Of a DNA stretch of 35,080 nucleotides, positions 1-35,080 are shown one piece after another. The position numbers were made by a program, and so were the translations under genes. Every line of letters starts with the position of its first letter. Positions within the stretch are counted from its first letter, which is position 1. The DNA is from Candidatus Peribacteraceae bacterium. Its GTDB lineage: Bacteria > Patescibacteriota > Gracilibacteria > Peribacterales > Peribacteraceae. The DNA is taken from contig JAQTQU010000009.1 of assembly GCA_028712095.1 (NCBI GenBank), positions 1 to 35,080 on the forward strand, written 5' to 3'. Under the pieces are notes generated by a model, which was not told the origin of the DNA, searched no databases, and saw only the letters and a program-made list of their open reading frames with translations.

Positions 1-22
1 CTCTGGCGCAGCGCTTTCTTTA

Positions 23-56
23 GTCCTTTCTTTGTCGCGCCTGACAAAGAAAGGAC
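23..56. terminator. perfect 14-bp inverted repeat hairpin (GTCCTTTCTTTGTC-gcgcct-GACAAAGAAAGGAC) just past the stop of the first CDS
   Basis: read directly; position 3' of the minus-strand gene suggests a terminator or repeat, but there is no strong U-tract. Confidence 0.5.
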
Positions 57-62
57 AAATAT

Positions 63-1727
63 TCACATCGTAACCTTGTAGAGCACCCACTTCCCCTCAT
101 CTTCACTGACAAGTGTTAAAGGAACCTTCAGTCGCTTCACGTCCCAATCCGGATACCGTAACACATCCCACAACACATACTGCACACCGTACTTCCCGAG
201 CGCCGCTTTGGGATCACTGTCCAGCCTCCTGCACGCCTCCTCAACCATGCGCACCTCTCTTTCGCGCACATCGGTGCCACGGTTGGCGGCGTTCGCATCG
301 GGCCAGACAAGATGAATCTGTTCGTCGATGCGGCGCTGTTCCGGCGGGAGCGGCAGGACTGTCAAACACCATCGTTCCGCGATCTCCTCGCTCTTGTAGA
401 ACGCGCTCTCGAGATAGATGGACATCACAATGTCATGCTGGGTCGATGAGGAAATGAATGCAGATGTGGTGCTATCGGAGAGAATCCGCGTGCGTGGCAG
501 AGCATCAAGCACCGGCAGTAACGTAGAGAAGTGCTGTTCTGAAAAACGGATGGGACGAACAGAGAACTGGGTGAGAACGGGACGGTTATCCCACGTGATA
601 GCCGCGAGCATGAGTGTCGATGCGGCTAACGGAATAATCAGCAGCATCCTTTCCCGCATGCGGTTTCCCGCAGAAAACACTGAAGAAGATAGGAGGAAGG
701 CGCAAACGGAGGCCAGCGCGATGGCGAAGGTGAAGTGCGAAGTGAACGCGAGCACGTGCCCGTGCACGACCTGTTGATTGATGACGACGAACACCGCCAT
801 CGGGAACAGGATGGCGTACTGCTTACTGCCCTGAAGCTCCGGCATCCTGCGACGCGCAAAAAGAAGAACCAAAGACATGAGCAGAAAGAGCGACGAGTAG
901 ATCCAGGATTCCGGAAGGTGTGTGAAATGCATCCCCTGTCGGAACGCCACCTCCGCATAGAGCGGATTTTGCATGGAATGCAGAATCGAAATGATGAACG
1001 GGCTCGCCGCGATGACGCCAACGGTCAGCAGAAGAAACATCCTTCTGGCACGCGACCTCCTGAAAGAAACGCTGCTTCGCTGGCGCCACCATGCCGCCAG
1101 CTCCCAGAGGAGCAGGAGCCCCGCATACGTCCAGGCGAACATCCATGCCCACAGGTACACGCCGAAGAGTACGCCAAGCAGAGCGCCGCCGAGGAGTGTG
1201 GCGGCAAGAGACCGACGCTCCAAAGCCCACATCATCAGAAGAATTGCGGACAGGACGAGGAGAAAGCTCTCGCGCTGATGAATGGGCCTGTTGAGCGAGT
1301 AGAGCAGCGGTAGCATGAAGAACAGCGCCCCTCCGAGGGTGCGGCGTCGCGAGAAACCGGCGAGCCTGAAAAAGAGGAGGAGTGAAAGGAAGAGCAAAAC
1401 AGGAACGACCGAATCCAGAATCTGGAACACGGTAGCGGCGCGCCACCCCGTCCATCGGAAAAGCATGCCTTCCACCTGCTCGATGAGCGCGAAGTGCATG
1501 CCTGAAACGTAGGGATCACCCACGTACGGCTGCGCCGATTGTTCCGGACGGCCGGTGAGCGCCTCTTCGAGGCGCGCGAGGTACTGGTACTCGTCGGAGT
1601 TGAGATGTACCAGAACCCCTTGCGACTCCGGCTGCATCGAGTAGAGCAACTGGGGAACTTGCAGTATGGCTGCAAGCAGCAGAGCACAGCCTCCGACAAT
1701 AAAAAACCACTTCGTGCGATCAGTCAT
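63..1727 (-). CDS. polytopic membrane protein, putative glycosyltransferase/oligosaccharyltransferase-like
   Basis: 554-aa ORF with many hydrophobic segments and a soluble C-terminal part; sits in a glycosyltransferase cluster. Confidence 0.75.
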   Translation of the reverse strand: MTDRTKWFFIVGGCALLLAAILQVPQLLYSMQPESQGVLVHLNSDEYQYLARLEEALTGRPEQSAQPYVGDPYVSGMHFALIEQVEGMLFRWTGWRAATVFQILDSVVPVLLFLSLLLFFRLAGFSRRRTLGGALFFMLPLLYSLNRPIHQRESFLLVLSAILLMMWALERRSLAATLLGGALLGVLFGVYLWAWMFAWTYAGLLLLWELAAWWRQRSSVSFRRSRARRMFLLLTVGVIAASPFIISILHSMQNPLYAEVAFRQGMHFTHLPESWIYSSLFLLMSLVLLFARRRMPELQGSKQYAILFPMAVFVVINQQVVHGHVLAFTSHFTFAIALASVCAFLLSSSVFSAGNRMRERMLLIIPLAASTLMLAAITWDNRPVLTQFSVRPIRFSEQHFSTLLPVLDALPRTRILSDSTTSAFISSSTQHDIVMSIYLESAFYKSEEIAERWCLTVLPLPPEQRRIDEQIHLVWPDANAANRGTDVREREVRMVEEACRRLDSDPKAALGKYGVQYVLWDVLRYPDWDVKRLKVPLTLVSEDEGKWVLYKVTM

Positions 1728-1746
1728 ACGAAGAGAATATCAGAAA

Positions 1747-2436
1747 TCACGCCAGACCGAGACGGACCTTTACCATCATGAAAAGCCCCTTCCACGCATC
1801 GTGGAAGTTGATCTTTTTCCCCTCCTCCAACGTGCGAGGATGGTACGAAATGGGTACTTCGACGATGGGAATCCCGCGCCTGAGCAGCTTGGCGCTGATT
1901 TCCGCCTCCATTTCAAACCCGGTTGATCGGAGGGCGAGGGACCGCATGACGGAAATGGGCAGCAGTTTGTAACAGGTGTAGGAATCGGTGACTCGCCTGA
2001 AGAAGAGCAGGCTCAAAACGGCGCTCAACACCTTGTTCCCCCAGAGAAAACGCCGGTAGAGGCAGGGATTGGGCCTGAGGAAACGGGAACCAAAGACGGC
2101 GCATCCGGGAGAGGCGAGCGCGGCCGAAAGCAATGTGCGGATTTCCGCAGGATCGTACTCCATGTCCGCATCCTGAATGACCACATAGGGAGCGTGCACG
2201 TGCGAAAGGCCGGTGCGGATGGCATCGCCCTTGCCGCCGTTTTGCTTGGTGATGACCTGATCCTGCGACCGTGCGAGACGGCGCAGAATCTCGAGAGACC
2301 GGTCTCTGGACCCATCGTCCACAAAAATCACCTCCGTGGCATCGTCGCATACTGCAAAAATACGCGGCATGATCGCCTCGAGCGTGCGCTCCTCGTTGTA
2401 GACCGGGATGATGATGGTCAGACGCGGCGATTCCAT
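1747..2436 (-). CDS. glycosyltransferase family 2 (DPM1/dolichol-phosphate mannosyltransferase-like)
   Basis: LTIIIPVYNEERTLEAI, FVDDGSRDRS, QDADMEYDP motifs; start placed at MESPRLTIIIP. Confidence 0.9.
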   Translation of the reverse strand: MESPRLTIIIPVYNEERTLEAIMPRIFAVCDDATEVIFVDDGSRDRSLEILRRLARSQDQVITKQNGGKGDAIRTGLSHVHAPYVVIQDADMEYDPAEIRTLLSAALASPGCAVFGSRFLRPNPCLYRRFLWGNKVLSAVLSLLFFRRVTDSYTCYKLLPISVMRSLALRSTGFEMEAEISAKLLRRGIPIVEVPISYHPRTLEEGKKINFHDAWKGLFMMVKVRLGLA

Positions 2437-2521
2437 ACAAGAGCAGAATACGGCTTTGGTGCGCGCATCGTCCAGCATTGGCAGAATTGCCGCAAGAGAT
2501 TTCAGCTGTTACGCTCACTGC

Positions 2522-3853
2522 ATGCGTAGTCAGGTTTGGGCCAAAGATACGTGGATCCTGGCGGCAATCGTGCTGCTGGGGCTTACGCTCCGCCTGTTTT
2601 CACTCTCCTGGAATATCTTCCCCCACGCTGATGTTGGGGGCGATGTGACAGTGGGAGCACTCTTTCTGCAGACAGGCAGCCTCTGGGAAGAAGCCCCCGA
2701 TCCTCTGGCCCCACGCCATCCCACCCTGTTCCCCATCGATTCCCGCACAGGCATCCCCGCCATGCAGCATGGACCCGTGTGGGTACTGCTCGGAAGCGGC
2801 CTCGCGAGCCTGTGGCACGGATATACAGAAGCAGATGTGTATTTCGCTCTTCGTCTGCTTTCTGTCGTATGCGGAACAGCGCTGATCATGATGCTGTGGG
2901 TGGTGGCACACGCGCTCAACGGAAGAGAGGGCGCGCTCGCGTGTGCACTTTGGGCCAGTATGTCGTATCTGCTGATCGACTATTCCGGTAACGGCGCGTT
3001 CTATGCTCTACAAGGCACGCTCTACCTGCTGTGGATCCTGATCGCACTTCGGAAGCCTTCGGCGAAACGGGCGGCGGCCCTCGGAGCCGTGACTGGATGC
3101 GCCTACCTCGTGAATTATCAATCCATTATTCTGCTGCCTGCCTCGATCATTCTTGAGATCTTCCAATACAAACAGGGACGCCAGTGCCTGCTCAACATGG
3201 TCGTCGTGACGGTGATGGCAGGCCTTCTCGCCTCTCCGTGTCTGATTCGTAATGCCATTCTCGTGGGGGATCCCTTCGGTCATCATCTCGTGAATTCGAA
3301 TTATGTTTTTTCGAAATCCGGTATTCACGCCACCGTGGTGGACAACGTGTACCGATTCCCGAGCAAACGAGAACAACTGACTGCAATCCTCAGCATGGTC
3401 ATGACCTCCTGGTTGCCGAACAATTCCTTCTACATTGCACGAAAGCTCTTCGTTCTGGCTCCCATCGCATTCATCTTCTTCAGTTACGGGCTCATCGGGC
3501 AGGTGCTCACGCGCTCCCGCCGACGCCTGCTTCTGCCGGTTTTACTGCTCTTCGCCGTCCACTTTCTCATTTCGGCCAGCTGGCCCATCACGAAGTTCCG
3601 CTTCTTAGTCCCACTGCTCCCTTTGGTTTTTCTGCTCTCGTACGACGCCATCCGCCATTTCGTGAACAATCAACGAACACGGACGCTCTGGGTGATACTC
3701 ATCACAATCGCTATCTGCTCAGGCTCGGCGCTCACGTACCTCTCCGTCCCCACGCACACCTACTACTACGACGGAGCCATCACCACCGACCCCTTCAGCG
3801 GCCGCGGTGAATGGAACTACCTGCGTGACAAAGGCTACCTCCCCTCCCCATGA
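2522..3853 (+). CDS. polytopic membrane glycosyltransferase (GT39/ArnT-like)
   Basis: multi-TM ORF; start placed at MRSQVWAKDTWILAAIVLLGLTLRL; N-terminal TM followed by an acidic loop typical of GT-C folds. Confidence 0.7.
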   Translation: MRSQVWAKDTWILAAIVLLGLTLRLFSLSWNIFPHADVGGDVTVGALFLQTGSLWEEAPDPLAPRHPTLFPIDSRTGIPAMQHGPVWVLLGSGLASLWHGYTEADVYFALRLLSVVCGTALIMMLWVVAHALNGREGALACALWASMSYLLIDYSGNGAFYALQGTLYLLWILIALRKPSAKRAAALGAVTGCAYLVNYQSIILLPASIILEIFQYKQGRQCLLNMVVVTVMAGLLASPCLIRNAILVGDPFGHHLVNSNYVFSKSGIHATVVDNVYRFPSKREQLTAILSMVMTSWLPNNSFYIARKLFVLAPIAFIFFSYGLIGQVLTRSRRRLLLPVLLLFAVHFLISASWPITKFRFLVPLLPLVFLLSYDAIRHFVNNQRTRTLWVILITIAICSGSALTYLSVPTHTYYYDGAITTDPFSGRGEWNYLRDKGYLPSP

Positions 3854-3942
3854 AAACGCTCCGCATCATCCTCTACGTACTGGTGACGGGCTGCCTGCTC
3901 TTCACGTTCGTGAACGGAGTGCTGATGCGGCTGACCATTTGA
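3850..3942 (+). CDS. 30-aa single-TM small protein (MKTLRIILYVLVTGCLLFTFVNGVLMRLTI)
   Basis: ATGA overlap with the upstream stop codon; hydrophobic; not in the supplied ORF track because of size. Confidence 0.4.
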   Translation: MKTLRIILYVLVTGCLLFTFVNGVLMRLTI

Positions 3943-3998
3943 TGAGCCATAAATAACAACAAACAAAACACCGACAGAAACAAACGAAATATCGGAAA

Positions 3999-4027
3999 CC
4001 CGACTATGCGGCGGCCTAAGCGTCGGG
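3999..4027 (-). terminator. hairpin CCCGAC...GTCGGG downstream of the minus-strand glycosyltransferase operon
   Basis: inverted repeat followed on the minus strand by T-rich sequence. Confidence 0.35.
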
Positions 4028-4049
4028 GATCATAAGCGAAGCGTTTTCT

Positions 4050-5090
4050 TCACTCCATCTCCTTCACCAACCTCGCAATTAACTTTGCAAGACTATGATT
4101 TTCCATCACTCTCTTTCGCAACTCTTCGCTTAAGGCGGCTCTTTCGGACGGGGGCAGTGACAATAGTTTTTCCGCAATATTCCCCATCGTCTCATCAGTC
4201 GCACGACAGCTCTCCGGCAGAACCTCCTGCGCGACACTGCTGGATGACACGACGGGACACCCCGAAGCCATGGCTTCCAATACGGCTTTATCCAGACCTC
4301 CGACACACGCATGAAGCATCAAATCTGCCCTCCGCAGGAACCCGGGCATCTCTGCCGGATCCACCCAGTGCACCGTCACGCGTCCGATGACGCCAAGCTG
4401 CATCATCAAGGTTTGCACTCTCTCCCACTCCCCTTCGTCCGCCTGCGTCACGACCCCGCCGGCAATAACCAGGCGAGACATTTGGGGAAGCGTGGCAAAC
4501 GCACGAAGAATCACATCGTACCGCTTGGAACGGGTGATGCGCCCCACCGAGACGATGAGGCCCGGTTCTCGGTTCTCCCCTCTCCCTCCGGGAGAGGGGT
4601 TGGGGGTGAGGGGCAGAGAAAAGACCTCCGCATCAATCCCGTGCCCCGTCACGACTTGCTTGCGATGGGGACGAGGCAATCCCTGCACTGTGGCCGAAAA
4701 GACTTTTCGAGCGAGGAGGAGCGCGAGACTCAGGCGCCAACTCCCGCGGCGGATTTCATACCAGAGGTAGATGCGCTTGCGCAGCAGGAACAAGGCCGGC
4801 CATCCGAGGATCACCCACACCGGCGTCATGTGGACGAACACACAGTCGTAGTTGTTTCGCTCACGACAGAGAAGCCACCAGAAACGCAGAATTTGCCACC
4901 ACACCGACATGCCCTGCTCCTTGCCAAGGGAAAAAACCGCCGCATCGGCAGGAAGAGCTGCTGCTCCGACGTACTGCGCCACAACCGTAAGATGCTCAGT
5001 GCGGGACGCGAATGCCACCATCCACCGGTGAAAGAATCCCAGAATGGGATCGGAGGAATCGGCCTTCTGCGTGACAACGAGGAGTTTCAT
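4050..5090 (-). CDS. glycosyltransferase family 4/1
   Basis: GRITRSKRYDVILRAF, LEAMASGCPVVSS motifs; contains an in-frame LTPNPSPGGRG repeat. Confidence 0.88.
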   Translation of the reverse strand: MKLLVVTQKADSSDPILGFFHRWMVAFASRTEHLTVVAQYVGAAALPADAAVFSLGKEQGMSVWWQILRFWWLLCRERNNYDCVFVHMTPVWVILGWPALFLLRKRIYLWYEIRRGSWRLSLALLLARKVFSATVQGLPRPHRKQVVTGHGIDAEVFSLPLTPNPSPGGRGENREPGLIVSVGRITRSKRYDVILRAFATLPQMSRLVIAGGVVTQADEGEWERVQTLMMQLGVIGRVTVHWVDPAEMPGFLRRADLMLHACVGGLDKAVLEAMASGCPVVSSSSVAQEVLPESCRATDETMGNIAEKLLSLPPSERAALSEELRKRVMENHSLAKLIARLVKEME

Positions 5091-6226
5091 GCGCGCGGGG
5101 GCACAATGGATTTGAGGAAGTCCGCGTACTTCCGAATGAGAGTTTCGCGATCGAATCGGTCGAGGACCTTGCGCGCCTCCTTTCCCAGGCGTTCACGTGC
5201 GGCGTCGTCCTCGATGAGATGCATGATCTTGCGCCGCAGATCCCCTTTACTCCCGTCCGTGAAGATGCCGTTCACGCCCTCCTCGATCACTTCGGGCATG
5301 ACACCCACCGGCGTGGCGATGACGGGCATCCCCATACCCATGGCCTCAAGCGCGCTCCGGGGACCCCCTTCACTCAGGGAATTCATCACGAACATCCGGG
5401 CCGTGAGCACGGCTCCCACCACGTCCTCGGCGGTGGGCAACCAACCGAGAAAGTTGATGCGCTTTCCCATCTTCAGCTCCTTCGCCAGTTGCTCGCAGCG
5501 CTTGCGTTCCGGTCCGTCGCCGATCACGAGCAGACGCACTTCGGGAATATCCGCGACAGCCGCGATGAGCTCGTGAAGCTGTTTGTTGCGCACGAGCCGC
5601 CCGCAGAAGGAGACATCGTACGAAACTGGCGGACGGACATCTTTGGTGAGGAGCACGCGGTCGAGGTAGAACGACGGAACGACCTGCACCTTGGAGGATT
5701 CCACGCCCCATGTTTCGAGAAGAGAGCGTGCGTGCGTATTCACCACCCGAACTTTTGCCGCGCGGCGCGCGTGTCGCGGGAGAATGAAGCGTGAGAGGAT
5801 CCGGCCGATCGTCTCGCCGAGCGAGGCCGCACGCGGGTACCCCACAACATGATGAATCTCGATGGCAAATGGCATTCCGGTACGTCGTGCAAGCAGACGG
5901 GCACCCACGCCGTTATAGAAGGGAGGAAAATCGTGGACCGTCATCACATCGTGACGGTGTTCGGCGGCGAGTTCCTTTCCACGCTTGAAAATCCAGAATG
6001 GCTGGTACCAGAGCCCCTTCGGTGAAGGATGGAAATGCACTTCACCTCCCCCGTCCTGGATCGGGACTGCGGCCCTCTCGCCCGGACGGACAGAAAAGGC
6101 AGGCGCGCGCGGACAGATGATGTCGATGCGATCCCAATGCTTGCGGAGCTCCTGCAGCGTGTACCAGAAGGCACCCCGCTTGCCGTGGAGGACCGATCGA
6201 TCCCCGCTGATCATAAGAAGTTTCAT
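5087..6226 (-). CDS. glycosyltransferase family 4
   Basis: CGRLVRNKQLHELIAAV, EGGPRSALEAMGMGMPVIATPVG; start at MKLLMISGDRS; overlaps the next gene by ATGA. Confidence 0.9.
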   Translation of the reverse strand: MKLLMISGDRSVLHGKRGAFWYTLQELRKHWDRIDIICPRAPAFSVRPGERAAVPIQDGGGEVHFHPSPKGLWYQPFWIFKRGKELAAEHRHDVMTVHDFPPFYNGVGARLLARRTGMPFAIEIHHVVGYPRAASLGETIGRILSRFILPRHARRAAKVRVVNTHARSLLETWGVESSKVQVVPSFYLDRVLLTKDVRPPVSYDVSFCGRLVRNKQLHELIAAVADIPEVRLLVIGDGPERKRCEQLAKELKMGKRINFLGWLPTAEDVVGAVLTARMFVMNSLSEGGPRSALEAMGMGMPVIATPVGVMPEVIEEGVNGIFTDGSKGDLRRKIMHLIEDDAARERLGKEARKVLDRFDRETLIRKYADFLKSIVPPRA

Positions 6227-7395
6227 AGACTCAAAAAAAGTTGGAGATGTTCGCGCGCGACTGCATCCCACCCGCGCGCCGGTGGCGGCAGAGCCGCGGC
6301 TTCCGCGATCTCACTATAGCGGGAACGTACGTCCGCAACCGTCTGCGCAAGTTGTTCCGGTGTTCTGATCTCGCGGAGCACCATGCCGCGCGTGAGCGCG
6401 TCGCCGAATCCCGTCGCGCGTGTGAGGAGCACCGGCAATCCTGCGGCGCGCGCCTCGAGAGCGACATTGGGGCTCAGTTCTGTGATAGAAGGGAGGACGA
6501 GTAAGTCGGCCTCGGCCAGTGTGCGCGCCTTGGCCGCTCCGCCCTGCGACGAGAGGAATATGACACGATCACCGAGTTTGAGCTCCTCCGTGAGCGTGCG
6601 GAGCGGTTTTTCCATGGGACCGTTGCCCACGAACGTGAGCGTGCACTGAGAGAGGAACGCGAGCGACCGAAGGAGAACCGGGAGGTTCTTGAAAGCCACG
6701 AAGCGCCCCATGAAGAGCAACCGGAACGGTACATGTGCCGCGTGCGGTATCGGAATACCGGAAGGCAAGGCGTTCTCGATCACCGAGTGCATCGGAAGCC
6801 GGTACTGGGAACGGTAGAGCGTCTTCTGGAAATCGGTGGAAAAGACAATGTGATCGAATGACATGAGTATCTTCTGCATGATCCACTTGGATTGCGGCTT
6901 CGCTGCGTACCAATCCTTCAATCCTTTTGTGCCGCCGCGATCGGTGTACCGCTCCCAGAAAAAATCCCCGCCGAGGCGCAGCACTTTCTTAGGTTTACCC
7001 TGAGCCGCGCCGAAGGGTTTCTTGAGCCGCGCAAGTATGAGGGGAACGCCGACGCTCACCGACGAGAATGCTTCGACGATATCTGCGTCGGCTGCGACAC
7101 TCTTGAGCACTCTCGCATACCGCCACCACCGCAGTATCGGTCCACCGCTTCGGGGAACAACAGCCACTCGCCACCCTTCTTGATTCTCTTCCCCTTCGTC
7201 CTTACCTGTCCTGAGCGAAGTCGAAGGAGTCCTTAGTCCTAAGTCCTCTGTCCTAAGTTCCAAGTCCTTCTCTCCGTATGTCACCACCCTCACCTCATGT
7301 CCCAACCTCGAAAGCTCCTCAGCCACGCTACGGACGTACGTCGCCGGCCCGCCGATGTCGGGGGGGTAAATCCCGGTAGCAAGGATGATCTTCAT
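6223..7395 (-). CDS. glycosyltransferase family 4
   Basis: MKIILATGIYPPDIGGPATYVRSVAEELSRLGHEVRVVTYG; C-terminal VALEARAAGLPVLLT; interrupted in-frame by STSLRTG and FGAAQGK repeat peptides. Confidence 0.9.
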   Translation of the reverse strand: MKIILATGIYPPDIGGPATYVRSVAEELSRLGHEVRVVTYGEKDLELRTEDLGLRTPSTSLRTGKDEGEENQEGWRVAVVPRSGGPILRWWRYARVLKSVAADADIVEAFSSVSVGVPLILARLKKPFGAAQGKPKKVLRLGGDFFWERYTDRGGTKGLKDWYAAKPQSKWIMQKILMSFDHIVFSTDFQKTLYRSQYRLPMHSVIENALPSGIPIPHAAHVPFRLLFMGRFVAFKNLPVLLRSLAFLSQCTLTFVGNGPMEKPLRTLTEELKLGDRVIFLSSQGGAAKARTLAEADLLVLPSITELSPNVALEARAAGLPVLLTRATGFGDALTRGMVLREIRTPEQLAQTVADVRSRYSEIAEAAALPPPARGWDAVAREHLQLFLSL

Positions 7396-7505
7396 GCGAC
7401 AGGGAGAAAGGGTGCCTGCTTGCCCTGAGCGACCCCGAGCTTTCCTGCCCTGAGCGCAGTCGAAGGGCCGAGGGGGAGCCGAAGGGTGGCGAGGACGATC
7501 TTCAT
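7392..7505 (-). pseudogene. 37-codon stub: 5' end of a second MKI(I/V)LAT glycosyltransferase fused to dispersed repeats
   Basis: minus strand ATGAAGATCGTCCTCGCCACC versus ATGAAGATCATCCTTGCTACC of the intact gene; then CCTTCGAC/CTGAGC-type repeats, TGA overlapping the next ATG. Confidence 0.55.
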
Positions 7506-8359
7506 AGGGGGCTGCGAATATTCTTAAGTTGTGGATTCGTCACCCGCGTATAGCGCTGGGTCGTACGGATATTGGCATGACCGAGAAGTTCCTGCACATA
7601 CCGAACATCGACACCGTTCTCGAGAAGGTGCGTGGCAAAGCTGTGACGCAGAGAATGGAATGTGGCAGGGGTGGAAATTCCCGCTCGGGCGAGCGCCTTT
7701 GCAAAGATCATCTGCGCTGAACGGGCAGAGAGCCTGCCGCCCCGCTCGCTCTCGAACACAAGATCGTTGCCGGACTTTCCGGCAAGGAGATTGAGAAGAT
7801 CCGTCTTGATGCTCTGCGGCAAGACTGTCATGCGGTCTTTCTTCCCTTTTCCTTCTTTGATGTGAATTGTAAGCCCCGCGAGATCCAGATGCCCCGCGCG
7901 GAGATTAATGGCTTCGCTCACGCGCAAGCCGGATCCGTATGCCACCGCGAGGAGCAGCCGGTGCTTTGCGTTTTTTACAGCACCGAGCAGCTTGTTCACA
8001 TCGCCGCGAGAGAGCACCGCAGGCAGAGCACTCGCCTCCTTCGCGGGGCGGATAGAGATCGATTTTCTCAGACGAAGAACATCCCTGTAGAAAAACTTTA
8101 TGGCATGGAGGAGGAGATTTCTCGTTGTCGCCGCTGCACCATCCTGCTCGCGCTTAAGCAAAAACTCCCGGATATTCTCTTCATCCAAAGACGAAAGGGC
8201 ATTCTTCTTGTACAGAAAATACTGACGCAGCGCATGGAGGTACGCATCAATCGTCCTCCGGCTAAACCCCCGCAGGCGCATATCTTCCTGCGCCCTCTCA
8301 AGCGCCGGCTCCATCGTCATAGCTTTTAAGTACTGCGCAACATCCTGCATAAGTGTCAT
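7502..8359 (-). CDS. tyrosine recombinase/integrase (XerC/XerD/XerA-like; candidate integron-type recombinase)
   Basis: AYGSGLRVSEAINLR (Arg I), EGKGKKDRMTVLP, HSLRHSFATHLLENG (HxxR), LLGHANIRTTQRYTRV (His/Tyr); ends KNIRSPL. Confidence 0.93.
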   Translation of the reverse strand: MTLMQDVAQYLKAMTMEPALERAQEDMRLRGFSRRTIDAYLHALRQYFLYKKNALSSLDEENIREFLLKREQDGAAATTRNLLLHAIKFFYRDVLRLRKSISIRPAKEASALPAVLSRGDVNKLLGAVKNAKHRLLLAVAYGSGLRVSEAINLRAGHLDLAGLTIHIKEGKGKKDRMTVLPQSIKTDLLNLLAGKSGNDLVFESERGGRLSARSAQMIFAKALARAGISTPATFHSLRHSFATHLLENGVDVRYVQELLGHANIRTTQRYTRVTNPQLKNIRSPL

Positions 8360-8424
8360 CCTATCTTCATTCGTATAAGATGCAATATTTGTTGTTAGGG
8401 AAATGACTCTTCGTATAGGAAGGA

Positions 8425-8486
8425 GTTATGTAACATAAATTTTTTACCTTCTTCCTGCGGCACCGGTTCCGCTTACGTTCTTTTCG
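8425..8486 (+). repeat. left copy of a ~60-bp imperfect inverted repeat flanking the accessory genes (IR-L)
   Basis: GTTATGTAAC...TTTTTACC...GGCACC...GCTTACGTTCTTTTCG matches the reverse complement of 11091-11148. Confidence 0.75.
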
Positions 8487-8526
8487 CCCCCCAACGAGGG
8501 ATGTTTGTTGTTTTAAAGAGGAGTTC

Positions 8527-8554
8527 GCCCCGCTGCGGCGGGGCTCAGTTTTTT
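8527..8554 (+). terminator. Rho-independent terminator-like hairpin GCCCCGC-TGCG-GCGGGGC-TCAGTTTTTT
   Basis: 7-bp GC stem followed by a T6 tract on the plus strand; no plus-strand CDS ends here. Confidence 0.6.
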
Positions 8555-8670
8555 GATAGGGGGATGTGTGTGTTTGTTGTTTGATTTACTGAGAATTTAT
8601 ACAATTAACTGTTTGTAATTTGGCTTACATAAGCCATTTTAAGTATTTTATTATTAAATATATACTTTCA

Positions 8671-10320
8671 TTATTTTATTCCCCAGATTGCTCCTCTGGT
8701 ATTCCCCGATTTTTTTGTGATGAACCCATTACGCTTTAGCTCTTGAAGCATGTTTGAAATATCTTGACGACTCAGTTCTGGCAATGCTGCTGCGAATTCG
8801 TCCAAATGAGCACCCTTTTCATTTTTCCGTAAATGTTCAAGTATCAACTGCTTTTTTACATCTCTGGAAAGACCCTTAAGCCTTATATATTCACCCTGCT
8901 TATTTTTTGATGTGTAATAGTTGTGAGAAAGCATATACCTAGTACCCTTTGTCCTACCGACTTGCTCCACAATCCCGATGTCCAGAAAAGACTGGACTTC
9001 TTCTTTTGCAGGAGATGCATCTCCACTTTCCATTGCCTGCAACAGTACAATATCACCAAGTGAAAGATGTACCTGTTTTTCATTAATGACACGTTCAAGA
9101 TATTGCAGGAAGGCAGGGTTCTTTACCTGTGCTGAAACAGTCAGTACAACATCATGCTTATCAGTACCGGAAAAATCCGGTATGCCTTTACCTTCTTTGA
9201 TAGTCTCTTCAAAAACCGTATCCATCCCCTGTCCTGCACGTTGTACAAGTCCAACATGCTGCAGCGCCTCTGCTAGAAGTCTGTTTCTTGGCGTACTCTT
9301 TCTGATGATATTTTCCGGCGTCACCCCCGGAAGGAAGCCCCCCGGACTTTGAATGGTAAACTCCTGTGGCGACTGCTTGATGATAATTGATCCTGGTTGT
9401 CTGTAATCACGATGCGTAACAGCATTGAGAATGATCTCTTTGGTCACCTTTTCGTTGAATGCGGGAATCTCCGGCGTGAAGAACCCTTCCTGCATCTGGG
9501 TAATCTGATTACGTGAGACGATCTTATCCCACAATCGATCCTGCACCCGAAAGAAAGCGGCACGATAATCCACACGATCCTGATATTCGATGGCGTCTTT
9601 GTTATTACGATACTGGAAGATGATTTCAGCATTTGGGAGATGTGTACGCAGAGATACTTCAGTGCCCAGAAGAATTAGTGCGGCATACGTTAAACCTTCC
9701 TCATTGCGAAGCTCCAGATCATTCAGAAGCTGAGACGAATCAGCCGTCGTACGATGACGACGCTCGTAGAGCGCCTGCATCACACCGAGAGCATCACTAT
9801 CAACATCATCCATCGTCATGCCAGAGACAATTTGCGCAGAATAATCCGTATCTTGCTCAAGGAGAATATTGCGCTGCGTCTGGTCATCCATTTCGTGCAG
9901 CTCTTCGCCGACCCGCATGAGTGGAATTCCGTAGAACTTAATAACTTCCCCAATTCCCCTTGGTGGAATGTGTATCACAAGCACTCGTCTTTCTTGCTCA
10001 TCAAGAAACTCATCGATATCGATGCGTTTTCCCAAACAATTGAATATCTGTTCTTTTGCCTTCGTGATATTCGGAATGGCACTCGTGCCAACAATCTCCT
10101 TCTGGTTATTCACGCCCAACACTAGCAAACCACCGCCCTCATTGCCCAGAGCAACAGCATACCCATACACGGAATTCTTTTGCCGCCTCTCGTTCCTTTC
10201 ACCGCTGCCAAGCAGCGAATAGTCGTTTGACGCAGTTTTGAACTCTACATGTTCATGCTCGGATGTGTTGCGCAGTAGCTGACGAAGTTCGTGAAGGTTC
10301 ATATCAGTATTATGGCGCAT
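8671..10320 (-). CDS. AlbA_2 (Schlafen-type) DNA-binding / RecG-related ATP-binding domain protein
   Basis: EHEHVEFKTASND...GYAVALGNEGGGLLVLGVNNQKEIVGT; KEIILNAVTHRDYRQPGSIIIKQSPQEFTIQSPGGFLPGVTPENIIRKSTPRNRLLAEAL; C-terminal winged-helix-like. MNLHELRQ at 10302 may be the true start. Confidence 0.88.
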   Translation of the reverse strand: MRHNTDMNLHELRQLLRNTSEHEHVEFKTASNDYSLLGSGERNERRQKNSVYGYAVALGNEGGGLLVLGVNNQKEIVGTSAIPNITKAKEQIFNCLGKRIDIDEFLDEQERRVLVIHIPPRGIGEVIKFYGIPLMRVGEELHEMDDQTQRNILLEQDTDYSAQIVSGMTMDDVDSDALGVMQALYERRHRTTADSSQLLNDLELRNEEGLTYAALILLGTEVSLRTHLPNAEIIFQYRNNKDAIEYQDRVDYRAAFFRVQDRLWDKIVSRNQITQMQEGFFTPEIPAFNEKVTKEIILNAVTHRDYRQPGSIIIKQSPQEFTIQSPGGFLPGVTPENIIRKSTPRNRLLAEALQHVGLVQRAGQGMDTVFEETIKEGKGIPDFSGTDKHDVVLTVSAQVKNPAFLQYLERVINEKQVHLSLGDIVLLQAMESGDASPAKEEVQSFLDIGIVEQVGRTKGTRYMLSHNYYTSKNKQGEYIRLKGLSRDVKKQLILEHLRKNEKGAHLDEFAAALPELSRQDISNMLQELKRNGFITKKSGNTRGAIWGIK

Positions 10321-10366
10321 TATGTAAAATAATCACGCTTAAGCTACAATCCCCTTTGAATTGCTT

Positions 10367-10993
10367 ATGGAAACTATCGGAATCATATTATTGGCCGTAA
10401 TAGCGTACTTTCTCTGGAAAATCTATAACCAGCGCGAAGAAGAGGAAAAACAAATTGCAGACGAAAAGTTTGATGCTGAATGGGAAGCAAAGAAAAAAGA
10501 AGAATTTAAAGACTATCCACATCTATTAGGAAATGTGGACAATTCTTGGTTAGAACTTTTTGGAAGGCATTATGTTCAAAAGAATCTTCCGTTCCTAAAC
10601 GCAGCGTTTTTAATGTATTTGAAAGAAGCAAATAATACAAAATTGGATATCATGGAAGTAGATCACCTGTTTAATTCATTATGGGATCTTACAGAGGAAC
10701 TTCTTGAGCATTTAGAGAAATATCACGAAAGCACCAAATATGAATACGAAATAGCAATCATTACATTCTGGCAGCTGACTGCACAAGAAGCAGAATCTTT
10801 TATGGGAAAAGATGTCGAAACCATTAAAAGAATGTTCCAGACTTCACCATTTACTGATATAGAAAAAATCCCTTCATGGTTTCCTAAAAAAGAAAATCAC
10901 CCCGACAAAGAGCTAACATTCAGAGATGAAGAGGGCAATTTCCCAAGAGAATCAAAAGGCTCCAAACTTATCCATGAAAGAATAACAGTCTAG
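10367..10993 (+). CDS. hypothetical protein, N-terminal single TM anchor plus alpha-helical soluble domain
   Basis: METIGIILLAVIAYFLWKIYNQREEEEK...; no family recognised; AT-rich codon usage. Confidence 0.75.
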   Translation: METIGIILLAVIAYFLWKIYNQREEEEKQIADEKFDAEWEAKKKEEFKDYPHLLGNVDNSWLELFGRHYVQKNLPFLNAAFLMYLKEANNTKLDIMEVDHLFNSLWDLTEELLEHLEKYHESTKYEYEIAIITFWQLTAQEAESFMGKDVETIKRMFQTSPFTDIEKIPSWFPKKENHPDKELTFRDEEGNFPRESKGSKLIHERITV

Positions 10994-11012
10994 AATTGGA
11001 AATTGTTAAGTT

Positions 11013-11061
11013 TTTTGGGCTCCGGGCATTCACCCCTAAACCCTCTGCCCGTCGCCCAAAA
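11013..11061. repeat. bulged palindrome TTTTGGGC-tc-CGGGCA ... TGCCCG-tc-GCCCAAAA
   Basis: read directly; symmetric 14-bp paired arms with 2-nt internal loops. Confidence 0.6.
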
Positions 11062-11090
11062 CGACGAGTTTGTTTGTTGTTTTTCCGCCC

Positions 11091-11148
11091 CGAAAAGAAC
11101 GTAAGCTACAGGTGCCTTGGAATACGGTAAAAATTGACGTTACATAAC
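11091..11148 (-). repeat. right copy of the ~60-bp imperfect inverted repeat (IR-R)
   Basis: CGAAAAGAACGTAAGC...GGTGCC...GGTAAAAA...GTTACATAAC, reverse complement of IR-L. Confidence 0.75.
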
Positions 11149-11287
11149 AGCGGGTGTGCGGTTCGTCGCAGCGCTGTTTTTCAATAGACATGGATGGCAC
11201 TGCTCCTCACCCAAATCCGGCGGTTGTAGGGCGCTATCGCGCCAAATTATACAACCGCCGTACTTCGCACGCCCGCAAACGTTGGGC
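11142..11287 (+). other. attC-like recombination site 1 (146 bp)
   Basis: R''-like ACATAAC, arm GCGGGTGTGCG pairing with CGCACGCCCGC, apical stem CGGCGGTTGTA/TACAACCGCCG, R' GTTGGGC (GTTRRRY). Confidence 0.7.
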
Positions 11288-11345
11288 GAAAGAAATGCGG
11301 CTACGAAACTGTTTAGAATGCAAATTTGGTATACTATGTCTCACT

Positions 11346-11543
11346 ATGGAAACAGAAGTCACAATCTTCGTACGGGAATTCATTTATCCAGGACAAGAGC
11401 CGACTCTACCAGGAGCCGATGTCACAGTGCGTGAAGTTTATGGAAAAGGATCTAATGTCACCATACATCGAGAAAGTGGCATTTCACGTAGAGAAGCCGA
11501 ACAGCTTTTGAGACAAGCTAGTCTTAGCCCAACCGTTTGGTAA
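11346..11543 (+). CDS. 65-aa hypothetical protein, single ORF of a putative gene cassette
   Basis: METEVTIFVREFIYPGQEPTLPGADVTVREVYGKGSNVTIHRESGISRREAEQLLRQASLSPTVW; sits between two attC-like boxes; the longer upstream start would read through the attC-like site. Confidence 0.6.
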   Translation: METEVTIFVREFIYPGQEPTLPGADVTVREVYGKGSNVTIHRESGISRREAEQLLRQASLSPTVW

Positions 11544-11559
11544 TCGCCGCATTTCCATC

Positions 11560-11704
11560 GCCTAACACGGGTTACCCGGTTCGCATGGCTTCTTTTCAAA
11601 TCAAATTTGGTCGCAGCCATGCTTCTCCCAAATTTGACGATGATCTAACACTCCGCGTTAACATTTTATCATCATCAATCTTCGCATAGCCCGGAACGTT
11701 GGGC
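11560..11704 (+). other. attC-like recombination site 2 (145 bp)
   Basis: R'' GCCTAAC (RYYYAAC), CGGGTTA/TAGCCCG arms, internal stem GCATGGCT/AGCCATGC, R' GTTGGGC; same terminal box as site 1. Confidence 0.7.
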
Positions 11705-11744
11705 GAAAAACACACCACGCGGGCCGGTATTCACTTCTCAATGC

Positions 11745-12815
11745 TTACTTCTTCTGAGAAACCGCATCAAACGCCTGCTGCTCTTTGGCAAACTGCGCCT
11801 TGCTGAAATCTGCAAGCAGCCAGTCGGGGTGCTGCACATACCACTGCACGGTTTTTTCGAGACTCTGCTCGAATGTCTTGGGATACGCGAATCCCATTTC
11901 TTTGAGCTTGGACCCGTCAAGCGCGTACCGCAGGTCGTGTCCGGGACGGCTGGAATGAAAATCCACAAGCTCATACTTGAGCTCCTTGCCGATGACCTTG
12001 GCAATGAACTGCGCAAGCGAGAGATTATCAACCTCCTTCTCTCCGACGATATTGAATTTGTCCCCGAGAATCGGCACACCCTTCTCATGCTGACTGATCA
12101 AAAAGAGCATGGCCGCCGCCACGTTGCGCGCATGCACGTAGAAGCGGGTCCCCGCCTTCGTGCGGCTGGGATCGGAATGGACGAACAACCGCTCGCCGTG
12201 AAGAACGGCGTTGATCACTTTGGGAATGTATTTCTCGGGATGCTGCCGCTCGCCGAACACGTTCATGGTGTGGGTGACGACAACCGGGAGTCCGTAGGTA
12301 TTGAAGTAGCTGTACGCCAGCTCCTCGCCGCCGGCTTTGGTGGCGGCATAGGGATTGCTCGCCTTGTAGCGATCCCATTCCTTGTAGGCCACTCCCTCCG
12401 GCGCCGGGCCGAAGACTTCGTCGGTGGAAAAGTACGAAAGCAGCTCCAGACCGTCTAATGTGCGTGCGTAATCCAGCAGATTGCACGTGCCCACCACGTT
12501 ATCCTGCACAAATTCCATGGGATACTCGATCGAGCGATCGACGTGCGTGGATGCCGCAAGGTGGAAGATGTAGTTCACCGGCCCGATGCGGTTTGCGACA
12601 TACGGATTCACGGGGGAACGCAGATCGTGATAGACGAACTCGACCCGTCCGGCGAATTGCTTGCTCCACAGATCGATATCCGTGAGACGGTGCAGCGTGG
12701 AGGCGGAATCAATCTTGCTCAAACCCACCAGCTTCCAGTCGGTATTTTTGAGGATCCCCTCGGCAAAGTGATGGCCGATGAAGCCGTCAATTCCTGTGAG
12801 CAGAACGCGTTTCAT
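11745..12815 (-). CDS. NAD-dependent epimerase/dehydratase, dTDP-glucose 4,6-dehydratase-like (RmlB family)
   Basis: LLTGIDGFIGHHFAE, YFSTDEVFGP, NPYAATKAGGEELAYSY, NVFGERQHPEKYIP. Confidence 0.92.
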   Translation of the reverse strand: MKRVLLTGIDGFIGHHFAEGILKNTDWKLVGLSKIDSASTLHRLTDIDLWSKQFAGRVEFVYHDLRSPVNPYVANRIGPVNYIFHLAASTHVDRSIEYPMEFVQDNVVGTCNLLDYARTLDGLELLSYFSTDEVFGPAPEGVAYKEWDRYKASNPYAATKAGGEELAYSYFNTYGLPVVVTHTMNVFGERQHPEKYIPKVINAVLHGERLFVHSDPSRTKAGTRFYVHARNVAAAMLFLISQHEKGVPILGDKFNIVGEKEVDNLSLAQFIAKVIGKELKYELVDFHSSRPGHDLRYALDGSKLKEMGFAYPKTFEQSLEKTVQWYVQHPDWLLADFSKAQFAKEQQAFDAVSQKK

Positions 12816-12878
12816 ACCAAGGCATTCTATGCGCCCGCATACTTCTGCGAAAGAGAAATCTCCGCTAGTCTTTTGTGG

Positions 12879-14156
12879 ATGTCACAGCCAAGAGTCGCCG
12901 TATACATGCCGGCCTACGAGGCAAAGAAAGACCACATTCGGCCTGCCGTCGCATCGGTTCTCGCTCAGTCGTACACCGATTGGACTCTATGTATTAATGA
13001 TGATGCTTCTGTACGGGAAGATATCAAATCACACGTACAGAATTACCTTTCGGATCCTCGTATCACCTTCGGCAGAAATGAGAAAAATCTTGGCATCGGC
13101 GGCAACTGGAACGCATGCTGGCAGAGTTCTTTCCTCTCTCCCACTTTAACCCAAACCTCCATTCCCCGACCCCTTCCTCCCAAGGAGGAAGGGGAGGACA
13201 CCCTCGGCAGGCTAACAACCACAAACAACATACATCCCCCCTCTCCACGGGAGAGGGGGCTAGGAGGAGAGGCGGAATCTGAAAAGGAGTTGAGAGTAAG
13301 GGGGGTGAGGCGCGCTGACTCACAACAGTCACAGAAAGAAACTGAAAATTCTGTCGCCAATGAGGCTTCTCCCCCTCTCCCTGCGGGCGTTGGCAGGATG
13401 GGAGAGGGGGTAAGGGGGGTGAGGCAGCAATCCTCAGAATTCATCGCCTTTTTGTTCCATGACGACCTGTGGGAACCGGCCTACCTGGAAAAAATGATCG
13501 CCGCACTGGACGCACACCCTTCCGCAGGATTCGCCGCCGCAAACCATAGCTACCTGCAGGAAGGGAACGTGTCTGCGGCTCCGTTCTATGACGAGCTCCA
13601 TGATTTCGTACAAAAAAACGTACCGCCGGGATTGCACGAACACAGACGGTTCCTGCGCTGGTGGCTGGACCGCGGACTCAGGCCGAACGTGATCGGCGAA
13701 CCGAGCTTCGTCGTGCTCCGCAGAAATCTGATGGAGCAGGTTGGACCGTTCAATGAAACAATGGTGCAGTTTCTGGATAGCGAGTACTGGGCACGCTGTC
13801 TGCTGAAGACGGATTTCGTGTACGTACCGGAAGATCTGGGGAAATTCCGCGTGCATTCCGCCGGCATGAGCGCGGTGAATGAAGGATTGGGACGGGGCAT
13901 CTTCGAGCGGTTCCAGACGCTGCAGACGGTTGTCGCCGGTTTACCGCCGAAGGAACGCTCATCCGGAAACACGGCCATCGTGAACGCACTGAGCGGAATG
14001 ATCGGCCGGTACTTCGCGCGCAGAAAAGAGGGAAAATCCGTCAGTGGACATGGGAGCGGCGGACTGAAAAAATTCGTCTTCCGCCATCCATTCCTCCTGT
14101 TTCGGGCTTGGGTGCGGTGGTTACAGAATCTCCACGCTCAGAGCAGTGACCGATAG
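12879..14156 (+). CDS. glycosyltransferase family 2 with a ~95-aa repeat-derived in-frame insert
   Basis: MSQPRVAVYMPAYEAKKDHIRPAVASVLAQSYTDWTLCINDDAS; NLGIGGNWNACW...EFIAFLFHDDLWEP; insert at ~13130-13430 has repeat composition. Confidence 0.85.
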   Translation: MSQPRVAVYMPAYEAKKDHIRPAVASVLAQSYTDWTLCINDDASVREDIKSHVQNYLSDPRITFGRNEKNLGIGGNWNACWQSSFLSPTLTQTSIPRPLPPKEEGEDTLGRLTTTNNIHPPSPRERGLGGEAESEKELRVRGVRRADSQQSQKETENSVANEASPPLPAGVGRMGEGVRGVRQQSSEFIAFLFHDDLWEPAYLEKMIAALDAHPSAGFAAANHSYLQEGNVSAAPFYDELHDFVQKNVPPGLHEHRRFLRWWLDRGLRPNVIGEPSFVVLRRNLMEQVGPFNETMVQFLDSEYWARCLLKTDFVYVPEDLGKFRVHSAGMSAVNEGLGRGIFERFQTLQTVVAGLPPKERSSGNTAIVNALSGMIGRYFARRKEGKSVSGHGSGGLKKFVFRHPFLLFRAWVRWLQNLHAQSSDR

Positions 14157-15226
14157 ATTTCTTCATACCGCGAAACGATTCCCTGCCAATCGTAGGAGCG
14201 CGCGCTCATCATCCCGGCCTGTGCCAGCTCCTGCCACTGCCTGGGATCGGGCGAGAGAAGTTTCTGCATGGCCTGCGCAGCCCCCTCCGCATCATCCGGC
14301 GCAACGAGGAGCCCCGTGCGGCCATCCTCCACGATATCGGGGATGCCACCCGTGCGCGTTGCGATGACGGCACAACCGGCCGCCTGCGCCTCAAGAAACA
14401 CATTTCCCAGTGCTTCGCTGCGCGAGAGTCCGCAGAAGATTTGAGCCTGCGCGAATTCGTCGAAGACACGCGGAATCGGAATAAAGCCGGTAAAGGTGAC
14501 ATGTTCGAGAAGACGCAAATCCGCCGCCAGCTTCTTCAGCTCTTTCTCCTCTGATCCTTGTCCCACGATACGCAGATGTACCTGTGGCCCTCCGGTGAAG
14601 TCTTGGCGCATTTCCAGCAATCGCGCCAGTGAGCGCAAAAGCACATCAACCCCCTTCATCGGTTCCAGCCTGCCAACGAACAGGATGCGCCCGGGAATCT
14701 TTTTCATATCGGCACATGCGCGCTCGATCGCCGGAACATCGATGCCGTTGGGAATGAGCAGTGCATCCGTACGGCCGAAACTCTGTGCCCGCGTGAGAAG
14801 CGCACGACTGATCACCGTCACCCGATCGGCTTTCCGATGCATCAGCCCGATAAAAAGAGAGGTATTGGTGCTCTGACAGGTCAGGATGGTTTTGGCGTGC
14901 GGCATGAGCCATTTGGTACACACCATTGCCAGGCCGGCGAACGATTCGAGCACGGCATGCACGATCTGGGGCTGCGCGCGGCGAACGGCGAATGGTGCGA
15001 GGAACGGAAAGAGCCATTTATCGATACCGTGGCCGACCCCCACGCGCACCACGCGCGCCTGATTATGGAAGGGATCATCCTCCGGAATACTCAGCGTGAG
15101 GCGCGCAGTGACGATCGTGATGTCGAAGCGCTCACACAGACGATGAGCGATTTCTTCGGGACACGCTTCAGCTCCGCTTCGCAGCGGCGTGAGGAAAGTC
15201 GAGAGGAGAACGAGCTTGGGCTTCAT
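14138..15226 (-). CDS. glycosyltransferase family 4
   Basis: FVGRLEPMKGVDVLLRSLARL, SEALGNVFLEAQAAGCAVIATRTGGIPDIVEDGRTG; start at MKPKLVLLSTF. Confidence 0.92.
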   Translation of the reverse strand: MKPKLVLLSTFLTPLRSGAEACPEEIAHRLCERFDITIVTARLTLSIPEDDPFHNQARVVRVGVGHGIDKWLFPFLAPFAVRRAQPQIVHAVLESFAGLAMVCTKWLMPHAKTILTCQSTNTSLFIGLMHRKADRVTVISRALLTRAQSFGRTDALLIPNGIDVPAIERACADMKKIPGRILFVGRLEPMKGVDVLLRSLARLLEMRQDFTGGPQVHLRIVGQGSEEKELKKLAADLRLLEHVTFTGFIPIPRVFDEFAQAQIFCGLSRSEALGNVFLEAQAAGCAVIATRTGGIPDIVEDGRTGLLVAPDDAEGAAQAMQKLLSPDPRQWQELAQAGMMSARSYDWQGIVSRYEEIYRSLL

Positions 15227-15296
15227 GGAGGAGCGATCATCATACAGCGAATGTGGGGCTCCCGCAGTGCATTTCCTCATACATTACGCATCCTTC

Positions 15297-16469
15297 TCAT
15301 GAGAGAAGCCCGAAGACCGCCCGGTACTGCTCCCCCACCACCTTCCAATCAAAGACGTCCTCGATACGTTTGCGGGCGGCTTCTCCAATGGATCTGCGCT
15401 TGGCAGGATCCTCGAGCAGACGGCGGAGATGGCTCCTCAGCGCCTCGCGGTCACCCGCAGGAAAAAGCAGCCCCGACACGCCATTCTGAATGAGAAAACG
15501 ATTGCCACCGACATCGCTCGCAACGCACGCGCATCCGCTCGCCATCGCCTCCTGCAGGGCATTGCTTAAGCCCTCACTGTAACTGGGAAGCACGAAGATA
15601 TCGGTGGTACGCAGAATATCGGGAATGTCGTGACGCAGACCGGTGAAGGTCGCCTGTTTTTGATATTGATTTACCAGAGGATGGTTTACCTGCCCTGAGC
15701 TTGTCGAAGGGTACCAGCCGACGACCTGCACCTGCGTCTGTGGAAAATCCCGGAGAACGGAAACCGCCGCCGCGAGGTAGTCTGCAACACCCTTTACGGA
15801 TTCAAGACGGCCGACATAGGTCATTGTGACTCGTTGGAGCGTTGCTTGTTGCTCGTTTTCTTCTCCCCTCATCGAGAAACGAGTAACATCCACTCCAGTG
15901 GGAATCACCAGCGTCTTCCCAGAGATACAGAGCCGCTTGAGAAGTGATGCCGGTTGCGGATGGAAGAGCACGACGCGTCGCGCGCAGAGCAGAATGAGCC
16001 ATCCGAATGTCCATGCGTACATTGCGGCGCCGATGCGGGGGAGCAATCCCCGCGGCCACCACGTGATGCCGACGAAGGTATCGGTGAGCACCAGCGGCCG
16101 CCTGCCCGAGAGCGCCAGCGGAATCGCCGCAAGCGATGTCCAGAAGAGAATCTTATTGATGACGACGAGATCAGGGCGCTCCTCCCGGATAATACGTCGG
16201 ACCAGGCCGGTGAAACCGAACGCGATCCCGTAGTTCCACGGATCTTTGAGAAAGAAATCCTTCTTGCGGTAAATCGTAAGAGTATCGGAAACACGCTCAA
16301 CATGCCCCCCTCTCCCTTCGGGAGAGGGGCTGGGGGAGAGGGGCTTCCCCATACAGGCAACGACGACACGGTATCCCAAACGCTGCCACAACTCCGCCAG
16401 CTTCACCGAACTCACCATCCAGCGGTGCTCTTCTTTCCAATACGGCGATATCAGGAGAATGGTCTTCAT
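15297..16469 (-). CDS. glycosyltransferase family 4
   Basis: YVGRLESVKGVADYLAAA, SEGLSNALQEAMASGCACVASDVGGNRFLIQNG; contains in-frame LSPSPSPEGRGG and PSTSSGQ repeat peptides. Confidence 0.92.
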   Translation of the reverse strand: MKTILLISPYWKEEHRWMVSSVKLAELWQRLGYRVVVACMGKPLSPSPSPEGRGGHVERVSDTLTIYRKKDFFLKDPWNYGIAFGFTGLVRRIIREERPDLVVINKILFWTSLAAIPLALSGRRPLVLTDTFVGITWWPRGLLPRIGAAMYAWTFGWLILLCARRVVLFHPQPASLLKRLCISGKTLVIPTGVDVTRFSMRGEENEQQATLQRVTMTYVGRLESVKGVADYLAAAVSVLRDFPQTQVQVVGWYPSTSSGQVNHPLVNQYQKQATFTGLRHDIPDILRTTDIFVLPSYSEGLSNALQEAMASGCACVASDVGGNRFLIQNGVSGLLFPAGDREALRSHLRRLLEDPAKRRSIGEAARKRIEDVFDWKVVGEQYRAVFGLLS

Positions 16470-16472
16470 AGA

Positions 16473-16649
16473 TCAGACGAACAAATTGCGGCGAAGCGCG
16501 GGTCTCGCGGGTTCCCGCGCTGGAGCCGCACCTCTAAGGGAAAGGATGGTCAATGGAAGGAAAACCGCAGGTTTGCCTTCCATGCAAGAACTCACCATCC
16601 AGCGGTGCTCTTCTTTCCAATACGGACTGATGAGGAGAATCGTACGCAC
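16473..16649 (-). pseudogene. 58-aa stub of a glycosyltransferase 5' end (VRTILLISPYWKEEHRWMVSS...) truncated by a dispersed repeat
   Basis: 38-bp exact repeat (16408-16445 = 16588-16625) with the start of the intact downstream gene, then a repeat hairpin and a TGA. Confidence 0.65.
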
Positions 16650-16696
16650 CGCTCAAGTATGACGCAGCCACGACGAAGACCCAAGCCTTGAGGGCG

Positions 16697-17071
16697 TCAA
16701 TTCGATGAGTTTTTTGCGTCATCCTTCCCCTCTCCATCCAAGCCCGCATCCCGGAGCGCCATGGACCGCGTGAGCTTGGTCTGGCGCTGCTCCAGCTCCT
16801 CCAGCCGGACAATGAGTCCGAAAATGATGAACGAAAGAATGCCGAGAAAGGTGATGAGAAGCGCGTTCTGCCGGTCCTTGAACCCTGTGGCAAACGTGAG
16901 GTAATCCAGCACGTACGGAAAGACCGCGATGAGGGCAATGGCCGTCCAGAATCCCGTCCACAGCGCCCCCTCCCAGATCGTCTTCTTCTGACGGAAAACC
17001 AGCCCCCACGCATACACGATGGCAACGAGCGAGATCAAGGGCGCGATGATCTGATACGGCGTGATGGACAT
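16697..17071 (-). CDS. DUF2304 family membrane protein
   Basis: three TM segments, ends RLEELEQRQTKLTRSMALRD; adjacent to GT2 as usual for the family. Confidence 0.8.
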   Translation of the reverse strand: MSITPYQIIAPLISLVAIVYAWGLVFRQKKTIWEGALWTGFWTAIALIAVFPYVLDYLTFATGFKDRQNALLITFLGILSFIIFGLIVRLEELEQRQTKLTRSMALRDAGLDGEGKDDAKNSSN

Positions 17072-17086
17072 GATGAGACGGGAAGA

Positions 17087-17755
17087 TTAGCGCAAAAACG
17101 AACGAAGGAGAATCCGGAGTGCCGTTCTGATGCCATTGGCAAACGACTGCCCCTTGGCCAGCGTGTACTGCGAGTACAGCACCTTGATGGGCACTTCCGC
17201 AATGCGCCATTTATGCTGCACAGCTTCGCGAACAAGCTCCGTACAGAATTCATAGCCGCTCATGCGGATATGGACCTCGCGCGCGGCGCGCGGACCGAAC
17301 ACCTTGAAGCCGCACTGACTGTCATTCACCCAGCGTCCGGTCGTGGCGAATGTCACCAGATTCCCGATGGCGTTGAAGAATCGCCGGATGAAGGGGATGC
17401 GATTTTTCTGACGGAAGCGGTTGGCAAAAATGATGTCGGCCCGATCCGCCAGAATCGGCTGCAGCAGAGAAGGGATATCGCGGGGATCGTGCTGTTCGTC
17501 TGCATCGAGCGTGACGATCACGTCCGCCTGCAGCGCCCGCGCCGCATCAATGCCGGTCATTGTCGCCGCCCCCGCACCGCAATTCTGCTGATGTGAGACA
17601 ACCGTGGCCCCGGCCTGACGGGCCACGCTCGCGGTGCCATCGGCAGAGCCGTCATTCACCACCACCACGCGATCGACGAATTGCTGCGTGTGCTCCACAA
17701 CGCCTGCGATACGCTTTGCTTCGTTGTACGCCGGAATGACGGCAATCACGCGCAT
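17087..17755 (-). CDS. glycosyltransferase family 2 (DPM1/polyprenyl-phosphate glycosyltransferase-like)
   Basis: MRVIAVIPAYNEAKRIAGVVEHT, VNDGSADGT, TLDADEQHDPRDIP. Confidence 0.92.
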   Translation of the reverse strand: MRVIAVIPAYNEAKRIAGVVEHTQQFVDRVVVVNDGSADGTASVARQAGATVVSHQQNCGAGAATMTGIDAARALQADVIVTLDADEQHDPRDIPSLLQPILADRADIIFANRFRQKNRIPFIRRFFNAIGNLVTFATTGRWVNDSQCGFKVFGPRAAREVHIRMSGYEFCTELVREAVQHKWRIAEVPIKVLYSQYTLAKGQSFANGIRTALRILLRSFLR

Positions 17756-17765
17756 ACGCAGGTCA

Positions 17766-20576
17766 CTAGGGAAGGAGAATGTAGGCAATACCGCCGTCCG
17801 TGTCGTTCACCTGTGGCACGATGCCCAGTGATCGGGAATTGGCGAACTCGATGAAAGCACTGACCTTCTGATGCAGCGAGCCGTTCTGGTCCCGCTCAAT
17901 GGTCGCCGTATTCGTATCGAAGACGATAGAGTTGAACCCCAGTGCCTGCAGCCGCTTCAGGGTGAGGGCGGCATCGCGTTCCGCGTAAATACAATTGAAG
18001 AAATCCAGCTGATGGTCAGAGACGCCGATGACCTCAAGATTGCGGGGAATGAAGTAGGGAATGAATGTACCGATGCGGTACAGGTACGGCCGGTCCGGCG
18101 TGGACTTGGCACGCTCGATCGCCATCGCTGCAATGTCATCGTAGTGCGAGACCGTACGTTCCTGCAGCGCTGCCGCAGAAATCTTTCCAAAGGCATACTC
18201 CAGCATGTTGCGCTGGGTTTCAAACTGCCAGAACCGCTGGCCGAAGGAGCACACCAAAGCGGTGACAATGAGCATCCCTGCGGCCGTACGGCTGAAGAGA
18301 TCGGGCGCATGCACAAACAGTGCTTCCACGCACACCACAAGACCGAGGAACATGCCAATGCCGTACCACGGCACGCCGTTGGCGAGAAACACCCATTCCA
18401 CAATCAGGAACACCGTGGCGATCCACAGCCACCGCAGCCACCTGCCCCGCCGCATCCAGAAGAACGGCAGCAGGAGCAGGAGCGGGAACAGAAAGAGCAC
18501 AGGGGACGTGGTGACGTAGTACCCTGCGGAATCCAGATTGAGCACTCCTCTCCACGGAAGCGAGAGATAGTGGCTCCATCCGTTGCTATACCCCCAGTAA
18601 CGATCGAGCTCCTCCGTGCTTCCGGTCGCCTTGCAGGCGGGAACATTTTTATCCACTTGTATCTCTTTGGGCAGCTCCCGATAGGGGCGGTCTTCTCCGC
18701 CACCGCCTCCTGTACCGTCGATATTGAAGTCCGGGCTGCTGGAATTGGGCACCCCGAGTTCAAGGGTAGTGGGAATGAGACGGCCCCGCAGGAAATTATT
18801 GTGATAGACCCAGGGGGAAATGGAAATGAGGAAGAATGCCACGAAGAGAAGAACTGAAAGAAACATCGTCTTCAGGCGCGCAGGTCGCAGTACGGAAGCG
18901 ATCACGATAAGCACACACCCCAGAATGACGGCCACGATGAGAGCAGGAGTGGACGACGTGACGGAAACACCGGCCACACGCTGGGCGATATCAGGAATAT
19001 CCAAGGCATGCTGGGCAATGAAGGCGGCAATCGCAAGGCTGACGGTCCCAAGGAACCCGACCCAGAACAACGAAGCGCCAACCAGAACGGAAATAGTGGC
19101 CATGAGCACCATGACCGCAGTCGGCTTCATCGAAAATGCAAAACCGGCGAACACACCGGAAAGGGCGATCAGGCGCCACTGTGCCCGAAGGGACGATGGT
19201 GTCTCATCCTCCGGACGGGGAAAGAGCGCAAAAAACATGACGGACATAGCCAGTGCCCCCATCGCGAAAATCGCATTGTCGATCTTCATGTCGGCAAACG
19301 AGAAATGCCCGACGAGCGGCAGCGTGTAGTACAGCAGAGCGGAAAGGATGCCGGCGTGCCGCCCAAGAAAGTGCCGCGCGAAACTGACAACCGCCAGAAT
19401 CGCCAGCACGCCTGCAGTCCAGTTCACCGCCATTGATGCGGTTGCGCCGAAAATGCTGTTGAAACCGAAGAGCGCGAACCCGAGCGACGTCAGATATTCC
19501 CACTGAAAGGGAGCCATCGAGAAAATGAAATGTCCGTAACTCACCATGAGCCGCGGACGGTTCAGATAGCTCCCCAGATCATCCCACCCGATGGGGAACG
19601 GCCGGACGATCGTCAGAAAATTGAGCGCGAGATAACTCAGCAGGAGCCATGTCAGAAACATCTCCACGCTCAGCCAGGGGACATCGCGCGTCTCGCGCGG
19701 CCGGATGAACGTGCGCAACCAGTAGAGCGCATCTTTGTACGCCAGAACAGGAACGAGAAGCACAAGTATCCATACTGCAGGAGCGATGATGAAATTCATC
19801 ACAGCCAGAAACCAGAGCATCGCCATCCATGCGCAGGCGCCGGTCCCCGCGCTCACGGCGACATCGGCGAGCAGGGAACGCGCGGGAAACCGCAGGAGCC
19901 GCAGGAGCATTTTTCCCAAGACGAGAAACTCGAAAAGTAAAACCGCGACGAAGAGAAACACGGGCAGCACACGCGTGATGAAAGACTGCTGTATGCAACG
20001 TATTGTGATGTTATAGGCCTTGACCCCGTTGTTGTACGTGCCGATCTGCTGCAGACACCCTCGCCCATTCAGATCATCAAAATTATGTTTGAGCTCCTGA
20101 AGAACAGAAGGCGACACATCGGTGTACACCAGAGGACTGGGTTCGGCCAGCTGCCGGACGGATGCTCCTCCGGACTGTGACTGGCTGAGTGCGGTAAAGA
20201 GCAGCCAGACCATGACGAGAAACCCAAGGATAAGACTGACCGGCCTGCCCTGCGTACGGAAGGTGCGCCAGTTCCCCGTCCTGAGAGAAAGCACTATCCA
20301 GCTGATGAGTAACAACCCGGCACAGGCGAGCACGTACCCGACAAAACTGCCCGCCCGTTCGAACGTGAAGAATACCGTGGAAAACAGACTCTCCAACCCG
20401 CAGAAAAACAGGTGATTCGCGCAGTCCTGCGAACGGAGCATATCCTTGGTTGCACTATCGAGCAGGACGGCACCGTGTACGGGAATGCCCAGATAGACGA
20501 GGGTGCTGTACCCCCCCCAGAGCACGAGGCCGAGCAACAGTAAAACGGAGAGAATCTGAATTGTGCGCTTCTGCAT
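17766..20576 (-). CDS. large polytopic membrane glycosyltransferase (GT39/PMT-like)
   Basis: 936 aa, more than 10 hydrophobic segments, PFPIGWDDLGSYLNRPRLMVSYG loop, soluble C-terminus. Confidence 0.7.
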   Translation of the reverse strand: MQKRTIQILSVLLLLGLVLWGGYSTLVYLGIPVHGAVLLDSATKDMLRSQDCANHLFFCGLESLFSTVFFTFERAGSFVGYVLACAGLLLISWIVLSLRTGNWRTFRTQGRPVSLILGFLVMVWLLFTALSQSQSGGASVRQLAEPSPLVYTDVSPSVLQELKHNFDDLNGRGCLQQIGTYNNGVKAYNITIRCIQQSFITRVLPVFLFVAVLLFEFLVLGKMLLRLLRFPARSLLADVAVSAGTGACAWMAMLWFLAVMNFIIAPAVWILVLLVPVLAYKDALYWLRTFIRPRETRDVPWLSVEMFLTWLLLSYLALNFLTIVRPFPIGWDDLGSYLNRPRLMVSYGHFIFSMAPFQWEYLTSLGFALFGFNSIFGATASMAVNWTAGVLAILAVVSFARHFLGRHAGILSALLYYTLPLVGHFSFADMKIDNAIFAMGALAMSVMFFALFPRPEDETPSSLRAQWRLIALSGVFAGFAFSMKPTAVMVLMATISVLVGASLFWVGFLGTVSLAIAAFIAQHALDIPDIAQRVAGVSVTSSTPALIVAVILGCVLIVIASVLRPARLKTMFLSVLLFVAFFLISISPWVYHNNFLRGRLIPTTLELGVPNSSSPDFNIDGTGGGGGEDRPYRELPKEIQVDKNVPACKATGSTEELDRYWGYSNGWSHYLSLPWRGVLNLDSAGYYVTTSPVLFLFPLLLLLPFFWMRRGRWLRWLWIATVFLIVEWVFLANGVPWYGIGMFLGLVVCVEALFVHAPDLFSRTAAGMLIVTALVCSFGQRFWQFETQRNMLEYAFGKISAAALQERTVSHYDDIAAMAIERAKSTPDRPYLYRIGTFIPYFIPRNLEVIGVSDHQLDFFNCIYAERDAALTLKRLQALGFNSIVFDTNTATIERDQNGSLHQKVSAFIEFANSRSLGIVPQVNDTDGGIAYILLP

Positions 20577-20662
20577 ACAGGAACCGAGCCTACCAGAAAA
20601 GAAGAGGAAAGGCAGCGTAAAGCTCCGGATTATTCGCCTTGGCTGCTATGCTGCCCCTCTGC

Positions 20663-21886
20663 ATGGCTCTGGATTCTGCGGTGATCCGTCGGCAATTTCC
20701 TTTCCTGCAAGAGCGGAAACATCCGGTCTATCTGGATAGCGCAGCTTCCGCCCAGAAACCCGACTGTGTGCTGCAGGCGATGGATACGTTCACGCGCACG
20801 CGGTACGCCAACGTGCACCGTGGACTCTATGCCCTCTCGGAGCAGGCAACCGACCTCTTCGAGCAGAGCCGCAACACCGTGCGGACTTTTTTGCGCGCAC
20901 GGCATGCAGACGAGATTGTGTTCACCAAGAGCACAACGGAAGCACTCAACCTCATCGCGCGCAGCTGGGGACATGCGACCCTGCGCAAGGGGGATGCCGT
21001 GGCACTGACGATTCTGGAACATCACAGCGCGATCGTCCCGTGGCTTCAACTCAAAGAGGAAAAGGGGATAGAAATCGTCTGGATCGGCATCGATGATCAG
21101 GGAAACGTGCAGCGGGAGGAGCTCACCCGCGCCCTCGGGAAGGGTAATGTCCGTCTCGTGAGTGTGACGGGGCTGAGCAATGTTCTTGGCGTCCGTCCTC
21201 CGGTGGGTGAGATCGCGGCGGAAGCGCGACGTGCGGGGGCGCTCGTCGCGGTGGACGCGGCGCAGTGGATCGGTCATCATCCGATCTCCGTGCGGGAACT
21301 GGATTGCGACTTCCTCGCCTTCTCCGGTCATAAACCCTACGGACCCACCGGCATCGGCGCGCTGTATGCAAAACGGGAGTTACTGCGTTCCATGCCGCCA
21401 TTCCTCGGCGGGGGCATGATGATCCGCGAGGTGCACCGGAACGGATTCACTCCCGCCGATGCCCCGCAGAAATTCGAGGCCGGCACGCCGCCGGTCACGG
21501 AAGCGGTGGGACTCAAGGCCGCACTGGAATGGCTTGAAGCGATCGGATGGAACGACATCGAATCGCACGAGGCACACCTGATGCGTGTGGCGTTCGACAC
21601 CCTCAGAACAATTCCGGGCCTGCGCATCCTCGGCCCCAAAACGCCGGATGGGGCTTCGGGGTGCGTGAGCTTCGTGGTGGAGGGAACACATCCCCACGAC
21701 CTCACGGACCTGCTGGGACAGCAGGGTTTCTGTCTGCGCGCAGGCCACCATTGCGCCCAGCCCCTCCACGAACGCCTGGGTATTCCGGCTTCCGTCCGGC
21801 TCTCGGTCGCCCTCTACAACACGGAGGAGGAGATCCGCGCCCTCGGCCCCGCAATCGCTCGCGCTCGTTCAGTCCTTTCCAAATAA
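20663..21886 (+). CDS. sufS: cysteine desulfurase, SufS/CsdA type
   Basis: YLDSAASAQKP, VHRGLYALSEQATD, FTKSTTEALNLIA, FSGHKPYGPTGIGALY, RAGHHCAQPLHERLGI. Confidence 0.95.
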   Translation: MALDSAVIRRQFPFLQERKHPVYLDSAASAQKPDCVLQAMDTFTRTRYANVHRGLYALSEQATDLFEQSRNTVRTFLRARHADEIVFTKSTTEALNLIARSWGHATLRKGDAVALTILEHHSAIVPWLQLKEEKGIEIVWIGIDDQGNVQREELTRALGKGNVRLVSVTGLSNVLGVRPPVGEIAAEARRAGALVAVDAAQWIGHHPISVRELDCDFLAFSGHKPYGPTGIGALYAKRELLRSMPPFLGGGMMIREVHRNGFTPADAPQKFEAGTPPVTEAVGLKAALEWLEAIGWNDIESHEAHLMRVAFDTLRTIPGLRILGPKTPDGASGCVSFVVEGTHPHDLTDLLGQQGFCLRAGHHCAQPLHERLGIPASVRLSVALYNTEEEIRALGPAIARARSVLSK

Positions 21887-21892
21887 ATAACT

Positions 21893-21977
21893 CACCGTTA
21901 CCTTCCTTACCTACCTGACCTTCCTTACCTTCCTGCCTTTCCTTACCTTCCTGCCTTTCCTTACCTACCTTACCTCC
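21893..21977 (+). repeat. pyrimidine-only tandem tract (CCTTCCTTACCTACCTGACCTTCCTTACCTTCCTGCCTTTCC...)
   Basis: read directly; quasi-periodic CTTCCTGCCTTTCCTTAC units between sufS and the scaffold gene. Confidence 0.8.
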
Positions 21978-21981
21978 CGTC

Positions 21982-22395
21982 ATGGACCTCTACGCCGAAC
22001 ACATCCTCGAGCACCACCGGCACCCACGGCACAAATCGCCAATCGCCAATCGGACAATCGAACATGCAGAGAATAATCCCGCCTGCGGCGATACGCTCGC
22101 GCTCGAGCTCAAAATCAAAAAGGGCAAAATCGAAGCGGCGGGCTGGAACGGCAGCGGATGCGCGCTCAGTCAGGCAGGCATTTCGATGCTGCTGGAAAAA
22201 ATCACCGGCATGAGCGTGAGCGATGTCGAAAAGTTCTCACCGAAGGACATGCGTTCCCTTCTCGGCGTCCCCCTGACCACCCGCAGACTCCAGTGTGCGT
22301 TCCTGCCGCTGCTTGCCCTGCATAACGCACTCCGAAAATCGAAAGGTGGGCAAACCGAAACTTGGCCCGAGCTGCTCGACCAAGATCAGGAGTAA
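21982..22395 (+). CDS. sufU: Fe-S cluster assembly scaffold, SufU/IscU family
   Basis: MDLYAEHILEHHRHPRH, NPACGD, GSGCALSQAG, RLQCAFLPL (three conserved Cys). Confidence 0.93.
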   Translation: MDLYAEHILEHHRHPRHKSPIANRTIEHAENNPACGDTLALELKIKKGKIEAAGWNGSGCALSQAGISMLLEKITGMSVSDVEKFSPKDMRSLLGVPLTTRRLQCAFLPLLALHNALRKSKGGQTETWPELLDQDQE

Positions 22396-22448
22396 GAGGC
22401 TTGTCCATCTCCGCACAATCCTTATAGACTCCTCCTACATTCGATAAA

Positions 22449-22523
22449 GCCGCCCTAGCTCAGTGGTAGAGCACCTCCATGGTAAGGAGGGGGTCACGAG
22501 TTCAATCCTCGTGGGCGGCTCCA
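22449..22523 (+). tRNA. tRNA-Thr, anticodon GGT, CCA encoded
   Basis: acceptor GCCGCCC/GGGCGGC, anticodon arm CCTCC-ATGGTAA-GGAGG, T arm ACGAG-TTCAATC-CTCGT, TCCA 3' end. Confidence 0.95.
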
Positions 22524-22622
22524 GTTAAAGAAGAACCCGCTTGACCTACCCTTCGCCTGACCCCTACAGTCTCCCCGCGATTTCCGCGTACCCCTCGGTA
22601 CCCGGTTTTACCCACAAGTCGT

Positions 22623-23222
22623 ATGACATCCCTCGTGCCCACATCGGCCTTCGCCAAGGCTTCGGCCGACCAGTCGGAAGACACCGTGATCTACGAATGT
22701 TGTGTCCTCTACCCCGCCAATCTCTCCCAGAAGGAAGAGCAGACTCTTCTGAAAGGCATCGAAGAGATTTTTGCGGAGGCGGAAGGCAGGCAGATCGCCA
22801 AAGACGCCTGGGGACGACGCGGTCTCGCGTATCCCATCAAGAAGCAGACGGAAGGCAATTTCCTCGTCCTCTACTACGAGATGGATCCGACGAAGATGCG
22901 AGAAGTGGACCGGCAGCTCCGCATCCTGCCGAACGTGCTCCGGCACCTCATGGTCAAGCCGCCCAAGGGGTATGAGCTGGTGAAGTACTCGGAGGCCTTT
23001 GAACAGTGGCAGAAAGACAAGGTGACAGCCGTTGAGACGAAGCGCAAAGAGGAAGAGACAAAGCTGCAGCGCAAAGTGGTGGAGAAAGCCAAGCGTGATG
23101 CCAAACGCACGGAGGTGAAGAAAGCCGAGGTGAAGAAGAAGGAAATCCCCAGTACGCTCGAAGAGGCCGACCTGAGCAAGAAGCTGGATGAGCTGATTTC
23201 CGACGACACCCTCGGTCTCTGA
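22623..23222 (+). CDS. rpsF: 30S ribosomal protein S6 with N-terminal repeat peptide and charged C-terminal extension
   Basis: DTVIYECCVLYPANLSQKEEQTLLKGIEEIFAEAEG...GRRGLAYPIKKQTEGNFLVLYYEMDP...RQLRILPNVLRHLMVK. Confidence 0.92.
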   Translation: MTSLVPTSAFAKASADQSEDTVIYECCVLYPANLSQKEEQTLLKGIEEIFAEAEGRQIAKDAWGRRGLAYPIKKQTEGNFLVLYYEMDPTKMREVDRQLRILPNVLRHLMVKPPKGYELVKYSEAFEQWQKDKVTAVETKRKEEETKLQRKVVEKAKRDAKRTEVKKAEVKKKEIPSTLEEADLSKKLDELISDDTLGL

Positions 23223-23253
23223 TCCTACGCCCTATCCCCTACGCCCTGCCACC

Positions 23254-23499
23254 ATGGACCACCGAAAGCAGCAGCAACAGCAACAGCGCTCTGACCCGCG
23301 CCTGAAGAAGTGCCCCTTCTGTCTGAAGGAGACGAAGTATATCGATTACAAAGATTACCCCACGATCAAACCCTTCATGGATTACTTCGGCAACATCATG
23401 AAGCGCTACTACACGGGGCTCTGCTTAAAGCACCAGAAAATGCTCAAGAACGCCATCGAGCGCGCGCGGTTCATGGGGATGGTGTCTTATCGAAAGTGA
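23254..23499 (+). CDS. rpsR: 30S ribosomal protein S18
   Basis: KKCPFCLKETKYIDYKDYPTIKPFMDYFGNIMKRYYTGLCLKHQKMLKNAIERARFMGMVSY. Confidence 0.95.
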   Translation: MDHRKQQQQQQRSDPRLKKCPFCLKETKYIDYKDYPTIKPFMDYFGNIMKRYYTGLCLKHQKMLKNAIERARFMGMVSYRK

Positions 23500-23572
23500 A
23501 AAACCTGCGGTTTTTCCCTTTTGAAAACCCTTTTCCCTCAGTGGGGTCGCTCCGGGCAGGCAAAGCCCGCCT
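23496..23572 (+). repeat. dispersed hairpin repeat (GAAAAACC-TGC-GGTTTTTC plus downstream GCTCCGGGC...GCCCGCC)
   Basis: matches the reverse complement of 16507-16583. Confidence 0.6.
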
Positions 23573-23576
23573 TCGC

Positions 23577-23906
23577 ATGGAAAATTATTGGTCCACATGC
23601 AATAACGGACAAGGCGACTACATCGCGGCGCTTTCTCCTGAGGAACTCAGACAGTATCGCATCGATCGGAAACAGATCGATTGTTTCTCACGGCTTGCAT
23701 ACGCGGATCTCGGTCCGCACGACCTCCTGTCGGAAGATGGTGTTCGCGAAGTACGAGCGAGAGTCCTCAGTGTGCTCCGCCAACAACGGACTGACCTTGC
23801 CGGTCAAATTCTGCTCGCAGCACTGATTCACCGTTCAGCGCATGTGTGGACGGCAAAAGAAGTGGAACATGCGCAAAAGATCATCACCGAGAAGCTCTCG
23901 CCATAG
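23577..23906 (+). CDS. hypothetical protein, 109 aa
   Basis: ORF in an operon-like position between rpsR and yebC; start placed at MENYWSTCNNGQGDY. Confidence 0.5.
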   Translation: MENYWSTCNNGQGDYIAALSPEELRQYRIDRKQIDCFSRLAYADLGPHDLLSEDGVREVRARVLSVLRQQRTDLAGQILLAALIHRSAHVWTAKEVEHAQKIITEKLSP

Positions 23907-23981
23907 GTAACCGGTTACTTTCTCAGGGATTCGTTCTCGAAGCCCTAGTATTCGAGTATTCCAGTATTCTACTATTCTCCC

Positions 23982-24740
23982 ATGTCCGGTCACTCCAAAT
24001 GGGCCAACATCAAGGTGCGCAAGACCGCGCAGGATCAAAAGCGCGGCAAGATCTACACGCGCCATGCGCGCCTGGTCGAGATGGCGGCGCGCGGCGGGCC
24101 GGATCCGGTGATGAACCCGTCCCTGCGAACCGCGATCGATAACGCAAAGGCCGACGGCGTGCCGAACGCGAACATCGACCGGGCGATCAAGAAGGGATCA
24201 GGTGAGTTGAAAGGGGAACAGATGGCAGTGGAGGTGTATGCGGCGTACGGCCCGGGGAATGTCGCCATGGTCATCGAATGCCTCACGGATAACAAGAACC
24301 GGACACTCAGCAGCGTGCGGTCGATTCTGGAGCGGCGCGGAGGACGGTGGACGGAGTCGGGCTCCGTGCTCTGGATGTTCCAGCAGAAAGGTGTCGTCAT
24401 TGGCAGGGGTAGAGACGTTCCGATGGAACGTCTTCATACGGAAGACATGGAATTGCGACTGATCGACGCCGGAGCCGAGGATATCGAGTGGTCCGCCGAC
24501 ACGGTCGAGGTGGTCACGAATGCCGCAGGGTGGCCGAAAGTACGTGACCTGCTCAAAGTGCAGGGCTGCGAGGTGACGACGGCCGGACTCAAATTCATTC
24601 CCACGCAGAAAACGGCCGTGACCGATCTCGCCACGGCGCAGCAGCTCATGAACCTCATCGAGGCCATTGAGGAGGATGAGGACGTTTCCGAGGTGCACAC
24701 GAACGCTGACATTGCGGATGAGATCGCTGCTCAGCTTTGA
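23982..24740 (+). CDS. yebC: YebC/PmpR-family protein (TACO1-like)
   Basis: MSGHSKWANIKVRKTAQDQKRGKIYTRHARLVEMAARGG; SSVRSILERRGGRWTESGSVLWMFQQKG; IEAIEEDEDVSEVHTN. Confidence 0.97.
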   Translation: MSGHSKWANIKVRKTAQDQKRGKIYTRHARLVEMAARGGPDPVMNPSLRTAIDNAKADGVPNANIDRAIKKGSGELKGEQMAVEVYAAYGPGNVAMVIECLTDNKNRTLSSVRSILERRGGRWTESGSVLWMFQQKGVVIGRGRDVPMERLHTEDMELRLIDAGAEDIEWSADTVEVVTNAAGWPKVRDLLKVQGCEVTTAGLKFIPTQKTAVTDLATAQQLMNLIEAIEEDEDVSEVHTNADIADEIAAQL

Positions 24741-24745
24741 TCAAT

Positions 24746-26488
24746 TTATCGGGTTAATGACGCCCGCAGCAGCAGGCGCTGCGTCAGCGACTGTTGTGCA
24801 GAAGCTGCCGCATAGCGTGCGCATACTTCCCGGATCTCATCATCCGGCTCGACGAGCATCACCCACGCGGCATCCGGAGCAGTGGCGGCGCAGCGTTCAA
24901 GAGGAATCAGTCTCTGAATGAGCGGGAGATCCGCCGCCGTCTCTTTGGAAGTGTAGAGCACGACAAGTTTGCGACCGTTGCGTGCCGCCAAATCCTTCAG
25001 ATACGTAATGCGCCCCTCACCCCGCAGTCCCCACTCAAAGAGAACGCTCTTCTGGGAAGAGCCAAAAAGACCTGAGTAGTAAAACATGCCCCAATCGACA
25101 ACAAGAACCATTGTCCGGCCCGGAATTGTTCCCGTGTTAATGATGGTATGAACGATGAATTTCTCAGGATCGTCATGAAAGAGATACCTCTGCGTGGGGA
25201 CTTTGATGAACAGCACAGTATTGACGAACAGATACGCCGTAAGCCATGCGATGAAAAACAGGCGCAGCCATACACGGGAAGATTGGGCGCCGGCAATCAG
25301 AAGACAGCGAATGGTCGCAAGCGATGCCAGAATGAGAAACGGATAGCTCAGAATGGCATGATGCATGAGCCCTGCCCCTCTGGTACGTGCGATCATGATT
25401 ACCGTGAGAAAAAAGGCAATGGTCAGCGCTGACGGTAAAATGAGATTCTTTCTGGAAAAACCCTTTCCGCCAGCACAAAAGAGCAGGAGAAGAGTGAAGG
25501 GGGCAAAAAGATAAACGATGATCGAATACAAAAATGAAATGGAAATTTCCGGAACGACCTCAAAGACTCTCTGTGTCGCTTCCAGAGGATGAAGGAGCGT
25601 TGTAACAACCTCGGAGTGCCACCATACCCCACGGAGAACTTCAGAAAGCGACAGTGCATCGCTGTGAATGAGAGGATCAAGATAGGGTCTTACAGCAGAA
25701 TTATCCGGAGCTGTCGAAAATACGAGTGAGCCGACGAGGATGACAAGAACAAAAAGAGCCCCCGCGGATTGAAGGAAAAGAGTGTGCAGATTCTTTTTGG
25801 AAGAGAGGAAATGACGATGGTGGATAATATGTATGAGAAAGAAAATGGCAAACCCCGGTGCGAACCAAAAGTACGAAAATTTTGTCCAGATCCCGCAGAA
25901 TATTATCAGTGTAATTGCGCTGATAATACGTATCTTCAAAGTTGCACACCAACGATCCAGAAGGAGATAAACAAGAAAGACACTGAGAACCTGAAATCCG
26001 ATGGGCCCCGTATCCACGAGATGTTGGAAGAGATACGGAAATAGGGCCACAAGGCCAAAAAGAACGTAGATAGTTTTAAATTTAAAAATGCGTGCAGCGA
26101 TGAATCCACCGAGGAGCAAAAAAACCATTCCGAGGCAGCGTGCAGCAAGCGGGCTGCTCCAGAGTAAAACAATGGGCAGAAAGTAAAGCGACGGAAAACT
26201 GCCCGAGTAGAAGTAGGCCCGAAGCGGGAGAATGAGACCGGTGTTGAGAAAATTAAGTTTGAAAGGATCGCAGGTTCCGTGAAGATCGTTTCCGGGATAG
26301 AGATAACAAAGGATGGTGTCATAGTGGATGAATTCATCCATGTTATAAGGCACAATCGCAGAAAAAATTATGACAAAGAGCACCGCGAGCAGAAGGATAT
26401 TCACGATATCGATACTCTGGAGAAGATGCCGTCTGATGCCGTTAAACCGCGAAAAAGTAATTTCGATATTGATGTGAGAAAATCTCAA
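24746..26488 (-). CDS. polytopic membrane protein, putative GT-C type glycosyltransferase
   Basis: 580 aa, ~10-12 TM segments, PYNMDEFIHYDTILCYLYPG loop with acidic residues after TM1. Confidence 0.65.
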   Translation of the reverse strand: MRFSHINIEITFSRFNGIRRHLLQSIDIVNILLLAVLFVIIFSAIVPYNMDEFIHYDTILCYLYPGNDLHGTCDPFKLNFLNTGLILPLRAYFYSGSFPSLYFLPIVLLWSSPLAARCLGMVFLLLGGFIAARIFKFKTIYVLFGLVALFPYLFQHLVDTGPIGFQVLSVFLVYLLLDRWCATLKIRIISAITLIIFCGIWTKFSYFWFAPGFAIFFLIHIIHHRHFLSSKKNLHTLFLQSAGALFVLVILVGSLVFSTAPDNSAVRPYLDPLIHSDALSLSEVLRGVWWHSEVVTTLLHPLEATQRVFEVVPEISISFLYSIIVYLFAPFTLLLLFCAGGKGFSRKNLILPSALTIAFFLTVIMIARTRGAGLMHHAILSYPFLILASLATIRCLLIAGAQSSRVWLRLFFIAWLTAYLFVNTVLFIKVPTQRYLFHDDPEKFIVHTIINTGTIPGRTMVLVVDWGMFYYSGLFGSSQKSVLFEWGLRGEGRITYLKDLAARNGRKLVVLYTSKETAADLPLIQRLIPLERCAATAPDAAWVMLVEPDDEIREVCARYAAASAQQSLTQRLLLRASLTR

Positions 26489-26577
26489 CAGTATAGCACA
26501 TTTCCGCTCTCCGGGAAAACACTCTCCTGAGTGCGGTGATTACTGCATTCAGGAACCTGCTCCCGGAGTAACTGCCG

Positions 26578-29500
26578 CTATTCCGTCACGGTCAGCGATA
26601 CCGAATCCTCGGTGGTTTTGCCCGTGAGATCCGTCGCCACCGCGCGTAGCCGGTATGTCCCCGGACTGACCGTGACGGCGTAGGTCAGTGAAAAAGGTTC
26701 TTTGGGCTTGGTTGTGAGCAGCAGATCATCCAGATAGAACTGGACGTACTTGAGCGCGCCATCCGGATCCTGCACCTCCGCGCGCATCGTCACCGAACCC
26801 CCTGCTGCCACAGATATGTCCCCGCCGGGTTCGATGAATGAAACGGAAAGACCCGATCCTCCTTCGCCGAACCGGAAGCGCACGGTCCCGGTGACCGTGT
26901 TGAAGTACGCATCCGTGAGTGTCACTTCGAGTCGGTGCAGACCGTCGCGGGTCACCGAGCGCGGCACGCGCAGAGGTTCGTCGAAGGGCTCGTCTGTGCG
27001 GACGGCAACGCGTTTGCCGTCGATGGCAAAGCGGATCTCGCGGACGGTCGAGCCGACGCGGTAACTCAGTTTCGGCCGGAACGCCGGGTACGTGACGGAT
27101 CCGTTCTCATCCGGAGAGAGAATGGTGAGTGTCGGCTGGTCGAGGCGGCCCGGCGTGAGCGAGGGATCGCACTTCTCGGTGGGCGCAACGGGCAGCGGCA
27201 GAATGGATCCGGAGTGATCCGGCGTGGCATACCAGAGCGTCATCTGCTCCTGCACCCACTGCTGCACGCCCTCCTCCCACGTCGGCCAGCGATCGGCCAG
27301 GATGCTTTTCGCCACGAGAAAACTTCCGGATTCCTGCGCCGCCTGCGGACACGCATCCGAAGCGAGCAGGTGCGTGACTTGATCCACCATCAGTTGCGCG
27401 CAGGCGGGATCCTGCAACGTCGGTGGACGCTCTTCGAGGAACACATCGGCCCGTCTATACGCAATGGGCGTACAGGCCGTGGGCATCTCGCCCGAGAGCG
27501 TGGAAATCTGCGGCTGGATAATGCCCGGCGGCGGCGTGAATGCCGTTTTGGGCGCCGTGAGCACGCGATGCGCGCGCTCCATGAATTCCTTCCAGAGGGG
27601 ACTTGATGTGTTGAGTCCGTCGCCCTTGTCGTACATCGAGGAGCTGTCTGCATTGCCGGACCACACACCCGTCACCAGATTGGGGGTGTACCCCAGCACC
27701 CAGGCGTTATCCGGCTTGCGCAGCTTGCAGGTGTTCTTGTCCTTCCATTCGAGGCACTTGTTGCTCGTTCCGGTCTTGGCCGCCGCTTCGTATCCGGATA
27801 CCGTGAGCTGTGTCTTCCAGTAGTCCGTGGGCCGCACGGAGGCATCGCTTAAAATAGACGTAATCTGGTACGCGATGCGCGGATCCAGCACCTGTCGCTC
27901 ATCCTTGCCGCGCTCCGGCGCAAACAGCAGCGCCCCCTTGCGATCCTCCACTCTGAGCACACTGACAACGGGTTTGTAGGTACCCCCGTCATCGAGCGAT
28001 GCGTATGCCTGCACCATTTCGAGGAGCGGCGTCTCGGCGGCACCGAGGGCAAGCGGCCATCCGTACTCGTACTGGTTCGCCGCCGACAGATCCGACTGTC
28101 CTCCGGAACCCGTGGACGGTCGCAGAGAGGCGCGCCCGGCAAGCGGGGTCGGCGCCCCAAGATCGCGCGCAAGATCCAGAATGGGCTGCTCCCCTCCCGC
28201 GAGGAAGAATGCCTTGGCCGCGGGAATGTTGCGTGAGGCACCCAACGCCTGACGGATGGTCATGAGACCCATTTCTTTGCCGTCAAAATCCTGCGGCTGG
28301 TCATCGCCGATCCTGGTCGTCACGTCATAGAGAATCGTCGCCGGCGTGTACCCCTGCTCAAACGCAGCCGCGTACACGATCGGCTTGAAGCTCGAGCCGG
28401 GCTGGCGCGGGGCCTGTACCATATCGATCTTGCCGCCGTGTTCCTCATCGGAATAATCGCTGTTGCCGACGTACGCCAGCACATCGCGCGCGGCCGGATC
28501 GAGAGCAACGAGAGCGATGTTGTGCGCTCCGAAACGGTTGAGAATGTCTTCACGGTGGTTGGCCACCACTTTCTCGGCAATCTCCTGAAGCCGCCAATCG
28601 AGTGTGGTGGTCACTTTCAGGCCGCCACGCTCCAGAATGTCTTTCTCCGCCGATTGCCCGCCGAGAAGTTTCTCGACCTGATCGCGCACCCAGAGCACGA
28701 AGTGCGGGGCACGGATGGTATCGCGCATGGGTTGGAACGTCAGTGTTTCCAGTTCATCCAGCGCCTGCAGCTGCTGCTGCTCCGTGATCATCTTGAGCTC
28801 CTGCATGCGCTTGAGCACGGCATCCGCACGCCCGCCCACATAGACTGTTGTCGCGCCCGTACCGATCTGTGCGCCCAAGAGTCCGATGGTGACCTCTTCG
28901 TCAGGGATGCCGGACGCGGATGTAATCACACCCTGAAGAACCTTGCGGGTGATCCCGTCACTCACCGTTGTGTGTACATGGTATCCGTACGGATTGAAGT
29001 ACGAGGGACGCTGTGGCAACGCCGCCAACACGGCGGACTGCGCCAGTGTGAGCCCCGAAGCGGAACGTGCGAAGTAGGTGCGGCTGGCCTGCTCAATGCC
29101 ATACGCGTTCTGTCCGAAAGGAATCCAGTTCAAGTAGAGCTCCAGAAGATCGTCCTTGCTGAACTTCGATTCCATCTGGCAGCCGAGGATGATTTCTTTG
29201 ACTTTGCGGCTGACAAGATTCTCACGCTTGAGATCGAGTGCATTGCGCGCGAGCTGTCTTGTGAGCGTGGAGCCTCCGCCTGCCTGACCGAAATTGGCGA
29301 CAACGCGGACCATGGCGCGGATATCGAGACAGCCGCGGTCGTAGAAGCGCTGATCTTCGATGGCGATGATCGCCTGCTTCATGGAGTCGGGAATCTGCGC
29401 ACCGGGAACGAAGGTGCGGTCCTGCTCGTTGAACAGCCGGTAGAGCTCGATACCGTTGCGATCGGTGATGACCGTGCTCTGCGGGGCGAACAGGCTTTTG

Positions 29501-29769
29501 GGATCACTGATATCCGGCAGCGTCATCCAGAGAACACCGACGTACAACCCGCCCAGCACCACGACCAGCCCCCCCGTGCGCAGCAGAAACTTCTTCAGGC
29601 GCCTCTCGACACCCTGCGGCGGAAGAACGATGCGTACGCCACCCAGCAGCAAACGAAAGAGGAAGGAGAACACTCCCGTCTTTTTGCCGGCTCCTCCCCG
29701 TACCGCTGTACCTCGGCGGGAAGGAGGCCTGCCATTGGAAAGCGGCCGTAGTGCAAACGCGGGACCCAT
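26578..29769 (-). CDS. class A penicillin-binding protein (transglycosylase/transpeptidase) with C-terminal Ig-like repeats
   Basis: IAIEDQRFYDRGCLDIRAM, GGSTLTRQLARNALDL, PGSSFKPIVYAAAFEQG (SxxK), AAKTGTSNK (KTG); start at MGPAFALRPL. Confidence 0.95.
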   Translation of the reverse strand: MGPAFALRPLSNGRPPSRRGTAVRGGAGKKTGVFSFLFRLLLGGVRIVLPPQGVERRLKKFLLRTGGLVVVLGGLYVGVLWMTLPDISDPKSLFAPQSTVITDRNGIELYRLFNEQDRTFVPGAQIPDSMKQAIIAIEDQRFYDRGCLDIRAMVRVVANFGQAGGGSTLTRQLARNALDLKRENLVSRKVKEIILGCQMESKFSKDDLLELYLNWIPFGQNAYGIEQASRTYFARSASGLTLAQSAVLAALPQRPSYFNPYGYHVHTTVSDGITRKVLQGVITSASGIPDEEVTIGLLGAQIGTGATTVYVGGRADAVLKRMQELKMITEQQQLQALDELETLTFQPMRDTIRAPHFVLWVRDQVEKLLGGQSAEKDILERGGLKVTTTLDWRLQEIAEKVVANHREDILNRFGAHNIALVALDPAARDVLAYVGNSDYSDEEHGGKIDMVQAPRQPGSSFKPIVYAAAFEQGYTPATILYDVTTRIGDDQPQDFDGKEMGLMTIRQALGASRNIPAAKAFFLAGGEQPILDLARDLGAPTPLAGRASLRPSTGSGGQSDLSAANQYEYGWPLALGAAETPLLEMVQAYASLDDGGTYKPVVSVLRVEDRKGALLFAPERGKDERQVLDPRIAYQITSILSDASVRPTDYWKTQLTVSGYEAAAKTGTSNKCLEWKDKNTCKLRKPDNAWVLGYTPNLVTGVWSGNADSSSMYDKGDGLNTSSPLWKEFMERAHRVLTAPKTAFTPPPGIIQPQISTLSGEMPTACTPIAYRRADVFLEERPPTLQDPACAQLMVDQVTHLLASDACPQAAQESGSFLVAKSILADRWPTWEEGVQQWVQEQMTLWYATPDHSGSILPLPVAPTEKCDPSLTPGRLDQPTLTILSPDENGSVTYPAFRPKLSYRVGSTVREIRFAIDGKRVAVRTDEPFDEPLRVPRSVTRDGLHRLEVTLTDAYFNTVTGTVRFRFGEGGSGLSVSFIEPGGDISVAAGGSVTMRAEVQDPDGALKYVQFYLDDLLLTTKPKEPFSLTYAVTVSPGTYRLRAVATDLTGKTTEDSVSLTVTE

Positions 29770-29849
29770 GAGAGAATGCAGTGTAGGGCTCTGTTCCGCT
29801 CCCTGCAAATGAGTCTGCAGAAGAACGGATTCTATGCTATAATGAACCG

Positions 29850-30182
29850 ATGTCCCTCTGCAGAGCTGTTGTGGGATGGCTGATCCCGGCCGTGCATGCC
29901 CAAGAGCAGGCATTCGGATCGTTTACCGTAACATCCTGGGTCTACGGGGATCGTACGTGGCAGAGCATTCTCGGGAGTATCGTGAACATGCTCAAGAGCA
30001 CCATCACCGTGGCCGCCGTGGCGGTCTTCGTCACGGGCGCCTTTATGTTCGCCATCTCCGCGGGGGATGAGAAACGCAAATCCAACGGTAAGAACATGAT
30101 GATCGGCGCGCTCTGGGCTCTGGGCATCGTCCTCGGGGCACAGGCGATCCTGCGGACAGCATCGTATTTCATCTGGGGTTAA
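29850..30182 (+). CDS. small two-TM protein, VirB2/TrbC pilin-like
   Basis: signal-like N-terminus ending AVHAQ, two hydrophobic helices, GDEKRKSNGKNMMIGALWALGI loop. Confidence 0.5.
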   Translation: MSLCRAVVGWLIPAVHAQEQAFGSFTVTSWVYGDRTWQSILGSIVNMLKSTITVAAVAVFVTGAFMFAISAGDEKRKSNGKNMMIGALWALGIVLGAQAILRTASYFIWG

Positions 30183-30340
30183 GACCGGGGTCCCGCACCA
30201 CCGTTCAGCGAAACAGGAACCAGCCGGTGTAGGCAAAAGAACCACAACGGGAAATAAACCGGACAGTTTTTCCGTCATTCTTCAAAAAAAACTCGGGAAA
30301 AATTGAGCAGTGACACTCGACATGTACAATGAGGACCCTT

Positions 30341-30937
30341 ATGCATGCACCCCATTCTTCCGACACCCTGGAACGACTTGAGTGCGCAGAGCAGTTGAAG
30401 CTCACAGGGAAACATGATGAGGCTCTGAAAATTCTGGAGGAGCTGCTCATCGAAGATCCCGAGAACGTACCCGCACTGGAGGAGGTGGCGGACAACGAAT
30501 TGAGTCTGGGGCATTTCGCGCGCGCGGAACGTGCCGCAAAGCGCGCCGTGACGATCGGAAAGAAGAGCTACACCGGTCACTATATTTTGGGTTTCGTCCG
30601 GTCTCATGAGGAGAAATGGGATCATTCCCTCAAAGAGCTCAAGGTAGCCAACGCACTGAGTCCGAACAACGCCGAAATATTGCGATGCCTGGGATGGGCG
30701 CTCTTCAATGCGGGCCAGTGCGCACAGGGCATCGTCACGCTGGAGCGGGCGCTGAATCTGGATCAGGAAAATCCGCTCACGCTCTGCGATCTGGGTTCCG
30801 CGTACCTGCAGGTACAGAATCTGCGCAAGGCGCGCACGCTCTTCCAGCGGGCGCTGGAAATGGATCCGGAAAACGAACGGGCGAAAGAATGTGTGCTCAT
30901 GGCAGAGCGGCTGCTCAAAGCAGTGGAGAAAACATAG
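30341..30937 (+). CDS. TPR-repeat protein
   Basis: repeated A-x-x-x-L/A-x-x-P patterns: GKHDEALKILEELLIEDPENVPALEEVA, GQCAQGIVTLERALNLDQENPLTLCDLGSAY. Confidence 0.8.
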   Translation: MHAPHSSDTLERLECAEQLKLTGKHDEALKILEELLIEDPENVPALEEVADNELSLGHFARAERAAKRAVTIGKKSYTGHYILGFVRSHEEKWDHSLKELKVANALSPNNAEILRCLGWALFNAGQCAQGIVTLERALNLDQENPLTLCDLGSAYLQVQNLRKARTLFQRALEMDPENERAKECVLMAERLLKAVEKT

Positions 30938-30977
30938 GGAACGCCGTATACTCACAGACAGTCTTTCGCCAATTTGC

Positions 30978-31928
30978 ATGCATCTGGTTGTCCTGCGACG
31001 CAGTTTCCGCCGCGCACTGTTCACACTCTGGCGTGAGGGGGAATGGCGCACCGGCTTCGGTTCCCTGCTCGGCATCTGCACGCTGTTCCAGTTTCTACTG
31101 CTGGGCCTTTTGGCTGCTGCAGCCTTGCAGTCCTTGCTCCTGTCGCATTCCGACCTGAAGCTCGAAATACGATCCGGGGCGTCGCGCGGAGAAGTGCAAC
31201 AATTTCAGTCGGCCCTGCAGCAGCTGCCCTACATCGAACGGGCCGTGTACATCACCCGCGAACAGGCCCTCGCCCGCATCAAGGCGGAAGATCCCTCCCT
31301 GGCAACGTTCTTCGAAAAATTTCAGGTGGATAATCCCTTCCCCGATTCCATCGGTGTCACGCTCAGGTCGCTCAATGATTATCCGGCGTTTTCCGTGTTC
31401 CTCTCTGATGCCCGCTGGCAGCAGCTGGTGGATCCCGCCCTCCTCTTAGACCTCACCCATCAGGAGGAACGGGTGCACGAGCTCCTGCGCGTGGCCAATG
31501 GCGGGCAGCATCTGGCCGCAATGCTGCTACTGCTCGCTTGCGGTATCCTGCTCTTCACCATTGTCGAATTTACCCGCAAAAGCGCCATGAGCCGTTCCGC
31601 GGAAGTGCTGGTGGAGCGGCTGGTGGGGGCGGACAGTTCGCTGCTCATGCTGCCGTTCATCTGGGAAGCAACTCTGCTGCTCTGGGGCAGCGTCGTGATG
31701 AGCGCCTGCGTGCTCTCGCTGTTTCTGCTCTTGCTGCCCACACTCGTGCCCTCCCTGAGCAACGGCGGTGCCCTGGCGCCGTTGTGTTCGGCTGCCCTGC
31801 CGATCCTGTCATTTGCGCTGCCTCTCTCGCTTATCCTCGAACTGTGCTGCGCCCCGCTGCTGGCCATCGCCGGCGTCCGGCTGGGCATTCGCCCGTCCCT
31901 GAGAGAGGCGTCACTCGGACCCCGGTGA
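30978..31928 (+). CDS. ftsX: cell division protein FtsX-like permease
   Basis: MHLVVLRRSFRRALFTLWREGEWRTG N-terminus, extracellular domain, three C-terminal TMs. Confidence 0.8.
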   Translation: MHLVVLRRSFRRALFTLWREGEWRTGFGSLLGICTLFQFLLLGLLAAAALQSLLLSHSDLKLEIRSGASRGEVQQFQSALQQLPYIERAVYITREQALARIKAEDPSLATFFEKFQVDNPFPDSIGVTLRSLNDYPAFSVFLSDARWQQLVDPALLLDLTHQEERVHELLRVANGGQHLAAMLLLLACGILLFTIVEFTRKSAMSRSAEVLVERLVGADSSLLMLPFIWEATLLLWGSVVMSACVLSLFLLLLPTLVPSLSNGGALAPLCSAALPILSFALPLSLILELCCAPLLAIAGVRLGIRPSLREASLGPR

Positions 31929-31970
31929 TCCTTGTATTCTTGAACTCCTGTCATCCTGTATTCTTTTCCC

Positions 31971-32597
31971 ATGCCCTACGCCCGGACCTTCGACTGCATC
32001 GTGCTCGCCTCGTACGACGTGGGGGAGGCCGACCGTTTCGTGATCCTGCTCACCCGTGAGGCGGGACGGCTGGCCGCCAGAGTCCCCGGAGCCCGACGCC
32101 TGCAGAGCCGCCTGGCTTCACTCCTCCCGCTCACCCGCTGCTCCGTGGAATTGAAGGAATCGCGCAGCAATTATCTGGTCAGCGGCATTGTCGTGCGATC
32201 CCGCGCACCTGACACCGCACGCCTGCAGAATTTTCTCGCGCGCACGCAGATGAGCGAACTCCTGCTCGCACTCCTCTCGGATGGCGAGCCTGTGCCGGAG
32301 ATCTTTGATGCGCTGTCTCAGCTGCTGCACCAGGAACGATGTTCCTCTGCAGACCTCCTCGCTTTCACCCTCCGCGTGCTGGCCCTGCTGGGCGTCCTGC
32401 CCGAGACGACACACCACCTCTTCGCCCCGCTCTCCCCGGAAGAACGCTCGTTTGTTCTGGCAAGCACGCACGGCGTGCCGGTGAAAGAAGAAATTTCCTG
32501 CGCCCGCCTCAAAGCCCTCTGCGCTCGACTCGTTCAGGAACACTGTACGCGGCCGTTGCGCTCCGCAGATGTGGCCGCCGCCTGCTCCGCCACCTAA
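31971..32597 (+). CDS. recO: DNA repair protein RecO
   Basis: DCIVLASYDVGEADRFVILLTREAGRLAARVPGARRLQSRLASLL; helical C-terminus. Confidence 0.82.
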   Translation: MPYARTFDCIVLASYDVGEADRFVILLTREAGRLAARVPGARRLQSRLASLLPLTRCSVELKESRSNYLVSGIVVRSRAPDTARLQNFLARTQMSELLLALLSDGEPVPEIFDALSQLLHQERCSSADLLAFTLRVLALLGVLPETTHHLFAPLSPEERSFVLASTHGVPVKEEISCARLKALCARLVQEHCTRPLRSADVAAACSAT

Positions 32598-33868
32598 CGG
32601 GTAGACGAGATACCCGCGGATGAAGCGCTGCCGGAAGGAGTCGTGAGGAACGGCGATGTCGCCTCGACCCCGATCTGATCGAACCGCGGGCGCGCCTCGT
32701 AGACGGAAACAACCGGTTCCTCGGTTTCCGCCCCTTTCCACGAGACAATGCGCCACCACATGGCTTTGATCCCCGGCACGCGCTCCCCCACCTTGCGCGT
32801 CGTCCCCGCGGGAATCTCGGTCGTGTATTCGATCTTGTCGGGTGGCGGCGGGGTGGAACCCCACGTGTAGGGACCGATCACTTCGCTCGAGCGGTCATCG
32901 CGGGTACCGTAGAAAACGAAAAACGCATGATCGTTCTCAACGAACGTCTGCAGGAGGAGAGCACCGGGCGAATCATTGCGGAACTTGATATCCGTGTACG
33001 GCGGATAGATGGTGGCATCCGTCCCCTGCGGACTGTAGTAGTGCACGGCAAAGCTGTGGTTCCTGCGCGCAAGGATGGGGAATCCGTACTCCCATACGCC
33101 GCGGTAGAACGTCGTGCCCACCTGACAGAGCCCTCCGCCGTAATCGGGGAGCGTCTTATCCCCCATGATCACAAGCTCCTTGAGGTACCCGGTGGCCCCG
33201 TTCACCGGCCCCAGTGTCTCATTGAAGGAAAAGATGGCCCCCTGCGGGATGAGCGTGCCATTGAACTTTGAAAGGCCGACCACGATATTGTGACGGCGGG
33301 CCTTGGGCGATCCGGAGAAGTCTGATTCCCCGACACTCACCACCTCACGGATGCCCTGCGCGCTGAGTGCGGGATCCTCCACGGTGATCGCAGGCTGCGT
33401 CTCGATGACCGGCAGCGTGATATCCGTGATGCCCGCTTCGAGCGCGCTCACGGTGAGCGTGACGGCGCGTTCCAGATCCAGCCGGCGCCCCGGCATGCCC
33501 ACGCCTTCGAAGGTGATCGCACCGGTACCCCCGCGAATGACCACCGATCCTGCGCTGCGATCGAACACCGTGGCAATCTGGCGCTTGAGCGCGGCACGGA
33601 TGGCATCGTGATTCCAGGCAACCTGCTCCATCCGCGCAAACCCGACGGGCAGGGCGGGAACATGGTCGCCGTCCACGCGGAATGCCGCAGGCACTTTCAC
33701 GGATTGCCCCTCATACATCCACACTTCTTTTTGCTCCTGCCACTCTTTGCCGACAGCGATGGTGAAGAGATGGTGCTGGTAGCGGTACGTCAGCGCAGCG
33801 GCCGAGACGCCCGACGGCAGAACCCAGATGAGGATACTGAAGCCGATGAGAGAAAGATGCCGGCGCAC
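32594..33868 (-). CDS. VanW-family protein
   Basis: FSFNETLGPVNGATGY...GDKTLPDYGGGLCQVGTTFYRGVWEYGFPILARRNHSFAVHYY. Confidence 0.95.
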   Translation of the reverse strand: MRRHLSLIGFSILIWVLPSGVSAAALTYRYQHHLFTIAVGKEWQEQKEVWMYEGQSVKVPAAFRVDGDHVPALPVGFARMEQVAWNHDAIRAALKRQIATVFDRSAGSVVIRGGTGAITFEGVGMPGRRLDLERAVTLTVSALEAGITDITLPVIETQPAITVEDPALSAQGIREVVSVGESDFSGSPKARRHNIVVGLSKFNGTLIPQGAIFSFNETLGPVNGATGYLKELVIMGDKTLPDYGGGLCQVGTTFYRGVWEYGFPILARRNHSFAVHYYSPQGTDATIYPPYTDIKFRNDSPGALLLQTFVENDHAFFVFYGTRDDRSSEVIGPYTWGSTPPPPDKIEYTTEIPAGTTRKVGERVPGIKAMWWRIVSWKGAETEEPVVSVYEARPRFDQIGVEATSPFLTTPSGSASSAGISSTR

Positions 33869-33989
33869 GGACGAATGGTAACGACTGGTCGGGCAATAGG
33901 GAAATCGGGGCGAAAAAATGAAGTTGATTATCCAAATACGATTTCCCTACTTCCCCACTTCCCGAGTTCCCGTATCTCGTTCCCTCACT

Positions 33990-34580
33990 CTAGTTCCCTA
34001 TCCCCCGAAACTTCGGAGAAGGATGTTCATCCAGCGCCTTGTTCACCAGTGCATCGGCACGGAAGTTATCGGAACGGGGGATATGCTTGAATGTAATGGA
34101 GTGGAAAGCACGTGCGAGCTCCTGGATCTCCTCCACGAAGGGCTTTAAGTGCGCCATGCGCACCTGATAGTCGCCATTGAGCTGCCGCACGATGAGTTCG
34201 GAATCGAGATGGCAGATCAGGCGGTTGGGCTGGTAACGCTTCGCGATTTTGAGTCCCTCAATCAGCGCCCTGTACTCCGCAACGTTATTGGTCTCGATGC
34301 CGATGCGCTCCGCATGTTCCCGCAGCGTGATACCGCGCGCCGGATCTTCGAGAATGCAGCCGATGGCCGCCTGACCGGGGTTCCCGCGCGAGCCGCCGTC
34401 GGTGAACAGGTGGAGCGTCCCTCCGACGGACTCCGGCTGATCTTCCGGCGGCAGCTTGAGAGGACCATCAAGCTCGCGCGCAATGAGGTCCGCCACAAAC
34501 TGTTCTCTCTCCCGTACGCGGGGGAAGAGTTGCTGGAGCCTGCGCTCGAGAGCGGCGGGAATCCGGGTCACGGCAGACAT
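33990..34580 (-). CDS. RNase HI-like (reverse transcriptase-like) protein
   Basis: LHLFTDGGSRGNPGQAAIGCIL, NNVAEYRALIEGLKIA, HLDSELIVRQLNGDYQV, PRSDNFRADALVNKAL. Confidence 0.93.
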   Translation of the reverse strand: MSAVTRIPAALERRLQQLFPRVREREQFVADLIARELDGPLKLPPEDQPESVGGTLHLFTDGGSRGNPGQAAIGCILEDPARGITLREHAERIGIETNNVAEYRALIEGLKIAKRYQPNRLICHLDSELIVRQLNGDYQVRMAHLKPFVEEIQELARAFHSITFKHIPRSDNFRADALVNKALDEHPSPKFRGIGN

Positions 34581-34725
34581 GGTACAAGATGTAAGCCCGC
34601 CATGCATGGCGGGCCTGCTCAGCCTTCAACATCGGGCAACGCGCAAAACAGCTGCAAAACAGCTTTCGTACTCATCCCGAAGATACTAATCCCCAATCCC
34701 CAAATCGTGTATCATGCTCCCGCAT

Positions 34726-35080
34726 ATGAAACGCGCCTTCCGCATCGGCATCGTCGTTCTGCTGCCCCTCATCACGCTCTCGCTGGGATGGGGACTCGGC
34801 ACCCGCTATGCCCGGCAACAGGTCGCCGACATGATGAGTCAGCTGGAATTTCTCTATCAGGGAAAAACATCGAGCGGAACACTGGTGCACGATCCGGAAA
34901 AGGAGGTGAATCTGGCACTGCTCTGGGGGGTGTGGAGACTGCTCCAGCAGCACTATATCGCCCCCGAAAAACTGGAAACCACCAACATGCTCTTTGGTGC
35001 CACTGCGGGACTCGTGCGTGCGCTCGACGACCCATACACCACTTTCATGACTCCGCGCGAGAATACGGATTTCAAGGAGG
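34726..35080 (+). CDS. S41 family C-terminal processing peptidase, 5' part (runs off the window)
   Basis: N-terminal TM, LLWGVWRLLQQHYIAPEKL, GATAGLVRALDDPYTTFMTPRE. Confidence 0.88.
   Translation, partial: MKRAFRIGIVVLLPLITLSLGWGLGTRYARQQVADMMSQLEFLYQGKTSSGTLVHDPEKEVNLALLWGVWRLLQQHYIAPEKLETTNMLFGATAGLVRALDDPYTTFMTPRENTDFKE

Follow-up and report, generated by a model that had tools for sequence, protein, structure and literature searches.

An integron-like cassette array with an I2-less tyrosine recombinase in a Patescibacteria genome

We analyzed a 35,080-nucleotide stretch of a Candidatus Peribacteraceae genome (contig JAQTQU010000009.1 of assembly GCA_028712095.1), here called the window. 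It very probably carries a Patescibacteria platform for integron-like cassette capture, driven by an I2-less integrase of the Xer/XerA type; recombination itself is untested. The platform comprises a tyrosine recombinase gene (7502-8359, minus strand), a dif-like attI, and two cassettes (8426-11281 and 11282-11698). Its fixed chromosomal flanks, both on the minus strand, are a glycosyltransferase gene (6223-7395) and an rmlB-like sugar-nucleotide dehydratase gene (11745-12815). Four same-genus genomes have an rmlB-like ortholog with 90 to 96% identity; in two of them, and in G024 from another genus, it comes directly after the glycosyltransferase gene. An earlier note on this DNA had recognized the minus-strand recombinase, which is present directly left of the span 8360-11708, and had described that span as AT richer, as its GC content confirms (about 0.39 to 0.47 versus 0.55 to 0.60 in the surroundings). 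The note proposed an integron or integron-like cassette array within a surface-glycan locus, probably of a CPR-type host. This proposal is supported by the attI, two folded attC sites, slot variation with G^TT breakpoints, and homologous loci in CPR genomes. The recombinase fails the test for the IntI-specific domain, and we therefore use the wording "integron-like, I2-less." The attI (8410-8436) had been missed, as had the fact that the 2.9-kb stretch before the first site is a single cassette with complementary ends. An Rfam scan at the gathering threshold matched tRNA and nothing else.

The recombinase has 285 amino acids and no I2 insert (Phage_integrase, 3.8e-41). We compared it with IntI and Xer profiles, as the earlier note had suggested. 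The best curated family is TIGR02249 (integron integrase), with a score of 204 bits that is below the cut-off of 265 and a match in two pieces; scores with the curated XerC and XerD profiles were 182 and 175 bits, below the respective cut-offs of 335 and 330. The best solved relative, 2a3v (IntI4), was again matched in two pieces. The spacing from KGxKxR to HxLRH is 64 amino acids, versus 106 in IntI1 and an acidobacterial IntI, and a structure model of the recombinase contained no predicted extra I2 helix. An I2 domain near patch III is specific to IntI, and the recombinase does not meet this criterion; the domain is described as needed for IntI activity (Messier and Roy, cited in PMC9668308 and PMC7790495), which counts against our best explanation. 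The short spacing is common to all 13 aligned family members and to the other CPR homologs where the distance was measurable; a seemingly longer homolog from Kuenenbacteria had stops in the called frame and was left out. A different gene, located elsewhere in the genome, encodes the housekeeping Xer; the recombinase is accessory and is not the housekeeping XerC/XerD.

The same data bear on whether this is a canonical integron that has degenerated, with an IntI that secondarily lost I2. Such a loss would suit the TIGR02249 and IntI4 matches and the architecture and G^TTRRRY boxes, which match those of integrons. In the recombinase tree, however, the CPR family forms its own clade (25 of 26 CPR rows; support, 99/98) outside the sampled IntIs, which group as one clade on a long branch (100/100; only six IntIs were included). 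Further I2-less homologs surround both clades, and the short spacing throughout the family also speaks against secondary loss, which we consider quite unlikely. Our own reading is that the locus belongs to an I2-less integron lineage of Patescibacteria and is not a canonical integron. No recombinase-family member was among the matches listed in a search of viral contigs (best segments, 24 to 40% identity), and therefore the system is not phage-borne as far as seen. In phage and plasmid records, the matches were limited to IntI1 and other, more remote recombinases, none of which reached 60% identity.

The attI core (8410-8436, plus strand), 65 bp away from the recombinase start codon, consists of the L box TTCGTATA and the crossover between G8425 and T8426, followed by the first cassette's R arm. 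It is a dif-like inverted repeat (TTCGCATAA ... TTATGTGAAAT). The 27-bp site is conserved across CPR loci, with the first cassette beginning at G^TT, and a gap-free alignment of 17 of the 19 extracted loci reads TTCGYATA-N5-GAG^TTRTRYGAAAT. An attI beside the integrase gene with a G^TT crossover is a criterion for integrons, and it is met here. A second L-type box, TTCGTATAA (8370-8378, plus strand), lies upstream of attI, and several homologous loci have a similar box about 40 to 45 bp upstream of attI. The box is possibly an accessory attI repeat or a -10 element, although its role is inferred. A consensus scan of the window for a cassette promoter (Pc) gave no strong sigma-70 match at attI; little is known about promoters in CPR bacteria.

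The two attC sites, both on the plus strand, lie exactly where the earlier note had placed them, attC1 at 11142-11287 (146 bp) and attC2 at 11560-11704 (145 bp). R'', an unpaired CCCAAAT, and R' occupy 11142-11148, 11210-11216, and 11281-11287 in attC1 and 11560-11566, 11627-11633, and 11698-11704 in attC2. The terminal box said to be shared, AACGTTGGGCGAAA, is indeed found at 11278-11291 and 11695-11708, the only two places in the 1.25-Mb genome that have this 14-mer. The R''/R' grammar claimed for both sites is complete in attC2 (GCCTAAC/GTTGGGC) but not in attC1, whose R'' (ACATAAC) is one base off RYYYAAC. There is no further R'' match after 11698, so the array ends at attC2. A covariance model built from 20 sites, with attC1 and attC2 both among its training members, matched these two and nothing else in the genome (106.9 and 98 bits; E values of 6e-26 and 2e-23). 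The expected folding into attC-like hairpins was also obtained: over the 20 sites, the three helices are 84% paired, a value reached by 0 of 500 shuffles and compared with about 30 to 40% in slid controls, and both sides change in 20 of the 25 base pairs. The covarying helices are an L stem (TATGCG/CGCATA), an inner arm, and an extended R stem. Integrons require a foldable R''-L''...L'-R' attC whose structure is kept more than its sequence, and this criterion is met.

These folds have to be weighed against a module-like system in which a Xer-type enzyme acts on double-stranded dif-like sites and the hairpins are irrelevant. The dif-like attI would fit such a system, as would a palindromic candidate dif beside the genus' housekeeping xer (sought only for comparison with attI) and the Xer-driven modules documented in Acinetobacter (PMC6449649, PMC13141974). 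However, the three attC helices covary as folded structures, and each cassette has one site, about 70 to 195 bp long across the family, in uniform direction with a dedicated recombinase gene adjoining; we find the module-like system unlikely. The pdif (dif) modules of Acinetobacter plasmids likewise consist of genes between Xer-type sites, but their sites are short and double stranded and they have no recombinase of their own, unlike the CPR arrays with one large folded site per cassette. The locus does not meet these criteria for a pdif module.

The attC sites of this I2-less lineage also lack an integron hallmark. In 16 of 20 sites the L stem is continuous and free of bulges, with 8 or more of its 9 core pairs formed; the L-stem bulge test fails cleanly in 4 of the 20, which we count against our best explanation. 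The criterion of extrahelical bases in the L stem, where I2 docks them, is not met. Other unpaired bases flank the L stem, and an equivalent of extrahelical bases elsewhere is therefore possible. The R stem reaches about 20 bp and contains a 2-nucleotide mismatch, conserved at positions 10-11; between two arms lies the motif CCCAAAT, which is conserved as well. End complementarity in class 1 cassettes also passes the 7-bp R box, reaching about 12 bp in aac(6')-Ib (few cassettes with a start were found), so some lengthening of the R stem is shared with class 1. What sets the present sites apart is a stem as long as about 20 bp, and its mismatch. Only seven classical attC sites, all class 1, were extracted, and they were heterogeneous and aligned poorly with MAFFT, so that no classical model was available for comparison.

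Cassette 1 (8426-11281, plus strand, 2,856 bp) contains two divergent ORFs and attC1. One ORF encodes a Schlafen AlbA_2/RecG-C-like ATPase and runs against the array direction (8671-10320, minus strand; Pfam SLFN_AlbA_2, 2.3e-8; HATPase_c_4, 3.8e-11), and the other encodes 208 amino acids of no known family (10367-10993, plus strand). Cassette 2 (11282-11698, plus strand, 417 bp) contains attC2 and a 65-amino-acid ORF of no known family (11346-11543, plus strand). A search of 38 relatives gave no counterpart of this ORF, which fits a cassette but says nothing about function. The start of cassette 1, GTTATGT (8425-8431), is the exact reverse complement of its R'', and the complementarity of its ends runs for tens of base pairs (8425-8490 with 11085-11148); the ends of cassette 2 are 86% complementary (11281-11301 with 11546-11566). 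Across 14 loci, R'' was more complementary to the start of its own cassette than to that of the next in 56 of 61 cassettes (p = 4e-11), and at positions 13-20 it pairs at about 70% with its own start versus about 25% with the neighbor's. Judged from sequence, this own-end complementarity is the trace that circular cassettes would leave. One cassette is duplicated inside a single array (92% identity), and near-identical attC sites occur in different families. Arrays reach about 16 attC sites, mostly with single co-oriented ORFs (50 in the same and 13 in the opposite direction), and the cargo includes enzymes, restriction-type nucleases, and at least one rifampin ADP-ribosyltransferase (Arr) gene. 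The window array has two cassettes only, and the large ORF of the first is opposed to the array; this copy could therefore be inactive.

A comparison of siblings showed that the contents of the chromosomal slot vary at G^TT, as the earlier note had anticipated. Three relatives, two of them from the same genus, have an empty slot (G003, G004, and G024), and four others, one of them from the same genus, carry different cassettes there (G001, G015, G021, and G029). A mobile cassette array that varies between relatives, mostly with one co-oriented ORF per cassette, is an integron criterion that the system meets. The 288 genomes examined from the class include 111 with the attC family, 87 with the recombinase family, and 70 with both (odds ratio, 16; p = 4.6e-22). 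On contigs with a recombinase, 57 of 58 attC sites were upstream of its gene, in antiparallel orientation. No attC was detected in 17 of the 87 genomes with a recombinase and no recombinase in 41 of the 111 with attC; fragmented assemblies or CALIN-like remnants could account for both. Canonical IntI was present in 1 of the 288 genomes. The named genomes that have homologous loci belong to Peregrinibacteria, Gracilibacteria, Wolfebacteria, and other CPR bacteria. The window alone, with two sites and given that XerC-like genes are universal, might be an ordinary Xer recombinase near unrelated repeats or terminators that resemble an array by chance. However, the housekeeping Xer is a separate gene, and the sites occur in the genome only at the recombinase locus and are linked to the recombinase family genome after genome. 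Chance is refuted statistically by covariation, the covariance search, linkage, and own-end pairing, and we give it practically no credence.

The I2-less platform shares with sedentary chromosomal integrons a divergent recombinase, an adjoining attI, the G^TTRRRY crossover, and short single-ORF cassettes with a foldable attC whose R'' pairs with the cassette's own first bases. It differs in the absence of I2, the dif-like attI, and attC sites with a bulge-free L stem, a long mismatched R stem, and CCCAAAT. Archaeal XerA, Xer on dif, and XerH/difH have the same domain layout and length without I2, and their dif arms resemble the attI arms, but the CPR gene is a dedicated accessory at a cassette array with attC hairpins, apart from the housekeeping Xer. 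In CTX-phi integration via XerC (PMC7790495), a folded single strand mimics dif for a recombinase without I2; that case involves a phage genome and the host Xer, without cassettes or arrays. By analogy, it is a mechanistic precedent for the reaction proposed here.

In our proposed mechanism, the recombinase would bind the attI adjoining its own gene and cut after G8425. Incoming cassettes would be circles with one attC each, of which one strand would fold so that the L stem and the R stem of about 20 bp mimic a dif-like double-stranded site; the extended R stem would arise by joining the cassette's own two ends. Recombination of attI with a folded attC at G^TT would insert the cassette next to attI, and attC x attC or attC x attI recombination would excise it. 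The extended R stem with its mismatch, together with CCCAAAT, would replace the missing contact between I2 and the extrahelical bases. The sites, fold, own-end complementarity, slot variation, and linkage to the recombinase were computed directly; the reaction by this recombinase, the single-stranded substrate, and the replacement of I2 are inferred.

The I2 helix has been described as the innovation that enabled a Xer-like enzyme to recombine a folded single-stranded attC (PMC7790495), and candidate-phyla bacteria are not among the integron carriers in a 2021 review (PMC8618304). With a widespread cassette system that has a hairpin attC but not I2, the origin of integrons can be tested directly, and the question is whether an I2-less enzyme still selects one strand and avoids second-strand exchange, and what it would use instead of I2. 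Because an I2-less recombinase and related arrays occur across the phylum, the system could show how integrons arose. We suggest only tentatively that this is a phylum-wide lineage whose integrase never had I2 and whose hairpin imitates dif, either a surviving pre-I2 stage or an independent second invention of cassette capture. The system would explain accessory loci that IntI-centered tools would probably miss, an inference made without an IntegronFinder run, and it would offer the reduced, host-dependent genomes of Patescibacteria a route of gene acquisition.

The block upstream of the tyrosine recombinase gene is AT-richer and contains two attC sites, attC1 (11142-11287) and attC2 (11560-11704), exactly as the earlier note had described. 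We aligned 20 attC sites taken from homologous loci. RNAalifold gave an L''/L' stem of 12 pairs, 9 with compensatory double changes, and the three-helix structure was 84.4% paired, with double changes in 20 of 25 pairs; slid controls were only 29 to 40% paired. The covariation score was 0.539 versus 0.175 ± 0.018 for shuffled alignments (0 of 500 shuffles reached the observed value). The covariance-model search that the earlier note had proposed, run with our own model of the 20 sites, matched both attC coordinates and nothing else in the 1.25-Mb genome (97.7% complete; the window is contig C27). The model was trained on both sites, so their scores are in part circular; the lack of any other match in the genome is not. 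We conclude that both attC sites are real.

The recombinase (7502-8359, minus strand; 285 aa) is intact. Its top family was the TIGR02249 integron integrase, at 204 bits in two pieces versus a cutoff of 265, and its closest solved structure, by sequence and by fold, was IntI4 of Vibrio cholerae (2a3v). The KGxKxR-HxLRH spacing is 64 residues, against 106 both in IntI1 and in an IntI from an acidobacterium. No IntI-type insert (I2) was found in a 13-member family alignment or in the AlphaFold model of the recombinase (mean pLDDT, 86; pTM, 0.60). Phylogenetically, IntI (n = 6) was monophyletic (100/100), and 25 of 26 recombinases from candidate phyla (CPR) formed a separate clade (99/98); around both sit I2-less homologs from Bacteroidota, Spirochaetota, Bacillota, and Archaea. 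The IntI-specific domain has been termed a defining characteristic (PMC9668308), and gain of I2, which docks extrahelical attC bases, has been described as the step to single-strand recombination (PMC7790495). Unlike canonical integrons, whose IntI carries I2, the window system has a recombinase without it; correspondingly, where canonical attC sites have extrahelical bases for I2 to dock, no bulge interrupts the L stem in 16 of 20 sites of the window attC family.

The attI site (8410-8436) follows the consensus TTCGYATA-N5-GAG^TTRTRYGAAAT, to which the sites of 17 of the 19 loci extracted, all from CPR genomes, aligned gap-free at 54 to 289 bp from the recombinase start. In its two arms, TTCGCATAA ... 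TTATGTGAAAT, the site is a dif-like inverted repeat and resembles E. coli dif, GGTGCGCATAATGTATATTATGTTAAAT. The genus has a separate palindromic candidate, AACATAATGCATTTTATGTTAA, adjoining the housekeeping xer (G000:C25:12654-12677 in the window genome; also G001:C7 and G004:C19) and conserved in three of five genus genomes; it is likely the dif of the genus.

The R'' of attC1, ACATAAC (11142-11148), matches GTTATGT (8425-8431), close by the recombinase, better than the downstream GTTGGGC. The two ends of cassette 1 stay complementary over tens of bases (8425-8490 with 11085-11148), and the ends of cassette 2 (11282-11698) are also complementary (11281-11301 with 11546-11566). Among 61 cassettes from 14 loci, the R'' side at positions 13 to 20 paired 64 to 80% with its own cassette start versus 18 to 38% with the next; own pairing exceeded next in 56 and the reverse held in 4 (Wilcoxon P = 4e-11). 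From sequence alone, we interpret own-end pairing as the signature of former circles joined at G^TT. R-stem positions 10 and 11 hold a conserved mismatch, usually A/C opposite A/G and A opposite C (10 to 13% paired).

The chromosomal slot between the glycosyltransferase and rmlB genes varies among relatives. G003 and G004, from the genus of the window genome, and G024, from another genus in the family, have a gap of just 148 to 421 bp, with no attC between the two genes; in G002 the slot is filled by 1.6 kb of unrelated DNA. In G001, of the same genus, at least one cassette with an attC of the window family lies beside rmlB before the contig breaks off (L162; G001:C24:12000-15607); it encodes an Arr rifampin ADP-ribosyltransferase (PF12120, 3e-48), and arr is well known as a class 1 integron cassette gene. 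In the slot, G029, G021, and G015 carry the recombinase, attI, and an array whose cassettes differ from those of the window, and parts of L178, a locus from another genus, match the window attI and cassette 1 ends at 83 to 87%. The differences among relatives at G^TT boxes that the earlier note had asked to look for are present, in other genomes and not same-species siblings. The glycosyltransferase start region (7375-7395) is repeated just before the recombinase 3' end (7485-7505) as an 86% direct repeat, which may be a remnant of the original insertion.

Named relatives, together with TGA-recoded kin of theirs, place the host in the class of Peregrinibacteria/Gracilibacteria. Across 288 class genomes, the attC family occurred in 111, the recombinase family in 87, and both in 70 (odds ratio, 16; P = 4.6e-22). 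This P value is overstated since related genomes are not independent; the association was seen across many families. Counts are also rough because assemblies are fragmented, often just upstream of the recombinase. The attC was upstream of and antiparallel to the recombinase for 57 of 58 sites listed on recombinase contigs (28 genomes). Phylum-wide, 45 of 287 sampled genomes had matches. A canonical IntI above the cutoff was found in only one class genome (G234:C21:2406-3344, locus L272; 460 bits), which also carries an I2-less recombinase and attCs; it reflects either transfer or a binning error.

Several arrays are long, with 16 (L170), 12 (L174), and 11 (L171) attC sites. Cassettes mostly hold a single ORF, co-oriented with the array in 50 of 63 cassettes having one, and products include methyltransferases and NUDIX, GNAT, macro-domain, isochorismatase, and HNH proteins; some of these names rest on sequence alone. 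In L174, a 506-bp cassette stretch occurs twice at 92% identity (3337-3842 and 7814-8319, reverse-strand coordinates). Cassette 1 of the window carries, against the array direction, a Schlafen AlbA_2/RecG-C-like ORF (8671-10320) with partial matches to Argonaute-associated models (PADLOC), possibly making it a defense or regulatory cassette. Sites of attC with 93 to 98% identity were found in different families, including three at 93 to 95% (L036, 10131-10242; L175, 4960-5072; L061, 6176-6288). One of these lineages bears the name Gracilibacteria, whose members are TGA-recoded, suggesting putative cassette exchange across genetic codes.

We propose that folded attC would display the L stem CGCATA/TATGCG along with an R stem lengthened to about 20 bp; the two stems jointly would resemble the dif-like attI. 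An I2-less enzyme might require the longer R stem, and polarity could come from the conserved R-stem mismatch and the unpaired CCCAAAT. A precedent is CTX-phi, where a hairpin imitates dif for XerC (described in PMC7790495). The attC structure is established computationally, and its role in recombination is our inference.

No papers pairing integrons with these bacteria were found in the open PMC literature (subscription papers and preprints were outside the scope), and candidate-phyla bacteria are absent from the integron carriers listed in a 2021 review (PMC8618304). In named loci totalling about 1.1 Mb, nearly all good attC-model matches fell in CPR loci; those above 23 bits elsewhere were only in a Treponema locus (L072, 428-600, minus strand; 34 bits) and a Chitinivibrionales locus (L105, 14769-14920, plus strand; 28 bits), both weak and near I2-less recombinases, in Treponema in the same arrangement as in CPR loci. 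I2-less cassette systems may extend beyond Patescibacteria. The window system is integron-like in its working, with recombination inferred, yet it lies outside the integrons by the definition tested here.
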